Assembly: GCA_017620395.1 (NCBI GenBank)
Contig: JAFZQJ010000015.1
Coordinates: 1 to 64,000 of the forward strand
Reading direction: 5' to 3'
Length of the DNA: 64,000 nt
From: Clostridia bacterium
Lineage (GTDB): Bacteria; Bacillota; Clostridia; Oscillospirales; RGIG8002
The position numbers were made by a program, and so were the translations under genes. Below are positions 1 to 64,000 of this stretch, in pieces. Below the pieces are notes generated by a model. It did not search any database. It saw only the letters and a list, made by a program, of their open reading frames with translations, and had not been told where the DNA came from. Numbering within the stretch: position 1 is the stretch's first letter; the number at the start of each line of letters is the position of its first letter.

Positions 1-35
1 GAATCTTCCATGCGGACATGAACCTGTTTTGACAT
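1..35 (-). CDS. 5' end of a small gene, possibly a RelB/DinJ-type antitoxin (cut by window edge)
   Basis: Only eleven codons lie inside the window, reading MSKQVHVRMED. This opening resembles the N-terminal beta strand of ribbon-helix-helix antitoxins of the RelB/DinJ type, which commonly begin with a short polar stretch followed by V-x-V-R-M-D/E. A purine-rich AGGGGTG lies about 9 bases upstream of the ATG, and a good promoter plus palindrome precede it, so a real gene start is likely. The family call rests on eleven residues and could be wrong; any toxin partner would lie outside the window. Confidence 0.4.
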   Translation of the reverse strand, partial: MSKQVHVRMED

Positions 36-48
36 TCTCAACACCCCT

Positions 49-105
49 GGGAATAAATTCATACCTCTTTATTCCCATTGTAACACAATATCTTAAATAA
101 TGCAA
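49..105 (-). promoter_or_regulatory. Promoter with operator-like palindrome for the gene at the left edge
   Basis: On the minus strand a -35 TTGCAT (100-105) is separated by 17 bases from a -10 TACAAT (77-82). Immediately downstream, 49-57 (GGGAATAAA) and 68-76 form a perfect 9-base inverted repeat with a 10-base centre, covering the expected start of transcription. A palindrome in this place is the usual arrangement for an autoregulated toxin-antitoxin promoter. A second small palindrome (ATTTCCC-A-GGGAAAT, 133-147) lies further upstream. Confidence 0.55.
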
Positions 106-161
106 TAAGATGGGATATATTCGGTATATGAAATTTCCCAGGGAAATCAGTGAAATATAAT

Positions 162-197
162 AAAGGGTTGCTATCCTTGTTAAAATAGCAACCCTTT
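162..197 (-). terminator. Terminator downstream of tRNA-Ala
   Basis: A perfect 12-base stem (162-173 with 186-197, arms AAAGGGTTGCTA and its complement) has a 12-base loop. Read on the minus strand it follows the tRNA and is succeeded by TATTATATTT; read on the plus strand it is followed by a run of eight T. It can therefore act in both directions. Confidence 0.8.
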
Positions 198-201
198 TTT
201 T

Positions 202-277
202 TGGTGGACCTGAAGGGATTCGAACCCACGACCTCTCGGATGCGAACCGAACGCTCTCCCAACTGAGCTACAGGCCC
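202..277 (-). tRNA. tRNA-Ala (anticodon CGC)
   Basis: The minus strand folds into a standard 76-base cloverleaf with an encoded CCA end. The D arm is GCTC-AGTTGGGA-GAGC, the anticodon loop TTCGCAT presents CGC, and the T loop is TTCGAAT. The acceptor stem contains the G3-U70 pair that is the main identity element of alanine tRNAs, supporting the amino-acid call. One oddity is the T stem, GTGGG against CCCTT, which leaves a T50-T64 mismatch and a G49-T65 wobble, so this arm is weaker than usual. A terminator follows directly. Confidence 0.93.
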
Positions 278-465
278 AAATTGCCGCCGTTTTTCAGACG
301 GCAAGAGTTAATATACCACATAGCGAAGAAAAAATCAAGAGCGAATTTCAATTTTCAGCAAAAAAATCTCAATAACGGCGTTCCGGCATAGCCGGCCCGG
401 GCAAATCCGCGCGAGAAATCCGCCTTATTCTTACCGGTCGGGAATCATCCGCTTCGGATCATCCC

Positions 466-2787
466 TCATTCCGCGCTTTTCAGCGCTTCGACCATGTCGA
501 TCTTCTTATTCTTACGCGCTACCATCCACCCGACAAGTATCGATACTCCGAACGTCAGCAAAATGGATACCGAATACGTCAACGGGCCGAGCATCAGCTT
601 CAGCTCGTATTCGGACGCGAGCGCCGTCAACATCCATTGAAGCGTTCCCAGACCGGCGGGAAGTCCGAGTATCACACCGATAACGGTCAGCCAGACGTTC
701 TGAGAAATCAGCAGGCGCCCGATCTTCTTGCTTCTGAAACCGAGCACCTTCAGCGTGGCGAGTTCCCTGGAGCGTTCGACGTAGCTCATTACGCCGAGGT
801 TATACAGGACCACTATGCCGAGTATGATCGCGGCAATGACGAGTATTAATACCATTCCGTCCATGATCTGAACGAAGCTTGAAAAGCTGTCCATAAGCTG
901 ACGTTTGTCCTGCTTGCCGGAAATCAGTTCGGACGGCGGTATTTCGCCCGAGCTCTTTTCTGTATAAACGGCGGAAACGCCGTACACGATGCCGAGTTCG
1001 TCCGCGAGTCTGTCGGTCATGGTAACGCTCTCGGTCATAATGGAGCGGTTGTATCCGGCAACCTTCACCCTGTACGTTTTTTCGCCGCCGTAAGGCGAGA
1101 ACTCGACGTACTCCCCTATCTTCGCTTTATCGGCAAGACGCAGGCAGAGATAAACGCCGTCGTCCCGCAGGTCTATCGGCTCGTTGTCTTCGTCGATAAC
1201 GCTGAAGCGGCCTTTTTCGTTATGGACGATATCGAGCGTCGCGGTATTCCCGTCTATACTAATGCCTGAATAGCTTTCCCAATCCGCGTCGAGGTCTGAT
1301 ATAAGCCCGGACGCTTCTTCAAGCCCCGTGTTCTCGACAAGGTTGACCTTCGTCGCGTAGTGGGAAACGCCGTTATCGAGCAGATCGAGAAAGCCCGCCA
1401 TGGTGTCGCGCATACCGAGACCGCCGACGAGAAGGATCATACATCCGATAATACCCACGAGAGTCATAGCGAAACGGCTCTTGTGGCGCATAAGATCGCG
1501 CACGTTCCATTTGGTCGCGAAGTTCAGCCTGCCGAAGAACGGGAGCTTTTCAAGAAGCGACTTCTTCATTTTTCCCGGCGTATACGGACGCAGAGCGTCC
1601 GCTGCGGTGCCGCGCAGCTGCGCGCGCACCGAAAGAAAACTTATCAGCGCAAGCAGCAGGACCGCGCCCGCTATCACGGGATAGCAGAACGCCGGGGTAT
1701 CCGCCGTCCAGTCCGGCATATCGAAGTACGTGCCCATCATCCCGTTTTCGCTCATTACCGCCTTGCATACGAAGTATCCGAGGACGGCGCCCAACGCCGA
1801 GCCCGCGAGTCCTATGAAAAGGCCGTAAAACGAATAGTGGAGCAGGATGGTGCGGTTCTTGAAGCCGAGCGCCTTCAGTACGCCTATCTGAGTTTTTTCT
1901 TTTGTGGCGATACGGTGCATCGTCGTGACCATCGTAAGCACGGCGATCGCGAGGAACAGCACCGGAAGAATTGAGCCCATCGCTTTTCCCTCGTCCGCTT
2001 CTCCCATCGCCTCTTTATAGACGACGTGATCGTCCTTCGAAACGACCATAAGCGTTTTGCCGAGCTTTTCCCTGACCGCGTCCTCCAGCTCCGTTTTTTC
2101 CATACCGGAGCGCAGATTGATCTGCGAGAAGACCTTGTCCTTCGCTGCTTCGAGCATCTCGGCGGGCGCGGAAGCGGGAAGCTTTTTCAGCAGGATGCCG
2201 TCGAGCTCCGCGGGAGAGATATACGCGTACCCGAACGTCGTGAAATCGGGCATCACCTGATTGCTGTCGGCGAGACAGATCATATGCTCGCCGGCTTTTA
2301 TGAGACCGACGACCTCGATATCGATCTCCGTTCCCTGAAACTCAAGAGTCAGGGAGTCTCCCTCCGCGATATCGTTCAGTTTTGCGAATTTGTCGGAGAG
2401 CCAGAGCCCTTCGCCGTTCGCGTCATACTCCCTGCCGCTCATCAGAACGAAGGTCGAAACGGTGTAGTTTTCCGAAACGTCGAGCGCGAGCGCTTTTTTG
2501 GCGCCGCCCTTGATTTCGAGATTCACGGAAAGATACCTCGTCGCCGCGTCAACGCCTTCTATCGAAGCGATCTTGTCGAGTTCGTCTTTCGTGAATCCGG
2601 TTTCGGAATAGAGGCGGTAATCGGCGTATTCCGTATCGCTGAAGAAGCGCGAGGTATCGTATTCTATCGTTTTCCACTCCATGTTGAAGCCGAGGAAAAT
2701 GCCGATCCCCAGCGTCATCATTATGATCATGGAGATGAACTGCGCCTTGTAGCTCCACGCCGTGCGGAGCAGTTTACGAATAAGCAT
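466..2787 (-). CDS. FtsX/MacB-type ABC transporter permease
   Basis: Large membrane subunit of an ABC transporter, about 773 residues. An N-terminal transmembrane helix and a long extracytoplasmic region are followed by two FtsX-like blocks of three helices, one near residues 270-390 and one at the C-terminus; each contains the typical cytoplasmic EKTQIGVLKALGF- or SRELATLKVLGF-type coupling segment. MacB- and LolE-like permeases of this kind move lipids, peptides or antibiotics mechanically instead of importing nutrients. The ATPase gene is immediately upstream. I place the start at the ATG at 2787, which shares a base with the ATPase stop (TGATG) and lies 7 bases after AGGTGG; an in-frame ATG at 2793 would sit almost on top of that ribosome site. 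The substrate cannot be read from the sequence. Confidence 0.9.
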   Translation of the reverse strand: MLIRKLLRTAWSYKAQFISMIIMMTLGIGIFLGFNMEWKTIEYDTSRFFSDTEYADYRLYSETGFTKDELDKIASIEGVDAATRYLSVNLEIKGGAKKALALDVSENYTVSTFVLMSGREYDANGEGLWLSDKFAKLNDIAEGDSLTLEFQGTEIDIEVVGLIKAGEHMICLADSNQVMPDFTTFGYAYISPAELDGILLKKLPASAPAEMLEAAKDKVFSQINLRSGMEKTELEDAVREKLGKTLMVVSKDDHVVYKEAMGEADEGKAMGSILPVLFLAIAVLTMVTTMHRIATKEKTQIGVLKALGFKNRTILLHYSFYGLFIGLAGSALGAVLGYFVCKAVMSENGMMGTYFDMPDWTADTPAFCYPVIAGAVLLLALISFLSVRAQLRGTAADALRPYTPGKMKKSLLEKLPFFGRLNFATKWNVRDLMRHKSRFAMTLVGIIGCMILLVGGLGMRDTMAGFLDLLDNGVSHYATKVNLVENTGLEEASGLISDLDADWESYSGISIDGNTATLDIVHNEKGRFSVIDEDNEPIDLRDDGVYLCLRLADKAKIGEYVEFSPYGGEKTYRVKVAGYNRSIMTESVTMTDRLADELGIVYGVSAVYTEKSSGEIPPSELISGKQDKRQLMDSFSSFVQIMDGMVLILVIAAIILGIVVLYNLGVMSYVERSRELATLKVLGFRSKKIGRLLISQNVWLTVIGVILGLPAGLGTLQWMLTALASEYELKLMLGPLTYSVSILLTFGVSILVGWMVARKNKKIDMVEALKSAE

Positions 2788-3488
2788 CACCATTCCACCT
2801 CGTCGGCGGAAAGCGGCTCCGCCTGCTCTTCGATCGAGCGGATCTTTCCGTTCTTGACACGGATCACTACGTCCGCCATTTTCGCTATGCTCTGATTGTG
2901 CGTGACGATAACGATGGTCTTGCCGTAATTCTTCGCCATTTCGAGCAGCAGCTTCAGCACCATAACGCCGGTTTCGGAATCAAGCGCGCCGGTCGGCTCG
3001 TCGCACAGCAGTATCTTCGGATTTTTGCAGAGGGCTCGCGCGATGGAAATGCGCTGCTGTTCGCCGCCGGAAAGCTCCGAAGGAAAATTGTTCAGGTGGT
3101 CAAGCAGTCCGACTTTGCCGATCATATCCTTCGCGTCGAGGGCGTTTTCGGATATTTCCGAAACGAGTTTGACGTTTTCATAGACCGTCAGAGTCGGGAT
3201 GAGATTGTAAAACTGGAACACGAAGCCGACCGTAGAAGCGCGGTAATCGGCAAGTTCGTTATCGGTCAGCTCGGAAATGTCCGCGCCGGAAACGGTTATC
3301 GTTCCCTCGCTCGGACTGTCAAGTCCGCCGAGCAGGTTGAGCAGCGTGCTCTTCCCCGCTCCCGACGGGCCCAGGATCACGACGAACTTTCCCTCGTCAA
3401 GCGTAAAGCTCACCTTGTCGAGCGCACGCAGTTCGTGGTCTCCGCTCGTGTATATTTTCGATACGTTTTCAAATCGCACTATAGACAT
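2787..3488 (-). CDS. ABC transporter ATPase of the MacB/LolD type
   Basis: Energising subunit of the exporter encoded with the downstream permease, 233 residues. All nucleotide-binding motifs are present: Walker [10 protein letters not shown] (40-48), Q-loop Gln92, signature LSGGEQQ (139-145) and Walker B ending in [11 protein letters not shown] (Asp163, Glu164). The insertion pattern and length match LolD/MacB/YknY-type ATPases that pair with FtsX-like permeases. GGAGG lies 8 bases before the ATG. No clear promoter is visible between this gene and the feo terminator at 3524-3562, so the pair may have a weak promoter there or depend on read-through. Confidence 0.93.
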
Positions 3489-3523
3489 AAAGCGCCTCCG
3501 GTTCGGATAATAAGTTTAATGCA

Positions 3524-3562
3524 GGCCCGGGAACAGACTTCTCGCGTGTTTGTTCCCGGGCC
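3524..3562 (-). terminator. Hairpin ending the feo operon
   Basis: A perfect 12-base, GC-rich stem (3524-3535 with 3551-3562, arm GGCCCGGGAACA) lies just after the last feo gene. The tract after it on the minus strand is T-containing but not a clean U-run, so termination may be partial and allow read-through into the ABC exporter. Confidence 0.65.
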
Positions 3563-3572
3563 GAGCCATGCG

Positions 3573-3743
3573 TTATGATTTCTTTTCGCAGCAGGAGCAA
3601 CCCATTCCGCAGGAGGCGCAGTTGCCGGTGCATCCGCCGCGCTTTTTGCTCTTTACCAGAGAGAGCACCGCGATACCGACCGCGGCAAGCACCGCCGCTA
3701 TCGCGATTATCGTTACCGCGTTATCCGCGATCCATGCAAACAT
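3573..3743 (-). CDS. FeoB-associated Cys-rich membrane protein
   Basis: A 56-residue protein with one N-terminal transmembrane helix (about residues 4-30, rich in Ala, Ile and Val), a short basic stretch KSKKRGG, and a cysteine cluster CTGNCASCGMGCSCC near the end. Small proteins of this architecture are commonly found directly after feoB in Firmicutes and are thought to assist Fe(II) passage, in the position of proteobacterial FeoC; the mechanism is not established. AAAGGAG lies upstream of the ATG, which begins 22 bases after the feoB stop, and the operon hairpin follows the stop. Confidence 0.88.
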   Translation of the reverse strand: MFAWIADNAVTIIAIAAVLAAVGIAVLSLVKSKKRGGCTGNCASCGMGCSCCEKKS

Positions 3744-3765
3744 GGTTTTCAGCTCCTTTCGCCGA

Positions 3766-6288
3766 TCAGACTCTGACTTTCTGCGTAAGCTTCGTCGCCT
3801 CGCTGTACTTCTTGAAGAACAGCATATACGCCATCAGGCAGAGCAGCGCGAAAGCGGCGACGAGACTTATGACGTTGACGACAGTGCCTGCGCCGGTGGC
3901 GAGGTTTCCGGTGAAGAGATTGCCGAACTGGTTGATCATAAGCGCGATCGCGTAGGCGAAGCCGCATTCATACAGGATTGCAAACCAGGTCCATCTTCTG
4001 TTGTTCATCTCGCGCTTGATGGCGCCGATAGCCGCGAAGCAGGGCGCGCAGAGCAGGTTGAACACGAGGAAGGAGAAGCCGGCGATCTGCGGGACGTCGA
4101 AGGACGCTCTTATGCCCGCCCAGTCGCCGTAAAGGATGCCCATCGTACCGACGATGTTCTCCTTCGCGACGAGGCCGGTGACGGACGCGACCGCGGCTTT
4201 CCAGTTGCCCCAGCCGAGAGGCGCGAAGATCCAGCCGATCCCCTTGCCGATATAGGCGAGGATCGAGAACTCCATCTCCTCTTCGGCGAGCATACGGAAC
4301 GTGCCGTCAACCCAACCGAAGTAGGATGTGAACCAGACGACGATCGTCGAAAGCAGGATGATCGTGCCCGCCTTCTTGATGAAGGACCAGCCGCGCTCCC
4401 AGGTGGAACGGAGCACGTTTTTGACCGTCGGCAGATGGTACGCGGGCAGCTCCATAACGAACGGAGCGGGATCGCCCGCGAAGCGCTTCGTCTTCTTCAG
4501 CATCACGCCGGAGACGATTATCGCCGCCATTCCGATGAAGTAAGCCGACACCGCGACCCAGGGGGATTTGCCGAAAAGCGCGCCCGCGATCATCGCGATG
4601 AACGGGAGCTTCGCTCCGCAGGGTATGAAGGTGGTCGTCATTATCGTCATACGGCGGTCGCGTTCGTTTTCGATCGTTCTGGACGCCATGATCCCGGGGA
4701 TGCCGCAGCCGGTGCCGACGAGCATCGGGATAAAGGATTTGCCGGAGAGGCCGAACTTCCTGAATATGCGGTCGAGAACGAAGGCGATACGCGCCATGTA
4801 GCCGCAGCCCTCGAGGAACGCGAGCAGCAGGAACAGAACGAGCATCTGCGGCACGAAGCCGAGCACCGCGCCGACGCCGGCGACGATACCGTCCTGAATA
4901 AGTCCGTAGAGCCACTCGGGAACGCGAGCGTTTCCGTCCGCGTCGAGGAGGACTTTGTCGAGCAGTCCGGGAATACCGGGCACCCATACGCCGTCGTCCG
5001 CCGGATCGGGCTCCTCAAAGCCCTTTTCGCCGAAATACGCGACGGCTTCCTTAAAGGTCATGCCGTTGGTCGCTTCTTCGTCGGCGTCATCGGGCACGGA
5101 GTCGTAATAGACGGTCAGAGTCGAGACTTCAAGCGTTTCGTCGTCGGTGACCTCGGTCTCCGCGGACGCCTGATCCGTCGTGAAGCCCTTTATTTCGGCG
5201 GCGAGCGCGTCGGCGTCGAACTCTTCGTCTTCGAGGTCGAACTCGAATCCGTAAGCGGCGAGCGCGTTCGTCGCGGCTTCGTAATTCTCCGATTTTTCCG
5301 CGTAGGCGCTGCTTCCGATACCGAACAGATGGTAGCCGTCGCCGAAGAGGCCGTCGTTAGCCCAGTCGGTCGCCGCGCTGCCTACCGTCACCATCGAAAT
5401 ATAGTAAACGAGGAACATGATGACCGCGAAGATCGGGAGTCCGAGCCATCTGTTGGTGACGATCTTGTCGATCTTGTCGCTTTTAGTGAGCTTTCTCGCG
5501 GTCTTCTTTTTGTAGCACCCCTTGATGACCTCGGCTATGTAGACGTATCTCTCGTTCGTGATGATGCTTTCCGCGTCGTCGTCAAGCTCGGCTTCCGCGG
5601 ACTTTATGTCCTCCTCGATGTGCGCGAGCACGTCGGGCGCGAGGTTAAGCGATTCGAGCACTTTTTCGTCGCGCTCGAAGATCTTGACGGCGTACCACCT
5701 CTGCTGCTCTTCCGGCAGGTCGTGGACGACCGCTTCTTCGATATGCGCGAGCGCGTGCTCGACGGGTCCGGAGAAGCTGTGCTGCGGGATCGTTTTGCCG
5801 TTTTTAGCGGCTTCGATCGCCGCTTCGGCGGCTTCGGCTATGCCCGTTTCCTTCAAAGCGGAAATCTCGACGACCGGGCAGCCGATCTGCCGCGAAAGCT
5901 CGGCAACGTTGATCTTGTCGCCCTCTTTTTTGACGACGTCCATCATATTGATCGCAACGACGACCGGTATGCCGAGCTCGGTCAGCTGTGTGGTAAGATA
6001 GAGGTTTCTCTCGAGGTTCGTGCCGTCGACGATGTTGAGTATCGAGTCGGGGCGTTCGCTGATAAGATAGTTTCTCGCGACGACCTCTTCCAGCGTGTAG
6101 GGAGAGAGCGAATAGATGCCCGGAAGGTCGGTGATGATAACGCCGTCGTGCTTCTTGAGCTTGCCTTCCTTCTTCTCGACCGTGACGCCCGGCCAGTTCC
6201 CGACGAACTGATTGGAACCGGTCAATGCGTTAAAAAGCGTTGTTTTGCCGCTGTTCGGATTGCCCGCAAGGGCGATTCTCAGATCCAT
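3766..6288 (-). CDS. feoB: Ferrous iron transporter FeoB
   Basis: GTP-dependent Fe(II) permease of the cytoplasmic membrane, 840 residues. The G domain is intact: G1 GNPNSGKTT (9-17), G2 Thr36, G3 DLPG (54-57), G4 NMMD (114-117) and G5 around ISA (142-144), followed by a helical GDI-like segment and the Gate and Core transmembrane regions (first helix near 283-303). Between the first and second membrane helices there is a long acidic segment, about residues 315-455, much longer than the loop in most FeoB proteins. The gene follows two feoA genes, with an extra operator-like palindrome at 6326-6343 in the gap, and precedes the Cys-rich partner. Iron-dependent repression by the divergent DtxR-family protein is inferred from the palindromes. 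Confidence 0.97.
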   Translation of the reverse strand: MDLRIALAGNPNSGKTTLFNALTGSNQFVGNWPGVTVEKKEGKLKKHDGVIITDLPGIYSLSPYTLEEVVARNYLISERPDSILNIVDGTNLERNLYLTTQLTELGIPVVVAINMMDVVKKEGDKINVAELSRQIGCPVVEISALKETGIAEAAEAAIEAAKNGKTIPQHSFSGPVEHALAHIEEAVVHDLPEEQQRWYAVKIFERDEKVLESLNLAPDVLAHIEEDIKSAEAELDDDAESIITNERYVYIAEVIKGCYKKKTARKLTKSDKIDKIVTNRWLGLPIFAVIMFLVYYISMVTVGSAATDWANDGLFGDGYHLFGIGSSAYAEKSENYEAATNALAAYGFEFDLEDEEFDADALAAEIKGFTTDQASAETEVTDDETLEVSTLTVYYDSVPDDADEEATNGMTFKEAVAYFGEKGFEEPDPADDGVWVPGIPGLLDKVLLDADGNARVPEWLYGLIQDGIVAGVGAVLGFVPQMLVLFLLLAFLEGCGYMARIAFVLDRIFRKFGLSGKSFIPMLVGTGCGIPGIMASRTIENERDRRMTIMTTTFIPCGAKLPFIAMIAGALFGKSPWVAVSAYFIGMAAIIVSGVMLKKTKRFAGDPAPFVMELPAYHLPTVKNVLRSTWERGWSFIKKAGTIILLSTIVVWFTSYFGWVDGTFRMLAEEEMEFSILAYIGKGIGWIFAPLGWGNWKAAVASVTGLVAKENIVGTMGILYGDWAGIRASFDVPQIAGFSFLVFNLLCAPCFAAIGAIKREMNNRRWTWFAILYECGFAYAIALMINQFGNLFTGNLATGAGTVVNVISLVAAFALLCLMAYMLFFKKYSEATKLTQKVRV

Positions 6289-6325
6289 GATAAATGCTTC
6301 CTTTCTGCTCTGACGAGCTTTGAAC

Positions 6326-6343
6326 GGTTAGCGTCCGCTAACC
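6326..6343. promoter_or_regulatory. Intra-operon Feo palindrome (fourth copy)
   Basis: GGTTAGC-GTCC-GCTAACC, a perfect 7-base inverted repeat with a 4-base centre, lies between the second feoA and feoB. It has the same half-sites as the three copies upstream of the operon. It is not followed by a U-run on either strand, so a binding site is more likely than a terminator. It may add a second level of iron control over feoB. Confidence 0.7.
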
Positions 6344-6366
6344 GCCGGCTGAAAAAATAGCAGTCT

Positions 6367-6588
6367 TTATTCCACTTCTATCATTTCCGCGTCTGCTTTA
6401 CGGATAGACAGCTCGTAGTTCCTGACGGTGACCTCTATCGGATCGCCGAGCGGCGCGACCTTGCGCACGTATACTGGAGTGCGTCTTGTAATGCCCATAT
6501 CCATGATGCGGCGCTTTACGGCGCCTTCGCCGTGGAGCTTGACGACGGTGGCGGTCTCTCCGATCTTTACGTCTCTGAGTGTTTTCAC
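6367..6588 (-). CDS. feoA: FeoA domain protein (second copy)
   Basis: A 73-residue SH3-like FeoA protein. The fold signature is visible in KIGETATVVKLHGEGAVKRR, the conserved IMDMGITRRTPVYV turn and a basic PLGDPIEVTVRNYELSIRK strand pair. FeoA is a small cytoplasmic protein required with FeoB for Fe(II) uptake and probably contacts the FeoB G domain. It is the second of two adjacent, diverged feoA genes; two separate FeoA proteins are common in Clostridia. The next feature downstream is a palindrome, then feoB. Confidence 0.93.
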   Translation of the reverse strand: MKTLRDVKIGETATVVKLHGEGAVKRRIMDMGITRRTPVYVRKVAPLGDPIEVTVRNYELSIRKADAEMIEVE

Positions 6589-6613
6589 TTTATATTCCCC
6601 CTTGAATAAAATA

Positions 6614-6826
6614 CTAAACCATTATTTTACGTGCGAGCTCATCACTGATGGCTACGCGCGATTCTTTGACCTTGACGATTATGTTTTCTCCGAGAGAATT
6701 GACGATCAGCACCTCTCCCCCGACGTTGAAGCCGAGGTTCTCGAGATGCAGCTTGACTTCCGGATTCCCGCCGATCCTTTTTATGATAAGCGGCTCCCCT
6801 TTTTCTGCTAAACAGAGCGGTATCAT
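6614..6826 (-). CDS. feoA: FeoA domain protein (first gene of the feo operon)
   Basis: A 70-residue FeoA-type SH3 domain protein containing KRIGGNPEVKLHLENLGF, the GGEVLIVNSLGENIIVKVKESRVAI strand region and a C-terminal helix. It differs enough from the second copy that the two may have separate partners or form a heteromer. The start ATG is 5 bases after GGAGG. The operator-rich promoter at 6839-6925 lies directly upstream, making this the most tightly controlled gene of the operon. Confidence 0.92.
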   Translation of the reverse strand: MIPLCLAEKGEPLIIKRIGGNPEVKLHLENLGFNVGGEVLIVNSLGENIIVKVKESRVAISDELARKIMV

Positions 6827-6838
6827 ATCATCCTCCGC

Positions 6839-6854
6839 GTTAGCGATTGCTAAC
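6839..6854. promoter_or_regulatory. Feo operator A
   Basis: GTTAGC-GATT-GCTAAC, a perfect 6-base inverted repeat with a 4-base centre, sits immediately 5' of the ribosome-binding site of the first feoA, inside the expected transcript leader. Its centre is 34 bases from that of operator B. Confidence 0.75.
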
Positions 6855-6866
6855 TACCTGTCAAAA

Positions 6867-6894
6867 TATACGGTTAGCCTTCGCTAACCGTATA
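6867..6894. promoter_or_regulatory. Feo operator B
   Basis: The strongest copy: 12-base perfect arms (TATACGGTTAGC and its complement) around a CTTC centre. It covers the predicted transcription start of the feo promoter, next to the -10 box at 6897-6902. Bound repressor here would block initiation. Confidence 0.8.
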
Positions 6895-6896
6895 TA

Positions 6897-6925
6897 ATTA
6901 TAGTTAGCGCCCGCTAACTTGTCAA
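6897..6925 (-). promoter_or_regulatory. feo promoter with operator C inside the spacer
   Basis: Consensus sigma-A elements on the minus strand: -35 TTGACA (6920-6925), a 17-base spacer and -10 TATAAT (6897-6902). The spacer is filled almost entirely by GTTAGC-GCCC-GCTAAC (6903-6918). A perfect promoter with operators in the spacer and over the start site indicates a strong gene normally held off, matching iron-repressed ferrous uptake. Confidence 0.88.
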
Positions 6926-6973
6926 GGGGTTTTTGAAACTTTTTTGAGATTTTTACAATCTTTCGGATTCATC

Positions 6974-7002
6974 TTGAAAAATCGCGGTTTTTACGCTATA
7001 AT
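6974..7002 (+). promoter_or_regulatory. Promoter of the DtxR-family regulator
   Basis: TTGAAA (6974-6979), 17 bases, TATAAT (6997-7002), about 38 bases before the regulator's ATG. No GTTAGC-N4-GCTAAC copy overlaps it; the nearest is operator C at 6903-6918, some 55 bases upstream. The regulator may therefore be only weakly autoregulated. Confidence 0.8.
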
Positions 7003-7040
7003 AGTAAGCGATCGATAGTTGCAAGCGAGGAGTGAATAGA

Positions 7041-7412
7041 ATGGCGATGCGCGAATCCGGCGAAATGTACCTCGAAACGATACTCGTATTATCGCAGAAG
7101 AACGCGAACGTCCGCGCGGTCGACGTGGGAGAGCATATGGGCTTTTCCAAACCGTCCGTAAGCCGCGCCATGGGTCTGCTCAAAAAAGAAGGACACGTTG
7201 AAACCGACGCGCAGGGCTACATAAGGCTGACGGAATCTGGAAAAGCGATAGCTAAGAGGATATATGAGAGGCATACGCTCCTCAGCCGGCTGCTGATAAG
7301 TCTCGGAGTCGATGAAAAGACCGCGACCGAAGACGCCTGCCGCATCGAGCATTATCTCAGCGACGAAACCTTCGCCGCGATAAAGAAGCACGCGAGCGAA
7401 TACGGCGGATAA
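7041..7412 (+). CDS. DtxR/MntR-family metal-dependent repressor
   Basis: A 123-residue regulator of the iron/manganese-sensing DtxR family. The N-terminal winged helix (EMYLETILVLSQ, VDVGEHMGFSKPSVSRAMGLL) is followed by the metal-binding and dimerisation helices, including ERHTLLSRLLISLGVD and EDACRIEHYLSDETF; the Glu-Asp-Ala-Cys-x-x-Glu-His segment is the typical metal-ligand region. The short length without an SH3 domain resembles MntR and short IdeR forms. I prefer the ATG at 7041 because GAGGAG lies 8 bases before it; an upstream in-frame GTG at 7032 overlaps that site. It is divergent from the feo operon, whose promoter carries three palindromes, so Fe(II)-dependent repression of feo is the natural inference. 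Confidence 0.92.
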   Translation: MAMRESGEMYLETILVLSQKNANVRAVDVGEHMGFSKPSVSRAMGLLKKEGHVETDAQGYIRLTESGKAIAKRIYERHTLLSRLLISLGVDEKTATEDACRIEHYLSDETFAAIKKHASEYGG

Positions 7413-7418
7413 TAATCG

Positions 7419-7470
7419 CGATATAAAAAAACAAGCGCCCGAAGGGGTGCCTTTCATAAAGCAGGTTTTA
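7419..7470 (+). repeat. Left inverted repeat bracketing the XRE cassette
   Basis: This 52-base segment matches, in inverted orientation, 9571-9618. The shared blocks are CGATA, an A-run followed by CAAGCGCCC, and the 13-base ATAAAGCAGGTTT, with a diverged middle. Within it GCGCCC-GAAG-GGGTGC (7435-7450) forms a hairpin that can terminate the dtxR transcript on the plus strand and, on the minus strand, precedes CTTGTTTTTTT. It starts only 7 bases after the dtxR stop codon. Confidence 0.6.
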
Positions 7471-7485
7471 CCTGCCGAAAAAAGC

Positions 7486-7520
7486 AAAAGGAGTACGAGC
7501 GTTTTGTTCGTACTCCTTTT
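7486..7520. terminator. Perfect 13-base hairpin
   Basis: Arms AAAAGGAGTACGA (7486-7498) and its exact complement (7508-7520) enclose a 9-base loop. On the minus strand it is followed by GCTTTTTTC, so it reads best as a minus-strand terminator, but no minus-strand gene has been recognised upstream of it. It may belong to the inserted cassette. Confidence 0.6.
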
Positions 7521-7586
7521 CACGCGCCTTGCTTACAAGGTATAGTGTGTTACACCTTTCAGATGAACTGTCGGGCGACAATGAGC

Positions 7587-7617
7587 CTCCCTTTACACAA
7601 GGGAGCCTTTCTTTTTG
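7587..7617 (+). terminator. Hairpin with U-run upstream of the XRE genes
   Basis: CTCCCTT-TACAC-AAGGGAG (7587-7605) is followed by CCTTTCTTTTTG, a plus-strand intrinsic terminator shape. With the two hairpins before it, the whole 7413-7744 gap consists of termination signals and unrecognised sequence; no gene is visible in it. Confidence 0.6.
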
Positions 7618-7744
7618 TTCATCTATAACTTGTCAATTTTCCTGACAAGCACTGCTTTTGTGGACACAAAAGCCATTTGCTACATTTGGTTGATTGTTGT
7701 GCGTTTTATTCTCCAAATCAGAGAAATGATAGAATATCGCTCTG

Positions 7745-7773
7745 TTGACTCTACTGTTGGTTTCGTGTATAAT
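7745..7773 (+). promoter_or_regulatory. Promoter of the XRE pair
   Basis: TTGACT (7745-7750), 17 bases, TATAAT (7768-7773), 46 bases upstream of the first XRE start codon. Near-consensus spacing and sequence suggest a strong promoter. No obvious palindrome overlaps it. Confidence 0.8.
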
Positions 7774-7819
7774 CTAGTCACAAGCTCCGGAACTTGAATT
7801 TTTTCGAGAGGTGAAAAAT

Positions 7820-8683
7820 ATGTACGAATGTAAGATTGCAGAAAAATTGGTGGAGCTCCGCACATCAAAGGGAGTAACACAAGAAGATGTGGCACAAAAC
7901 CTATCTATTTCAAATAAAACGGTGTCCAAATGGGAGAATGGTGCCTCGACACCTGATCTCCCTATGGTTGTAGAACTCGCAAAGTATTATGGTGTCACTA
8001 CTGACACGCTTCTCGGACTTTCCGAGGATAAAAAGCAAAGCACGACGGAAGAAATCCGCTCTTTGTTTGAAGGGCTTGATCGCCGCGAATCTGTGCTAAA
8101 AGCATTTGAAGCGGTAAGAGCACTTATTCCGGCTATGTATGGAACAGTTTCCCAATATAGTGATGATATATATGATAGAGAAAATGTTTTTCCGCCTGAG
8201 ATATCGCATTTTTATCGTTCTAACATATCGCTTCATGAGTTTTTTGAGTTCGTAGCAAGCTCCGAAAATGCAAACGTGGCGGTAATGATGCTCCGCAACA
8301 AAGCTGATTTTGCATGGATGAACGATTCGAATAAGCAAAAAGAAATCGTTAAAATCTTCAAGTTCTTGTCGAGTGAAGATGCTTTGTCCGTTCTTTATTA
8401 TGTTCATTCCACCGCATGCTCTGAAAGTTTCACGGCAGACTATATTGCAAAGAATACGGGCGTAAAGGAAGAACGAGTTTCCGAAATTCTCGATGAATTC
8501 TGTTCTGTAGGAGCATGCCATTGGGTAACAGCGCATCTTGCCGAAGGAGATGTGAGAGTGTATGAATGCCACGGAGACGGTCTTGTTCTCTCCTTAATTT
8601 CCTTGGCATTTGAAAGAATGTGCGGTAGAGAGTCCTACGAATACAACTTCAACGGAAGATGCAAAATGATCGGAGGTAAATAA
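7820..8683 (+). CDS. XRE-family regulator with C-terminal winged-helix-like domain (1)
   Basis: A 287-residue protein. Residues 1-60 form a Cro/C1-type helix-turn-helix, with GVTQEDVAQNLSISNKTVSK as the recognition unit and PDLPMVVELAKYYGVTTDTLLG completing the domain. The remainder is not a familiar ligand domain; a stretch from FLSSEDALSVLYYVHSTACS to RVSEILDEFCSVGACHWV looks like a second, winged-helix DNA-binding fold. AGAGGTG precedes the ATG at 7820, which I prefer to an in-frame GTG at 7811 that overlaps it. Codon use is AT-rich compared with all neighbours. It is followed 3 bases later by a paralogue of the same architecture, suggesting a duplicated pair that may act together. The target is unknown. 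Confidence 0.85.
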   Translation: MYECKIAEKLVELRTSKGVTQEDVAQNLSISNKTVSKWENGASTPDLPMVVELAKYYGVTTDTLLGLSEDKKQSTTEEIRSLFEGLDRRESVLKAFEAVRALIPAMYGTVSQYSDDIYDRENVFPPEISHFYRSNISLHEFFEFVASSENANVAVMMLRNKADFAWMNDSNKQKEIVKIFKFLSSEDALSVLYYVHSTACSESFTADYIAKNTGVKEERVSEILDEFCSVGACHWVTAHLAEGDVRVYECHGDGLVLSLISLAFERMCGRESYEYNFNGRCKMIGGK

Positions 8684-8685
8684 CT

Positions 8686-9513
8686 ATGAGTTTATCAGCT
8701 AATATCAAAAGATTGCGTCTTGAAAAGGATATGACACAAGAACAGCTCGCTACAAAGCTCGGCGTATCTGCGCAAGCAGTATCCAAGTGGGAAACGAGCG
8801 AAACCTATCCAGACGGAGCACTTCTTGTGCCACTTGCCAACGAGCTTGAGGTATCTCTTGACGAGCTTTTCGGGAATGAATCGGTTACAATGGCAGATAT
8901 TTCGTCCAAAATCGTGAAATTGATTCATGCAACAGAAGCAAATGAGCGTTTTAACGTTGCGCGTGATATCGGTTGGCAGATTGAGCGCGGTTTGTTTAAC
9001 TGTCGTATGGAAATCGAAAAGAAGTATGATCCCAACGAAATCAAAAATCAGAAAAACGCATCCTATATTCTTGACGATAACGGATTTACAATCGTTTCTA
9101 ATGGAATAGAACCTTTCTTCTCGGTATTTCCACAACCGACAGAGGGGTACGGACATTTTCTGAATGATAAGGACGACCTGCAAAAAATCTTTGCTGCACT
9201 GTCGCATACGGATACAATGAACGCTTTGATCTATTTGTATCATAAAACGGAGAATTATGTTTTTGAGAGCGCAGTGCTTGAGCGAGATTGCGAAATTGCA
9301 AGTGATCAAATCAATGCGGTAATAGATGATCTGTTGACGCTAAAGCTAATATGGAAACAGGAGCTTACAATTAACGGTAAAAAATGTGTTCTGTATTATT
9401 CTCGACCGAGCCACAAATTGCTTGCCGTATTGTTGATGACAAGAGAGATTGGCTATAAGGGAGCATACAGCCTACAATCACATATCAGAAATACGCCGTT
9501 TATTAAAGAATAA
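8686..9513 (+). CDS. XRE-family regulator with C-terminal winged-helix-like domain (2)
   Basis: A 275-residue protein, second of the tandem pair. The N-terminal Cro/C1 HTH is clear (DMTQEQLATKLGVSAQAVSK, then the typical LLVPLANELEVSLDELFG). The C-terminal half carries ALSHTDTMNALIYLYHKTEN followed by a helix-turn-helix-like segment (QINAVIDDLLTLKLIWKQEL) and a beta-rich end, mirroring the first protein. GGAGG sits upstream of the ATG and only two bases separate it from the preceding stop, so the genes are co-translated. A strong terminator follows at once, giving a compact two-gene unit. Base composition is AT-rich, consistent with acquisition from elsewhere. Confidence 0.85.
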   Translation: MSLSANIKRLRLEKDMTQEQLATKLGVSAQAVSKWETSETYPDGALLVPLANELEVSLDELFGNESVTMADISSKIVKLIHATEANERFNVARDIGWQIERGLFNCRMEIEKKYDPNEIKNQKNASYILDDNGFTIVSNGIEPFFSVFPQPTEGYGHFLNDKDDLQKIFAALSHTDTMNALIYLYHKTENYVFESAVLERDCEIASDQINAVIDDLLTLKLIWKQELTINGKKCVLYYSRPSHKLLAVLLMTREIGYKGAYSLQSHIRNTPFIKE

Positions 9514-9515
9514 TG

Positions 9516-9565
9516 AACCACCGCCGAGAGTAACCGTTTGGTCGCTTTCGGCGGTGGTTTTGTTT
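9516..9565 (+). terminator. Terminator of the XRE pair
   Basis: A perfect 12-base stem (9516-9527 with 9548-9559, arm AACCACCGCCGA) is followed by TTGTTT. It starts two bases after the second XRE stop codon. Confidence 0.9.
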
Positions 9566-9570
9566 GGCTT

Positions 9571-9618
9571 ATAAACCTGCTTTATCGCAGGTACGCCAAG
9601 GGCGCTTGTTTTTTATCG
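9571..9618 (-). repeat. Right inverted repeat bracketing the XRE cassette
   Basis: Inverted partner of 7419-7470. Read on the minus strand it begins CGAT, an A-run and CAAGCGCCC, and ends with ATAAAGCAGGTTT; the middle differs. On the plus strand it contains the hairpin ACCTGC-TTTATC-GCAGGT and then CGCC-AAG-GGCG followed by CTTGTTTTTT, an outward-facing terminator. The bases TCG stand immediately outside both repeats, a possible but very short target duplication. Confidence 0.6.
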
Positions 9619-9656
9619 TCGTTTTGAGTTTTAATCGGCTTCGCTCCCCCGCTCCG

Positions 9657-10571
9657 CTACAGCTTCGCGAGCTCGGTGGCGGTCTTCGCGGCGAGCGCGG
9701 CGTTGTTCAGCACGAGCTTGATGTTCGCTTCCAGACTGTCGCCGCCGGTGATGTCCTTTATCTTCGCGAGCAGGAAGGGCGTCGTCGCTTTGCCGTGTAT
9801 GCCGAGGGCTTCCGCTTCCTTCACCGCTTCGTCTATCGCGCCGTTGATGTAGTCGGGATCCATCGAATACTCTTCCGGTATCGGGTTGGTGACGAGTATT
9901 CCCCCGCGAAGTCCCATATCCAGCTTCGCCTTGAAAGCCGCGGCGAGCTCCGCGGGCGTATCGAGGCGGTAGTCCACGCCGAAGCCGCTCTTGCGCGTAT
10001 AGAACGCGGGCAGCTCGTCAGTGCCGTAGCCGATGACGGGCACGCCCTTAGTCTCGAGGTATTCGAGCGTAAGGCCGAGGTCGAGAATGGATTTCGCGCC
10101 CGCGCATACGACCATGACGGGCGTTCCCGCGAGTTCCTCAAGGTCGGCGGAAATATCCATCGTCGTTTCCGCGCCCCTGTGTACGCCTCCGACGCCGCCG
10201 GTGGCGAAGACTTTTATCCCCGCCATCGCCGCGATTATCATCGTCGTAGCGACGGTGGTCGCGCCGTCCGCGCCCTTCGCAACGAGCACGGGCAGGTCGC
10301 GGCGGGACGCCTTCGTTACTCCCGCGCCGGTCTTGCCGAGGTATTCTATCTCTTCGGGAGAAAGCCCCGCCTTCAGCCGTCCGCAGATTATCGCTATCGT
10401 CGCGGGCACGGCGCCGTTGTCGCGGATCGTCTTCTCGACGGTAAGCGCCGTTTCCACGTTCTGCGGATACGGCATACCGTGCGATATTATCGTGGATTCG
10501 AGCGCGACGACGGGCTTGCCGACGTCGAGCGCCGCCTTAACTTCGGGCGAGATATCGAGATATTTATTCAT
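9657..10571 (-). CDS. psuG: Pseudouridine-5'-phosphate glycosidase
   Basis: Cleaves the C-C glycosidic bond of pseudouridine 5'-phosphate to uracil and ribose 5-phosphate, in the cytoplasm; 304 residues, normal length. The family hallmarks are clear: VALESTIISHGMPYP at the N-terminus, GAGVTKASRRDLP, and ATGGVGGVHRGAE. Glu25, Lys87 and Lys160 match in spacing the catalytic residues I recall for the E. coli enzyme (Glu31, Lys93 and the Schiff-base Lys166), so it should be active. It follows the kinase that makes its substrate, 18 bases downstream, giving a complete two-step route for salvage of pseudouridine from RNA turnover. No dedicated transporter lies beside it. Confidence 0.97.
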   Translation of the reverse strand: MNKYLDISPEVKAALDVGKPVVALESTIISHGMPYPQNVETALTVEKTIRDNGAVPATIAIICGRLKAGLSPEEIEYLGKTGAGVTKASRRDLPVLVAKGADGATTVATTMIIAAMAGIKVFATGGVGGVHRGAETTMDISADLEELAGTPVMVVCAGAKSILDLGLTLEYLETKGVPVIGYGTDELPAFYTRKSGFGVDYRLDTPAELAAAFKAKLDMGLRGGILVTNPIPEEYSMDPDYINGAIDEAVKEAEALGIHGKATTPFLLAKIKDITGGDSLEANIKLVLNNAALAAKTATELAKL

Positions 10572-10589
10572 GGGAACGACCTCCGTTTG

Positions 10590-11510
10590 TTATTTCAGTT
10601 TCAATTCCTTTGCGGACATTACGGCGCTGACGGCGGACGGGCTCTCAAGCGTGAGCTTCGCGGCGCGCAGGCCGCATTCCGCGGAAGCGCGCAGGTCCGC
10701 GCCCCTGCCGGAGGCGTAGACGAGCGCCGCTATGAAGGCGTCGCCCGCGCCGGAAGCGCTGACTACGGAAGCGCGTGCCGCGGGGAGCACGAATGCTCCG
10801 CTCCCGTCCGCGCAGCAGACGCCGTCCGCACCGAGCGTGATATACACGCGTTCCGCGCCGAAGGAGCGCAGCCGCGCCGCCGCTTCTTTCGCGTCCGATT
10901 CGTCCGCGATCTCGCCGCCGGCGAGCACGCCGGCTTCGGTCCTGTTCGCTTTCAGCGTGAAAAGCCGGCAGCCGCCGCGTTCAAGCGCACGCTTCAGCTT
11001 TTCCGTCTTCTTGCCGGATACGCAGTCGACGAAGGTCGGCTTGGCGGAGTTTTTCATCAGATACTCCATCGACTCTTCCGTGAGGTTCGTATCGAAAACG
11101 ACCGCGTCCGCGTCGTTTATATGCTCCAGCTCGCGCTTCAGGTATTCGACGGTCACCGCTTCGCAGATATCCATATCCGCGATACCCGCGACGAGCTCGC
11201 CTTTTTCGTCGTTTATGCAGAGGTATATCGAGCTGCGCAGGTCGGGGCGGTAAAGCGCGTGAGAAAGGTCGATTTCCAGCATCGCGCAGTCCTTCGCGAT
11301 TGTTTCGGCGTATTCGTCGCCGCCGATGGCGGTGAAGAACGATACGTCCGCGCCGAGCAGACGCAGGTTATGCGAAATATTCCTGCCGACGCCGCCGAGC
11401 GATTTCGTCACCGCGCCCGGATTCGAGTCCCGCGGCGCGAAGCGCGACGCGGAACGGCCGGAAATATCAATATTCGACGCGCCGATCACCGATACTCTCA
11501 TTTCAAACAC
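10590..11510 (-). CDS. psuK: Pseudouridine kinase (PfkB family)
   Basis: Phosphorylates pseudouridine to the 5'-phosphate used by PsuG; 306 residues. The sequence is a typical PfkB sugar kinase: N-terminal VIGASNIDISGRS, the GGVGRNISHNLRLLGADV substrate-site glycines, and the C-terminal anion-hole and catalytic base motif SGAGDAFIAAL. PfkB kinases vary in substrate, and the assignment to pseudouridine rests mainly on being the immediate upstream neighbour of psuG. Transcription starts from a near-consensus promoter at 11522-11550, about 12 bases before the start codon, so the leader is very short. Confidence 0.92.
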   Translation of the reverse strand: MFEMRVSVIGASNIDISGRSASRFAPRDSNPGAVTKSLGGVGRNISHNLRLLGADVSFFTAIGGDEYAETIAKDCAMLEIDLSHALYRPDLRSSIYLCINDEKGELVAGIADMDICEAVTVEYLKRELEHINDADAVVFDTNLTEESMEYLMKNSAKPTFVDCVSGKKTEKLKRALERGGCRLFTLKANRTEAGVLAGGEIADESDAKEAAARLRSFGAERVYITLGADGVCCADGSGAFVLPAARASVVSASGAGDAFIAALVYASGRGADLRASAECGLRAAKLTLESPSAVSAVMSAKELKLK

Positions 11511-11521
11511 TCCCTGCCGCT

Positions 11522-11550
11522 ATTATAACACCGCCGCGCGATCATGTCAA
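11522..11550 (-). promoter_or_regulatory. psuK-psuG promoter
   Basis: Perfect TTGACA (11545-11550), 17-base spacer, perfect TATAAT (11522-11527) on the minus strand. No operator-like repeat is obvious around it. It is back to back with the plus-strand promoter at 11565-11593. Confidence 0.88.
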
Positions 11551-11564
11551 CCGACGATTCCGAG

Positions 11565-11593
11565 TTGCGCCGGCGGCGAAACGGTGGTATAAT
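11565..11593 (+). promoter_or_regulatory. Promoter of the YhcC-like radical SAM gene
   Basis: TTGCGC (11565-11570), 17 bases, TATAAT (11588-11593), about 30 bases before the GTG start codon. Confidence 0.65.
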
Positions 11594-11622
11594 TCAGATA
11601 TAAACGCTAAAGGAGGCGCGCC

Positions 11623-12561
11623 GTGGACAGCCGGGAATTCATCTTCAGCGATAACGGGAAACGCTATCACACGTACGATTACTACCTGCGGAACCGCTTC
11701 GGGCGCAAGGCCGCGAAGCTTTCCGTCGACGGCGGCTTCACCTGCCCGAACCGCGACGGAACGAAGGGAACGGACGGCTGCGCCTTCTGCTCCAGCAGCG
11801 GAAGCGGCGACTTCTGCGCCTCCGGCAGCGTCACGCGCCAGCTCGAAACGCAGCGCGGAATCATGCGCGCAAAGTGGGAGGTCGACGCCTTTATCCCCTA
11901 TTTTCAGGCCGGGAGCGGCACTTACGCGCCCCTGCCGCGCCTGCTCGCGCTCTGGGACGAGGCGTTGAGCTTTCCCGGCGCGGTCGGACTCGCGGTCGCG
12001 ACGCGGCCGGACTGCCTGCCCGACGACGTCTGCGACGCGCTCGCGGAGATTTCGCGGCGCACGTTTCTCACCGTCGAGCTCGGTTTGCAGACGGTCAACG
12101 ACGGCGTCGCGCTGAAGCTCGGACGCGGGCACGGCTTCGCGGAGTTCGAAAGCGGATTTGAAAAACTGCGGGCGCGCGGGATCCCCGTATGCGTCCACGT
12201 TATAAACGGCCTGCCCGGCGAAACACGCGAGGATATGCTGAAAACCGCGTCCGTTCTCGCCGAGATGAAGCCCGACTTTATGAAGATACATCTGCTCCAC
12301 ATTCTCAAAGGCACTCCGCTCGCGGAGCTTTACGCCGGCGGCGGCTTCGAGGCGATGACGAAGGAGGATTACGTTTCCACCGTCGTCAGTCAGATCGAGC
12401 TGTTCCCGCCGGAAACGGTGTTCGAGCGCGTCACCGGCGACGGCAAGGGCGAAGATCTGATCGCGCCGCGCTGGAGCCGCAGAAAGCGCGAGGTCCTCAA
12501 CGCGATCGACGCGGAATTCCGCCGCAGAGGAACATTCCAGGGCGACGGATACCGCGGGTGA
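11623..12561 (+). CDS. Radical SAM protein, YhcC/TIGR01212 family
   Basis: A 312-residue radical SAM protein of the YhcC type. The iron-sulfur site has the family's unusual spacing, Cys41-x11-Cys53-x2-Cys56 (FTCPNRDGT then CAFC), preceded by the conserved RYHTYDYYLRNRFGRKAAKL. Further landmarks are the TVELGLQTVND segment, HVINGLPGET and the C-terminal SQIELFPPETVFERVTGDG. The biochemical role of the family was not settled as far as I know; a link to tRNA or redox metabolism has been suggested. The start is GTG, 6-7 bases after AGGAGG. A terminator at 12590-12620 ends this single-gene unit. Confidence 0.92.
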   Translation: MDSREFIFSDNGKRYHTYDYYLRNRFGRKAAKLSVDGGFTCPNRDGTKGTDGCAFCSSSGSGDFCASGSVTRQLETQRGIMRAKWEVDAFIPYFQAGSGTYAPLPRLLALWDEALSFPGAVGLAVATRPDCLPDDVCDALAEISRRTFLTVELGLQTVNDGVALKLGRGHGFAEFESGFEKLRARGIPVCVHVINGLPGETREDMLKTASVLAEMKPDFMKIHLLHILKGTPLAELYAGGGFEAMTKEDYVSTVVSQIELFPPETVFERVTGDGKGEDLIAPRWSRRKREVLNAIDAEFRRRGTFQGDGYRG

Positions 12562-12589
12562 CGATTCGTGCGATTCGCGTATACAATAC

Positions 12590-12620
12590 AAGAGGCGGAC
12601 CGCTTGGCCCGCCTCTTTCG
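12590..12620. terminator. Bidirectional terminator between convergent genes
   Basis: A 9-base stem AAGAGGCGG (12590-12598) pairs with 12609-12617 and is followed by TTCGCTT on the plus strand and TTGTATTGTAT on the minus strand. It separates the radical SAM gene from the convergent membrane-protein gene. Confidence 0.8.
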
Positions 12621-12621
12621 C

Positions 12622-13305
12622 TTATTCACCTTGCGTTATTCCGGTATCATCGGGGATAACCTTTTCTGCTTCGGCAGCCTCTTTGGCGATAAGATCGAAG
12701 ACACTGCCCGAACTCCCTGATCCGTATTCTTCACTCGCGGAATCAGCGGTTTCATCCGTCTCCGGATCCGGCACTTCCTTGAGCATCAGCATATCCTGAA
12801 GCCTCGCGCCGTATCGCATCATAGAGCTTGTTACCAGCAGCGCGATTCCGGTCGCCATTCCTCCGACCACGCCGAGGCTCTCCGCCTGCGCGACTGAAAA
12901 CGATTCGCGAAGTATCACCGCCGCCATCTCCGTGGCAAGCGATATAAAGAAAAACAGCATACCGAGAACGCGAGTTCTGTGAGCGCCGCTTTCCGAAAAC
13001 GGCGTGCCTTCTTTTATCTCCTTATTCAGGCATATAACCGTCGCGATAAGCAGCACGCCGAGCGCAAAAAACGAAATCGCGTCCATGATAAACAGTCCGA
13101 GAGTAACGCCGCCACCGCCGAAATCGAGCGCCTCCGCGATTCGGGAAAGGAAGCCTCCTCCGGAGAGATACTCCTCGCCTTTTATTCCCCATACGACCGC
13201 GGCTCCCGCCGCGAGCAGCGAAAGGATAACGCAGAGGACCGCGAAAACCGCGAACAGTATCCGCAGCCGCCGGAAGATTTTTTGTACTTTAAGCAGTTCG
13301 GTCAT
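12622..13305 (-). CDS. Membrane protein, DUF2975-like
   Basis: A 227-residue protein with four predicted transmembrane helices (about residues 17-40, 67-90, 110-132 and 140-160) and a Ser/Glu-rich cytoplasmic tail of some 55 residues. The segment LNKEIKEGTPFSESGAHRTRVLG between helices two and three resembles the conserved loop of DUF2975 membrane proteins, which often neighbour small XRE regulators; none is adjacent here. The function is unknown. It lies 15 bases downstream of radC and may be co-transcribed with it. Confidence 0.7.
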   Translation of the reverse strand: MTELLKVQKIFRRLRILFAVFAVLCVILSLLAAGAAVVWGIKGEEYLSGGGFLSRIAEALDFGGGGVTLGLFIMDAISFFALGVLLIATVICLNKEIKEGTPFSESGAHRTRVLGMLFFFISLATEMAAVILRESFSVAQAESLGVVGGMATGIALLVTSSMMRYGARLQDMLMLKEVPDPETDETADSASEEYGSGSSGSVFDLIAKEAAEAEKVIPDDTGITQGE

Positions 13306-13320
13306 TCATACACCCCTATA

Positions 13321-14013
13321 TCACATATCTATGAGGCCGATTTCGCGCATTGACGTACACTTACCGTCAAAACCGACTATAATGTGGTCGATCAGCTGTA
13401 TCCGCATCTCTTCAAGCAGTTTCCCGATTTTTGAAGTTATGCAGCGATCGTCGCCGGACGGCTGAGCCGACGTCGATGGATGGTTATGCGCGATTATTAT
13501 CCCGCTCGCTTTGTGCTTTACGGCGCTGTCGATCACCCGCGGAATAACGACGGCGGTTACGGAAGTCGAACCGACGGAGTGTTTTTCGCTGCAAATCACC
13601 TTGTTTTTTCCGTCGAGGCATACTACGTAGAACGACTCCACGCTTTCGCCTATAAAGAATCCGGATACGTAATCCGCTATATCATTTATGTTCTTCAAAA
13701 CTATGCCTTTCCCCTGCTTTGACAAAGAATACCTTTTCAAGACCTCGGGGAAAAGCCTTATCAGAACCGCAGAGTTATAAGATATGCCCGGAACCTCCAT
13801 AAGCCGCTCCACACTCGCTTCAAAAACCGCGTACAGCGAGCCGAAATGCTCGATAAGGCTGTGGGCGAGTTCGTTTGTATCTTTTCGCGGTACGGAGTAG
13901 AACAGTACAAGCTCCAGCACGTTGTGGTCGGCGAAGGATTCGAGCCCCGTTTCGCAGAACCGCTCCCTCACTCTCTGTCTGTGCCCGTTATGTATGCTTT
14001 TATTCTCAGACAT
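13321..14013 (-). CDS. radC: RadC family JAMM-domain protein
   Basis: A 230-residue RadC protein. The N-terminal half is a helix-hairpin-helix-like region (HRQRVRERF, LELVLFYSVPRKDTNELAHSLIEHFG, MEVPGISYNSAVLIR); the C-terminal half is a JAMM metalloprotease-like domain with HNHPSTSAQPSGDD supplying the zinc ligands. Despite the name, a role in repair is not established; members occur in chromosomes and on mobile elements. I start at the ATG at 14013, which gives the usual N-terminus (SENKSIHNGHRQR). A TATAAT at 14034-14039 on the minus strand is a probable -10 box, and it lies inside the TTG-initiated extension that would otherwise be possible. Confidence 0.92.
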   Translation of the reverse strand: MSENKSIHNGHRQRVRERFCETGLESFADHNVLELVLFYSVPRKDTNELAHSLIEHFGSLYAVFEASVERLMEVPGISYNSAVLIRLFPEVLKRYSLSKQGKGIVLKNINDIADYVSGFFIGESVESFYVVCLDGKNKVICSEKHSVGSTSVTAVVIPRVIDSAVKHKASGIIIAHNHPSTSAQPSGDDRCITSKIGKLLEEMRIQLIDHIIVGFDGKCTSMREIGLIDM

Positions 14014-14201
14014 ATAAACACCACCGGAGACATTATACAACAAAAGAACAAAAATGAAAAGATATTCTTTTATTTTTGCTCAAAATGTGCTATATTTTCA
14101 TTAAAGACGTTCATGATAAGGGCAACGCGGCTCCGCAACTCGGATACCGCCACGTTATTTCAGATTTGCCCGTACAGTATCGATTCAAAAGCGGAGGACA
14201 C

Positions 14202-15149
14202 ATGAAGGAGCTCGTTATCGGCAAAAACGACGCGGGGCAGCATCTCGACAAGTTTATAAGCAAAGCGTTTCCTTTTATGCCGCAGTCGATGCTCTACCGC
14301 GCCGTCCGCACGAAGCATATAAAGCTGAACGGTAAACGCTGCGAACCGTCCGACCGCCTCTCCGAAGGCGATACGGTTACGCTTTATCTCAACGACGACG
14401 TTCTGACGAAGAAAGAGCGCGCCGTTGCCGACCTGCCGCCCGTCGACGTCGTTTATCAGGACGAAAACATAATGCTCGTAAACAAGCCCGTCGGTCTATC
14501 CGTACACGACGACGAAAGCGGCGATCCCGATACGCTCATTGCCCGCGTGATCAAGTCGCTGACCGACAGCGGCGAATACTCGCCCGAAGGTGAAAACTCC
14601 TTCGTTCCCGCGCTCTGCAACCGCATAGACAGAAACACCTGCGGCATAGTTATCGTGGCGAAAAACGCGGAAGCGCTGCGGATCATGAACAGAATGATAG
14701 CGGAACGGCGCGTGAAAAAGCACTACCTGTGCCTCGTACACGGCGTTCCCGAACCGAGAAGCGCAACGCTGAAGGCTTTTATCCGCAAGGATGAAGAGAA
14801 AAAGCGCTCCTTCGTTACGGACGAGCCGGCAAAGGGCGCTTTGACTATGATAACCAAATATGAAGTTTTGAAGACCGACGGGGATATTTCCCTGCTCACC
14901 GTCGACCTGCTGACCGGACGCACGCACCAGATACGCGCACATATGGCGCATATCGGGCATCCGCTCGTCGGTGACGGTAAGTACGGAAGCAACGCGCTTT
15001 ACCGCAAAAGCGGAAGGCGCTGGCAGGCGCTCTGCGCCGCCTCCGTCACCTTCGATTTCGGCGGCGAGGGCGAAACGCTCGAATACCTCGACGGAAAGAC
15101 CTTCTCTGTTCCCGATCCCGACTTCGTCGGAGACGTCAGACAACGATAA
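14202..15149 (+). CDS. RluA-family rRNA/tRNA pseudouridine synthase
   Basis: Isomerises specific uridines in structured RNA to pseudouridine; 315 residues. An S4 RNA-binding domain (about residues 14-70, including the AVRTKHIKLNGKRCEPSDRL stretch) precedes the catalytic domain. The active-site loop reads NRIDRNTCGIVIVAKN, carrying the essential Asp in place of the commoner HRLDxxTSG wording; GRTHQIRAHMAHIGHPLVGDGKYG completes the signature. GGAGG lies 6 bases before the ATG at 14202; the frame is open for 126 bases upstream but that part lacks family similarity. The 3' end overlaps the convergent peptidase gene by 14 bases. The RluA, RluC or RluD subtype cannot be assigned by eye. Confidence 0.93.
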   Translation: MKELVIGKNDAGQHLDKFISKAFPFMPQSMLYRAVRTKHIKLNGKRCEPSDRLSEGDTVTLYLNDDVLTKKERAVADLPPVDVVYQDENIMLVNKPVGLSVHDDESGDPDTLIARVIKSLTDSGEYSPEGENSFVPALCNRIDRNTCGIVIVAKNAEALRIMNRMIAERRVKKHYLCLVHGVPEPRSATLKAFIRKDEEKKRSFVTDEPAKGALTMITKYEVLKTDGDISLLTVDLLTGRTHQIRAHMAHIGHPLVGDGKYGSNALYRKSGRRWQALCAASVTFDFGGEGETLEYLDGKTFSVPDPDFVGDVRQR

Positions 15150-16200
15150 GCTGCTTTTTGGAGCCGGTAAAGTTGCGAAGTCCCGTTTCGGTGACGAGCA
15201 CCATATCTTCAATGCGTATGCCGAACTTGCCTTCAAAATACACGCCGGGCTCGACGGTCACCACTTGGCCGGCCTTCAGAATATCCTTCGAAACGGTGCT
15301 CTGGTATGGACTCTCGTGGATCTCAAGTCCGACGCCGTGTCCGAGCGAATGGCCGAACTCCTTCGACCAGCCGTAAGAAGCCAAAACGTCGCGCGCCGCC
15401 TTGTCCATCATGGCGGCTTTTTCGCCGGCTTTTATGCTGTTCAGCGCGACTTCCTGCGCCGCGAGGACGGCGTTGTAGGCCTCCACGGCTTCGTCCTTAA
15501 TGTATCCGAGCGCGACGGTGCGCGTCATATCGGAGCAGTAGCCGTCGAACATACTGCCGGTATCCATGAGGATGAGGTCGCCGGTGCGGAACTCCCTGTC
15601 GCCGGGAACTCCGTGCGGACGGGAGGTGTTTTCGCCGGAAAGCACGATGGATTCAAAGGCGTTTCCGTCCGCGCCGTTGTTGATAAAGAAGGAGTCTATT
15701 TCGTTGCGGAGCTGCCTTTCGGTCATTCCGGTGCGGATGATGGAAAGCGCGTGCATGAACGCCTTGTCGGTTATCTCCTGCGCCTTCGCCATTCGCTCGA
15801 TCTCGAACGGCTCCTTTACCGAGCGCTCCTGCGTGAAGAGCGCGGAAACGCCGACGTATCTGTATTTGCCGAGCGCGGCCTTGAAGTTTTTGAACTGCGC
15901 GACGGTCATGAATTCTTCTTCGTATCCGACGGTTTCAACGTCAAGCTCGGCGAGCAGCTTCGCGAGGCTCTCAAGCTGTTTTTCGTACATAAACACGTCT
16001 ATGCCGGCCGCTTCGCCGGCTTTTTTCGCGGCCTCGATATAGCGGAAATCAACGCCGAGGAAGCAGCGTTCGGGCGTTACGACAACGTATCCGGCCGTGG
16101 ATTTGAAATCGGTCAGCCAGCGGCGGTTTATCGGCGAGAACGCGACGACGGCGTCGACTTCTCCCTTGATGCGCTCGGCAAATCTTTTGTAGGTGTTCAT
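15136..16200 (-). CDS. M24 family Xaa-Pro aminopeptidase/dipeptidase
   Basis: Cytoplasmic metallopeptidase that removes residues next to proline; 354 residues, normal for the short Firmicutes form. The creatinase N-domain (1-125) contains VVAFSPINRRWLTDF. The pita-bread catalytic domain supplies the metal ligands: LMDTG, SDMTRTV, GHSLGHGVGLEIHE, VTVEPGVY and GIRIEDMVLV. It is the third gene of a minus-strand group after a YqeG phosphatase and an endonuclease IV-like protein, with a 12-base gap from the latter. It overlaps the convergent pseudouridine synthase gene by 14 bases at its 3' end. Confidence 0.95.
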   Translation of the reverse strand: MNTYKRFAERIKGEVDAVVAFSPINRRWLTDFKSTAGYVVVTPERCFLGVDFRYIEAAKKAGEAAGIDVFMYEKQLESLAKLLAELDVETVGYEEEFMTVAQFKNFKAALGKYRYVGVSALFTQERSVKEPFEIERMAKAQEITDKAFMHALSIIRTGMTERQLRNEIDSFFINNGADGNAFESIVLSGENTSRPHGVPGDREFRTGDLILMDTGSMFDGYCSDMTRTVALGYIKDEAVEAYNAVLAAQEVALNSIKAGEKAAMMDKAARDVLASYGWSKEFGHSLGHGVGLEIHESPYQSTVSKDILKAGQVVTVEPGVYFEGKFGIRIEDMVLVTETGLRNFTGSKKQLIVV

Positions 16201-16212
16201 ATAATCCCTCCG

Positions 16213-17049
16213 TTATCCTTTTTCGTGTATGCGCTTCATTTCAAGCGCGTCCTCGTCCTGCATTCCCGCGGACTCGGAGATTATCACCGGCTCGGCGCCC
16301 CTCTTTTCGAGCGCGCGGCAGAGCGGCTCGAAATCCGGGCCGAACCGTCCGTCACGGAAGTTGAGGTGGCGTTTTTCGCCGCCGGCGGTGTATTCGATAT
16401 GCGAAAAGTGTATGTGCAGATTTCTCATGCGCTCCGTACCGAGCGCGTCGGCGATCTCGTCGAGAACGGCGAGCGACGCTTCATAGCCCTCGACTTCGCC
16501 GAGCGAACGGGCGTAAAGATGGCCGAAATCGACGCACGGTATCAGCCGTTCGTCGAGCAGGCAGAAGCCGCAGACCTCGCCTACGGTGCCGAGCTGGTTC
16601 TGCTTGCCCATTGTTTCGGGACAGATCGCGATATGGCCGAGTCCGGCTTCATCGAGCGCGCCGATCGCCTGCTTCAGCGTCTGCGCCGCGAGCGCGACGG
16701 CTTCTTTGCGTTCCATGCCGGAAACGCTGCCGGAGTGTACGATTATCCTGCCCGCGCCCATCGCGGCGGCTGCCGCCGCGGACTGCATTATGTAGTCTAT
16801 GCTGTTGAGCCGCTTCTGCGGATCGACGGAGCTGAGCGAAATGAAATACGGCGCGTGGAGCGAAAGGCGCACGCCGTGCTTTTCCGCTTCCGAGCGGATG
16901 CCTGACGCCGTTTCCGGCGAAACGCGCACTCCCCTGCCGCACTGGTATTCAAAAGCGTTTAGGCCTTTTTCTTTCACCCATGAAACGTATGCGACGGAGC
17001 TTTTTCCGTCATATCCGTCGGGCGTGCCGGCGGTGCCGAAATACCACAT
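16213..17049 (-). CDS. Endonuclease IV-like TIM-barrel protein
   Basis: A 278-residue AP endonuclease 2/xylose-isomerase-type TIM barrel. The trinuclear zinc-site residues of deoxyribonuclease IV appear in order: LSLHAPYF, RIIVHSGS, ICPETMG, CVDFGHLYARS, NLHIHFSHIEY and the final IISESAG. This supports cleavage of DNA at abasic sites, though shorter family members without proven nuclease activity exist, so I give no gene symbol. The start at 17049 follows GAGGAG by 5 bases; the frame is open for a further 66 codons upstream, but that stretch is the antisense-like shadow of the preceding yqeG gene. It is separated from the yqeG stop by 2 bases. Confidence 0.88.
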   Translation of the reverse strand: MWYFGTAGTPDGYDGKSSVAYVSWVKEKGLNAFEYQCGRGVRVSPETASGIRSEAEKHGVRLSLHAPYFISLSSVDPQKRLNSIDYIMQSAAAAAAMGAGRIIVHSGSVSGMERKEAVALAAQTLKQAIGALDEAGLGHIAICPETMGKQNQLGTVGEVCGFCLLDERLIPCVDFGHLYARSLGEVEGYEASLAVLDEIADALGTERMRNLHIHFSHIEYTAGGEKRHLNFRDGRFGPDFEPLCRALEKRGAEPVIISESAGMQDEDALEMKRIHEKG

Positions 17050-17051
17050 AG

Positions 17052-17501
17052 TTACTCCTCTTTTTCGCGCTGCTTCAGTTTCGCCGTCGATGTGACGAGA
17101 ATGCTTTTCATCCCGGCGAGGCGCGCGCCGACAACGTCGTTCCAGACCTTGTCTCCCACCTTGCATACGTCGCGACGCTTCAGCCCCATCTCGCGCGCGG
17201 CTCGGCGGAGTTTGAAGGTCAGCGGCTTGAGCGACATGCGCTTGCACGGCACGCCGAGCGCCTCTCCGTATGCGCGGACGCGCTTTTTGTGCGAGTTATT
17301 CGAAACGATGCTCAGCAGAAAGCCCGCGGCGACGATGCCCTTCGCCCACTCGACGACCTCCTGAGACGGAAGCGGTTCGTCGTATCCGCCCAGGGTGTTA
17401 TCGAGATCGACAATTACGCCCTTCACACCGACGGCGCGGAGCGTTTCGGCAGATATTTGGGTTACACGTTCCAAACGGACGTCGGGGGTAAAAAGCTTCA
17501 A
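17052..17501 (-). CDS. YqeG-family HAD phosphatase
   Basis: A 149-residue HAD superfamily IIIA phosphatase of the YqeG type. The nucleophile motif is VIVDLDNTLGGYDEP, motif II is SIVSNNS, Lys lies in the KPLTFKLRRA region, and the C-terminal acidic motif is KVGDKVWNDVVGA. In Bacillus yqeG heads a cluster linked to ribosome assembly (yqeH, yhbY, nadD, yqeK, rsfS). Here it is separated from those relatives (22-24 kb) and is grouped with a nuclease-like protein and a peptidase. The substrate is unknown; some relatives act on phosphatidylglycerophosphate. Confidence 0.9.
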   Translation of the reverse strand: MKLFTPDVRLERVTQISAETLRAVGVKGVIVDLDNTLGGYDEPLPSQEVVEWAKGIVAAGFLLSIVSNNSHKKRVRAYGEALGVPCKRMSLKPLTFKLRRAAREMGLKRRDVCKVGDKVWNDVVGARLAGMKSILVTSTAKLKQREKEE

Positions 17502-17550
17502 TGTAATCTCCGTTCAGCCGCGTGCGCGGCGATAAAATACAAACAAAAAA

Positions 17551-17573
17551 GCGGGGACGGCTCCCCGCTTTTT
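17551..17573. terminator. Terminator between rpsU and yqeG
   Basis: GCGGGGA-CGGC-TCCCCGC with flanking A5 and T5 runs forms a strong intrinsic terminator usable in both directions. It ends the rpsU transcript on the minus strand. Confidence 0.85.
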
Positions 17574-17602
17574 ATTCGTGTTGAAACCCGAAAGCGTTTG
17601 CC

Positions 17603-17779
17603 TTACTTGAACTTTCTCTTGCGGGCAGCTTCCGACTTCTTCTTCCTTCTAACGGAAGGCTTTTCATAATGCTCTCTCTTGCGCACTTCGGAAAGAATAC
17701 CGTCCTTCGCGCAGGAACGCTTAAATCTACGCAGGGCATTATCCAACGATTCGTTGTCCTTAAGCTTAATCTCTGACAT
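17603..17779 (-). CDS. rpsU: 30S ribosomal protein S21
   Basis: A 58-residue basic protein reading [20 protein letters not shown] at its start and ending in a Lys/Arg-rich tail with [13 protein letters not shown]. This is the standard S21 pattern: a short acidic N-terminus, the [14 protein letters not shown] helix and a basic extension. S21 binds the 30S platform near the anti-Shine-Dalgarno region and helps initiation. The gene has its own promoter (17838-17865), GGGAGGG before the ATG, and a terminator after it, so it is a single-gene unit inside a minus-strand housekeeping region. Confidence 0.97.
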
Positions 17780-17837
17780 TTAATTTTCCCTCCCTTGCGT
17801 AAATCAAAATCCTACTACTCTACATAGTAACATTCTA

Positions 17838-17865
17838 ATTATAGCGTTATTTCTGTCTTTGTCAA
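17838..17865 (-). promoter_or_regulatory. rpsU promoter
   Basis: TTGACA (17860-17865), 16 bases, TATAAT (17838-17843) on the minus strand, about 58 bases before the rpsU start codon. It sits in the gap after leuS. Confidence 0.85.
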
Positions 17866-17891
17866 GAGTTTTTTTGAAAAAAGTCGATTTT

Positions 17892-20294
17892 TTATCTCGC
17901 GACTATATTGACGAGCCTGCCCTTGACGAAGATCTCTTTGACAATCTGCTTGCCCTCGAGCTCGGCGGCTATCTTCCCGTTTGCTTTCGCGGCGGCGATG
18001 GCGTCGGCGTCTGAGGCGTCGGCGGGAATCGCAACGGTACCGCGAAGTTTGCCGTTTATCTGTACGGCTATATCTACGACGTCGTCGGCGAGTTTGCTTT
18101 CGTCATACGCCGGCCAGCTCTGCTGATGGACGTAACCGCCGAAACCGTTCTGCTCCCAAAGCTCCTCCGTAATGTGCGGAGCGAGCGGGTTGAGCAGGAT
18201 CAGGAAGGTCTTGAGCCCGTCGGCGGTTATCGCCTTCTCTGCGGCGATCTCGTTGAGAAGCTCCATAAGCGCCGCGATCGCGGTATTCGCCTTGAGCGTC
18301 ATTATATCCTCGGAGACCTTCTTTATCGCGCGGTTAAAGCTCTTCTCGAGCTTGCCGTAACCCTCGCCTTCGACGAGCAGCTCCGGAAGCGAATAAACGC
18401 GGTCGAGGAAGCGCTTGCAGCCCTTTATGCTCTGCGAGGACCAGGGCGCCGCTTTCTCGAAGTCTCCGATGAACATCTCGTAAAGGCGCATGGTGTCCGC
18501 ACCGTATTCGTTTACGATATCGTCGGGGTTGACGACGTTGCCGCGGGATTTGGACATCTTCTCCCCGCCTTCGCCGAGGATCATTCCGTGGCTGGTGCGC
18601 TTTGCGTAAGGCTCCTTCGTCGGCACGACGCCGATATCGTAGAGGAACTTATGCCAGAAACGCGAATAAAGCAGGTGCAGCGTCGTGTGCTCCATGCCGC
18701 CGTTGTACCAGTCGACCGGAGTCCAGTAATCCAGCGCCTCTTTTGACGCGAGCGCCTTGTCGTTGTGCGGATCGCAGTAGCGCAGGAAGTACCACGACGA
18801 GCCGGCCCACTGCGGCATGGTGTCGGTCTCGCGCTTCGCGGGAGCGCCGCACTTCGGGCAGGTCGTGTTCACCCAGGAATCTATCTTCGCGAGCGGCGAA
18901 GAGCCGTCGTCGGAAGGCTCGTAGCTCTCCACCTCCGGCAGACGCAGCGGAAGCTGATCCTCCGGCAGCGGAACGTAGCCGCAATGCTCGCAGTGAACTA
19001 TCGGAATGGGCTCGCCCCAGTAACGCTGGCGCGAGAACACCCAGTCGCGGAGTTTGTAGGTCACCTTCTCCTCGCCTATTCCCTTTTCGGCGAGCCAGGC
19101 GACGATCTTCTTTTTCGCTTCTTCGACGGGAAGCCCGTCGAGGAATCCGGAGTTGACCATTACGCCGGTCTCGCAGTCGGTAAAGGCGGCCTCTTCGACG
19201 TTTCCGCCCTTGACGACCTCTATAATCGGAACGTTGAACTTTTTAGCGAACTCCCAGTCGCGGGTGTCGTGGCCCGGAACGGCCATTATCGCGCCGGTGC
19301 CGTAGGAAATGAGAACGTAGTCGGAAATGAATATCGGTATCCGCTTGCCGTTGACGGGGTTGATCGCTTCGACTCCGTCGAGCTTGACGCCGGTCTTGTC
19401 CTTGGCGACCTCGGTGCGTTCAAAATCGGATTTATGCGCAGCCTCGTCACGGTAAGCGGAAACGGCGTCAAAATTCGCGAGCTTTTCGCGCCACTTATCG
19501 ATGAGCGGATGCTCGGGCGCGATGACCATATAGGTCGCGCCGAAAAGCGTATCGGGACGGGTCGTGAAGATGCGGAGCGTATCGCCCGCGGTAGTCGTGA
19601 AATCGACCTCCGCGCCCTTGGATCTGCCGATCCAGTTGCGCTGCTGCGTCTTGACGCGCTCTATGTAGTCGACGTCGTCAAGGTCGCTCAGCAGGCGCTC
19701 GGCGTACTCGGTTATCTTCAGCATCCACTGGCTCTTGGTCTTGCGGATTACCTCGCTGCCGCAGCGTTCGCATACGCCGCCGACGACCTCTTCGTTGGCG
19801 AGGACGCACTTGCAGGAGGTGCAGAAATTGACCGCCATCTCCTTCTTGTACGCGAGTCCGCGCTCGAAAAGCTTCAGGAAAATCCACTGCGTCCACTTGA
19901 AGTAATCGGGATCGGTGGTGTTGATCTCTCTGTCCCAGTCGAAGGATAGTCCGAGCGATTTGAGCTGGCTCTTGAAACGCGCGATGTTGTTGCGCGTCAC
20001 GATCTCGGGGTGTATCTTGTTCTTTATCGCGTAGTTCTCGGTCGGCAGGCCGAAGGCGTCCCAGCCCATCGGATACAGAACGTTATAGCCGCTCAGACGC
20101 TGCTTGCGCGCGATGACGTCGAGCGCGGTGTAGGAACGCGGATGCCCGACGTGCAGTCCCGCGCCGGAGGGGTACGGGAACTCGACGAGCGCGTAAAACT
20201 TCGGCTTCTCGCTGCCGGTCACCGCGGCGAAAGGCTTGAGCTCGTCCCATTTATCCTGCCATTTTTTCTCTATTGCTTTGAAATCGTATCCCAT
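17892..20294 (-). CDS. leuS: Leucyl-tRNA synthetase
   Basis: Charges tRNA-Leu; 800 residues, normal for bacteria. The class I signatures are HVGH (48-51) and KMSKS (579-583). Zinc-binding cysteine pairs occur at [22 protein letters not shown], the CP1 editing domain includes [12 protein letters not shown] and the [15 protein letters not shown] segment, and an anticodon-binding domain with a C-terminal extension closes the protein. It is the last gene of the long minus-strand block, 23 bases after rsfS. No T-box leader is possible in that small gap, so leuS is probably expressed from the block's upstream promoters. Confidence 0.98.
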
Positions 20295-20317
20295 TTTGAA
20301 CTCTTCTCTCTTGCGGA

Positions 20318-20671
20318 TTATTTATCCTCTATTTCCATTCTCGCGCCCTCGCTGTAAAGGCGTTCGAGGCTGTAAAACTCTCTTGCTTCGGGGTGGAAAA
20401 CGTGTACGATGACGTCGCCGTAATCCATAAGTATCCACTGTGCGGTGGGGTAGCCCTCAACGCGCTTGGGGTCTATTCCCTGCTCCTGTTTGAGCAGCGC
20501 TTCGACCTCGTCGACGAGGGATTTGACGTGAACGTTGCTGGTGCCGCTGGCGAGAATGAACCAGTCGGCTATGTTCGTCAGCTCTGAAACGTCTATAACT
20601 TCGATATCTACGCCCTTCTTCGAGTTGAGCGCTTTGACCGCGGTCTCGACGATCTTGTTCTTTTCTTTCAT
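20318..20671 (-). CDS. rsfS: Ribosomal silencing factor RsfS
   Basis: A 117-residue RsfS/Iojap protein that binds L14 on the 50S subunit and blocks subunit joining, reducing translation when nutrients are scarce. The family core is plain: [40 protein letters not shown], and [20 protein letters not shown] followed by [15 protein letters not shown]. It lies in the usual Firmicutes neighbourhood of nadD, yqeK and an LCP gene, 24 bases after the latter. Confidence 0.96.
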
Positions 20672-20695
20672 TTCAATCGCTCCTTATGTGTAAGA

Positions 20696-22036
20696 TTATT
20701 CACCCTTTGATGATGAAGATGACGCGGACGAAGATGAAGACGAGGATGATGATCCGGCATTCGACGACGAGGATTTCTCATCCTGCGACGACGAGCTTTC
20801 GTCAATCACGTCAAAGGAGGACGGATCCTCCTCGGATGAGCCGGACTCACTCTCTTCACCCGACGATCTGCCGCGCGACGAGCTTTCGTCCTCGCTGTCG
20901 CTGTCGTCGCTTCCGCCGCTGTCGGGCTTGCCGTAGTCGCCGGGATCGTCGAACTTCACATATTTGCTCGACAGACTCTCCTCGTATGGGTTGAGATACT
21001 CGTTGAGCAGCTTGCGCGTCTGGTCGGAATAGCCCTGATAGTAGCAGGTCTTGTTCACCCATTTGTAATTGCCGGGCAGCGTATGGAAATGCAGATTATC
21101 CACGCCGATCTCCATACCGTAATGCGCGAAGGTCGTCAGCTCGGCAATCGAAAGGTTTGTTTTCATATGCTCGATCATCTGAGTAACGATGTCCAGCGCC
21201 TTCGCGGGATCGTCCTTGCAGGTATCGATACACTTCTGCATGAACACGGTAAGGAACTGTTCCTGGCGTTTCTGCCTGCTCTCGTCGCTCCCGTCGCCGC
21301 CGGACCCCTTGCGGTAACGGACGAACTGCTCCGCTTTGTCGCCGTCAAGCAGCTGCTTGCCCTTTTTCAGGTTGATGTTCAGCCCCTGCGTCGGGTCGGA
21401 GTATCGCATATCGAACGGCACGTCTATTTCGACGCCACCGATTATGTCGACTATGTTACGGAACGCCTTGAAGTTCAGCGTGACGTAGTAATTGGGGTAT
21501 ATCCCCATTGTGTTGTATATTATCTGCCGGATACCGTCGCTCTTTTTGCGCGCGTAGAAGCTGTTGATCTTGTAATTCCTGCCGTTAGCATGGACGAAGG
21601 TGTCGCGCAGAATATGGAGCACGTTAGCGGTCTTGGTATTCATATCGAGCGTCACGAGCATAATGGTATCCGCTCTGAATTCGTCGATATCTATGCCGCA
21701 GCAGACGAAGGTGTAAACGTCCTTTTTCTGAGTTCGTCCGTCGTTCATATCGTCGGGGGTCTTGATGTCTATATCCGCCCATTCGCCGTTGTCGTCTATA
21801 GGAATCGGCTCGCTGCCGCTGCGGATCTCCTCTTTGAAGACCGAGCCGGTCATAAGCCACGTCAGCAGCAAACCTACGCATACGGTCAGAACGACTATGA
21901 CCGAAATCATTATGATAAGAAGGCGCTTATCCTTTCTGTTCATATCCTTTTTTTCGGTCTTTACTTTCTTTTTCGCATGAGCGCCTTTCCGCGCCCTCTT
22001 TTTCTCTTCAAAATACTCTTTGCTCTTGTCGGTCAT
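20696..22036 (-). CDS. LytR-CpsA-Psr family cell-wall ligase with acidic Ser-rich tail
   Basis: LCP enzymes transfer anionic glycopolymers from undecaprenyl-phosphate carriers to peptidoglycan outside the membrane. This 446-residue protein has a basic cytoplasmic N-terminus, one membrane helix (about 39-61) and an LCP domain with DTIMLVTLDMNTKTANVLHI, the conserved Arg in LRDTFVHANG, KINSFYARK, VDIIGGVEIDVPFD and EQFVRYRKGSGGDGSDESRQKRQ. Beyond the domain is an unusual tail of about 85 residues made almost only of Ser, Glu, Asp and Gly, projecting into the wall. It sits between nadD-yqeK and rsfS, a placement common in Firmicutes. Confidence 0.94.
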   Translation of the reverse strand: MTDKSKEYFEEKKRARKGAHAKKKVKTEKKDMNRKDKRLLIIMISVIVVLTVCVGLLLTWLMTGSVFKEEIRSGSEPIPIDDNGEWADIDIKTPDDMNDGRTQKKDVYTFVCCGIDIDEFRADTIMLVTLDMNTKTANVLHILRDTFVHANGRNYKINSFYARKKSDGIRQIIYNTMGIYPNYYVTLNFKAFRNIVDIIGGVEIDVPFDMRYSDPTQGLNINLKKGKQLLDGDKAEQFVRYRKGSGGDGSDESRQKRQEQFLTVFMQKCIDTCKDDPAKALDIVTQMIEHMKTNLSIAELTTFAHYGMEIGVDNLHFHTLPGNYKWVNKTCYYQGYSDQTRKLLNEYLNPYEESLSSKYVKFDDPGDYGKPDSGGSDDSDSEDESSSRGRSSGEESESGSSEEDPSSFDVIDESSSSQDEKSSSSNAGSSSSSSSSSASSSSSKGE

Positions 22037-22087
22037 TTGTTAAACAGAATCCTTTCGAAGCTCGCGGCGGCTGCCGCATTAATACTT

Positions 22088-23281
22088 TCAGTTCTTTACC
22101 GCGTCTCTGAAAAACGCTATCGCCTCGGCGGTATACGGATGCAGATACGCGCCGCTTTTATCAACTTTTTCCTTCGTCTTTTCAAGTGAAATAAGCATCG
22201 CGAGGTCTATATCCTCGAACGCGGCGCGTCTGATCTCTTCAACGCCGTCAAAAACGCGCCCCTCTTCAATTCCGTCGGCGAGGAAGATAATCTTTTCCAA
22301 TAAGCTCATTCCCGCTCTGCCGGTCGTGTGGTAACGTATCGCATTCAACAGGTCGCTATCGCTGATCAGGAATCTGTGCTCCGCATACGCGGACGCGGTG
22401 AACGCATGCGCCACCTTCGGACTTTTATCAAACTCTTCCGCCCCGATTATACCAAACTCACGCGCCATATTCAACTGTTCCTCGTGAGTTTTTCGTTTCG
22501 TAACGTCGTGAAGCAGCGCGGCGGCGCGCGCCTTATAAACGTCGGCGCCGTAATGTTCGGCAAGCGCGACGGCGGCCTTCTCAACGCGCAGGATGTGGTT
22601 GAAGCGCTTTTCCTCTACGAGCCGCTCGGATTCGCAGCGGTACAGTTTAAGACGGTATTCCTCCGAACGGTAAACGCCCGTCTCGTCAATAATGCCGCGC
22701 ACCGCCTTCGGGATGAGCCCGCCGACGGGTTTATCCTCGGAGAGAGCGGAACGAAGAACGGTCGAGGACAGGTCGACGTTCGCGCCTTTTATGAAACGCG
22801 TTTCCGTGCCGAAATCGCGTTTCAGCCCTTCGGCGTAAGCGCGTATTTCCTTCGAGCTGTGTTCACGGTCGTAGACGCACGGCTCGCAGAGCGCCATAAT
22901 CTCGGCTGCTTCCTTCCATTCGCGCAGCGTAAGGAACATATCCGCGCCGACGACAAGGAGAATATTGCGGTCCGGGTATTGCTTTTTCAGCTCGCGCAGC
23001 GTCTCAACGGTGTAGCTGACGCCGTCTTTTTTCAGTTCAAAGTCGGAAATCTCGACTTTTTCGTCCTTTGCGAACGCGGCGCGGAGCATCCGCAGACGCG
23101 CTTCACCGCCCGCGCCGTCCGTTTTATCTTTGTGCGGCGGGATACGGCACGGCATCACGATGAGCTTTTCCGGCTTCATCTGCCGCAGAAAAGCGTGCGC
23201 GACACGGACGTGCCCCTTGTGGACGGGGTCGAAAGAGCCGCCGTAAAGTCCGATATTCAGTTTTCCCCTCTTATCAGACAA
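22088..23281 (-). CDS. nadD: Fused nicotinate-nucleotide adenylyltransferase and YqeK HD hydrolase
   Basis: A 397-residue two-domain protein. Residues 1-205 are NadD, which adenylates nicotinate mononucleotide for NAD synthesis: GSFDPVHKGH (15-24), VMPCRIPPHK, VVGADMFLTLREW and DLSSTVLRS. Residues 210-397 are a YqeK-type HD domain, a family known for symmetrical Ap4A hydrolysis: His230, HD at 259-260, His293, and IRYHTTGRAGMSLLEKIIFLADGIE with Asp337. In most Firmicutes these are adjacent separate genes. The frame is continuous, with no internal stop or ribosome site obvious at the junction, so this is a real fusion here. It overlaps yhbY by 8 bases. Confidence 0.94.
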   Translation of the reverse strand: MSDKRGKLNIGLYGGSFDPVHKGHVRVAHAFLRQMKPEKLIVMPCRIPPHKDKTDGAGGEARLRMLRAAFAKDEKVEISDFELKKDGVSYTVETLRELKKQYPDRNILLVVGADMFLTLREWKEAAEIMALCEPCVYDREHSSKEIRAYAEGLKRDFGTETRFIKGANVDLSSTVLRSALSEDKPVGGLIPKAVRGIIDETGVYRSEEYRLKLYRCESERLVEEKRFNHILRVEKAAVALAEHYGADVYKARAAALLHDVTKRKTHEEQLNMAREFGIIGAEEFDKSPKVAHAFTASAYAEHRFLISDSDLLNAIRYHTTGRAGMSLLEKIIFLADGIEEGRVFDGVEEIRRAAFEDIDLAMLISLEKTKEKVDKSGAYLHPYTAEAIAFFRDAVKN

Positions 23282-23561
23282 TTATTTTCGGCTCCTTTTT
23301 GCGTTTCCGGTAAAGGACGAAGCGCGTGCCGATGACCTGAACGACGTCCGAGCCGGTGCTTTCGGCGGCGAAGTCCGCCGCTTCACGCACGGTCACGGGC
23401 GCGGTCTCGAGCAGCTTGACCTTGATGAGCTCTCTCGCTTCAAGCGCTTCGTCGACGGCCTGAACGAAGTTCGCGCCGAGGCCGTCTTTTCCTATTATGA
23501 CGACGGGATCAATCCCGTTCGCCATCGCGCGCAGCTTTGCGCGCTGACTGCTTTTAAGCAT
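23274..23561 (-). CDS. yhbY: YhbY-family RNA-binding protein (CRM domain)
   Basis: A 95-residue single CRM domain. The signature is a basic first helix (LKSSQRAKLRAMANGIDPVV), the IGKDGLGANFVQAVDEALEA segment, ELIKVKLL, and AADFAAESTGSDVVQVIGTRFVLYR. YhbY associates with pre-50S ribosomal particles and is thought to help assembly. It overlaps the upstream pyrophosphatase gene and the downstream nadD fusion by 8 bases each, indicating coupled translation. Confidence 0.95.
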   Translation of the reverse strand: MLKSSQRAKLRAMANGIDPVVIIGKDGLGANFVQAVDEALEARELIKVKLLETAPVTVREAADFAAESTGSDVVQVIGTRFVLYRKRKKEPKIIV

Positions 23562-24153
23562 CGTTATCCTCCAGAATGGGTATCAGTTTCTCTTTCAGAA
23601 GCGCGAGCGAACGGCCTCTGTGACTGTATTTCGCTTTTTCCACGGGCGAGACCTCGCCGAAGCATTCGCCCGCCTCGGTGCAGAAGAATATCGGATCGTA
23701 ACCGAAACCGTTGGTCCCGCGTTTTTCAAGGAGTATCTCGCCGGGGCATTCGCCGCGCGCCTGTATGACAGTCCCGTCGGGAGCGCAGTACGTCGCGACG
23801 CTCACGAAACGCGCGGCGCGGTCGGTCACTCCCTCGAGCTCGCCGAGAAGCTTATCCATCTTCTCGCCGTCCGAGGCGTCTTCACCGGCGTAGCGCGCGG
23901 AGTAGACGCCCGGTCTGCCGCCGAGCGCTTTCACCTCGAGGCCGGAATCGTCGGCGATGCACGGCAGGCCGGTTTCCTTTGAAAACGCGGACGCTTTGAT
24001 GAGTGAGTTTTCCTCAAACGTCGCGCCGGTTTCCTCCGGCTCCAGCGTAAGCCCGAGCGACGCGGGAGTCACCAGCTCGACTCCGTATTCGCCGAGTAGC
24101 GCCTGCAGCTCCTTGAGCTTCTTTTTGTTGTTGCTTCCTATCAGTATTCTCAT
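23554..24153 (-). CDS. XTP/dITP pyrophosphatase (RdgB/HAM1)
   Basis: House-cleaning nucleotide pyrophosphatase removing deaminated purine nucleotides; 199 residues, standard length. Motifs include IGSNNKKKLKELQALL, the acidic PCIADDSGLEVKALGGRPGV, YSARYAGEDASDGEKMDKLL and the C-terminal GTNGFGYDPIFF with SHRGRSLALL. It overlaps ftsY by 4 bases (ATGA) and yhbY by 8, so the genes are coupled. In other Clostridia this gene often stands with rnc, smc or rph. Confidence 0.96.
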   Translation of the reverse strand: MRILIGSNNKKKLKELQALLGEYGVELVTPASLGLTLEPEETGATFEENSLIKASAFSKETGLPCIADDSGLEVKALGGRPGVYSARYAGEDASDGEKMDKLLGELEGVTDRAARFVSVATYCAPDGTVIQARGECPGEILLEKRGTNGFGYDPIFFCTEAGECFGEVSPVEKAKYSHRGRSLALLKEKLIPILEDNDA

Positions 24154-25061
24154 TCTTCTATCAGCGCTTTCGCGAACATTTCGGGGTCGAACGGCATCAG
24201 ATCGTCGATCTGTTCGCCGACTCCGACGAACTTGACGGGCACTCCCGTTTCAAGCTTGACCGCGCAGACGATACCGCCCTTCGCGCTGCCATCAAGCTTC
24301 GTCAGCACGATGCCGGTAAGGTGCGTGACCTTTGAGAATTCTCGCGCCTGAATGAGCGCGTTCTGTCCCGTGGTCGCGTCGATGACGAGCAGGTTTTCCC
24401 TGTCGCAGCCGGGCGCCTCGCGTTCAATTATGCGCGACATCTTCTCCAGCTCGTCCATGAGGTTCTTTTTGTTGTGAAGGCGGCCGGCGGTATCGCAGAT
24501 AACGATATCGCAGCCGTTGGCTTTCGCGTAGGTGAGCGTGTCGAAAACGACGGACGCGGGGTCCGAGCCCTCGGCGCGTTTCACGATCGCTGCGCCTGCG
24601 CGTTCCGCCCAGATCTCGAGCTGAGATACCGCGGCCGCGCGGAAGGTATCCGCCGCGCCGACGACGACCTTCTTGCCCTGCGCCGTGAACATGGCGGCTA
24701 TCTTGCCTATCGAGGTCGTTTTGCCGACGCCGTTGACACCGATGACAAGTATGACGGACGGCTTGGTATCCGTCTTCAGCGCGATATGCTCATCCTGCAT
24801 CATCTCTGTCATTATCTGCTTCAGCGCACCGGTAACGTCGGCGGGGTCTTTCAGCCCCTCCGCCTTTATCTTCGCGCGAAGCTCGGTCATAATGTGCTCC
24901 GTCGCGGGCATACCGAGATCGGACGTGATGAGTATTTCTTCCAGCTCTTCCATCAGGTCTTCGTCTATTCTCGTGAACGACTTGAGCATCGAGCCGATGC
25001 CCGAAAAGAGCGATTCCTTGGTCTTTTTCAGACCTTTTTTGAGTTTATCGAAAAATCCCAT
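24150..25061 (-). CDS. ftsY: Signal recognition particle receptor FtsY
   Basis: GTPase receptor that docks ribosome-SRP complexes at the membrane; 303 residues, the short Firmicutes form lacking a long acidic A domain. The NG domain has VIGVNGVGKTTSIGKIA (G1), DTFRAAAVSQLEIWAERA, CDTAGRLHNK (G3), the TKLDGSAKGG element (G4) and GVGEQIDDLMPFDPEMFAKAL at the end. It starts immediately after the smc stop codon (TAAATG), a very common pairing in Firmicutes. Confidence 0.98.
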   Translation of the reverse strand: MGFFDKLKKGLKKTKESLFSGIGSMLKSFTRIDEDLMEELEEILITSDLGMPATEHIMTELRAKIKAEGLKDPADVTGALKQIMTEMMQDEHIALKTDTKPSVILVIGVNGVGKTTSIGKIAAMFTAQGKKVVVGAADTFRAAAVSQLEIWAERAGAAIVKRAEGSDPASVVFDTLTYAKANGCDIVICDTAGRLHNKKNLMDELEKMSRIIEREAPGCDRENLLVIDATTGQNALIQAREFSKVTHLTGIVLTKLDGSAKGGIVCAVKLETGVPVKFVGVGEQIDDLMPFDPEMFAKALIEE

Positions 25062-28000
25062 TTACTTGTGCTTCTCCTTGAGCTGTTTTTCAAGCTCTCT
25101 CATATCCAGCGAAACAACCTTCGATACGCCGGGTTCCTCCATCGTTATACCGTAGAGCACGTCCGCAACCTCCATAGTGCCGCGGCGATGGGTTATCACT
25201 ACGAACTGAATGTCTTTCATCTGCGTGACGAACTCCGCGAACTTGCCAACGTTCGCCTCGTCAAGCGCGGTATCGATCTCGTCAAGCACACAGAATGGCG
25301 ACGGATGGGCGCGGAGTATCGCGAAATAGATACAGATCGCGACGAGCGCCTGCTCGCCTCCGGACAGCGCGGAAAGGTTCTTGACGACCTTGCCGGGCGG
25401 CTGCGCCTTTATCTCGATGCCGGAATCAAGCGGCGAATCGGCGTTGCTCAGCTCCAGCGAAGCGTTGCCGCCGCCGAACATTTCCGTGAACACCTCGCCG
25501 AAGTTCTTGTTTATGACGGCGAACTGCTCGTTGAACATATCGCGCATCGATTCGGTGCATTCGCCGATGATGCCGAGCAGCTGTTTCTTTGATTCTTCAC
25601 AGTCGCCGACCTGCTCGTCGAGGAATTCGTAACGCTCGGAAACCTCCGCGTACTCCTCGATCGCGCCGACGTTGACGTCGCCGAGAGCTTTGATGCCGCT
25701 CTTGATTTCGTTCAGGCGGCGCTGCGCCTTGCCGATCTCTTCGGGGCGCTTGCCTACGGCTTCCGCCTCATTGCGGGTAAGACCGTATTCCTCATAGAGT
25801 TTGTCAAGTATATTCTTGTATTCAACGTCGATATTCGCTCTCTTGCTCTCGAGCGTGGTCAGCTCGCGGATGACGCCGTCGCGCTCGGAAGAAACGCTGT
25901 CTTTGCGGTGGCGGAGCACGCTTATGCTCTGCTCGCGGCTCTCGCGTTCGGAAAGCATCGCGTCCGCCTTCGCGCGGTTTTCCTCGGCCTTTCTGCGCAG
26001 CTCGGCGATCTCGCCGCCGACGTCCTGCGCCTTACCCTGCGACTGAGCGGTGCGCTCGGCGATCTCGCGGAGCTCGCGCTCGTAGTTGTCTTTCGCGTTG
26101 TGCAGCTCGGCGATACGCGCCTTCGTGTCGTTTATACGGCTCTGCTGCGCGGAAGCGGTTATCTCCGCTTCGCTGACCTTGAGCTTCAGCTCGTTGACCT
26201 TGTCGGTCAGCTCGCGGCGGCGGCCGTCTATGCCGCTTCTGCCCTCGGTGAGCGAGGCGAGCTCGGCGCGAAGAGACTCGCTGTCCTTTTCGGCGGCGGC
26301 GATACCCTTCTTCGCGGCTTCGGCCTGCGCCTTCAGCTTCGCGGCGGTCGCGTCGCCGTTTTCGCGTTCGGACGCGATGTTGTCGAGCACCTGGCGCTCG
26401 GCTTCGAGCGCGGAGGCGTGGAGGTTTACCTCGCCTTCGGCTTTGAGTATATCTTCGCGCAGGGCGGTCTGCTCGGCGCGGAGCGCGTCGTATTCCGCCT
26501 GCGACGATGCGAGCGCGTTGCGCTGCTCCTCGGCAACGGCGGTGAGTTCGTCGGCGGTCTTCTTCGCAGTCAGAAGCTCTTTTTCCAGCTTCTCGATCTC
26601 GCCGCGGCGGGAAAGTATGCCGCTGTTTTTGCTCTGCGAGCCGCCGGTGAAGCTGCCGCCGGCGTTGATGAGCTGGCCGTCGAGCGTGACTATCCTGAAT
26701 CTGTATCCGTATTTCTTGGCGATCTCCGTCCCTTTGTCGAGATCGGCGGCGACGACAGTGCCGCCGAGCAGGTAGGAAACGACGCCTTCGTATTGCTTGT
26801 CATAGTTGACAACGTCCGTGCCGTAACCGATGAATCCGGCGCATTTGTCAACCCCGGATTCGTTGAGCTTTCTCCCCTTGACGGAGGTCAGCGGGAGGAA
26901 GGTCGCTCTGCCGAGTCCCTCGCGCTTCAGAACGTCTATGGCGCGTTTCGCGGCTTCCTCGTCCTTGACGACGACGTTCTGGAGCCCTGCGCCGAGCGCG
27001 GTTTCGACCGCTACGGCGTACTTCTGCTCGACCTTTATAAGCTCCGCGACAGTGCCGATAACGCCCTTGAGGACGCCCGCTTTCGCGCGGTCGGCGACGC
27101 TCTTGACGCTGCCGGAGAAGCCTTCCATGTGCTTTTCCATATCGCGCAGGGTATCGGCGCGGTGCTTGAGCGTATCGCATCTGACGAGCGCCTGCTTCTG
27201 CTCTTCCTCGGTGCGCGCAAGCTTGGCGCGCTTCGCCTCGAGCAGCTTATCGAAGCCCATGCAGGAGTTGATATTTGCGCGGAGTTTCTTATTGCAGGTC
27301 TCCTTCTGCTCCGCGGCGGTCTCGTAACGCTTCTCGGCTTCGGCGAGTTTTTCTTTCGCTTCCGCTTCACGCTGAGCGAGCTGTTCCTCGCGCGGCTTCG
27401 CCTCGTCGAGCAGGCGCTCGCAGCCGCTGAGTTCGATGCGGAGGTCAGTGAGTTCGATCTCCTTCGCGGAAAGGCGGCTCTCGAGTTCGTTTATCTCGGC
27501 GCCCGCCTTCTCGTCGTCGCTGACGACTGAAGCGAGCTCGGCCAAAACGGTTTCTATCTGCGCGGAAACGCCGTCGCGGTCGGCGTATATCTCCTTCAGC
27601 TTGGCTTCCTGCTCGTCGACGGAGGCGAAGAGCTCCTTCGCACGCTCCTCGGCGGAGGCGATCTCGGATTTCAGCTTTTCGGACGCTTCGGCACTTTTCT
27701 CGGCGTCGTAGCTCAGCAGCGCCGCCTGCTCGCGCAGCTCGGAGGCCTTCTCGTCAAATGAAGTTGCTTCGCGGCGCAGAGTATCCATTTCCGCGGTGAT
27801 GCGGTTCATATCGTTGAACGCGTCGTCGATCTGCTTGTCAAAATCCTCGTCGGACTTGATTATGCTGTCGTAACGCTCTCTGACGACGGCTATCTTGCCG
27901 TCGTAATCCGCGGTACTCTTCTTCGCCTTGTCCATCCAGACGAGCCAGAGCCCTATTTCAAGCTCCTTTTTCTCATCGCGGAAGGCGTTGTACTTTTTCG

Positions 28001-28652
28001 CTTTTTCCGCCTGCTCCTTGAGAGGCCCGATGCGCCCTTCGAGTTCGCTGATTATGTCACGCAGACGAACGAGGTTATCCTCGGTGCGCGCGAGCTTGCG
28101 CTCGGCGTCTTCTTTGCGGTAGCGGTATTTGGAGATACCGGCTGCCTCCTCGAATATCTCGCGGCGGTCGTCGCTCTTAGCGGCGACGATCTCGGCGATC
28201 CTGCCCTGCCCTATCAGCGAGTAGCCGTCTCTGCCGAGTCCGGTATCCATGAACAACTCGTAAACGTCCTTAAGGCGAACGAGCTTTTTATTTATCAGGT
28301 ATTCGCTCTCGCCGGAACGGTAGTAGCGGCGGGTGACGTTGACTTCGTCGTCGTCTACGGCGAGCTCGCGTCCGGAGTTATCCAGCACCAGCGTGACCTC
28401 GGCGAACCCCTGCGGCTTGCGCATAGGCGCGCCGTTCGGACGGCGGGTCCCGTTGAATATGACGTCCTCCATCTTCACGCCGCGAAGGGATTTTGAGGAC
28501 TGCTCGCCGAGCACCCAGCGGATCGCGTCAGAGACGTTGCTCTTGCCGCTTCCGTTGGGGCCGACTATCGCGGTTATGCCTTTACCGAAACCCATGTCGA
28601 GCCGTTCGGGGAAGGATTTGAAGCCCTGTATTTCGAGTTGTTTAAGCCTCAT
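25062..28652 (-). CDS. smc: Chromosome segregation protein SMC
   Basis: Large ATPase of the Smc-ScpAB condensin; 1,196 residues, full length. The N-terminal head has LKQLEIQGFKSFPERL and Walker A VGPNGSGKSNVSDAIRWVLG. Long coiled coils flank the hinge (about residues 515-680, with KGVIGTVAELIKVEQKYAVA and the GG-rich INAGGSFTGGSQ). The C-terminal head carries signature LSGGEQ (1096-1101) and a Walker B near FCVLDEIDTALDEANV. Gene order rnc, radical SAM, smc, ftsY is typical of Clostridia. There is a 43-base gap before it and none after. Confidence 0.98.
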   Translation of the reverse strand: MRLKQLEIQGFKSFPERLDMGFGKGITAIVGPNGSGKSNVSDAIRWVLGEQSSKSLRGVKMEDVIFNGTRRPNGAPMRKPQGFAEVTLVLDNSGRELAVDDDEVNVTRRYYRSGESEYLINKKLVRLKDVYELFMDTGLGRDGYSLIGQGRIAEIVAAKSDDRREIFEEAAGISKYRYRKEDAERKLARTEDNLVRLRDIISELEGRIGPLKEQAEKAKKYNAFRDEKKELEIGLWLVWMDKAKKSTADYDGKIAVVRERYDSIIKSDEDFDKQIDDAFNDMNRITAEMDTLRREATSFDEKASELREQAALLSYDAEKSAEASEKLKSEIASAEERAKELFASVDEQEAKLKEIYADRDGVSAQIETVLAELASVVSDDEKAGAEINELESRLSAKEIELTDLRIELSGCERLLDEAKPREEQLAQREAEAKEKLAEAEKRYETAAEQKETCNKKLRANINSCMGFDKLLEAKRAKLARTEEEQKQALVRCDTLKHRADTLRDMEKHMEGFSGSVKSVADRAKAGVLKGVIGTVAELIKVEQKYAVAVETALGAGLQNVVVKDEEAAKRAIDVLKREGLGRATFLPLTSVKGRKLNESGVDKCAGFIGYGTDVVNYDKQYEGVVSYLLGGTVVAADLDKGTEIAKKYGYRFRIVTLDGQLINAGGSFTGGSQSKNSGILSRRGEIEKLEKELLTAKKTADELTAVAEEQRNALASSQAEYDALRAEQTALREDILKAEGEVNLHASALEAERQVLDNIASERENGDATAAKLKAQAEAAKKGIAAAEKDSESLRAELASLTEGRSGIDGRRRELTDKVNELKLKVSEAEITASAQQSRINDTKARIAELHNAKDNYERELREIAERTAQSQGKAQDVGGEIAELRRKAEENRAKADAMLSERESREQSISVLRHRKDSVSSERDGVIRELTTLESKRANIDVEYKNILDKLYEEYGLTRNEAEAVGKRPEEIGKAQRRLNEIKSGIKALGDVNVGAIEEYAEVSERYEFLDEQVGDCEESKKQLLGIIGECTESMRDMFNEQFAVINKNFGEVFTEMFGGGNASLELSNADSPLDSGIEIKAQPPGKVVKNLSALSGGEQALVAICIYFAILRAHPSPFCVLDEIDTALDEANVGKFAEFVTQMKDIQFVVITHRRGTMEVADVLYGITMEEPGVSKVVSLDMRELEKQLKEKHK

Positions 28653-28695
28653 TATCTCACTTGGCCGCGTTGCGCGGCGCTCCCTTTCGTAGTCT

Positions 28696-29694
28696 TTATA
28701 TTCGTCTTATCGTGCCCTCCGGAAACTCTCCGGAGACGTCCGTTTTCATCTTCACGCCGAATTCGCCGGCAAGGCGGGTAAAGTTCCTGCGGTTCTGCCC
28801 GACGAAAAGCGACACGCCGCCGCTTCCGCAGGATACCGCGTATTCGCCGCCTTTTTCGGGCGGGTTCGCCGCGAAAAAGCGGCGCATGTCGGCGTATTTC
28901 AGCTCGCCGTAGACGAGCTCGCCGAAGGCGGGATGCCACGCGCCCGCAACGACGTCGCTTTCGCAGCTTTCGGTGCGCTGCAGACCGAGGCGGATGATCT
29001 TCACTCCCGCTTCATCGAAGACGCGGACGAGCTTTACGCAGAGTTCAACGGCTTCGCCGACCGTCTGCGGACGGTATTCGCCCGACGCGTACATACGCGC
29101 GAGCGCGGTGTTTTTCAGCACTACGGTCGGATATATCCGCACGCATTCCGGTGCGAGTTTCACAATTTCGTTCGCGGTGAAAAGTGCGCCTTCGTCGTCA
29201 TCGCCCGGCAGGCCGGTCATCATCTGCAAGCCGAGGCGTATATCCTTCGCTTTTATCAGCGCGGAGGCACGGCGCGTGTCGTCCGCGGTGTGCCCTCTGC
29301 CGCTTTTGAAAAGCACTTCGTCGCGCATGCTCTGTGCGCCGAGCTCGATTACCGTAACGCCCGCGGCTTTCAGCTCGCCGAGCACCTCTTCGTCGATACA
29401 GTCGGGACGGGTGGAAAGACGTATGCCCGAGAAACCGCCTTTATCGAGTTCTTCCCGCGCCGCATTAAGCAGCAAACGCATATATCCGCGCTCTATCGCA
29501 GTGAAGCTTCCGCCAAAGAAGGCAATCTCGGCGTTCTCCGCGCCGGCGTTTCTGACGCGACGTGCGGCGATATGCACGTCCTCCGGCGTCGCGGGAACGG
29601 TAACGCCCGCTATCGTGCGCTGGTTACAGAAGACGCAGTCGTTCGGGCAGCCGAGATGCGGCACGAACACCGCGGCTCTCGCTTCAGTTTTCAT
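28696..29694 (-). CDS. Elp3-like radical SAM protein without acetyltransferase domain
   Basis: A 332-residue radical SAM protein with the CPNDCVFC iron-sulfur motif near residue 15, an FGGSFTAIERGYMRLLLNAA segment, IRLSTRPDCIDEEVLGELKA, and VIELGAQSMRDEVLFKSGRG. These are the features of the radical SAM half of Elp3, the tRNA wobble-uridine modifying enzyme, but the C-terminal GNAT acetyltransferase domain is missing. The gene commonly sits between rnc and smc in Clostridia; its product is unknown to me. It overlaps rnc by 11 bases. Confidence 0.9.
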   Translation of the reverse strand: MKTEARAAVFVPHLGCPNDCVFCNQRTIAGVTVPATPEDVHIAARRVRNAGAENAEIAFFGGSFTAIERGYMRLLLNAAREELDKGGFSGIRLSTRPDCIDEEVLGELKAAGVTVIELGAQSMRDEVLFKSGRGHTADDTRRASALIKAKDIRLGLQMMTGLPGDDDEGALFTANEIVKLAPECVRIYPTVVLKNTALARMYASGEYRPQTVGEAVELCVKLVRVFDEAGVKIIRLGLQRTESCESDVVAGAWHPAFGELVYGELKYADMRRFFAANPPEKGGEYAVSCGSGGVSLFVGQNRRNFTRLAGEFGVKMKTDVSGEFPEGTIRRI

Positions 29695-30373
29695 CGGAGT
29701 AATTTTTCAGTGCCTCGGCGGCCGCGCTCTGCTCGGCTTCCTTTTTGCTGGACGCCTCGCCGCGCCCCGCGAGCTTGCCGTTGACGTAAAGCTCTATACG
29801 GAAACGCTTGGCATGGTCGGGTCCGTCTTCGCCGGCGAGCACGTATTCGATACGGCTGCCCTTCTTGCGCTGGACGAGCTCCTGAAGCGCGGACTTCGCG
29901 TCCTCGCGTCTTATCTCGCGCTTGCGGAATCCCTCGGTAATGAAGGGCAGAACGAATTTCTTCGCCTCATCCATTCCGCCGTCTATGAAAATCGCCGCGA
30001 TAAGCGCCTCGAACGCGTCGGAGGTCACGGACGGACGCGTTCTGCCGCCGGTCGCCTCCTCGCCGCTGTTAAGGAACAGCTCATCGCCGAGTTTTATCTG
30101 CGCGGCGTATTCCGCAAGCGCCTTCTCGTTGACGAGCGCGGCACGAACGCGGGTAAGCAATCCCTCGCGGCTGTCCGGCAACGCGGAATACAAAAACTCC
30201 GCAGTTATCACCGAAAGCACGGAATCGCCCAAAAACTCCAGGCGTTCGTTGCATTCCGCGCCCTTGTGCTCGTTCGAGTAAGATGAATGCGTGAGCGCTC
30301 TGAAGAGCAGACTCTCGTCTTTGAATTTATACCCTATTCTGTTTTGCAGATCGGTTTTGTCGCTGATATTCAC
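29684..30373 (-). CDS. rnc: Ribonuclease III
   Basis: Double-stranded RNA endonuclease for rRNA and mRNA processing; 229 residues. The catalytic signature ERLEFLGDSVLSVI begins at residue 43, the second acidic site lies in SDAFEALIAAIFIDGG, and a C-terminal double-stranded RNA-binding domain (about 157-226) ends in SSKKEAEQSAAAEALKNY. It starts 4 bases after plsX. An acpP gene, usually found between plsX and rnc in Firmicutes, is absent here. Confidence 0.98.
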   Translation of the reverse strand: MNISDKTDLQNRIGYKFKDESLLFRALTHSSYSNEHKGAECNERLEFLGDSVLSVITAEFLYSALPDSREGLLTRVRAALVNEKALAEYAAQIKLGDELFLNSGEEATGGRTRPSVTSDAFEALIAAIFIDGGMDEAKKFVLPFITEGFRKREIRREDAKSALQELVQRKKGSRIEYVLAGEDGPDHAKRFRIELYVNGKLAGRGEASSKKEAEQSAAAEALKNYSDEN

Positions 30374-30377
30374 GTTG

Positions 30378-31376
30378 TTATTCTGCCTCTTCTCCCGCCA
30401 TGCTCTCTTCTATTATGCCGATAACGTTGTTCTTTTTATACAGCACCGCCTGCCTGACGGCGTTGCAGATCGCGAGCGCCTTGGAGCTGCCGTGCGCCTT
30501 GATAACGGGCTTCCTCATGCCCATCATAGGCGCTCCGCCGACGGTGGAGTAGTCCATCGCGCTGTTGACCGCGCGAAGTCCCTTTGAGATCATCAGCGCC
30601 GCGCCCTTGGTCATGAAGTTTTTGCCGAACATATCCTTCAGATAGTGCTTCGCCATGAAGCCCATGCCCTCGGTGACCTTCAGCACCACGTTGCCGGTGA
30701 AGCCGTCCGCGACGGCGACGTCGCAGCCGCCCATCGGGAGCTCCCTGCCCTCGATATTGCCGATGAAGTTATACTGCGCGGCTTTCATCATCTGATACGT
30801 TTCGCGGAGCAGGTCGGTACCCTTGTTCTCCTCGGTGCCGATATTGACGAGACCGACTCTGGGAGCGGGACGCCCCTCGACCTTTTCCATATAGACGCTG
30901 CCCATAAGGCCGAACTGCGTCAGCACTTCGGGGCTTACCTCTACCGTCGCGCCGCAGTCGAGCAGCAGGTAGTTGCCGCCGACGCAGGGAACGAGCGAGG
31001 CGAGCGCGGCTCTGCGGATGCCCTTTACGCGCTTTACGATAAGCGACGCGCCGAGCATCATCGCGCCGGTGTTTCCGGCGGAAACGTATGCGTCTCCGTC
31101 GCCTGCGGCGAGCATGCTCAACCCCTTGACGAGCGACGTCTCCATGCCCTCTTTGACCGCGAGAGCGGGATTGCCGTCCATCGGGAAAACCTCGTCCGCG
31201 TTCGCGATCTCGGCGCGTTTGCCGGAGATCTGGTTCTTCTCCAAAACGCGCTTTATTTCATCCTGCTTTCCGACGAGAATCACGTCGACGTCGAACTTCT
31301 CGGCTCCCATTACGGCGCCTTTGATTATTTCCAGAGGAGCGTTGTCCCCTCCAAACGCGTCGATTATTACTTTCAT
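30378..31376 (-). CDS. plsX: Phosphate acyltransferase PlsX
   Basis: Converts acyl-ACP to acyl-phosphate for phosphatidic acid synthesis; 332 residues, peripheral membrane protein. The N-terminal IIDAFGGDNAPLEIIKGAV, the SAGNTGAMMLGASLIVKRVK loop, LLDCGATVEVSPEVLTQFGLMGSVY region and the GGCDVAVADGFTGNVVLKVTEG segment are all typical. The normal operon partner acpP does not follow. The gene lies 16 bases after trmFO, which is not its usual neighbour. Confidence 0.97.
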   Translation of the reverse strand: MKVIIDAFGGDNAPLEIIKGAVMGAEKFDVDVILVGKQDEIKRVLEKNQISGKRAEIANADEVFPMDGNPALAVKEGMETSLVKGLSMLAAGDGDAYVSAGNTGAMMLGASLIVKRVKGIRRAALASLVPCVGGNYLLLDCGATVEVSPEVLTQFGLMGSVYMEKVEGRPAPRVGLVNIGTEENKGTDLLRETYQMMKAAQYNFIGNIEGRELPMGGCDVAVADGFTGNVVLKVTEGMGFMAKHYLKDMFGKNFMTKGAALMISKGLRAVNSAMDYSTVGGAPMMGMRKPVIKAHGSSKALAICNAVRQAVLYKKNNVIGIIEESMAGEEAE

Positions 31377-31392
31377 TCGTCTTTCCTCCCTA

Positions 31393-32697
31393 TCAAATGT
31401 CGTTTTCGGAAATATATCGTTTCAGCGCCGCGGCCGATCTTTCGGAAAGCCGCCTGCGCTTTTCTTTTTTGTCTCTTATGTGCTCTTCCGTGTCCGGAAG
31501 TATGCCGAAGTTGATATTCATCGGCTGGAAATCGGCGTTTTCGGACGAAATATACGCCGTTAGCGCGCCGATGCCCGTTTCACGCGGGAACGGCGGGAGC
31601 GTTACGCCGTTCAGCCGCTTGAAGCACGCAATTCCCGCGACGAGTCCGCTCATCGCGGATTCGATGTAGCCCTCGACGCCTGTCATCTGCCCCGCGAAAT
31701 ATATGCGCGGATCGCTTCTCAGCGAAAAGTCGTAATCGAGCAGCCTCGGCGAATCGAGGTAGGTATTTCTGTGCATCACGCCGTAGCGGACGAATTCCGC
31801 GTTCGCGAGCGCGGGTATCATCGAGAAAACGCGCTTCTGCTCGCCGAATTTCAGGTTCGTCTGGAAGCCGACGAGGTTGTAAAGCGTGCCTTCCGCGTTA
31901 TCCTGCCGCAGCTGGAGCACCGCGTAAGGGCGGCGTCCGGTCGCGGGATCGACGAGCCCGACGGGCTTGAGTATCCCGAAGCGGAGAGTGTCGGGGCCGC
32001 GCTTCGCGGCAATCTCGACGGGCATACAGCTCTCGAACACCTTGCACTCCTTCTCGAATTCGTGCAGCGGGGCGGTCTCTGCGGCGACGAGCTCGCGCCA
32101 GAACGCCTCGTATTCGTCTTTGGTAAGCGGGCAGTTGATGTAATCGTCGCCGCCCTTGCCGTAACGCGCGAGGCGGAAACTTTTGGAAGCGTCGACGCTT
32201 TCAGCGGTCACTATCGGCGAAGCCGCGTCGAAAAAGTGCAGTCCTTCCCCGCCGGTCAGCTCCTCGATCTTTCGCGCCATCGCGTCGCTCGTAAGCGGAC
32301 CGGTGGCGATTATCACTTCGCCCTCCGGTATTTCAAGCGCTTCCTTGCGTACGACGGTTATATTGCCGCATTCGGATACCCGCTTCGTGACCTCGGCGGA
32401 AAAGGCGTCGCGGTCGACCGCCAGCGCTCCGCCCGCGGGAACGGAAGTAATGTCCGCGCAGGAAAGCACTATCGAGCCGAGCATACGCAGCTCCGTTTTC
32501 AGCATTCCGGAGGCGGTGGCGGGATCGTCGGATTTCAGCGAGTTCGAACAGACGAGCTCGGCGAAGTTTTCGCTCACGTGCGCGGGCGAAAACCGCTCCG
32601 GTTTCATCTCCCGAAGCTCGACTTCGACGCCGCGCCGCGCGAGATAATACGCCGCCTCATAGCCCGCAAGGCCGGCGCCTATGACGGTCGCTTTCAC
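31393..32697 (-). CDS. trmFO: Folate-dependent tRNA (uracil-54-C5) methyltransferase TrmFO
   Basis: Flavoenzyme forming ribothymidine at position 54 of the tRNA T loop using methylenetetrahydrofolate; 434 residues, standard length. The FAD-binding N-terminus is VIGAGLAGYEAAYYLARRGV, followed by the specific ELVCSNSLKSDDPATASGML, the second nucleotide site IATGPLTSDAMA, FDAASPIV, and the C-terminal FAGQMTGVEGYIESAMSGL. It overlaps topA by 4 bases, and dprA-topA-trmFO is a familiar order in Firmicutes. Confidence 0.98.
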   Translation of the reverse strand: MKATVIGAGLAGYEAAYYLARRGVEVELREMKPERFSPAHVSENFAELVCSNSLKSDDPATASGMLKTELRMLGSIVLSCADITSVPAGGALAVDRDAFSAEVTKRVSECGNITVVRKEALEIPEGEVIIATGPLTSDAMARKIEELTGGEGLHFFDAASPIVTAESVDASKSFRLARYGKGGDDYINCPLTKDEYEAFWRELVAAETAPLHEFEKECKVFESCMPVEIAAKRGPDTLRFGILKPVGLVDPATGRRPYAVLQLRQDNAEGTLYNLVGFQTNLKFGEQKRVFSMIPALANAEFVRYGVMHRNTYLDSPRLLDYDFSLRSDPRIYFAGQMTGVEGYIESAMSGLVAGIACFKRLNGVTLPPFPRETGIGALTAYISSENADFQPMNINFGILPDTEEHIRDKKEKRRRLSERSAAALKRYISENDI

Positions 32698-34802
32698 TTG
32701 TTGTCTTCCTTATCAGATCTGGAGCTCTTGTTGAGCTTTTCGTAGCCGCAGCCTTCCTTCAAACAATGCACGCCGACGCGGAATCTGAAGTTGCGCTTGA
32801 CAAAAAGCGTGCTGCCGCATTTCGGGCAGGACTCCTTTGTCGGATCGTCCCACGTCATGAACTTGCATTCCGGGTAGTTGGAGCAGCCGTAGAACTTCGC
32901 GCCCTTCTTGCTCCTGCGCGCGACGATCTTGCCTCCGCACGCGGGGCATCTGCCTTCGGCGTCCTCGGTAAGAGGCTTGGTGTTGCGGCATTCCGGGAAA
33001 CCCGGGCAGGCGAGGAACTTGCCGTTCCTGCCCATCTTGATTACCATGTTTCTGCCGCACTTGTCGCAGATAACGTCCGTAACCTCGTCCGGCACCTTGA
33101 CGCGGGTATCGCCGAGCTTCTTCTCGGCGTCGGTCAGCTCGCCCTTGAAACCGTCGTAGAAGTCGGCGACGACCTCGTTCCAAACCTTTTCGCCGTCGGC
33201 GATCTCGTCGAGCTTCTCCTCCATGCCGGCGGTGAACTCGGTGCTGACTATATCGGAGAAGTTATCCTCCATCAGCTCCGTGACCGCCTCGCCGAGCGGA
33301 GTGGGCTCGAAGAACTTGCCGTCCTTGCGGATGTAGTCGCGCTTGCTGACGGTGCCGATTATAGCGGAATAGGTGCTCGGTCTGCCGATCTCTTTATCCT
33401 CAAGCTCCTTGATGAGGGTGTTTTCGGAATATCTCGCCGGAGGCTGCGTGAACTTCTGCTCGGGAATAAGCTTCACAAGCTCCGCGATCTCGCCCTCGGA
33501 CATTTCGGGCAGCTTCTTGTTGTCCTCTTTGTCCTCCTTCGCTTCCATCCACACGGACATATAGCCCGGGAACTTGACGGTGAAACCGCTTGCCTTGAAA
33601 ACGCTGTGGTTGGCGGTGATATCTATGCTGACGCTGTCGAGCAGCGCGTTTGTCATCTGGCAGGCGATGAAGCGTTCCCAGATGAGCTTGTAGAGGCGGT
33701 ACTGGTCGGAGGAAAGACTGCTCTTTATCTCCGACGGCACGAGGTAGGGATCGGTGGGCCTTATCGCTTCGTGCGCGTCCTGGGCGCTCTTCTTGGTCTT
33801 GTATACCTTCGGCGAGGACGGCAGATACGCGGAGCCGAAACGCTCGCCGATGAAGTTTCTGGCGGAGTGTATGACCTCGTTGGAAAGGCGGAGCGAGTCG
33901 GTTCTCATATACGTTATCATACCGACGGTGCCGCGGCCGGCGATGCTTACGCCTTCATAAAGCTCCTGCGCGATGCGCATTGTGCGCTGCGAGGAGAAGT
34001 TGAGGCGCTTGGCGGCCTCCTGAAGCAGCGTTGAGGTCATAAACGGCGGCATCGGCGCACGGGATTTATCGACGTGCTTGATGGAAGCGACCTTAAACTC
34101 CGCACCCTTGACGTCCGCGAGGACGGCGTCGGCGTCGGCCTTGCACGAAAGATCCTTCTTCTTGCTGGCGGTGCCGTAATACTTGGCGGTAAACGGCTTT
34201 TTGCCCGCGGTGAGCAGGTCGGCGTCTATCGTCCAGTACTCCTCCGGCTCGAAGGCGCGAATCTCGCGCTCGCGGTCAACTATGAGCTTGACGACGACCG
34301 ACTGCACTCTACCCGCTGAAAGGCCGGGCTTGACCTTCTTCCAGAGGAACGGACTGATCTTGTATCCGACGATACGGTCGAGAACGCGTCTCGCCTGCTG
34401 GGCGTTGACGAGGTCCATGTTTATGCTGCGGGCGTTGCCCATTCCCTCTTTAATGGCGGACTTGGTGATCTCGTTGAAGGTCACGCGTACGTCCTTGTCG
34501 GGATCGAGGTCCAGCAGAGTGGCGAGATGCCAGCTGATCGCTTCGCCTTCGCGGTCCGGGTCAGGCGCAAGATAGACCTTATCAGCGGTCTTCGCCAACT
34601 TCTTCAGATCGTTGATCACCTTCGCCTTGCCCCTGATGGAGATATACTCCGGAGCAAAACCGTTGTCTACGTCTATGGCAAAGCGGGATTGCGGCAGGTC
34701 ACGGACGTGACCGACGGACGCGGCAATGGTATAGCCCTTGCCGAGGTATTTTTTGATGGTTGCCGCCTTGGTCGGCGACTCGACGATTACGAGTTTTGTC
34801 AT
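32694..34802 (-). CDS. topA: DNA topoisomerase I
   Basis: Type IA enzyme relaxing negative supercoils; 702 residues. The Toprim domain opens with VIVESPTKAATIKKYLGKGY and contains APDPDREGEAISWHL; the catalytic tyrosine is Tyr298 in GMITYMRTDSLRLS. Three C-terminal zinc ribbons follow, CDKCG/CPGFPEC, CPACG/CSNYPEC and a third CPKCG/CLKEGC in which the second pair is separated by Leu-Lys-Glu-Gly, then a basic end. It lies between dprA and trmFO, with a 60-base gap after dprA. Confidence 0.98.
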   Translation of the reverse strand: MTKLVIVESPTKAATIKKYLGKGYTIAASVGHVRDLPQSRFAIDVDNGFAPEYISIRGKAKVINDLKKLAKTADKVYLAPDPDREGEAISWHLATLLDLDPDKDVRVTFNEITKSAIKEGMGNARSINMDLVNAQQARRVLDRIVGYKISPFLWKKVKPGLSAGRVQSVVVKLIVDREREIRAFEPEEYWTIDADLLTAGKKPFTAKYYGTASKKKDLSCKADADAVLADVKGAEFKVASIKHVDKSRAPMPPFMTSTLLQEAAKRLNFSSQRTMRIAQELYEGVSIAGRGTVGMITYMRTDSLRLSNEVIHSARNFIGERFGSAYLPSSPKVYKTKKSAQDAHEAIRPTDPYLVPSEIKSSLSSDQYRLYKLIWERFIACQMTNALLDSVSIDITANHSVFKASGFTVKFPGYMSVWMEAKEDKEDNKKLPEMSEGEIAELVKLIPEQKFTQPPARYSENTLIKELEDKEIGRPSTYSAIIGTVSKRDYIRKDGKFFEPTPLGEAVTELMEDNFSDIVSTEFTAGMEEKLDEIADGEKVWNEVVADFYDGFKGELTDAEKKLGDTRVKVPDEVTDVICDKCGRNMVIKMGRNGKFLACPGFPECRNTKPLTEDAEGRCPACGGKIVARRSKKGAKFYGCSNYPECKFMTWDDPTKESCPKCGSTLFVKRNFRFRVGVHCLKEGCGYEKLNKSSRSDKEDNK

Positions 34803-34862
34803 ATCTTCATCCTTCCTCCGGATCGCTCCGGCAAGCTCCTTGGAGCCGGGATTATTAACGTG

Positions 34863-35963
34863 TTAAAGCGAAAACTTCTTCATTGGGAGAGACTTGCATC
34901 TTCCCTTTATCTCGAGCATCGAAAGCGCGGAAAGCGCCTCCTGCACGCTCAGTCCTGTCTTGGCGAGGATTTCCTCAAGCGGCGCCGGCTCCGTCGCGAG
35001 CGCGGAAAGCAGCAGCTTCTCCCGCTCGTTCAGCTCCGCGTCGTCGGCGCGCTGCGGCGTTCCTTTTTTCTCCGGCTTCTTCCCTATCTGCGGGAAAAGC
35101 CGGACGTATTCCCTGACGATATCGTCGACGTCCGTCACGGCGACGGCGCCGTCTCTTATCAGTCTGTTGCTGCCTACGCTTTCGTAGGAATTGATGTTGC
35201 CCGGAACGGCGAAAACGTCTCTGCCGTATTCGAGCGCGTAGTTTGCGGTTATAAGCGCTCCGCTGTTTTCCGGCGCCTCGACGATGAGCGTTCCGACGGA
35301 GATGCCCGCCATTATGCGGTTCCGCAGCGGGAAATTGCCTTTGCCGATCTTGGCGGTCGGAGCGTATTCGGAGATCACCGTTCCGCGCTTCATCATCGCG
35401 CGGCGGAGCCCGAAGTTCTCGGCGGGATAGTTCTTCGCCAGTCCGCAGCCGAGCACGCCGACCGTGCTTCCGTCCGCGCGGACGGCGCCGGCGAGAGCGG
35501 CGGCGTCGATGCCTACCGCGAGTCCGCTGACGACGCAGAAGCCGCGCGCGGCGAGCTTGCCCGCCATAACGTAGGCGGCTTTGCGGCCGTATTCGGTGCA
35601 GTCGCGCGTTCCGACAATCGATATGAGCGGACGCGAGTCCGCGTCGAGCGGTTCGCCCTGCGCGTAAAGCAGCGCAGGCGGCGCGTATACGTTCGCAAGG
35701 CGCTCGGGATACTCATCCGAGGCGTACGGGATCAGGCGTATGGCGAGGCGTTCGCAGCGTTCGAGCGTATCTCCGGCGGATTTCAGGTCTTTATCGAGCA
35801 ACGCTTTCAGCGCCTTCTCGTTCGTGACTCCGGCGGCGAGGTAGTCGTTTTTCTCCGCGGCGTAGACGGCTTCGCAGCCGCCGAAGGCCTTGAGGAGCGT
35901 ATCCATCGTCCTCGTGGCGGGAGCTATCCTTTCGGAAAGCCAGATCGCAGACCTCACTTCCAT
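34863..35963 (-). CDS. dprA: DNA-processing protein DprA
   Basis: Binds incoming single-stranded DNA and loads RecA during transformation; 366 residues. The Rossmann-like core is clear: LISIVGTRDCTEYGRKAAY, FCVVSGLAVGIDAAALAGA, STVGVLGCGLAKNYPAEN, FPLRNRIMAGIS and the VIEAPENSGALITANYALE-like strand. A C-terminal winged helix (LNEREKLLLSALATEPAPLE onward) is present. GGGAGG precedes the ATG at 35963 by 7 bases; the frame continues upstream but that part is the shadow of the methyltransferase gene, which overlaps it by 10 bases. No competence genes are nearby. Confidence 0.96.
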   Translation of the reverse strand: MEVRSAIWLSERIAPATRTMDTLLKAFGGCEAVYAAEKNDYLAAGVTNEKALKALLDKDLKSAGDTLERCERLAIRLIPYASDEYPERLANVYAPPALLYAQGEPLDADSRPLISIVGTRDCTEYGRKAAYVMAGKLAARGFCVVSGLAVGIDAAALAGAVRADGSTVGVLGCGLAKNYPAENFGLRRAMMKRGTVISEYAPTAKIGKGNFPLRNRIMAGISVGTLIVEAPENSGALITANYALEYGRDVFAVPGNINSYESVGSNRLIRDGAVAVTDVDDIVREYVRLFPQIGKKPEKKGTPQRADDAELNEREKLLLSALATEPAPLEEILAKTGLSVQEALSALSMLEIKGRCKSLPMKKFSL

Positions 35964-36745
35964 CCGGATACCTCCCACATCAGTATGCCCCCCGCGACGG
36001 CGGCGTTGAGGGACTCCGTCCCCTGCGCCATCGGGATACGGACAGCTTCGTCGCACGCCGCGACGGTTTCGCCGTCGAGCCCGTTGCCCTCGTTGCCGAT
36101 CAGAAGCAGCAGCTTATCCGCGAAGCCGACGCTTCCGAGCGAAACGGCGTCCGCGTTCAGCGCGGCGGCGTAAGCTTTGAAGCCCGCTCCGCGCATTTCG
36201 CGCACGAAGCCGCGAAGGTCGGCGACCGACACCACGGGAAGTCTGAACGTCGCGCCCATCGCGCCGCGCAGCGCCTTGACGGAATAAACGTCGGCGCAGT
36301 CGGCGGAAAGGACGACGCCGTCGAAGCCGAACGCGGACGCGCTTCTGATGAGCGCGCCGACGTTGCCGGGCTCCTGCACCCGCTCGAGGCAGAGGTATCT
36401 GCGGCCGTCTTTCGGCAAACCCGAAGATTTATACGCAAAAACCGCCGTAATGTCCTGCGGCGTTTTGCTTTCTGTTATTTTGTTCATTATCGGCTGCGTC
36501 ACCGCGTAGACGGTGCCGCTGACCGACGGAAAAAGCGCCTCGTACGCGCCGAGCGCGTCCTTGAGCACGAACAGCTCGAGCAGTTCGCAGCCGCCCGCAA
36601 GCGCCTCTTCCACGAGCTTTCTGCCCTCTGCGACGAAGGCGCGGGCTTCGTCCCTTGCCTTCTTCGACGATGACAGCTTAGCGATGGATTTGACCGCCTC
36701 GTTGCCCGGGGCGGTCACGGTCAGAAGCTTCTTCAACCGTTTCAC
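35954..36745 (-). CDS. TrmH/SpoU-family RNA 2'-O-methyltransferase
   Basis: Methylates a ribose in rRNA or tRNA using S-adenosylmethionine; 263 residues. The SPOUT knot motifs are motif 1 PGNVGALIRSASAFGFDGVV, motif 2 LLLIGNEGNGLDGE and motif 3 IPMAQGTESLNAAVAGGILM. An N-terminal substrate-binding domain (residues 1-100) resembles the L30e-like domain of RlmB/TsnR types. The gene follows rplT and its hairpin by 56 bases and overlaps dprA by 10. The exact target nucleotide cannot be told. Confidence 0.93.
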   Translation of the reverse strand: MKRLKKLLTVTAPGNEAVKSIAKLSSSKKARDEARAFVAEGRKLVEEALAGGCELLELFVLKDALGAYEALFPSVSGTVYAVTQPIMNKITESKTPQDITAVFAYKSSGLPKDGRRYLCLERVQEPGNVGALIRSASAFGFDGVVLSADCADVYSVKALRGAMGATFRLPVVSVADLRGFVREMRGAGFKAYAAALNADAVSLGSVGFADKLLLLIGNEGNGLDGETVAACDEAVRIPMAQGTESLNAAVAGGILMWEVSGWK

Positions 36746-36787
36746 CCCGCTGATTCGCGACGTTCTTTTCTGTGCTGAAAAATGCCG

Positions 36788-36818
36788 AAAAGGCTTCGAA
36801 ATTACTTCGAAACCTTTT
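36788..36818 (-). terminator. Hairpin overlapping the rplT stop codon
   Basis: Arms 36806-36818 and 36788-36800 form a 13-base stem with one G-U pair, and the rplT TAA lies partly in the loop. The descending arm ends in TTTT on the minus strand, and ATTTTTC comes a few bases later. This should end or reduce transcription between rplT and the methyltransferase gene. The placement also means ribosomes finishing rplT could disrupt the hairpin. Confidence 0.65.
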
Positions 36819-37149
36819 CAATCAGCGCGGAAAAGCCTTCTTTATCGCTTATGGCCATTTCGGAAAGCATCTTTCTGTTCAGCTCGACGCCGGCCTTCTT
36901 GAGATTGTTCATAAACGTGGAATAATTGGTGCCGTTCGCTCTGCAGGCGGCGGAAATACGCGCGATCCAAAGCTGACGGAAATTGCGCTTCTTCTGCTTT
37001 CTGCCTATATATGCGTAAACGAGTGACTTTGTGACTGCCTGATTAGCTGTTTTGAAAAGCTTGGATTTCGCGCCTCTGTAACCCTTCGCGAGCTTCAGGA
37101 TCTTTCTCCTTCTTTTTCTGGTGGTTACTGCGCCCTTAACTCTTGCCAT
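36802..37149 (-). CDS. rplT: 50S ribosomal protein L20
   Basis: A 115-residue basic protein with the conserved N-terminus [38 protein letters not shown], and the globular [21 protein letters not shown]20 starts 50S assembly and in Firmicutes represses its own operon by binding the infC leader RNA. It is last in the infC-rpmI-rplT operon, and its stop codon lies in a terminator-like hairpin. Confidence 0.98.
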
Positions 37150-37191
37150 TGTAAACTCTCCTTTATTGTTCGGCGGTTACGCCTTTGTTTC

Positions 37192-37389
37192 TTATTTGTA
37201 AGGCATCATTTTTCTGAGGTTGGCTTCGTTCGCGGGTGTCGCGATCGTGGGCTTCCTCAGGTTTCTCTTCCTCTTGGTCGACTTCTTGTTCAGAATGTGC
37301 GACTTGTAGGCGTGGAACATCTTGACCTTACCGTTCTTCGTAACCTTAAAGCGTTTCGCCGCTCCTCTGTGCGTCTTGATCTTAGGCAT
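37192..37389 (-). CDS. rpmI: 50S ribosomal protein L35
   Basis: A 65-residue basic protein: [20 protein letters not shown] at the start, [17 protein letters not shown] in the middle and NLRKMMPYK near the end, all standard for L35. It is the middle gene of the infC operon, 17 bases after infC and 42 bases before rplT. Confidence 0.98.
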
Positions 37390-37406
37390 GGTAATTCTCC
37401 TTTATG

Positions 37407-37961
37407 TTAGTTTTGTTCTGACTCCTGTGGTTTCTTTGCCTTTTCGGGCTTGACGGGCTTGGGGGTAAGGAACATCATCATGTTGCGCCCCTCGAGCTTC
37501 GGCGCGCGGTCGACCGACGCCAGCTCGGAAAGGTTCGCAGCGAAGCGTTCCATACGCTCCTGCCCCAGCGCGGTATGCGCCATCTCGCGGCCGCGGAAGC
37601 GGATCGAGACCTTGAGCTTGTTTCCGGCGGAGAGGAACTTCTTCGCCTGATTGAGCTTGGTGTCGAAATCGTGCACGTCGATGTTGTACGACAGACGGAT
37701 CTCTTTCAACTCGATGGTCTTCTGGTTCTTGCGCTGATCCTTTTCTTTTTTGGCCTGCTCGAACTTATACTTGCCGTAGTTCATAATGCGGCAGACGGGC
37801 GGAGCCGCGTTCGGGGCGATCATAACGAGATCGAGCCCTTTGCCGACCGCGATATCCAGGGCCTCCCTGCTCGACATGATGCCGAGCTGCGTTCCGTCGG
37901 AATCGACAACGCGGAGTTCAGCCGCTCTTATCTGCTCGTTCAAAAGCATCTCCTTTGCGAT
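37407..37961 (-). CDS. infC: Translation initiation factor IF-3 (probable ATC start)
   Basis: Prevents subunit joining and proofreads the start codon; 184 residues. The N-domain (NEQIRAAELRVVDSDGTQLG), the linker (NYGKYKFEQAKKEKDQRKNQ) and the C-domain (EIRLSYNIDVHDFDTKLNQA, then VSIRFRGREMAHTALG) are standard. The N-terminus aligns with Bacillus IF-3 only if translation starts at ATC (37959-37961), 8 bases after GGAGG, giving (M)AKEMLLNEQ. The first downstream ATG abuts GGAG and would be poorly placed. IF-3 genes are known for AUU-type starts that let IF-3 discriminate against its own mRNA. The frame is open upstream but unlike IF-3. Confidence 0.93.
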   Translation of the reverse strand: MAKEMLLNEQIRAAELRVVDSDGTQLGIMSSREALDIAVGKGLDLVMIAPNAAPPVCRIMNYGKYKFEQAKKEKDQRKNQKTIELKEIRLSYNIDVHDFDTKLNQAKKFLSAGNKLKVSIRFRGREMAHTALGQERMERFAANLSELASVDRAPKLEGRNMMMFLTPKPVKPEKAKKPQESEQN

Positions 37962-38116
37962 ATCAAACACCTCCAGTATAAAACAAACCTTGCGCAAAAC
38001 AGCCGTCTGCACAAGGTCCATCTCTGATATGGTCCGTATGGCCGCCGCGAATCGTGTCACGGCCGGCGAGAACTTCCGGCGGTTCTGCTTTCCGGAACGG
38101 TCGCCCGTTCCTTTAC
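37962..38116 (-). promoter_or_regulatory. infC leader with attenuator-like hairpin (L20-leader candidate)
   Basis: About 155 untranslated bases lie between the promoter and infC. Just before the ribosome site, 38009-38016 and 37988-37995 form an 8-base stem (CCTTGTGC against GCGCAAGG) followed by TTTGTTTTATACT, a terminator shape. Upstream are other hairpins such as GGAAC-GGGCGACC-GTTCC and one pairing GGACCAT with a complementary ATGGACC. In Firmicutes the infC-rpmI-rplT leader is an L20-responsive attenuator; this has the right place and shape, but I cannot confirm the L20-binding core. Confidence 0.6.
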
Positions 38117-38122
38117 CCGACT

Positions 38123-38150
38123 ATTATATCATCCGTTTCGGTTTTGTCAA
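38123..38150 (-). promoter_or_regulatory. infC operon promoter
   Basis: TTGACA (38145-38150), 16 bases, TATAAT (38123-38128) on the minus strand. It is the only strong promoter seen for the ribosomal genes and probably, through partial read-through, contributes to the downstream block. Confidence 0.87.
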
Positions 38151-38171
38151 GCGTTTTTTGAAAATATTTTC

Positions 38172-39032
38172 TCATCTGAGACCGACGGCTCTGCGGAGTA
38201 TCGCGAGCGCGTCGGCTATCGTAAGCTCATTGTACTCCTCTTCTCCTTCGTCGCAGGCGTAAGACGCCACGAGGCGCCCGATGAAATCAGGATTCTCCGG
38301 GTTGCGTATCCAGCAGACGTTGAGATAAGGATCCTCGACCACGTCTTCGCCGGTAATGTTTTTCGGCAGGTCGTATTCAAACACGTACATACGCAACGCA
38401 AGCAGTGCGTCGGAAACCGTCACTTCCCCGTCGTCGTCCACGTCGCACGGGAGGAAGGTTCTTATGCGCTGTACGCCTCTCGACGTCCAGTAACACCGGT
38501 GCTCCCATATAGCAACCTTAATATCCGCAACACCTTTTGACTTTGCCTCGATTTCAGCCGAATACATATAACCCGGCATATACGGCGACACCTCGGAAGT
38601 TACATATACGTCCTTTTCCGAAAAATCGTAATCAAGATACACTTCGTACTTATCATACCAGTCGGAGCAGGCATCCTCATCTTCCATCGGATCAGTGTCG
38701 TAATCCGATGGCCACTTTTGCTTGTGAGCAGACGTGAAATCAACGACGTCGGATCGAGTTGATCTCCAAAGCGTAAAGATAGCAACGTGCCCCTCAACTC
38801 TCGTGAAAGAAAAATCCATAGGGTTCCAAGACGTAGGCAAAACCATCGGATTATTTATTCTCAATTCAATACTGTCACCTATCGGAAGATAAATGATATC
38901 ACGTTCAGACTCAAAAGAAATCTTCGGATAATCATTATTGACCGCAGCGACATGTGCGGGAGCCAAAAACAGCAGAACCACCACTATTATCGAGGTTATA
39001 ATCAGGCCGATACTTTTTCTCACTTCACTCAA
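38172..39032 (-). CDS. Exported protein with dockerin-like repeats
   Basis: A 286-residue protein of unknown function. The N-terminus has a signal peptide or anchor (about 7-30, IGLIITSIIVVVLLFLAPAH). A beta-rich region follows with no domain I recognise, and then two dockerin-like EF-hand units: CDVDDDGEVTVSDALLALRM near residue 206, and a degenerate second unit ending NELTIADALAILRRAVGLR. The two units are separated by an unusual 50-residue insert, so the pair may fold differently from classical dockerins. Codon use is more AT-rich than its neighbours in the N-terminal part. It has its own promoter (39082-39109). Confidence 0.78.
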   Translation of the reverse strand: MSEVRKSIGLIITSIIVVVLLFLAPAHVAAVNNDYPKISFESERDIIYLPIGDSIELRINNPMVLPTSWNPMDFSFTRVEGHVAIFTLWRSTRSDVVDFTSAHKQKWPSDYDTDPMEDEDACSDWYDKYEVYLDYDFSEKDVYVTSEVSPYMPGYMYSAEIEAKSKGVADIKVAIWEHRCYWTSRGVQRIRTFLPCDVDDDGEVTVSDALLALRMYVFEYDLPKNITGEDVVEDPYLNVCWIRNPENPDFIGRLVASYACDEGEEEYNELTIADALAILRRAVGLR

Positions 39033-39081
39033 CCTCCTCTATCCATTAGGTATCATCAAGAAAAAACGACGGGATAATCAT

Positions 39082-39109
39082 AGTATAACTCAGGCGGAAC
39101 TGAAGTAAA
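39082..39109 (-). promoter_or_regulatory. Promoter of the exported dockerin-like protein
   Basis: TTTACT (39104-39109), 16 bases, TATACT (39082-39087) on the minus strand, about 50 bases before the start codon. Confidence 0.6.
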
Positions 39110-39366
39110 TACATATGTTGGTGAAATAGCGGCCTCAAGAACAAATAATACAACAAAAATAGAAACCGTCATTAATACCTTTTTTTATCATAATAGTCCG
39201 CGCCCCTTATTCCATCTTTTTATTCATAAAATATCATAACATAACAAAATATGATATGTCAAATATTATTTTGGTTTATTAGCATAGTTTAATCTTAAGT
39301 GTCTTTTAGACAATAAAAGGAATTACTACCACCCATATGCCCGCATCTGTTTTTTTATCAAACCAC
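39110..39366. other. AT-rich intergenic stretch without a recognised gene
   Basis: This part of a 437-base gap between divergent genes is strikingly AT-rich against the GC-rich surroundings and holds several short poly-T and poly-A runs. I see no open frame with a ribosome site, no convincing hairpin and no tRNA or known RNA pattern. The two flanking promoters (39082-39109 and 39367-39395) point away from it. Confidence 0.6.
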
Positions 39367-39395
39367 TTGACGAAATATACGCGCGGAGTTATAAT
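39367..39395 (+). promoter_or_regulatory. Promoter of the SPFH protein gene
   Basis: TTGACG (39367-39372), 17 bases, TATAAT (39390-39395), 74 bases before the start codon. Confidence 0.82.
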
Positions 39396-39469
39396 ATATA
39401 TCGTATATAGGCGGCTGACCGCCGAATAAAGAAAAGCAATACCAAAATATCATAAAGGGAGATGTTACA

Positions 39470-40813
39470 ATGGGACTTATTAAAGCGGGCCTCGGCGCCC
39501 TGGGCGGAGTTCTCGCCGATCAGTGGAAGGAATTCTTCTACTGCGAAGCTCTGCCGGAGAACGTCCTCGTCACCAAGGGACAGAAGGTCGTCAACGGCAA
39601 GCGCAGCAGCAACACCAAAGGCAGCGACAACATCATTTCCAACGGCTCGAAGATTGCCGTCAACGAGGGTCAGTTCATGATCATCGTCGATCAGGGCAAG
39701 GTCGTTGAGTTCTCCGGCGAGCCCGGCGAATTCATCTACGACTCCTCCACCGAGCCCAGCCTCTTCGCCGGCAAGTTCGGAACCTCGCTGAAGGAGACCT
39801 TCAAGCTCATCGGCAAGCGTTTCGCCATGGGCGGCGACACCGGCCACGACCAGCGCATCTACTTCTTCAACACGAAGGAGATCATGGGCAACAAGTTCGG
39901 CACTCCGAACCCCATCATGTTCGACGTCGTCAACAAGGACATCAACATGAGAAGGACCGTTCAGGTCAGATGCAACGGCGTGTATTCCTACACGATCACC
40001 AACCCGCTCGTCTTCTACTCCAGAGTCTGCGGCAACGTTGAGAGCGACTACACCAGAGACCGCATCGACCAGCAGCTGAAGACCGAGTTCATCGACGCGC
40101 TGACTCCGGCGCTCGCCTCGATGTCCGACCTCGGACTGCGTCCGGCGCAGCTCCCCGCGAAGTCGGTCGAGCTGAAGACCGCGATGAACCAGGCGCTCCA
40201 GAACGAATGGGTGGACGCCCGCGGCATCACGGTTGAAAAGATCGCGCTGAATCCGATTACCCTCACCGAAGAGGATATGAAGAAGATCAACGAGATGGAA
40301 GACGCCGCGACCATGGGCTCCAACGCCTTCATGATGGCCGGACGTATGACTAACGCCACCGCTACCGCGATGGAGAACGCCGCGAACAACCCGAACGGCG
40401 CCTTCACCGGCTTCCTCGGCATGAACATGGCGGGCGGCGCCGGCGGAAACGGCGGCGGATTCGCCGCGGCTCAGAACTTCTATGCCGCCGGCGTTCAGCA
40501 GCAGCAACAGCAGATGGCTCAGCAGCAGGCGCAGCAGGCCGCGGACGCGTGGAAGTGCGAGTGCGGCGCGGAGAACACCGCGAAGTTCTGCTCGAACTGC
40601 GGCAAGCCGAAGCCGGCTCCCGTCCAGGGCTGGACCTGCGAATGCGGCGCCGTCAATCAGGGCAAGTTCTGCGCCGAGTGCGGCAAGCCGAAGCCGGCCG
40701 GAGCGAAGCTCTATAAGTGCGACAAGTGCGGCTGGACCCCCGCGGATCCGGAGCATCCGCCGAAGTTCTGCCCCGAGTGCGGCGATATCTTCGACGACAA
40801 AGACGCGCAGTAA
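39470..40813 (+). CDS. YdjI-like SPFH domain protein with C-terminal zinc ribbons
   Basis: A 447-residue protein. Residues 1-300 form an SPFH/band-7 domain of the YdjI or 'virion core protein' type, with an amphipathic N-terminus (GLIKAGLGALGGVLADQWKE), NEGQFMIIVDQGKVVEFSGE and a long helical end. A Gly/Ala and Gln-rich linker (including a run of six Gln) leads to three zinc ribbons: CECGAENTAKFCSNCG, CECGAVNQGKFCAECG and CDKCGWTP/CPECG. In Bacillus YdjI acts in a membrane-stress complex with PspA-like proteins; no pspA is adjacent here. GGGAG precedes the start and a 12-base terminator follows. Confidence 0.9.
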   Translation: MGLIKAGLGALGGVLADQWKEFFYCEALPENVLVTKGQKVVNGKRSSNTKGSDNIISNGSKIAVNEGQFMIIVDQGKVVEFSGEPGEFIYDSSTEPSLFAGKFGTSLKETFKLIGKRFAMGGDTGHDQRIYFFNTKEIMGNKFGTPNPIMFDVVNKDINMRRTVQVRCNGVYSYTITNPLVFYSRVCGNVESDYTRDRIDQQLKTEFIDALTPALASMSDLGLRPAQLPAKSVELKTAMNQALQNEWVDARGITVEKIALNPITLTEEDMKKINEMEDAATMGSNAFMMAGRMTNATATAMENAANNPNGAFTGFLGMNMAGGAGGNGGGFAAAQNFYAAGVQQQQQQMAQQQAQQAADAWKCECGAENTAKFCSNCGKPKPAPVQGWTCECGAVNQGKFCAECGKPKPAGAKLYKCDKCGWTPADPEHPPKFCPECGDIFDDKDAQ

Positions 40814-40841
40814 TAAACAGCGCGCAAACGCGAACATATCA

Positions 40842-40876
40842 AAAGGAGCGTTCCCGACCGGGAGCGCTCCTTTCTT
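40842..40876 (+). terminator. Terminator of the SPFH gene
   Basis: GGAGCGTTCCCG pairs with CGGGAGCGCTCC through 12 positions, including one wobble, around a minimal loop and is followed by TTTCTTAAT. Confidence 0.88.
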
Positions 40877-40893
40877 AATATAATGATAGTTAA

Positions 40894-40925
40894 AACAGCC
40901 CGACGGAAATCTCCGCCGGGCTGTT
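40894..40925 (-). terminator. Terminator of the pyruvate:ferredoxin oxidoreductase gene
   Basis: AACAGCCCG pairs with CGGGCTGTT, extended by CGGA/TCCG after a mismatch; on the minus strand it is followed by TTAACTATC. It lies 22 bases after the stop codon. Confidence 0.82.
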
Positions 40926-40946
40926 CCGTTTGCGCTTCCGCAATGA

Positions 40947-43900
40947 TTATTCGTACAGCTCCTTGAGCTTGAGGAGGTGCTGATACTTCTTCGCGGCGTT
41001 TTCCTTCGCCTTGTTGAAGAGCTCTTCCGCTCTCTCGGGCGACGCCTGCATGAGGCGGGTGTATCTGGTCTCGTTCTTGATGAACTCGATGTAGTCCGCG
41101 GTCGGCTCCTTGCTGTCCAGCGTGAAGGGGTTCTTGCCCTCCGCCTTCAGCGCGGGGTTGAAGCGGAACATCTGCCAGTAACCGGCCTCGACGGCCTTCT
41201 TCATCTCGGACTGGCTGTTGGTCATGCCGCCCTTGACGCCGTGCATTTCGCAGGGCGAGTAGCCGATGATGAGGGACGGACCCGGATAGGCTTCCGCTTC
41301 CTGCAGCGCCTTAATGGTCTGGTTCATGTCGGCGCCCATCGCGATCTGCGCGACGTAGACGTAGCCGTAGGACATCGCGATCTGCGCGAGGTCCTTCTTG
41401 CCGATCGCCTTGCCGGCCGCGGCAAACTGCGCCACCTGACCGATCTGGCTGGCCTTGGAGGCCTGACCGCCGGTGTTGGAGTAGACTTCGGTATCGAAGA
41501 CCATGACGTTCACGTCTTCGCCGGAGGCGAGAACGTGGTCGAGGCCGCCGAAGCCGATGTCGTAAGCCCAGCCGTCGCCGCCGAAGATCCATACGGACTT
41601 CTTGGAGAGGTAATCCTTCTCGGCGAGGATCTTCCTGCCGAGCTCGCAGTCGCACTTCTCGAGCATTTCGACGAGCGCCTTCGCGGCGGCGTCGTTGGCC
41701 TTGCCGTCGTTGACGGTCTCGAGGTAGCGGTCGATGACCGCTTTCTTATCGGCGTCTTCGACCTTCTCGGCGAGCTCCTTGACGTAGCCGATGAGGCGCA
41801 GTCTGATGGTCTTCTGGCCGAGGTACATTCCGAGGCCGTGCTCGGCGTTGTCTTCGAAGAGGCTGTTCGCCCACGCCGGTCCCCTGCCGCTGTCGCGGTT
41901 GACGGTGTAAGGCGTGGCGGGCGCGGAGCCGCCCCAGATGGAGGAGCAGCCGGTCGCGTTGGAGATATACATTCTCTCACCGAAAAGCTGGGTGATGAGG
42001 CGCGCGTAGGAGGTTTCGGCGCAGCCGGCGCAGGAGCCGGAGAACTCAAGCAGCGGCTGATTGAACTGGCTGCCTTTGACGGTCGTGTCGGCGAAGGGGG
42101 TCTCCTTCTTCGTCACGTTCGCGACGGCGTAGTCGAACGCAGCCTGCTGTTCCTTCTGGCTCTCCTGCGGGACCATCTTAAGCGCTTTTTCCTTCGCGGG
42201 GCAGATGTTGACGCAGAGTCCGCAGCCCATGCAGTCGAGCGGGCTGACGCTCATGGTGAAGACGTAGTCCTCGCAGCCCTTGCCCTTCATCTGCGCGGTC
42301 TTCGTGGAGGCGGGAGCCGCGGCGGCTTCCTCCTTGCTCATCGCGAAGGGGCGGATGGTGGCGTGCGGACAGACGTAGGCGCACTGGTTGCACTGCAGGC
42401 AGTTCTCGGGGATCCACTCGGGGACGTCCACCGCAACGCCGCGCTTCTCGTAAGCGGCGGCTCCCTGCGGGAAGGTGCCGTCGACGTGAGGCACGAACTT
42501 GGATACCGGCAGGCTGTCGCCGTTCATCTTGGAGACCGGAACGACGATGTCCTTGACGAACTTGACCAGCTCGGGGCGCTTGCCTTCGATGGCGACTTCC
42601 TGCGGCTTGACCTCGATGGTCTTCCAGCTCTCGGGAACGTCGACCTTGACGATGGCGTCGACGCCGGCGTCGATGGCCTTATAGTTCATTTCGACGACCG
42701 CTTCGCCCTTCTTCATATAGGACTTCTTGGCCGCTTCCTTCATGAAGGTGACCGCCTCGTCGATGGGCATGATGTTCGCGAGCGCGAAGAACGCGGACTG
42801 CAGGATCGTGTTGGTGCGCTTGCCCATACCGATCTCTCTCGCCTTGTCGATGGCGTTGACGGTGTAGAAGTGGATGCCGTTCTCGGCGATGTAGCGCTTC
42901 GCCTCGGCGGGCAGATGCGTTTCGATCTCTTCGGGAGTCCACTGGCAGTTCAGCAGGAAGATTCCGCCGGGCTTGACGTCGTTGACGATCTTGTAGCCCT
43001 TGATCATGTAGGACGGGTTGTGGCAGGCGACGAAGTTCGCCTTAGTGATGTAGTAAGGAGACTTGATGGGGCTGTCGCCGAAACGCAGGTGCGAGATCGT
43101 GACGCCGCCGGTCTTCTTGGAGTCGTACTGGAAGTACGCCTGGATGTATTTATCGGTGTGGTCGCCGATGATCTTGATGGAGTTCTTGTTCGCGCCGACG
43201 GTGCCGTCGCCGCCGAGGCCCCAGAACTTGCAGGAGATAGTGCCGGGCGCGGCGGTGTCGGGCGCAGGCTTCTCCTCGAGGGAGAGGCCGGTCACGTCGT
43301 CGACGATGCCGACGGTGAAGCTGTGCTTCGGCTTGTCGGCCTTGAGGTTCTCATATACAGCGAAGACGCTGGACGGAGGAGTATCCTTCGAGCCGAGGCC
43401 GTAGCGGCCGCCGACGACCTTGCCGGTGTAGCCGTTCATGTTAAGCGCGGCTACGACGTCGAGGTAAAGCGGCTCGCCGAGGGAGCCGGGCTCCTTCGTG
43501 CGGTCCATGACGGCGATCGCCTTGACGGTCTTCGGGATGGCGGCGAAGAACTTGTCCGCGACGAAGGGTCTGTAAAGGCGGACCTTCACGAGGCCAACCT
43601 TCTCGCCCTGCGCGAGCATATAGTCGATGACTTCTTCGGCGACGTCGCAGAAGGAGCCCATCGCGACGATGACTCTCTCCGCGTCCGGAGCGCCGTAGTA
43701 GTTGAAGAGCTTATAGTCGGTGCCGATCTTGGCGTTGACCTTGTTCATATACTCCTCGACGACGGCGGGGAGCTCCTGATAATACTTGTTGCACGCCTCT
43801 CTGTGCTGGAAGAAGATGTCGCCGTTTTCGGCGGAGCCGCGGAGCACGGGGTGCTCGGGGTTGATAGAGCGGGCGCGGAACTCCGCAATCGCATCCTTAT

Positions 43901-44486
43901 CAATCATCTCTTCGAGGTCGGCGTAATCCCAGACTTCGATCTTCTGGATCTCGTGGGAGGTGCGGAAACCGTCAAAGAAGTTGATGAACGGCACTCTGCC
44001 CTTGATGGTGGAAAGGTGCGCAACGGCGCCGAGGTCCATGACCTCCTGCGGGTTGCTCTCGGCGAGCATCGCGTAGCCGGTCTGGCGGCAGGCGTAGATG
44101 TCGGAGTGGTCGCCGAAGATGTTCAGCGCGTGAGAAGCGACGCAGCGCGCGGAAACGTGGATAACGTTCGGCAGCAGCTCGCCCGCGATCTTATACATAT
44201 TCGGGATCATGAGCAGAAGTCCCTGCGAAGCGGTGTAGGTCGTGGTGAGCGCGCCCGCCGCGAGGCTTCCGTGAACCGTACCGGCGGCGCCGGCTTCGGA
44301 CTGCATCTCCATAACCTTGACCTTGTCGCCGAAGATGTTCTTCAGCCCGCCGGCCGACCAGGAATCAGTCAGCTCCGCCATAACGCTCGAGGGCGTTATC
44401 GGGTAGATCGCGGCTACTTCCGTGAACGCGTAACTGACGTGCGCGGCCGCGGTGTTGCCGTCCATGGATTTTCTTTGTCTTGCCAT
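40947..44486 (-). CDS. nifJ: Pyruvate:ferredoxin (flavodoxin) oxidoreductase
   Basis: Single-chain homodimeric enzyme converting pyruvate and CoA to acetyl-CoA, CO2 and reduced ferredoxin; 1,179 residues, full length. The pyruvate-binding domain contains YPITPSSVMAELTDSW and the CoA-site segment ASQGLLLMIPNMYKIAGE. A ferredoxin-like domain has two clusters, CLQCNQCAYVCPHA (from Cys696) and CMGCGLCVNICP. The distal cluster includes CAGCAETSYARL, and the thiamine-binding part has GGDGWAYDIGFGGLDHVL and YSNTGGQASKA. It marks a strictly anaerobic fermentative metabolism. It is a single-gene unit with its own promoter, over which an inverted repeat lies (44517-44565). Confidence 0.98.
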   Translation of the reverse strand: MARQRKSMDGNTAAAHVSYAFTEVAAIYPITPSSVMAELTDSWSAGGLKNIFGDKVKVMEMQSEAGAAGTVHGSLAAGALTTTYTASQGLLLMIPNMYKIAGELLPNVIHVSARCVASHALNIFGDHSDIYACRQTGYAMLAESNPQEVMDLGAVAHLSTIKGRVPFINFFDGFRTSHEIQKIEVWDYADLEEMIDKDAIAEFRARSINPEHPVLRGSAENGDIFFQHREACNKYYQELPAVVEEYMNKVNAKIGTDYKLFNYYGAPDAERVIVAMGSFCDVAEEVIDYMLAQGEKVGLVKVRLYRPFVADKFFAAIPKTVKAIAVMDRTKEPGSLGEPLYLDVVAALNMNGYTGKVVGGRYGLGSKDTPPSSVFAVYENLKADKPKHSFTVGIVDDVTGLSLEEKPAPDTAAPGTISCKFWGLGGDGTVGANKNSIKIIGDHTDKYIQAYFQYDSKKTGGVTISHLRFGDSPIKSPYYITKANFVACHNPSYMIKGYKIVNDVKPGGIFLLNCQWTPEEIETHLPAEAKRYIAENGIHFYTVNAIDKAREIGMGKRTNTILQSAFFALANIMPIDEAVTFMKEAAKKSYMKKGEAVVEMNYKAIDAGVDAIVKVDVPESWKTIEVKPQEVAIEGKRPELVKFVKDIVVPVSKMNGDSLPVSKFVPHVDGTFPQGAAAYEKRGVAVDVPEWIPENCLQCNQCAYVCPHATIRPFAMSKEEAAAAPASTKTAQMKGKGCEDYVFTMSVSPLDCMGCGLCVNICPAKEKALKMVPQESQKEQQAAFDYAVANVTKKETPFADTTVKGSQFNQPLLEFSGSCAGCAETSYARLITQLFGERMYISNATGCSSIWGGSAPATPYTVNRDSGRGPAWANSLFEDNAEHGLGMYLGQKTIRLRLIGYVKELAEKVEDADKKAVIDRYLETVNDGKANDAAAKALVEMLEKCDCELGRKILAEKDYLSKKSVWIFGGDGWAYDIGFGGLDHVLASGEDVNVMVFDTEVYSNTGGQASKASQIGQVAQFAAAGKAIGKKDLAQIAMSYGYVYVAQIAMGADMNQTIKALQEAEAYPGPSLIIGYSPCEMHGVKGGMTNSQSEMKKAVEAGYWQMFRFNPALKAEGKNPFTLDSKEPTADYIEFIKNETRYTRLMQASPERAEELFNKAKENAAKKYQHLLKLKELYE

Positions 44487-44516
44487 TTTTCTTCCTCCGT
44501 TTTTGATTAAAGTAGT

Positions 44517-44565
44517 GTGCTAAACATACAAAAAGTATTTTAGCACTCTTTCTTCTCCGTGTAAA
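44517..44565 (-). promoter_or_regulatory. nifJ promoter overlapped by an inverted repeat
   Basis: On the minus strand TTTACA (44560-44565), 17 bases and TAAAAT (44537-44542) form the promoter, with TG one base before the -10. An inverted repeat, GTGCTAAAATAC against GTGCTAAACATAC (44517-44546), covers the -10 box and the transcription start. It has one unpaired base. Such placement suggests repression or a leader hairpin; I cannot assign a regulator. Confidence 0.7.
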
Positions 44566-44643
44566 TGCTTTTTGTAAAAAATCCGGGAAAATATTTTCCT
44601 GTTAAAAAGTCGCGGCGTTTTTTGTGTTTTTTACACAAAAGTA

Positions 44644-44672
44644 TTTACTTTTTTTAGTCCCCGTGATATTAT
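44644..44672 (+). promoter_or_regulatory. Promoter of the 1,104-residue dockerin protein
   Basis: TTTACT (44644-44649), 17 bases, TATTAT (44667-44672). Its upstream side carries two AT-rich inverted repeats, TTTTGTGT-N5-ACACAAAA (44620-44640) and AAAAGTA-TT-TACTTTT (44637-44652), the latter over the -35 box. Confidence 0.6.
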
Positions 44673-44678
44673 TTGTAT

Positions 44679-44966
44679 AGATATCAAGTTCTGAAAGGAG
44701 TGTGAATCGCAGCGCGGGCGTACTGACGCCGTTCGCTGTTGAACAGAGGCGCCCACACAGACCCGCCGTGCGTCAAAGCGTGCGGCCGCCGCGGCTTTGC
44801 CGGAGTCTGGGGTATCCCGCCGCCTTTCGCGACAGGCGTGCGTGCGGACCGTCGCTGTTATCGCCGTTGCCCCGTTCGGAAACGGGGACCGGCCAATCCG
44901 ACGGGAGCTTCCCGCCGGGATTCTCACTTGCGCATTTTATTATCCAAAAGAAAGGAAGGCAGTTTT
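44679..44966 (+). ncRNA. Long GC-rich structured 5' leader, type unknown
   Basis: About 288 bases separate the predicted transcription start from the start codon at 44967. The segment is far richer in G and C than the promoter and shows several potential hairpins: GGGCG/CGCCC (44716-44754) enclosing GTTC-GCTGTT-GAAC, CGCCT/AGGCG (44821-44838), CCCCGTT-CGGA-AACGGGG (44870-44887), and AATCC/GGATT with an inner CGGGA/TCCCG (44895-44922). One frame stays open through it, but its translation resembles no protein and lacks a spaced ribosome site. A riboswitch or other cis-acting RNA is a reasonable guess; I do not recognise the class. Confidence 0.45.
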
Positions 44967-47900
44967 ATGTTTAAGAAAACACTCGCAACGATCCTCTCGC
45001 TGGTGTTCGCGTTTTCGGCGTTCGGCGTCGCGACGCTGTTCGGCGGAGTGATCACCGCAGGCGCGGTGTATTATGACTATTACAATTACATCAAGCTCCC
45101 CGGCTGGAGCGAGTTCACCTCGCAGGATCTGACCGAGATCTACAATCCCGGGCTGTCGCTCTCACAGGGCGACGTGCCCTCCTACGCTCCGGCGAACGTC
45201 GATAAGGTAACGAAAATCGACGTCATCAACAGCAAGCCCGGCGATTATCCCGGTCACATAACGATCGGTTCCTTCGTCACGCTCAACATCGGCGAGATAA
45301 ACCCCGACAACAACCCCATCAACCTCCAGTGGTGCGCGAAAAAGGCTCCTTCAAGCGGCGCTACTTTCGCCGGAGGACGCGATTTCTCCGACGATACCGG
45401 CTTCTGCTTCTGGGTCGCCCACAACGGCGAGGGAGAATGGATCGGCAATGTCAAGATCAATCTGTTCTGCCTGCCGTACGCCGGCCCGACCTCTTATTAC
45501 ACCGGCGACGACCCGGATATGGAGGACGCGATGAACGGCTTCTGCTTCGAAGCGAGCAAAACTCCCGACGCGGACGGCTACCTCTACTTCGATTTCAAAA
45601 CCGACTTCGAGCAGATCGACTGGTTCTGGAAGCATGACGACGGAAAGAACTACTCCGTTTTCAGCGGCAACGGCAAGCGTCCGCTCCCCTATAATGCGCT
45701 TCCCCACATAAACGCGATTTCCATCACCATCGGCTCCGCTTCCGACGGCGACGTTTATTACATTGGCGACTTCTGCGCCTACAGAGACTCCCGCATTCAT
45801 CCGGACGAGCTCGCCGAAGCGATCGACGCTTTTGACGCGCTCGATCCCGAGGCTTACACCGAGGAAAGCTACGCCGACGCGACCGAGGTCTATCTCCGCG
45901 CTTATGAAATGCTTCTCGACGAGAACCTTCAGACCGCCTACACGCAGCGCGAGGTCGACGCGATGGCGCGCGAGCTTTTCGACGCGATAAACACGATGCT
46001 GCCGATGTTCCCCGGCAGAGCCCCCGTAGAACTCAACGGCTTCGGCGTCTGGACCGACGAAGACCTCGAGGCGATATCCGACGGCGGCGTCTCGCTCGAT
46101 CCCGTCGTGTTCGCCGAGGAAGGCGTCGGCCCCGATGATTACACTCTCGAAATAATAGCGAACGGCGACAGCACTTACGCCGAACCCTACTACGGCTGGA
46201 GCTGCTTTAAGAGCACCGTCGAAGAGGACGGCGAGGAAGTTGCGGTCAAGAACCCCTTCGGCGCCGACCTGAGCGACACCAACGGCATCCGCTTCTGGCT
46301 GAAGAATCCGGACGAGCTCGTTCCCTCATCGATGCAGATTATCGTCGGTACCGCCGGCGAAGCCGAATTCGCGGTCGAGGACTGGGGCATATCCCGTCCG
46401 ATGGAAGCGGGACGGAGCGGATACGTTTCCGCGTCCTGGAGCAGCTTCTACGAAACCACCGACACCGGCTCCGAGATCTTCGATTACCTCGACAGGCTCG
46501 ACTATTTCGGCATTCAGTTCGAGGATCTGCGTCAGGTGTTCTACTTTGTTTCCGACCTGCACGCCTTCAACTGGAGCCTGCAGAACGCCGATATGAACGA
46601 GCTGATTTCCGTCTTCAACAAGACGCGCGCGTACGTCGATACCCTCAACGAGGCCGACTATACTCCGCGCTCCTGGGAAAAGCTTCAGATCGCCCTCAGC
46701 AACGCCGAGGCGCTGTTTGACCGCTACGGCGTAACGCAGGACGAAGTCGACGCCGCGGTCGAAGAGATCAATTACAGAGTAAACAAGCTCTTCCTGATCG
46801 GCCCCGGCGCTACTCTCGATGAACTCAACTATCTCTACTCGCTGATCAGCTGCGCAAAGAACTACTGGCGCGGCAACTACGTCGCAACGTCGTATAACGC
46901 CCTTAAGTCCGTTATTGACGTCGCCGAAGAAGCAGTCGAGGACAACATCACCTCCGAAGACTGTCAGCGCATCTGCGCCGACCTTGAAAACGCCATTGCC
47001 GGACTTATTCCGATTACCCACAGCGGAGCTATCGAAAAAGGCTTCTTCAGTTTTGAAGACTACTCCGGCCGCGATCTTTCCAAAGCGAGCGGCGACCGTA
47101 CTCCGAACGTCAGATACACCCTCGTGAAGAAAAAGGACGCTCCGATCCTTCCCGAAGGCTACGATCAGGCGCTGCTGATGGAGTCCCTTGTGGATATGTC
47201 CTCCGGCGAGGGCGACGAGCACGGTGTGCTCCAGTTCAAGTCCATGTACCGCAACGGCGCCGGCAGCCCGATATTCATCGAGCCCTACAGCGGCGATAAG
47301 CTCGTCGGGGATCTGACCGGTTCGGACGGCTTCCTCGTCTGGGTAGGCGTCAACGACGTCAGCCTTGTCTCCGGCGGCACATTCCGCGTCGGTATGTCCT
47401 GCTGCGACATAAACCCGCTGTTCGAAATGCACGCGATAGATATCCCGCTCCCGCCCACCGGCAGCGGCTGGATCTACATCCCGTGGAACTACTTCGACCA
47501 CTATGACGACTGGACCCACGGCGAACCGATACGCCTCCACGAGATCCGCTTCTACATCTTCCGCTTCGACGGACAGATCAAGCAGGGGCTCCAGGTCTAC
47601 ATCACCGGTATGCAGGCGTACACCGGGACCGCGCGTACGACCAACGTTCAGCCCGCCTTCTCCAACCTCGTCAACGGCCAGACCGTCGACGTCTCCGAGG
47701 GAGACTTCGTGCCGATGTGGAACCTCGGCAACGCGATGCTCGACGGCAAGTATTTCACCTACGGCGACGGCATATCGGAAAACGGCGAGCACACCATCAA
47801 GCTGATCAACGGCGACAAGGTCACCGAGGTCAACTTCACCGTAACCGGCGGCGAAACGGTTTATGAAAGACCGATCGTTTACGGCGTAGCCAACGGCGGC

Positions 47901-48281
47901 GAATATGACGCAGCCGTCACGCTGACCTGGAACGTCGGCACGGCAACGCTCAACGGCGAACCGATCGAGCAGAGTACCGTAGTCAGCGCGCCCGGTGAAT
48001 ACACAGTCACGGTCGTCAACGGCGATAAGGAAACGACCGTCTCCTTCACCATCAAAGGCGAAACGCCTCCCGCGGTCAAGAAGGGCGATATGGACAAGGA
48101 CGGCGAGATCACCGTCAACGACGCGCTGAAGGCGCTGCGTATCGCCGCGAAACTGGCTGCGGCGTCCGATGAGGATATGCTGATCGGCGACACCGACGGC
48201 GACGGCGATATCACCGTCAACGACGCGCTGAAGATCCTCCGTGTCGCCGCGAAACTCGCGGACGAAAGCAGCCTCGGATGA
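44967..48281 (+). CDS. Large secreted modular protein with C-terminal dockerin
   Basis: A 1,104-residue exported protein without a catalytic domain I recognise. The signal peptide is residues 1-33, ending GVITAGA. Three beta-sandwich, carbohydrate-binding-like regions follow (roughly 36-275, 355-540 and 685-890), separated by helical FIVAR-like spacers such as LNEADYTPRSWEKLQIALSN and TQREVDAMARELFDAINTM. Two Ig-like repeats of about 70 residues precede a dockerin (1040-1100) with two calcium loops, GDMDKDGEITVNDAL and GDTDGDGDITVNDAL. It probably binds polysaccharide and attaches to a cohesin partner not present in the window. AAAGGAAGG precedes the ATG; the frame continues upstream through the leader, but the signal peptide fixes the start. 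Confidence 0.88.
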   Translation: MFKKTLATILSLVFAFSAFGVATLFGGVITAGAVYYDYYNYIKLPGWSEFTSQDLTEIYNPGLSLSQGDVPSYAPANVDKVTKIDVINSKPGDYPGHITIGSFVTLNIGEINPDNNPINLQWCAKKAPSSGATFAGGRDFSDDTGFCFWVAHNGEGEWIGNVKINLFCLPYAGPTSYYTGDDPDMEDAMNGFCFEASKTPDADGYLYFDFKTDFEQIDWFWKHDDGKNYSVFSGNGKRPLPYNALPHINAISITIGSASDGDVYYIGDFCAYRDSRIHPDELAEAIDAFDALDPEAYTEESYADATEVYLRAYEMLLDENLQTAYTQREVDAMARELFDAINTMLPMFPGRAPVELNGFGVWTDEDLEAISDGGVSLDPVVFAEEGVGPDDYTLEIIANGDSTYAEPYYGWSCFKSTVEEDGEEVAVKNPFGADLSDTNGIRFWLKNPDELVPSSMQIIVGTAGEAEFAVEDWGISRPMEAGRSGYVSASWSSFYETTDTGSEIFDYLDRLDYFGIQFEDLRQVFYFVSDLHAFNWSLQNADMNELISVFNKTRAYVDTLNEADYTPRSWEKLQIALSNAEALFDRYGVTQDEVDAAVEEINYRVNKLFLIGPGATLDELNYLYSLISCAKNYWRGNYVATSYNALKSVIDVAEEAVEDNITSEDCQRICADLENAIAGLIPITHSGAIEKGFFSFEDYSGRDLSKASGDRTPNVRYTLVKKKDAPILPEGYDQALLMESLVDMSSGEGDEHGVLQFKSMYRNGAGSPIFIEPYSGDKLVGDLTGSDGFLVWVGVNDVSLVSGGTFRVGMSCCDINPLFEMHAIDIPLPPTGSGWIYIPWNYFDHYDDWTHGEPIRLHEIRFYIFRFDGQIKQGLQVYITGMQAYTGTARTTNVQPAFSNLVNGQTVDVSEGDFVPMWNLGNAMLDGKYFTYGDGISENGEHTIKLINGDKVTEVNFTVTGGETVYERPIVYGVANGGEYDAAVTLTWNVGTATLNGEPIEQSTVVSAPGEYTVTVVNGDKETTVSFTIKGETPPAVKKGDMDKDGEITVNDALKALRIAAKLAAASDEDMLIGDTDGDGDITVNDALKILRVAAKLADESSLG

Positions 48282-48307
48282 GACTGTCCGCCGAATAATT
48301 ATTAACA

Positions 48308-48346
48308 AATGATCCGCGCTTCCGATCGGAAACGCGGATCATTTTT
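48308..48346 (+). terminator. Terminator of the large dockerin protein gene
   Basis: AATGATCCGCG (48308 onward) pairs with CGCGGATCATT (to 48343), with TTCC/GGAA as an inner stem, followed by TTT. Confidence 0.88.
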
Positions 48347-48394
48347 AACCGTTATACGCGCTTATTCAACAAGCGCCGCTGCTTAACCCTCCGG

Positions 48395-49408
48395 TCAGTC
48401 TTCGGGATAACCGTCCGGGTTGTTTTTCTGCCAGTTCCACGCGTCGCGGCACATATCGACGAGGTCCTTTTCCGCGTGCCAGCCGAGTTCCTTTTCAGCG
48501 AGCGCGGGGTCGGCGTAACACTCTGCGATGTCGCCGGGACGGCGTTCAACTATGTCGTACGGAATCTCGAGACCGTTCGCCTTCTCGAAAGCCTTTACCG
48601 CGTCGAGAACGCTGTATCCCCTTCCGGTACCGAGGTTGTAGGTATAAATGCCGTTTGCGGAAAGCTTTTTCAGCGCCGCGATGTGTCCCTTGGCGAGATC
48701 GACGACGTGGATGTAATCGCGAACGCCCGTGCCGTCCGGAGTCGGGTAGTCGTTTCCGAAAACGCGCAGGCGCTTCAGCTTGCCGGCCGCGACCTGCGAG
48801 ATGTACGGCATAAGGTTATTCGGTATGCCGGCGGGGTCTTCGCCTATCCTGCCGCTTTCGTGCGCTCCGACCGGGTTGAAGTAACGCAGCAGCACGATGC
48901 TCCAGCTGTCGTCCGAACGGTAAAGATCGCGGAGGATATCCTCTATCATCAGCTTCGTTCTTCCGTAGGGGTTGGTGACGGAAAGCGGAAAATCCTCCGT
49001 TATCGGCACCGACGCGGGATCGCCGTACACCGTCGCGGAGGACGAGAAAACAAGGCGCTTCGCGTCGTATTTGCGCATCATCTCAAGCAGGTTTATCGTG
49101 CCGACGATGTTGTTGTGGTAGTACTCAAGCGGCTTGGCGACGGACTCGCCCACCGCCTTCAGGCCGGCGAAGTGGATAACGCCTTCCGGGCGCTCGTCGG
49201 CAAAGACTTTCTCAAGCGCTTCGCGGTCGAGCAGGTCGACTTTGCGGAAGGAGAAATCCCTTCCCGTTATCTCTTTTACGCGCTCCAGCGCCGCAGACTT
49301 CGAGTTGGCGAGGTTGTCGACGACTACGACGTCGTGACCGGCGTTAAGTAGTTCAACACAGGTGTGACTGCCTATGTAGCCGGCGCCGCCGGTGATGAGA
49401 AGCTTCAT
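48395..49408 (-). CDS. galE: UDP-glucose 4-epimerase
   Basis: Interconverts UDP-glucose and UDP-galactose for galactose use and cell-surface glycan synthesis; 337 residues. The NAD-binding start [20 protein letters not shown], the catalytic SSSATVYGD with [14 protein letters not shown] (Tyr-x3-Lys), the [19 protein letters not shown] segment and [20 protein letters not shown] are all typical. It is followed 22 bases upstream on the same strand by the OGG1-type glycosylase gene, with which it may be co-transcribed. No other Leloir gene is nearby. Confidence 0.97.
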
Positions 49409-49432
49409 ACAAACGCATCCTTTCGATGTTTA

Positions 49433-50278
49433 TTATTTGCCGAATCTATCGAGATATTTCTCCTGCCTTGCGAGAACGAAAAGGTACTGCTGCGCGACTC
49501 CCGCGTAGCCGCCGAAATGCCCGCGAACGTCGATCGAACCGTCGTACAGCACGCGCACGACACGCTTCATCCAGACGTCCATCGGGAAGGAGTCGAGACG
49601 CCCGAGTCCGTATAGCATAACGCAGGCGGCGACTTTATCGCCGACGCCGGTAACGCCCTTCAGCGCGAGCATACACGTTTCCTCGTCCGCGGCCGCCGCG
49701 GCGGAGAGGTCAAGCTCGCCGGACGCGACCTTCCGCGCCGCTTCGATTATGTAGCGCGCGCGGTATCCGCAGCGCAGCGGCGCGAGGTCTTCCTCGCTCA
49801 GTGAGGCGAGCTTTTCAGCCGACGGGAACGAGCTTATACCGTCGCCGAGCGGCGTGCCGAAGCAGCCGCAGAGCGTTTCTACTATGTTTTTTATGCGCGG
49901 GACATTGTTGTTCTGCGAAATAATGAACGAGATGAGCGCCTCGAATGGCTCCTGCTTCAGTATGCGGAGGCCGCGGCAGGTGTTCATCGCCTCCGCGACA
50001 TAGGGATCGGCGGAGATAACGCGTTCGATCTCCGCGTAGTCGCGGTCGAGGTCAAAGTATGACGTTACCGCGGCGGCAAGCAGGCCGGTATCGCAGTCTG
50101 CCGAAAAAAACAGTCCGCCGGCGCGTTCGGCAACGGTTATCAGCTTGTCTCCGACCGCGGCGCGGAACCCGTCTCCGTAAGGACGCCAGCGGAACGCCTG
50201 CCCGCAATCCAGCGTCAACGGAAGGTTGATCCCGCACGAGCCGCAGTATATTCCGTTGTTTTCTTTTCGGAACTCCAT
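49433..50278 (-). CDS. OGG1-type 8-oxoguanine DNA glycosylase/lyase
   Basis: Base-excision repair enzyme removing oxidised guanine; 281 residues. The N-domain has LPLTLDCGQAFRW, the typical OGG1 substrate-pocket strand. The HhH-GPD fold follows with FEALISFIISQNNNVPRIKN, then the hairpin GVTGVGDKVAACVMLYGLGR, holding the catalytic Lys, and the conserved Asp in SFPMDVWMKRV. This combination indicates the bifunctional OGG form found in Clostridia instead of AlkA. It precedes galE with a 24-base gap. Confidence 0.93.
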   Translation of the reverse strand: MEFRKENNGIYCGSCGINLPLTLDCGQAFRWRPYGDGFRAAVGDKLITVAERAGGLFFSADCDTGLLAAAVTSYFDLDRDYAEIERVISADPYVAEAMNTCRGLRILKQEPFEALISFIISQNNNVPRIKNIVETLCGCFGTPLGDGISSFPSAEKLASLSEEDLAPLRCGYRARYIIEAARKVASGELDLSAAAAADEETCMLALKGVTGVGDKVAACVMLYGLGRLDSFPMDVWMKRVVRVLYDGSIDVRGHFGGYAGVAQQYLFVLARQEKYLDRFGK

Positions 50279-50386
50279 CTTCTCGCCCCAACGTCCGTTA
50301 TATCTGCTGTTATTTTATCATAAAAAGCTGCTCCGTTCAATACGTCTTTTGAAAAAATATTTCCCCCGGATTTTTTTCGTTTACAC

Positions 50387-50415
50387 TTGATATCACAAAA
50401 CGTATCTGATATAAT
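50387..50415 (+). promoter_or_regulatory. Promoter of the lipoprotein and two-component operon
   Basis: TTGATA (50387-50392), 17 bases, TATAAT (50410-50415), about 48 bases before the lipoprotein start. The tract upstream is T-rich, an UP-element-like feature. Confidence 0.82.
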
Positions 50416-50462
50416 GCAATATGTATAGGTAGGATTATGCCCTGCCGGATTCGGAGATAGGT

Positions 50463-51803
50463 ATGTTCAAGAAAGCGATGATAGTTATATTGACGCTGGC
50501 GCTGCTTCTCGCGGCTTCCGGCTGCTCGCTATATGAAGGCGAGATAAGCGACCTGTTCCAGCCTCCCCGTTTGGGCGAGGAGCAGCAGGCGCTGCTTGAC
50601 GCGCTCAAATCCGTTATCGGAGCGGAATATACGCTGAAGCATCCGCACACCGGCTCGATACGTTCCTCCGTCATCTTTGCGGATATGGACGGAGACGGCT
50701 CCGATGAAGCGGCGGTCTTCTGCCTGCTCGGCGGAATGACTACGGTCCAGCTCCACTTTTTCGACAGCGTTGACGACGAATGGAGGCAGATCACGGAAAT
50801 CAACGCCGACTGCTCCGAGATATACCGCTGCGAGCTCGCCGACATCGACGGCGACGGCGCCTTCGAACTGGCGGTCGGCTGGGACATTTCGCTGGGAGAA
50901 TCCCCGCGATCTGCGGAAGCATCCGTTAAAGGTCTGAGTATTTACGGCTTCTCCGAGGACGGGTATAAGCAACTCTTCTCCGCGCCTTATTCGTATATGC
51001 TGAAGGTAAACCTCAACTCCGACGCCGCGGACGAGATCGCGGTCATTTCCACGAGCGGCGATCCCGACGTCGAGGGCGAGACGCCCAAGACCACCTTCAC
51101 GGTCATCGAAAGCAGTAACGGCGCGATCGTTGCGGAAAAATCGGCAGAGCTTTACAGCGGAGTCTCGTCCTACGTCAGCATGCTCAGCGGCAAAATCGGC
51201 GAAGGCAGTCCCGCCGTCTTCCTCGACGCGAGGCTCAACAGCGGCGAGTACGTGACACAGGTCATACAGTACAGCGGCGATTCGCTCGACCTGCTCTTCC
51301 CCGCCCTTAGCGACAATCCGACGCTCCGCGCCAACGCCGTATACTGTATGGATATCGATCAGGATACCATAGTCGAATTCCCCATATGCTCCCCGCTCCC
51401 GGATTATGACGCCGACTCGCCCACCGTCCGTTACAGGACCGACTGGTGTACGGTGGAAAACGGTATCTTCACAACGGACGTCAGCTCGATAGTCAGCCTT
51501 TCATACGGCTTCTATATCAAAGTGCTCGAAGAAAACCGCAATACCCTGACGGTAGAGGTCAATCCCGAAGACGCGCTCTATACGGTCCGCAGCGCGAACG
51601 GCAGCCTGACCGGCGATCCGATCTTTTACATAAAGCGTTTCGCAGAAGAGGACGGCGCCGAAGCGGCCTCCGAGGGATACACAATACTTTTCAGGACCGG
51701 CGGCTATATAATAACCGCGAAAACCGCCGCGGAGTCCTTCAACGGGCGCAAGCTCGATATTGACGAAATCACCAGGATAGTCCTGCCGCTTTCAACCGGT
51801 TGA
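50463..51803 (+). CDS. Lipoprotein with calcium-loop repeats, unknown function
   Basis: A 446-residue lipoprotein: signal peptide with lipobox LAASGC (lipidated Cys21). The mature part contains two FG-GAP/EF-hand-like acidic loops, FADMDGDGSDEAAVF and LADIDGDGAFELAVG, consistent with a beta-propeller or calcium-binding fold, then a long beta-rich region I do not recognise. It stands directly upstream of a response regulator and sensor kinase on the same strand (48 bases apart) and probably shares their transcript, so it may take part in sensing or be a target of the system. Confidence 0.85.
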   Translation: MFKKAMIVILTLALLLAASGCSLYEGEISDLFQPPRLGEEQQALLDALKSVIGAEYTLKHPHTGSIRSSVIFADMDGDGSDEAAVFCLLGGMTTVQLHFFDSVDDEWRQITEINADCSEIYRCELADIDGDGAFELAVGWDISLGESPRSAEASVKGLSIYGFSEDGYKQLFSAPYSYMLKVNLNSDAADEIAVISTSGDPDVEGETPKTTFTVIESSNGAIVAEKSAELYSGVSSYVSMLSGKIGEGSPAVFLDARLNSGEYVTQVIQYSGDSLDLLFPALSDNPTLRANAVYCMDIDQDTIVEFPICSPLPDYDADSPTVRYRTDWCTVENGIFTTDVSSIVSLSYGFYIKVLEENRNTLTVEVNPEDALYTVRSANGSLTGDPIFYIKRFAEEDGAEAASEGYTILFRTGGYIITAKTAAESFNGRKLDIDEITRIVLPLSTG

Positions 51804-51851
51804 TAAACACGCGTTTAACAAACCTGCATTCACATCACACAGGAGGCAAAC

Positions 51852-52556
51852 ATGAAAAACATACTCGTTCTTGAAGACGAAGCTACGATACGCGACTTTA
51901 TAGTCATAAACCTGAAACGCGCGGGCTACGACATCGTCGAGGCCTCGACCGGCGAGGAGGCGCTGAGCATCATCGAAAGCAAGCCCTCCGGATTCGCGCT
52001 ATACCTTCTCGACATAAACCTTCCCGGCATCGACGGCTTCGCCGTCTGCCGCAGCATAAGGGAGCGCTCCACGGACTCCGGGGTCATCATGCTCTCGGCG
52101 CGTTCGCAGGAGATTGACCGCGTCAGCGGACTGATGCTCGGCGCGGACGACTACATCACTAAACCCTTCTCCCCCTCCGAGCTCGTGGCGCGCGTCGATG
52201 CGCTTTACCGCAGAGTAAGCGGAAAATTCGAACGCTCCGAACGCGCGGGAGAAGATTTCAAATGCGGGCGTTTCAGACTGATAGGACTGACGCGCACGCT
52301 CATCAAAAACGACGAGCGGATCGAGCTGACGCAGGTTGAGTATCTTATGCTCAAACTCTTCTTTGAGAATCCGGACGTGGCGATCAGCCGTGAAACCATT
52401 TCCGATACCGTTTGGGGTGACGGATACCACAGCGACCTTAAGGTCGTCGACGTCAACATACGCAGACTTCGCATGAAGGTGGAGGACGATCCCTCCGATC
52501 CGAGAACGATAATCAAAGTGTGGGGGTACGGTTACAAGTGGGTTTCAAAATCCTGA
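51852..52556 (+). CDS. OmpR-family response regulator
   Basis: A 234-residue two-component regulator. The receiver domain has acidic EDEATIRD, phosphoacceptor Asp54 in YLLDINLPGIDGF, a signalling Ser in MLSARSQEIDRV and LGADDYITKPFSPSEL. The C-terminal OmpR winged helix contains TRTLIKNDERIELTQVEYLM and VVDVNIRRLRMKVEDDPSDP with RTIIKVWGYGYKWV. AGGAGG lies 7 bases before the ATG. It overlaps its kinase gene, the usual sign of a dedicated pair. The stimulus is unknown. Confidence 0.96.
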   Translation: MKNILVLEDEATIRDFIVINLKRAGYDIVEASTGEEALSIIESKPSGFALYLLDINLPGIDGFAVCRSIRERSTDSGVIMLSARSQEIDRVSGLMLGADDYITKPFSPSELVARVDALYRRVSGKFERSERAGEDFKCGRFRLIGLTRTLIKNDERIELTQVEYLMLKLFFENPDVAISRETISDTVWGDGYHSDLKVVDVNIRRLRMKVEDDPSDPRTIIKVWGYGYKWVSKS

Positions 52557-53965
52557 AATCCGGCATAACCCGCAGATGGGTTATCAATATCTTCACTATC
52601 GTGTTCGTAACGATATGCGTGCTTATCGTCGCGGGCTCTCTTGCGGTACGCGGATACTACGTTTCATCCGCGCGGCAAACGCTTATGAACAAGGCGGAAA
52701 GCGACGGAGCGTACTTCGAGAACTTTTATACAAAGGAACCGGATCTTATCGAAAGCGTGCGCACGTACGTTGAAGACTACGCGCAGAAGGACAGGATCGA
52801 ACTGATGGTCGCCAACTCCGTCGGCCGCGTGACGCTGACGTCGAGCGGCTTCGCCTCGGATACCGACTATCCGGACGACGTTATGGCCGCGCTCGCCTCC
52901 GACACCGGCAGTTTCGTCGGGAGCAACTCGTACGGCGAAAACGTCATAGCGGTTTCCCGTTCGGTCAAGGTCGGCGACAAGGTAGCCTGCGTACTGCGCT
53001 ACGTTATTTCGATGCGCGGTATCCAGGGGCGCGTGCTTTCGGTAATACTGCTGCTGTCCAGCTTCGGGATACTGCTCCTGCTCGCCTGCTACTTCTCAGG
53101 CAGATACTTCGTAAAATCAATAATCAAGCCGCTTGCGACGATAACAGACACCACAAAGAAAATAGCGCAGAACGACTTTTCAGTCCGCATCGACGATAAG
53201 TACCCCGATGAGATCGGAGATCTCGCGCACGAGATAAACAACATGGCGGCCGCGCTCGGCGCGTCCGAAGCGATGAAAAACGATTTCACCTCTTCCATTT
53301 CGCACGAGCTGCTCACCCCGCTTACCGCTATTCGCGGCTGGAGCGAAACGCTTTCCGATCCTAATATGCGCAGCGACGATATGATTGAAAAGGGTATGAA
53401 GGTCATTTCGTCAGAGAGCACGCGCCTTTCCGCGATGGTCTCGGAGCTGCTCGACTTTTCACGGCTCCAGAACGGCAATATGACGCTGAATATGACCAGG
53501 CTTGACGTCATCGCCGAGCTTGAGGAAACCGTGCTGATGTTTGAAGAAAGGGCGAAGAAAAACAACATTTCGCTGGTGCTTACGGCTCCGGAGAACTGTT
53601 CTCCGGTATTCGGAGACGCCGCCAGAGTCAAGCAGGTCTTCGTCAATATCCTCGACAACGCGATCAAGTATTCATATCCGGAGGGCGGCAAGGTCGAAAT
53701 AAACCTCTTCGAAAAGAAAGATCGCGTCTGTATAGTCTTCACCGATAACGGCATCGGGATCTCGCCCGAGGATCTTCCGAAGATAAAGCAGAAGTTCTTT
53801 AAGGGCGCGAGCTCGCGTCCCGGCAGCGGAATAGGCCTCGCGATAGTCGCCGACATCGTGAACCTTCACGGCGGCGAATTCGAGATCGACAGCGTTCCCG
53901 AAAAGGGTACGACTGTAATGATTGCATTCCCGATAATGCAGACGGCTCTGCAGGACGGCAAATAA
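52538..53965 (+). CDS. Membrane sensor histidine kinase
   Basis: Partner kinase of the preceding regulator; 475 residues from a GTG at 52538, preferred because GGGGG lies 10 bases upstream, whereas an in-frame GTG at 52520 has no ribosome site. Two membrane helices (about 15-38 and 165-187) flank an extracytoplasmic sensor domain, followed by HAMP (TITDTTKKIAQNDFSVRI), the phosphoacceptor helix SSISHELLTPLTAIRGWSE with His256, and the ATPase motifs NILDNAIKYS, TDNGIGISPEDLPKI and GSGIGLAIVADIVNLHGG. HELLTP replaces the commoner HELRTP, a tolerated change. It overlaps the regulator gene by 19 bases. Confidence 0.95.
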   Translation: MGFKILKSGITRRWVINIFTIVFVTICVLIVAGSLAVRGYYVSSARQTLMNKAESDGAYFENFYTKEPDLIESVRTYVEDYAQKDRIELMVANSVGRVTLTSSGFASDTDYPDDVMAALASDTGSFVGSNSYGENVIAVSRSVKVGDKVACVLRYVISMRGIQGRVLSVILLLSSFGILLLLACYFSGRYFVKSIIKPLATITDTTKKIAQNDFSVRIDDKYPDEIGDLAHEINNMAAALGASEAMKNDFTSSISHELLTPLTAIRGWSETLSDPNMRSDDMIEKGMKVISSESTRLSAMVSELLDFSRLQNGNMTLNMTRLDVIAELEETVLMFEERAKKNNISLVLTAPENCSPVFGDAARVKQVFVNILDNAIKYSYPEGGKVEINLFEKKDRVCIVFTDNGIGISPEDLPKIKQKFFKGASSRPGSGIGLAIVADIVNLHGGEFEIDSVPEKGTTVMIAFPIMQTALQDGK

Positions 53966-53999
53966 AATAACACAGAGTATTTCAGAACGGAGAAACGAT

Positions 54000-55160
54000 A
54001 TGGCAAAGAAAAACAAGGTCTGCTACGCGAACGTGGGAGGTCAGGCGCTCATCGAGGGCGTTATGATGCGTTCGCCCGAAAAAACCGTTATGGCGGTCCG
54101 TCAGCCGGACGGACACGTCGTTATAGAGGACGTGCCGCTTAAAAAGCGCGGCAAGGTCTTCAAGTTCTTCTCAAAAATCCCTTTTATAAGAGGCATACTC
54201 GGCTTCCCCACTTCTATTGCGCTGGGATACAAGTCGCTTATGCGCTCCGCGGAGCTGAGCGGGCTCGAGGATATTGAGGAAACCGAAGAGCCCGGCAGAT
54301 TCGAGAAGTGGCTCAACAAGATCTCCGGCGGCAATATAATGAAGCTCATAAGCGGTATCAGCATCTTCCTGAGCATTATTATATGCATAGCGGTCTTTAT
54401 CCTGCTGCCCGGATTTCTCGCAAAACAGCTCGGGCTTCTCTTCTTCGGGAGCAAGGATTACCCGCATTTCGACACCTACGTCACGATAATCCACGCGGTG
54501 CTGAAGATAATCATTTTCATAGGTTATCTCGCGCTCTGCGCGGTGATGAAGGACGTGCGCCGCACGCTTATGTATCACGGTGCCGAACACAAGAGTATAC
54601 ACTGCCTCGAATCCGGTCAGGAACTGACCGTCGAAAACGTCAGAAAATGTTCGCGCTTCCATCCGCGCTGCTCGACGTCGTTCCTGTTCGTAATGCTGGT
54701 TTTCAGCATCGCGTTTTTCGTTATGATGCAGCTCGTCTTCCCGCACATCGTGAACTGGGATAATCTTCTGATGCGTTACCTCATAAACATCGCCTGCGTG
54801 CCGATAATCATGGGCGTCGGTTTTGAGATAATCAAGTTCCTCGGCCGTTACAACAACTGGTTCACGAAGATCCTTGCGGCGCCCGGACTCTCCATGCAGT
54901 TCTTCACCACGAAGAATCCCGACGACGCGCAGATAGAGGTCGCGATAGCGTCCCTGTGCGCCGCGCTCGGCAGAGAGGTGCCGAACTTCGACCGCTGTGA
55001 AGCAAAGAGCGAAGAAGCGGACGAAGGCGCCGAAAATAAGATTGCCGAAGCGGTCGAAAACGCCGGCACCGGCGCGGCGGAAACCGTCGAAACGGCCGCG
55101 GAGATCGCCGACGATGCCGCTGCCGAAGCGACCGCCTCGGAGGAGCGCGAAGATGCCTGA
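54000..55160 (+). CDS. YqhQ-family membrane protein (DUF1385)
   Basis: A 386-residue integral membrane protein. The DUF1385 hallmarks are present: NVGGQALIEGVMMRSPEKTVMAVRQPDG near the N-terminus (written here in part as GGQALIEGVMMRSP), four or five membrane helices between residues 110 and 290, YHGAEHKSIHCLE and SRFHPRCSTSF. The family's function is unknown; in Firmicutes it usually precedes prmC and prfA. A roughly 60-residue Ala/Glu-rich C-terminal extension is specific to this protein. It lies 34 bases after the kinase gene and overlaps prmC by 8 bases. Confidence 0.93.
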   Translation: MAKKNKVCYANVGGQALIEGVMMRSPEKTVMAVRQPDGHVVIEDVPLKKRGKVFKFFSKIPFIRGILGFPTSIALGYKSLMRSAELSGLEDIEETEEPGRFEKWLNKISGGNIMKLISGISIFLSIIICIAVFILLPGFLAKQLGLLFFGSKDYPHFDTYVTIIHAVLKIIIFIGYLALCAVMKDVRRTLMYHGAEHKSIHCLESGQELTVENVRKCSRFHPRCSTSFLFVMLVFSIAFFVMMQLVFPHIVNWDNLLMRYLINIACVPIIMGVGFEIIKFLGRYNNWFTKILAAPGLSMQFFTTKNPDDAQIEVAIASLCAALGREVPNFDRCEAKSEEADEGAENKIAEAVENAGTGAAETVETAAEIADDAAAEATASEEREDA

Positions 55161-55995
55161 CGTCAGGACGGCTTACGAGCGCGTCTGTGCGCTGCTCGAC
55201 TCCCCTTTCATCGAGGCGCCGCAGTTTGAATCGAAGCTGATACTCTGCCGCTTCATCGGCGGCGAGCCGGCGGAGCTGCCGCTGAAATACGCGCTCGAGC
55301 TCTCCGAGTCCGACTTCGCTGAGGCGTGCGAAATCGCAGAAAAACGCGCGGCCGGAGAGCCGCTGCAATACCTTCTCGGGCAGTGGGAGTTTATGTCGCT
55401 GCCCTTTTTCGTAGGCAGAGGAGTCTTCATCCCCTCACCCGATACCGAGCACCTCGCGCAAGCCGGCATCGACTTCGCGAAAAGCGCCGGAAAGCGCGTG
55501 CGGCTGCTCGACCTATGCGCCGGAAGCGGCTGCGTAGGCATTTCCGTCGCGCACTATTGCAAAAACGTATACGCCGACCTCGTAGAACTTTACCCCGCCG
55601 CGTTTGACTACCTCGAACGCAATATCGAGCTTTCCGGAAATGAACGCTGCAACGCGGTGTTCGCGAACGCTCTCACCTTCACGAGCGAGGAAAAGTACGA
55701 TATAATCCTGTCGAATCCGCCGTATATCACCGCCGAAGAGTACGCCGGACTGCCGCCGGACGTAGCCGCGCAGCCGGAAACCGCGCTCACCGACGGCGGC
55801 GACGGCCTGAAATACTACCGCGCGATCACAAAAAACGCCGCCGGACTGCTCCGCGAAGGCGGTATGCTCGCCTTTGAGATCGGGTTCAAGCAATACGAAC
55901 CGGTCAGCGCGATGCTCTCCGGCGCCGGTTTCAGACACGTACACTGCCGCCGCGACTACGCGGGTTTGCGCCGAGTAGTATCCGGAGTGCTCTGA
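55153..55995 (+). CDS. prmC: Release factor glutamine methyltransferase PrmC
   Basis: Methylates the GGQ glutamine of release factors; 280 residues. The SAM-binding motif is LLDLCAGSGCVGISVAHYC and the catalytic NPPY is in ILSNPPYITAEEY, with an N-terminal helical domain that recognises the factor. The start ATG at 55153 lies inside the end of yqhQ, 10 bases after GGAGG; the frame is open upstream but that part is a shadow of the yqhQ tail. The expected prfA gene does not follow; a convergent DUF1540 gene does. Confidence 0.95.
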   Translation: MPDVRTAYERVCALLDSPFIEAPQFESKLILCRFIGGEPAELPLKYALELSESDFAEACEIAEKRAAGEPLQYLLGQWEFMSLPFFVGRGVFIPSPDTEHLAQAGIDFAKSAGKRVRLLDLCAGSGCVGISVAHYCKNVYADLVELYPAAFDYLERNIELSGNERCNAVFANALTFTSEEKYDIILSNPPYITAEEYAGLPPDVAAQPETALTDGGDGLKYYRAITKNAAGLLREGGMLAFEIGFKQYEPVSAMLSGAGFRHVHCRRDYAGLRRVVSGVL

Positions 55996-56025
55996 AAAGC
56001 GCCTGCGCCGCGTTCGCTTCCGCCG

Positions 56026-56346
56026 TCAGCGGCGAAGGCGGAAGCTGTCGCATTCAGTATCGTAGCATTTCGTCGCCTTTCTGCCGGTGATGCTGACGGT
56101 CACCGCTTCGCATTCGCCGCGGTTGTTATAAGCGCACCCTTCAGCGTCGCACCCGATATCCGTTGCCGGCTCGGCGTCGAACGCGTTGATCGAGTTTTTG
56201 GCGAACATCTTTCTTTCGCCGAACGACATACAGCAGGTCTCGCCGCAGTTCGTCGCCGTCTTGCCGGCCACGTCCACCTTCGGCAGGCAGCATTGCAGGT
56301 TTTCGTTATTAACGCAGGTCCTTACGCCGCATCTGAGATTTGTCAT
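56026..56346 (-). CDS. Cys-rich DUF1540 protein (two repeats)
   Basis: A 106-residue protein with two DUF1540 units of about 40 residues. The first reads RCGVRTCVNNENLQCCLPKV to CGETCCMSFG; the second GCDAEGCAYNNRGECEAVTV to CYDTECDSF. Each carries four or more cysteines able to bind a metal ion. These small proteins are frequent in Clostridia, sometimes abundant in spores, and their function is not known. GGGAGG precedes the ATG at 56346. It is convergent with prmC and divergent from mtnA. Confidence 0.88.
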   Translation of the reverse strand: MTNLRCGVRTCVNNENLQCCLPKVDVAGKTATNCGETCCMSFGERKMFAKNSINAFDAEPATDIGCDAEGCAYNNRGECEAVTVSITGRKATKCYDTECDSFRLRR

Positions 56347-56422
56347 ATTGTTTCCTCCCGCATTTTTGATACTATCATTATCTGCCGTTCGCGGCGCATT
56401 ATACCTCTTTGGAGTGATTGTT

Positions 56423-57436
56423 TTGAAAGACACGCTTTGGCTTGACGACGCGAAAAGCGCGCTGGTCATAATCGACCAGACGCTGCTCCCGAACGAGGAG
56501 TATTTCGCGGAGCTGACGACTACGGACGAGATCGCCGACGCGATAAAACGTCTGCGCGTACGCGGAGCGCCCGCGATAGGAGTCGCCGCCGCCTGCGGCG
56601 CCTACCTCGCCGCGAAAAAGGCGCTGCGCGAAGGCGCCGATTTCTACCCCGCCGTGCGCGGCGATATCGCGATCCTCGCCGCTTCGCGCCCGACGGCGCA
56701 TAATCTCTTCTGGGCGCTGGAGCGTATGGAAAAAGCGCTCGCGTCATCGGATTCGCCCGCCGCTTCCGTCGCCGCGATGAAGGCCGAGGCGGAGCGCGTC
56801 ATCGACGAGGATATCGCCTCCTGCACCGCGATAGGCGAATACGGCGCTCCGCTTTTCACCGACGGAATGCGCGTGCTTACGCACTGCAACGCAGGACGGC
56901 TCGCCGCCGTCCGCTACGGCACCGCGCTCGCGCCGATCTACCGCGCCGCCGAAAAGGGCGTCAGGCTCAAGGTCTACGCCGACGAAACGCGTCCGCTCCT
57001 TCAGGGAGCGCGGCTGACCGCCTACGAGCTCTGCTCCGCCGGTATCGACTGCACCCTGCTCTGCGACAACATGGCCGCCGGACTGATGGCCAAAGGAGAA
57101 ATCGACGCGGTTATAGTCGGCGGCGACAGAGTCGCGGCGAACGGCGATACCGCCAATAAAACGGGCACGCTCTCCGTCGCGGTCGCTGCAAAGCATTTCG
57201 GCATACCCTTTTACGTTGCCGTCCCGTATTCGACGATAGATCCGTCCTGCGCAACGGGAAATGATATAGTCATCGAACAGCGTTCGCCCGGCGAGGTCAC
57301 GACGCTGTGGTACGATAAGCCGATGGCGCCCGACGGCGTAAAGGTTTATAACCCCGCCTTCGACGTCGCTCCCGGCGAGCTCATAACCGCGATAATAACC
57401 GACCGCGGACTGCTCCGCCCGCCGTATCGTTTCTAA
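56423..57436 (+). CDS. mtnA: S-methyl-5-thioribose-1-phosphate isomerase
   Basis: Isomerises 5-methylthioribose 1-phosphate to the ribulose form in methionine salvage; 337 residues. Signatures are IDQTLLPNEEY, RVRGAPAIGVAAACG, LTHCNAGRLAAVRYGTALAP, VYADETRPLLQGARLTAYEL, DNMAAGLMAKGEIDAVIVGG and DRVAANGDTANKTGT, with VIVGGDRVAANGD holding the catalytic Asp. Translation probably starts at TTG (56423), 8 bases after GGAG. No other mtn gene is in the window, so it may serve salvage of methylthioadenosine or 5'-deoxyadenosine instead of the full cycle. Confidence 0.94.
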   Translation: MKDTLWLDDAKSALVIIDQTLLPNEEYFAELTTTDEIADAIKRLRVRGAPAIGVAAACGAYLAAKKALREGADFYPAVRGDIAILAASRPTAHNLFWALERMEKALASSDSPAASVAAMKAEAERVIDEDIASCTAIGEYGAPLFTDGMRVLTHCNAGRLAAVRYGTALAPIYRAAEKGVRLKVYADETRPLLQGARLTAYELCSAGIDCTLLCDNMAAGLMAKGEIDAVIVGGDRVAANGDTANKTGTLSVAVAAKHFGIPFYVAVPYSTIDPSCATGNDIVIEQRSPGEVTTLWYDKPMAPDGVKVYNPAFDVAPGELITAIITDRGLLRPPYRF

Positions 57437-57464
57437 TCCGAAAGCGTGATAAATAACCATCCTC

Positions 57465-57493
57465 TCCGCCGTTCCGAAATCCGGAACGGCGGA
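57465..57493 (+). terminator. Terminator of mtnA
   Basis: A 12-base perfect stem (57465-57476 with 57482-57493, arm TCCGCCGTTCCG) around AAATC, followed by TTCGCTTTGCTT. The U-rich tail is broken by G and C, so efficiency is uncertain. Confidence 0.7.
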
Positions 57494-57728
57494 TTCGCTT
57501 TGCTTGATTACGCCGAAAGCCCGCGATAAAAAGCCGCTTGCGCCTCCGCCCGCGCTACCTGACCGTTCCGCAAAAAAAAGTTTCCCAAATATCACAAATC
57601 AGTAATAAAGTCACAGGACGACAAGACTGTTTTACCTTGCGATTGTATTATATATACGTATGATTATGTTCGGACACCCATAGGACGAATCATTATCTTC
57701 AGGAATCAAACTTCAAGGAGGAAACACT

Positions 57729-60700
57729 ATGAAGAAACTGCTAAGCACGTTGCTTGCTTTCGCAATGATGCTGGCGATGTTCAGCGGGATCGTTGTTTTC
57801 AACGCGTCCGCTGACACGGAAGTGGAAATGCATATTCCCTTCATCAACCAGTACACGCTTGAGCAGGCGCAGCAAATGGGAACGAAGAACACCTGGGCCG
57901 GAGGCTCGTCCAACAGCTCCAACGGTTCCGATTACGTGTTCTCGAAAGACGACCAGGGCAGAACGGTCGTTACCGCGACCGTCGCTCCGGAGTTAAGCAC
58001 GGAATGGCACGTCTCATCTCTCTACTTCTCCACCGGAACGAACGCGACGCCCTACGTCAAGAACGGACTTATCGAAGGGATCGATATCTTCGGCGACGCC
58101 GAGCTTTCCAACAAGTCCAAGATCGCGTTCAAGTGGGGCGGCGACGATAACTTCACCGCCAACTTCTCAAACGCGAACCTTATGTTCGGCAGCGGCACCG
58201 AGAGAGTCGTCATTTCTCTCCAGAGCCCGACCAAGTCGAACGGCTACTACATTTACGACTTCTCAAAGATGAAGCTCAACAACTACGATGAGAGCGGAAT
58301 CGACACGATCGACAAGGCGTTTGACGGAAGAGTCAACACCCTGACCTTCGCCATGGTCTTCAGAACGCCCGGCGTACGCGTTTCGTTCTGGCTTGAAGAC
58401 GTCTACGTTGTCGGCACGTCCGACACGACCGTGCTTCATCAGAAGATAAGAGAATCCAAGGAAGCCGGCGTCAGCACCACCCTCATCGCCAACGCTGAAA
58501 ACGTCTATAAGAACACCGCGTCCACGCAGGACGAGGTCGACGCGCAGGTCGCGATACTCAACGCCGCGCTCAGCGTCAACAAAGCCGCGCTCATCGAGCT
58601 CTTCAACGAAGTGACCGAGCTTGACACCGCCGGCCAGTACGTTTCCGAACTGAACGCCGCCCGCGCCGTCATCAACAGCACCGAGGCGACTCAGGACGAC
58701 GTCGACGCGCAGGTCGCGATCCTCACCCCCATCTATGATGCGCTCGTCGCGGCTATCCCTCCGTTTGACAGAGGCTTCACCTACACCCAGCTCCCCGGTT
58801 TCCAGGATTGGGACGACAATCTGCTCGCGCTCTATAACGAGCAGTGTGAGCTGAAAGTCAACGGCACGACGGGTACTCATGCGGAGTTCTCCACCGAACA
58901 CCTCAGAGGCAAGGCGACAAAATCGCTGAAACTCGTCCAAAGCAGCACCCCGACTCCGAACGCGTGGACCGTCGGTTTCTCCACCTGCGGCAACGCCGAG
59001 GACAAGCAGGCTGCCAGCCAGCTCGGCGATGTTCTCGGCAACTACGATACGCTCAAGGATATCTTCAAGTTCGACGGTATCCGCATTGCGGTCGAGAACG
59101 CCAACGGCGACGAGCCCTCGCTCAACACCTGGGACAGCTCGAGCGAACAGAAGGTCCAGCTGAGGATCGTCGGCTCCGGCACGCGTTCCTGGGACAACGG
59201 CTCCCTGCCCTACGTCTCCTGCACGCGTTATTACCGCGCCAACGATCCTGAAATCGCCTTCAACGCCGATTATTATGACGGATACTACTACTTCTTCTTC
59301 AAGGATTTCGTCAGCGGCTGGGGCGGAAACGCTTATGAGAAATACCGCACGAGCAACTGGAAGTATTCCAACCTTTACTTCCATCTTGCCACCGGAGGCA
59401 TCAACGCCGCCAACTACAACGGCGGAGCGATATACATCTCCGACATCCAGTTCTTCAACACGCCGCCGGAGCCGACTCAGGACAACCTGAAGGAACTCGT
59501 CGGCAGAGCGAACGAACTTGACGTTTACGGAACCTACTACGACGTCATCTCCGAAGCGAACCTCGTCGCTTCCAACTCAGCTTCCACCGCCGGACAGATC
59601 GAGCCCCACGTCTACAGTTTGCTCGATATAATCACCGGCCTCGAAAAGGAAGAGGACAACGCGAGGGTCGAGCTCGACAACCTCATCACGATCGCGGATA
59701 ATATGGGTATGTACGATTCTTCCAACCCCAATTTCAACACCATCGTCGAGGCTGATCAGGCTCTTGCGAACTATTCGCTCACCTACGTTGATATAGCTAA
59801 TTACGTCAACGTGATCAGAAGCATCCTTGCCGACGAGATCTTCGGCGACGATCTTGCTCCTCTTATGAGCGACTTCTATAACACCTGGCGCTACAACTGC
59901 GTGCCTTCGACCTACGCTGATTACGCGCGCGCCGTCAACGACGTCTGGAGCGATCCCGAGAACGTTGATGAAGAAGCTGCTTACGCCGCGGTCAGCGCCG
60001 CTGCCGCCGCGCTCGAAAAGACGAGAGTCAACGTATCCGATGAGAGCTGGTTCGCCGGCTGGACGACCGAGCAGGTACAGGAGGTCGTCGACCTCAACGC
60101 CGACAAGCTCTGCGACTCCATCGGCAACGGTCTGAACATCGAAGACCAGTGGAACGCCGGCGACTTCTCAAATAACACGACCTTCACCGCCGGAGACGGC
60201 TGGTTCGCCATGACCGCGAACGCCGCCTTCAAGAACAAGGAGATGGGTTGGAAGAATATGGACAGGAGCGGCAACAATCCGTCCAATATGACCAACGCCG
60301 GCTATCCCGCTCTCAGTTTCACTTCTATCAAGAAGTACGGCGGTATCCGACTGAAGCTCGAGGTCGAGGACGGCGCTGCCGACAGACTCCTCATAGGCAT
60401 CTCCAACTGCCAGACGATGAACAAAGAGGACTATGCGCTCAACATAAAGCCCGAATACGTTGACGACGAGGGCTATATCAACATCCCCTTCACCTATTTC
60501 CAGAAGGCGTGGTGGACCGGTTCGAGATTCACGACAGAGGATCTCGACGACGTCATAGTCTTTATAGTTGAAGCTTACAACGTGACCGACGGCGCGACCG
60601 TAAAGATCTCCGACGTCAGGGCGTATTCCGAAGTGCTTGTTGACGACAATAAGGTCGACCTGTTCAACCTCATCAACGAGGCCGCCGCGCTCGATACCAC

Positions 60701-63700
60701 CGGCAGATACGCCGCAGCGATCTCTGAGGCGAATATGGTCCTTCTCGACCCGGCCGCCGACGATGCGCAGATCGAGACAGAGGAAGACCTGCTTCTCGAC
60801 GTTATCGCTTCCGCCTCCTACGAAGGCGAGGACGGCTACTACTATGACGCGGTCGCTCTCCCCTTCTTCCAGGAGTGGACGGACGCGGACTGCGAGGCTC
60901 ACAACGAATGCGTCAACCAGAGCGAAGTCGCGATTTCCGACAAGTGCCTCATCGGCGACGCGTTCCAGTCCGTCGTTGCTCAGGGCTTCGGCGGCAACAC
61001 CTTCACGGTCTCCAACTGCAACGCCGGCGAGGGCGCGAACTCCGCTCCCGCGATCGGCGACCCCTTTGAAGGCTTCTACACCGATTTCGAGTATTACGAC
61101 GGGATCCGCATCGCGGTCACCAACAAGTACGGCCTCACCCCGGTTCTGCCGGAAAACGCGCACGTTATCTTCACCCTCTACGGCGACGGCACGGTCGCGA
61201 ACGCGCCTTCCTTCACCGCGGATTATGAACTCGCGCTGATAGACCGCGACCCCGATTTCATCTACATCCGCTTCAAGGATATGTACGCCAGCTCCGGTTC
61301 GGTTGCCAGCTTCAGCGAGCTCGACCCCTCCAAGCAGGAGAACTACAGGCTCTTTACGATCAAGCTGACCGGCACTCAGATCGTAAACAAGAACAGCGAG
61401 CTCTACTTCTCCGACGTCCAGTTCTTCAGCAAAAAGCAGATACTCCCGCGTGAAGAGCTCATCCAGCTGATCGAGAACATCAAGAAGCTCGACGTTGACA
61501 ACCTCTTTGAAAACGATATAATCGACGCCGAAAACCTCCGCGACAACATCAGAGCGACGCAGGAAGAGATCGACTCCATGGTCGAGTGGCTCCGCGAGAT
61601 CTACGACGCTCTCGTTGACAACGGCGACTTCGATCCAAGCAACATTACCGCCACCTTCGGCGCGGTCGCGGATCCGGTCGTCAACAGAGGTGAAGGCGCC
61701 ACCAAGCTGCTCATGATAGGCAACAGCTTCTCCTGGAACGCTTATGAGTACATCAACCAGATCGCAGCCTCCGCAGGCGTCAACCTCATCGTCGCGAACC
61801 TGAACTACGGCGGATGCAGCCTCCAGCAGCACGCCGATTTCATGACTAACAACAAGGCCGTTTACGGCTATCAGCGCTCCTGGGGCACCACCCTCAACGA
61901 CTACACCGCAGCGCAGGCGCTCGCCGATCAGGAATGGGATTACATCAGCATCCAGCAGGTCAGCGGCAAGGCCGGCAGACCCGAAACGTATCAGCCTTAT
62001 ATGCACACCGTTATCGAATACATCAAGGCTCGCTGCCCGAACGCCGAGATCATCTGGCATCAGACCTGGGCTTATCAGAAGACCTCCGACCACAGCGACT
62101 TCCCGTATTTCAACAAGGATCAGGATTATATGTGGCAGTGCATCGAGTCCACCTCGAAGCAGATGTGCGCCGAAGAGGGCATCGATTATATCGTCCCGTC
62201 CGGCAAGGCGTTCCAGAACGCCCGCGCCACTTCGATAGGCGATAACCTGAACACCGACGGCTATCACGCGAACGCCATGGGCTGCTTCCTCGCCGGCCAC
62301 TGCTTCTTCACCACCGTGACCGGAAGCATGCCCTCGGCGAACACCTATTGCCCCAGCGGAGTCACCAGCGACCAGCTGAGACTCCTCAAGCGCGCCGTCA
62401 CCGACGCCTGCAACGAGTACGGCTACGTCACCTACCGCAAGGACGGCAAGTACATCCCGGCTCTTGAGAAGCTGACCAGAGCTTCCTCCACCGGTACGAT
62501 CGACGGCATGATGATCGCCGGCAACCTGATATCCGACACCACGGACGATCTCGAATCCTTCAAGGCGATCACGTCTGACTACATCCCGGGCGCGAGCATG
62601 ATGTTCACGCTCTCCGAGCACGACAAGCTCGTCTCCTCCAACGCCGCGATGGTTTACGCCAACATGCTCAGCGAATACTACACGAACGACCTCGAGCCCT
62701 CCACGCAGAAGCGCAGAGGCAACAGACACGTCAACGTTAACGGAGTCGACGTCGTCGGCGTCGCGTACGATAAGCTGACCGACGGCTTTGCCACCTACAC
62801 CGACGCCACGATCGAGTGGCTCGACGCCGAGCTCGGCGCGATCGACAACGGCGATTTGCCCATATTCGTCGTAACGTCCTTCCCCGTCAACCACACGATC
62901 GGAAGCCGCGGCGCAAGCCGTATCTGCGACGTGCTCAAGAAGTACGACAACGTCGTCGTCTTCTCGGGCGGCACGCACGCCGGTATCGAAGACAACCTTA
63001 TCATCCACAGCGAAGACGGCGTCACTTACGTCAACGTCGGTTCGCTCTCCGACGAAACCGCCAACGGCCTGCTCGTTGAGGTCGACGGCGGCGGCAACGT
63101 AAGGATCCGCCGCTACGACTTCATCACCGGCGCCGAGTACACCTGGTTCATCATCAACGCCAGCGGCGAAGGACTTGACGCCTACGCCGACGGCTACTAT
63201 GAAGCGCCCGTCGTCAACGTCGAGAACGGCGCCTCCTTCGACCTCGCCGAGGTCGAAGCTCCTGCCATGACCTGGCTGCAGGACGGCGAGAAAGCCACCC
63301 TTGACGGCGAGCCCTGCGAATACGGCGCGCTCGTAACCGAGGCCGGCGAACACACTCTGACCGTCACCGCGGGCGACAAGGAGACCTCCGTTACCTTCAC
63401 CGTCATCGACAACACGCCCGACATCGTCGTGAGCATCGAGGACGGCGCGGAGTTCGCTATCCCCGGCGAGCCCGCAAGCGTGACCTGGACTCCGGAAGAA
63501 GCTACTGCCACGCTCAACGGCGAGCCCTACACCGCCGGCACCGTGATAGATCAGATCGGCGAGTACACGCTCGTCGTCACCCTCGGCGAAAAGAGCGTTA
63601 CCGTCAATTTCACGATCGTCGACAACTTCATGACGCCCGAAGTCAGCATCGAGGACGGCGCGGAATTCGATCTCTACACCGCCGAGAATCCGATTGCCGC

Positions 63701-64000
63701 CACCTGGACTCCCGAGGAAGCGACCGCTACGCTCAACGGCGCGGAATACGTTGCCGGCACCGAGATCACCGAAGTCGGCGAATACACTCTTATCGTCGTC
63801 AACGGCACGAAGGACGTCACCGTCAACTTCACGGTCATCGATACCAAGCCCGCCGTTAAGAGAGGCGACATGGACGGCGACGGCGAGATTTCCGTCAACG
63901 ACGCGCTGCGCGCTCTGCGTATCGCCGCAAAACTCGCGGAGTCAACTCCCGAAGCGCTTGAGATCGGCGACATCGACGGAGACGGTGAGATTTCCGTCAA
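57729..64000 (+). CDS. Giant secreted SGNH hydrolase/phosphoesterase-like protein with dockerin (3' end outside)
   Basis: An open frame of at least 2,090 codons that has no stop before the window ends. AAGGAGG precedes the ATG; the signal peptide is about 1-27. Several beta-sandwich modules alternate with FIVAR-like helical spacers (for example TQDEVDAQVAILNAAL) up to residue 1310. An SGNH/DUF4886 hydrolase domain follows with nucleophile Ser1333 (MIGNSFS) and Asp1510-Gly-Tyr-His1513. Residues about 1600-1790 resemble a calcineurin-like phosphoesterase (SFPVNH, VVVFSGGTHAG, YVNVGSLSDE), but GGTH (1747-1750) replaces the metal-binding GHTH, so activity is doubtful. Three Ig-like repeats and a dockerin (from 2046; GDMDGDGEISVNDAL) end it. 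Probably some 15-25 residues are missing. Likely a polysaccharide esterase. Confidence 0.88.
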   Translation, partial: MKKLLSTLLAFAMMLAMFSGIVVFNASADTEVEMHIPFINQYTLEQAQQMGTKNTWAGGSSNSSNGSDYVFSKDDQGRTVVTATVAPELSTEWHVSSLYFSTGTNATPYVKNGLIEGIDIFGDAELSNKSKIAFKWGGDDNFTANFSNANLMFGSGTERVVISLQSPTKSNGYYIYDFSKMKLNNYDESGIDTIDKAFDGRVNTLTFAMVFRTPGVRVSFWLEDVYVVGTSDTTVLHQKIRESKEAGVSTTLIANAENVYKNTASTQDEVDAQVAILNAALSVNKAALIELFNEVTELDTAGQYVSELNAARAVINSTEATQDDVDAQVAILTPIYDALVAAIPPFDRGFTYTQLPGFQDWDDNLLALYNEQCELKVNGTTGTHAEFSTEHLRGKATKSLKLVQSSTPTPNAWTVGFSTCGNAEDKQAASQLGDVLGNYDTLKDIFKFDGIRIAVENANGDEPSLNTWDSSSEQKVQLRIVGSGTRSWDNGSLPYVSCTRYYRANDPEIAFNADYYDGYYYFFFKDFVSGWGGNAYEKYRTSNWKYSNLYFHLATGGINAANYNGGAIYISDIQFFNTPPEPTQDNLKELVGRANELDVYGTYYDVISEANLVASNSASTAGQIEPHVYSLLDIITGLEKEEDNARVELDNLITIADNMGMYDSSNPNFNTIVEADQALANYSLTYVDIANYVNVIRSILADEIFGDDLAPLMSDFYNTWRYNCVPSTYADYARAVNDVWSDPENVDEEAAYAAVSAAAAALEKTRVNVSDESWFAGWTTEQVQEVVDLNADKLCDSIGNGLNIEDQWNAGDFSNNTTFTAGDGWFAMTANAAFKNKEMGWKNMDRSGNNPSNMTNAGYPALSFTSIKKYGGIRLKLEVEDGAADRLLIGISNCQTMNKEDYALNIKPEYVDDEGYINIPFTYFQKAWWTGSRFTTEDLDDVIVFIVEAYNVTDGATVKISDVRAYSEVLVDDNKVDLFNLINEAAALDTTGRYAAAISEANMVLLDPAADDAQIETEEDLLLDVIASASYEGEDGYYYDAVALPFFQEWTDADCEAHNECVNQSEVAISDKCLIGDAFQSVVAQGFGGNTFTVSNCNAGEGANSAPAIGDPFEGFYTDFEYYDGIRIAVTNKYGLTPVLPENAHVIFTLYGDGTVANAPSFTADYELALIDRDPDFIYIRFKDMYASSGSVASFSELDPSKQENYRLFTIKLTGTQIVNKNSELYFSDVQFFSKKQILPREELIQLIENIKKLDVDNLFENDIIDAENLRDNIRATQEEIDSMVEWLREIYDALVDNGDFDPSNITATFGAVADPVVNRGEGATKLLMIGNSFSWNAYEYINQIAASAGVNLIVANLNYGGCSLQQHADFMTNNKAVYGYQRSWGTTLNDYTAAQALADQEWDYISIQQVSGKAGRPETYQPYMHTVIEYIKARCPNAEIIWHQTWAYQKTSDHSDFPYFNKDQDYMWQCIESTSKQMCAEEGIDYIVPSGKAFQNARATSIGDNLNTDGYHANAMGCFLAGHCFFTTVTGSMPSANTYCPSGVTSDQLRLLKRAVTDACNEYGYVTYRKDGKYIPALEKLTRASSTGTIDGMMIAGNLISDTTDDLESFKAITSDYIPGASMMFTLSEHDKLVSSNAAMVYANMLSEYYTNDLEPSTQKRRGNRHVNVNGVDVVGVAYDKLTDGFATYTDATIEWLDAELGAIDNGDLPIFVVTSFPVNHTIGSRGASRICDVLKKYDNVVVFSGGTHAGIEDNLIIHSEDGVTYVNVGSLSDETANGLLVEVDGGGNVRIRRYDFITGAEYTWFIINASGEGLDAYADGYYEAPVVNVENGASFDLAEVEAPAMTWLQDGEKATLDGEPCEYGALVTEAGEHTLTVTAGDKETSVTFTVIDNTPDIVVSIEDGAEFAIPGEPASVTWTPEEATATLNGEPYTAGTVIDQIGEYTLVVTLGEKSVTVNFTIVDNFMTPEVSIEDGAEFDLYTAENPIAATWTPEEATATLNGAEYVAGTEITEVGEYTLIVVNGTKDVTVNFTVIDTKPAVKRGDMDGDGEISVNDALRALRIAAKLAESTPEALEIGDIDGDGEISV

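Follow-up and report, generated by a model that had tools for sequence, protein, structure and literature searches.

In the 64,000-nucleotide window analysed here, from a Clostridia bacterium, the convergent genes dtxR and psuG are separated by a 2154-bp segment (7444-9597, plus strand), which is almost certainly a mobile insertion within the loop of their shared terminator, as judged from its borders and relatives. This 2.15-kb element has two regulator genes aboard. Taken as a whole, it is probably a non-autonomous element that enters terminator loops, carries regulators as cargo and would be moved in trans by a serine recombinase.

Borders of the element and the divided host terminator

The dtxR/mntR-like metalloregulator gene (7041-7412, plus strand; Pfam PF02742/PF01325) converges from the left, with its stop codon 31 bp short of the element, and psuG (9657-10571, minus strand), of the pseudouridine-5'-phosphate glycosidase family (PF04227, E = 5.5e-133), converges from the right. 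Their bidirectional terminator, AAAAAACAAGCGCCC-GAA-GGGCGCTTGTTTTTT (the unbroken hairpin is also written AAAAAACAAGCGCCC-GAA-GGGCGCTTG), is cut in two by the 2,154-bp insertion. Sequence and folding place its 5' half AAAAAACAAGCGCCCG and the left AA copy at 7426-7443, and the right AA copy and its 3' half GGGCGCTTGTTTTTT at 9598-9614 (both plus strand). The arms 7426-7440 and 9600-9614 are complementary at 15/15 positions, a 15-mer inverted match of E = 3.8e-4 when the flanks are compared over 700 x 700 bp. Rejoining the host halves (from 7426 on, and 9600-9614) gives a perfect 15-bp hairpin of -22.4 kcal/mol. The target duplication is the 2-bp AA at 7442-7443 and 9598-9599, directly outside the element, and not the 3-base TCG that a sequence-only reading had suggested.

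The ends of the element are inverted repeats of ~23 bp that are able to form hairpins: GGGGTGCCTTTCATAAAGCAGGT at 7444-7466 (plus strand; pattern search) and GGCGTACCTGCGATAAAGCAGGT on the minus strand at 9575-9597 (complementarity, pattern search), with the arms 7444-7468 and 9573-9597 being 80% complementary. The sequence-only reading had described imperfect inverted repeats of about 50 bases at 7419-7470 and 9571-9618. Such repeats are indeed present, as the 15/15 and 80% complementary arms, but as terminal repeats they shrink to ~23 bp, for the outer 15 bp of each are, by their pairing, halves of the host terminator and not element ends. The two XRE genes, the several hairpins and the sharp shift in base composition that it reported between the repeats were all confirmed, with a GC content of ~0.41 within the element against 0.57-0.64 toward psuG.

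The borders were placed at 7444 and 9597 because a copy in the congener G002 (L014/L306) and ~30 sister elements show the same ends. In G002 the same two-XRE element lies inside a different terminator next to an MBL gene, with the host halves AAAAAACGCCGCCCG-AA and AA-TGGGCGGCGTTTTTT; its left arm is 97% identical, and the x2 C-terminus and right end are seen. The congener G003 is colinear over this site, where the terminator is intact and the element absent; the 2-bp direct repeat of the junctions is also present in the empty site. A clean dtxR-psuG empty site was not found in G002 and G003, in which psuG has other neighbours and dtxR is either missing or just 62% identical, so that the MBL-gene site supplies the empty-site proof in its place. 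A terminator of G001 at the MBL locus that seemed to bear a related insert was dismissed as chance similarity.

These comparisons leave practically no room for the view that the repeats are two ordinary terminators around an XRE pair long resident as an operon between dtxR and psuG. Each repeat can fold as a terminator-like hairpin, and the pair occupies the same site in both G000 and G001. Nevertheless, the repeats are complementary halves of a single hairpin, ~30 sister elements have the same structure, and the occurrence of the unit elsewhere in G002 together with the empty site in G003 refutes a resident operon. The proposal of a non-autonomous mobile unit without a transposase thus finds support in the G002 copy, of which both junctions are seen, the G003 empty site and the ~30 sister elements. 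Distant relatives do not keep the cassette at this place, nor do its repeats serve as ordinary terminators genome-wide: the end sequence occurs twice in its own genome, both times at this element, by which the idea of a dispersed terminator-associated repeat was abandoned.

A family of elements in terminator hairpins

Many genomes in the order have related ends, and every genome compared is a draft. A terminal inverted repeat (TIR) pattern gave ~125 matches in 34/45 genomes, compared to 0 for a reversed-pattern control. Terminator and duplication statistics were drawn from 31 complete elements of 195-3025 bp, 30 of which lie in split terminators, the exception being L225, which has no recognisable one. 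Across the 31 elements, the host halves form stems of 14.1 bp on average and hairpins with an energy of -19.3, compared to 6.5 bp and -8.0 for mismatched pairs. Matching 2-bp duplications occur at 29/31 sites (26% expected), just one of them reaching 3 bp, and 0/10,000 permutations attained the observed stem, energy or duplication values. On both sides of the element, host genes often have their stop codons at a distance of 15-35 bp. At the level of sequence, these data show a family in this order with ~23-bp inverted ends, a conserved non-coding left arm and variable cargo, whose insertions fall nearly always in terminator hairpins, for the most part between converging genes. What the elements land on is a shape, that of such a hairpin, and neither a sequence nor a gene; this accounts for their ability to spread in compact genomes while doing little harm.

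Exchange by homologous or illegitimate recombination at terminator hairpins that resemble one another, with no dedicated recombinase, could account for x1-x2 copies elsewhere that lack these ends and for the pairs at L030 and L032 that are flanked by direct terminator repeats. However, precise 2-bp duplications and constant ends at 29/31 sites need a precise cut-and-join reaction, and we regard this explanation as highly improbable.

Cargo, if any, is mainly a DNA-binding regulator (XRE, AraC or MerR), whereas copies of 195-390 bp without cargo are MITE-like in look. With regulators as the usual cargo, regulatory genes are shuffled as small cassettes between gut Clostridia. No transposase was found in any complete element (open reading frames, and Pfam on a sample of cargo proteins), nor was a small serine TnpA, and the presence of inverted repeats is unlike IS607. 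Similarly, neither the 7444-9597 element nor any of the complete sister elements encodes a large serine recombinase. Phage and plasmid records gave no left-arm match, viral contigs no promoter match, and the TIR search a lone right end, on which grounds a phage, plasmid or viral origin was dropped. Rfam gave nothing credible, and in the literature searched we found no account of a family of this kind.

A candidate serine recombinase and comparison with known systems

Four DUF4368 large serine recombinase genes (PF00239, PF07508 and PF14287 in the two that were scanned) end ~70 bp away from the hairpin end of the family, which is there followed by AA, GA or AG, and one of the four has a gene for a MobV relaxase nearby. 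Read in element orientation, the main subfamily has AA as its core 16-17 times but TT not once, and a second subfamily has TT 4 times but AA not once, which fits the expectation for a directional 2-bp core. TnpX and its relatives leave 2-bp direct repeats (PMC3158075). On this sequence evidence, we lean towards mobilisation in trans by a recombinase of the Tn4451/TnpX type (DUF4368). The cores vary (AA, GA, AT and TA), a looser requirement than serine integrases usually show. All four recombinase loci show the right-hand junction only, and none of the assembled elements combines a recombinase gene with both ends. At two or more of these loci some pairing also exists between inner and outer flanks, so that the end there may be a solo hairpin lodged in the terminator of the recombinase gene. 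The nearest homologue on a named plasmid, of Tn4451 type and 56% identical, has a different hairpin after it and no obvious position within a terminator; viral contigs yielded no such recombinase.

The element, having no recombinase, would be moved in trans by a TnpX-type enzyme exchanging strands at a 2-bp core between inverted half-sites, a shape that the element joint and the terminator would offer alike. The circular joint would then read right end-AA-left end, GCAGGTACGCC-AA-GGGGTGCCTTTC, and an autonomous DUF4368 partner would share the left end, as host half + RA + GGGGTGCC. More tentatively, the family may represent a cassette system of gut Clostridia, in which the in-trans serine recombinase might use almost any intrinsic terminator palindrome for its attachment site. 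It is conceivable that such an enzyme recognises structure or inverted symmetry, and not sequence, around a 2-bp core in the loop; perhaps single regulator genes spread in this way between genomes at near-neutral sites. If a serine recombinase is indeed responsible, it would rank as an uncommonly permissive site-specific integrase whose "safe harbour" targets lie between genes, and would be of interest to genome engineering in hard-to-manipulate bacteria.

The core of Tn4451 is GA, whereas the main core here is AA. Compared to the TnpX-type integrative mobilizable elements Tn4451, Tn4453 and Tn6104, the present element has neither recombinase nor relaxase and its family spans 0.2-3 kb, though a related DUF4368 recombinase and a MobV relaxase adjoin the same hairpin end. 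Both groups share 2-bp direct repeats, here found at the junctions and in the empty site, low insertion specificity and clostridial hosts (PMC3158075, PMC5704250); insertion into terminator loops is not mentioned in the passages of these papers on the Tn4451 group.

The family also resembles MITEs and mobile insertion cassettes, which are small and non-autonomous, with inverted ends, short target duplications and, in some, passenger genes; shared TIRs, target duplication with insertion polymorphism and the lack of a transposase are all found here. It differs in its strict terminator-loop target, regulator cargo and direction-specific core, and no parental DDE transposon was identified. Elements of the IS30 family have inverted ends, duplicate 2 bp and favour palindromic targets. 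If a DDE transposase, for instance of this family, acted in trans on what would be a MITE-like or cassette transposon, this would agree with the 2-bp duplications and palindromic targets seen here; the element's terminal repeat for such a comparison is GGSGYRCCTDCSATAAAGCAGRT. A core that is AA but never TT, or TT but never AA, is however unexpected for a symmetric DDE target; no complete element shows a transposase, and the only recombination enzymes adjoining the ends are serine recombinases. We therefore consider a DDE transposase unlikely.

Similar to integron gene cassettes, a hairpin-forming site accompanies a single-gene cassette that is mobile in trans, but here many scattered terminators are used, with a 2-bp duplication and ends on both sides, and there is neither array nor integrase. 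The SPRITE, RUP and BOX repeats of pneumococcus are likewise small, intergenic and, for SPRITE, terminator-like (PMC10969869, PMC3049150). Those repeats resemble terminators, whereas here a host terminator is split by the insertion, and genes may be carried.

The left arm and the regulator pair

The conserved non-coding left arm (7444-7673, plus strand) is shared, at least in part, with 60/394 genomes of the order, and its long matches mostly stop at 7673. It contains the element's own perfect hairpin AAAAGGAGTACGAGC...GTTCGTACTCCTTTT (7486-7520; -22.3 kcal/mol), which is two-way terminator-like, kept in sister elements and proposed to substitute for the broken host terminator. The split host halves and element sequence also partly re-form outward hairpins on folding. 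Transcriptional insulation, ascribed earlier to an outward terminator in each repeat, is thus plausible but built otherwise, from the 7486-7520 hairpin and these re-formed ones. With a terminator-like hairpin supplied by the element itself, the host should pay little for the insertion. A further hairpin, CTCCCTTTACACAAGGGAG (7587-7605), is replaced by a longer nested repeat in some sister elements, and the palindrome GCTTTTGTGGACACAAAAGC (7654-7673) marks the left-arm/cargo junction, where cargo switches between elements.

Downstream, an operator-like palindrome TCTCCAAATCAGAGA upstream of x1 (7710-7724) is kept in most of the x1-x2 family. Comparison of homologues defined the promoter TTGACT-17-TATAAT with a conserved spacer TTGACTCTACYRTTGGTTTCRTGTATAAT (7745-7773, plus strand), which is strongly conserved across the family; its motif occurs once in the genome, and a wider x1/x2 regulon was therefore dropped. 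The leader palindrome CAAGCTCCGGAACTTG (7781-7796), kept in most distant homologues, is likely an autoregulatory operator. The terminator hairpin after x2 (9516-9559, plus strand) is common to close x1-x2 copies at other sites.

The 287-residue x1 (7820-8683, plus strand; Pfam HTH_3) consists, in its AlphaFold2 model and by Foldseek, of an N-terminal XRE helix-turn-helix (HTH) domain and a C-terminal ArsR/SmtB-like winged helix. Its 275-residue paralogue x2 (8686-9513, plus strand) has the same predicted architecture and follows x1 in all members of the family. Both proteins probably bind DNA at the palindromes around their own promoter and so regulate themselves. Their PADLOC and PHROGs matches centre on the HTH region, with no defence or phage family match found beyond it, and NCBIfam matches fall under curated cut-offs. 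Among the matches listed from genome contigs, only x2 homologues of at least 40% identity have an x1 partner and the promoter; further matches in a wide contig scan are generic XRE genes. Homology of x1-x2 elsewhere extends only from promoter to terminator (~7707-9555), without these ends, by which the pair alone as a mobile unit with fixed ends was dropped. None of the other XRE-pair loci outside the genus has borders with such inverted repeats; L030 and L032 do have direct repeats of a terminator, which were set aside. In a genome of another family, x1 and x2 are 95/93% identical despite only 60% identity of RpoB, which indicates that the pair was horizontally transferred.

The regulator unit between dtxR and psuG

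The sequence-only reading described an AT-rich cassette of two regulator genes (7419-9618) bounded by ~50-base inverted repeats. In this window, which covers positions 1-64000 of contig 15 in a draft assembly of 1.93 Mb, two XRE-family genes do lie between the repeats, x1 at 7820-8683 and x2 at 8686-9513, and the GC content between the repeats is ~0.41, versus 0.57-0.64 on the psuG side. The inverted pairing also holds, with 7426-7440 and 9600-9614 complementary at 15 of 15 positions and 7444-7468 and 9573-9597 at 80%, but the outer 15 bp proved not to be the element's own repeat. As the homology of x1-x2 copies at other sites spans only ~7707-9555, the outer parts of the unit needed their own explanation. 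The left part (7426-7673) is a widespread repeat, at least part of which is present in 60 of 394 genomes of the order; copies outside the genus are at most 88% identical in the longest matches, and most of them stop at 7673, mostly without x1-x2. Side-by-side reading of the copies revealed that the first half of a hairpin with an A-run and a GC stem stands immediately before their left ends, and its second half immediately behind each right end that was found. Since sister copies start and end between the hairpin halves, the outer 15 bp of the window repeats are a single host terminator split in two, AAAAAACAAGCGCCC-GAA-GGGCGCTTGTTTTTT, whose parts rejoin into a perfect hairpin of -22.4 kcal/mol.

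The element proper covers 7444-9597 (2154 bp), has the ends GGGGTGCCTTTCATAAAGCAGGT and GGCGTACCTGCGATAAAGCAGGT, and is flanked by a 2-bp duplication, AA, at 7442-7443 and 9598-9599. We regard it as nearly certain that the unit at the dtxR/psuG site is an insertion. Nor are the repeats ordinary terminators found throughout the genome, the outcome that the sequence-only reading had set against its own proposal: the end sequence has two copies in this genome, both at the window element. The insertion site is common to this genome and its congener G001, and none of the four genomes of the genus that were compared has a clean dtxR-psuG empty site. Upstream of dtxR, several TTAGC-N5-GCTAA palindromes (6326-6342, 6840-6920) surround feoA/feoB-like genes and are probably metalloregulator boxes.

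A family of elements in terminator loops

Another congener, G002, has this element too: its left arm, 97% identical, lies directly 3' of an MBL-fold gene (locus L014), and a separate contig (L306) holds the x2 C-terminus and the right end. Behind that end stands AATGGGCGGCGTTTTTT, which completes a second terminator, AAAAAACGCCGCCC-GAAT-GGGCGGCGTTTTTT. Joined without the element, the G002 flanks align without a break to the orthologous stretch of the congener G003, in which the terminator AAAACAGCCGCCC-GCAA-GGGCGGCTGTTTT is intact. G003 thus offers a natural empty site for the G002 insertion. A ~45-bp repeat beside the MBL-fold gene (L014:942-1200 region) has many copies in each genome of the genus.

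Searching 45 genomes for the end motif GGSGYRCCTDCSATAAAGCAGRT with at most two mismatches yielded ~125 matches in 34 of them, which is no prevalence because nearly all 45 had been picked for carrying the left arm; the reversed control pattern gave no match in the same genomes. From the fetched loci we gathered 31 complete elements of 195-3025 bp, an under-sampling because repeated elements break contigs in drafts, and these genomes are drafts, mostly metagenome-assembled. The joined host flanks of the 31 form a mean stem of 14.1 bp at -19.3 kcal/mol, compared to 6.5 bp and -8.0 kcal/mol for randomly paired flanks, L225 being the exception to the hairpin rule. An identical dinucleotide stands on both sides in 29 of 31 elements (26% expected), with the duplication reaching a third base in only one of the 29. 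None of 10,000 permutations attained the observed stem, energy or duplication value. Converging host genes often flank the element, their stop codons lying 15-35 bp from it on either side (31 and 33 bp in the window), so the targets are mostly terminators common to converging genes.

A second subfamily of 239-332 bp (L307-L311, in G057 and G140) also lies in terminator loops; its ends resemble GGGGTACCTACCGTAAAGCAGTT / CGGCGACCTGCGATAAAGCAGGT, and its core is TT. In addition, solo element-end-type hairpins of 28-32 bp (GGnGnACCTGCGATAAAGCAGGTnCnCC) occur inside terminators without left arm or cargo (L322, L324, L326, L329 and L344); they may be remnants, minimal elements or attachment sites.

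The x1-x2 pair and other cargo

Genes are absent from about half of the complete elements, transposase and integrase genes from all. The cargo of the others is mostly a DNA-binding regulator, as counted among loci chosen via one left arm and its end motif rather than in an unbiased census. XRE genes, called outside the Pfam-scanned set by similarity to the x1/x2 HTH, are carried by the elements of the window, G002, L223, L225, L228, L229, L237, L313, L336, L346 and L347. Further cargo comprises an AraC-type gene (L350), a MerR gene with an alpha/beta-hydrolase (L241), a GNAT acetyltransferase (L230) and a membrane-like protein (L345); among incomplete copies there are also an ArsR-type gene (L314) and many XRE genes.

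Homologues of x1 are patchily distributed over 12 of 394 genomes of the order, in every case with an x2 homologue downstream. The identities of x1 and x2, 95% and 93% in G219 (of a different family, f9) and 84% and 85% in G013, lie far above those of RpoB (60% and 65%, respectively), indicating that the pair has been horizontally transferred. A wider scan found a sharp border: x2 homologues of at least 40% identity (L039-L045) have an upstream x1 and a TTGACTCTACYRTTGGTTTCRTGTATAAT-type promoter, whereas the next-best ones checked, all below 33%, lack both. Most members keep an upstream palindrome, TCTCC-N5-GGAGA, and, within the leader, CAAGnTCCGGAnCTTG. The promoter motif is single-copy in the window's genome, and a regulon sharing it is thus not indicated. 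AlphaFold2 models of x1 and x2 (mean pLDDT 61-63) are confident only in two terminal domains, an N-terminal XRE helix-turn-helix and a C-terminal winged helix, and Foldseek matched individual domains of x1 to ImmR, DdrO and ArsR/SmtB-type proteins such as CzrA. Both look like putative autoregulated DNA-binding proteins. Direct terminator repeats surround two x1-x2 pairs outside the element family (L030:6828-7016 and 8895-9083, 189 bp, 90%; L032:1612-1658 and 3528-3575, 48 bp, 94%), hinting at another route into terminator regions.

The left arm has a perfect hairpin (7486-7520, -22.3 kcal/mol) with A- and T-runs at its sides, which could terminate transcription both ways, and the split terminator halves partly pair with element sequence to give outward hairpins again; insertion would therefore be nearly harmless to the host. 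Another hairpin, CTCCCTTTACACAAGGGAG, lies at 7587-7605; its counterpart in some of L224, L228, L229 and L231 is enlarged to an apparently nested palindromic repeat of ~150 bp (GGAGGTGG...GGAGGGATTGT...).

Candidate recombinases

A directional 2-bp core is a mark of serine integrases. In element orientation, the core reads AA 16-17 times and TT never in the main subfamily, and TT four times and AA never in the second; L230 was left out (imperfect duplication, AG/AA), and no weight was put on L345 and L350, whose left/right assignment is ambiguous. As a symmetric target would be expected to yield both orientations with a DDE enzyme, the one-way core argues against an IS30-like DDE transposase, which we consider an unlikely mover, and favours a large serine recombinase, which we somewhat incline to accept. 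A second point in favour of such a recombinase comes from four loci (L352, L353, L325 and L330), where a gene for a DUF4368-type enzyme of this class stops ~70 bp short of the same hairpin end; beyond that end come AA, GA or AG and a terminator 3' half. The two scanned recombinases contain PF00239, PF07508, PF13408 and PF14287, and one locus also has a MobV relaxase. Against a serine recombinase, the contigs stop before the left ends of these recombinase elements are reached, a different end is present in the nearest plasmid homologue (56%), and at some loci the inner and outer flanks partly pair with each other, so that the hairpin may be a solo one within the terminator of the recombinase gene.

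Tn4451/TnpX relatives are known to insert with low specificity and to leave 2-bp repeats, and these repeats occur in the circle and the empty site as well (PMC3158075, PMC5704250). Our search of the open-access literature, which leaves out most subscription journals, found no description of cargo elements inserting in terminator loops, an absence that is not proof. Non-autonomous elements with passenger genes are already known; what sets this family apart is its regulator cargo, its directional 2-bp core and its insertion in terminator loops. A Tn4451-type element with TnpV, TnpW, a plasmid recombination protein and a DUF4368 recombinase adjoins a bifunctional aminoglycoside resistance gene on a Klebsiella IncHI2 plasmid (NZ_MG288680.1), in a host far from the usual clostridial ones.
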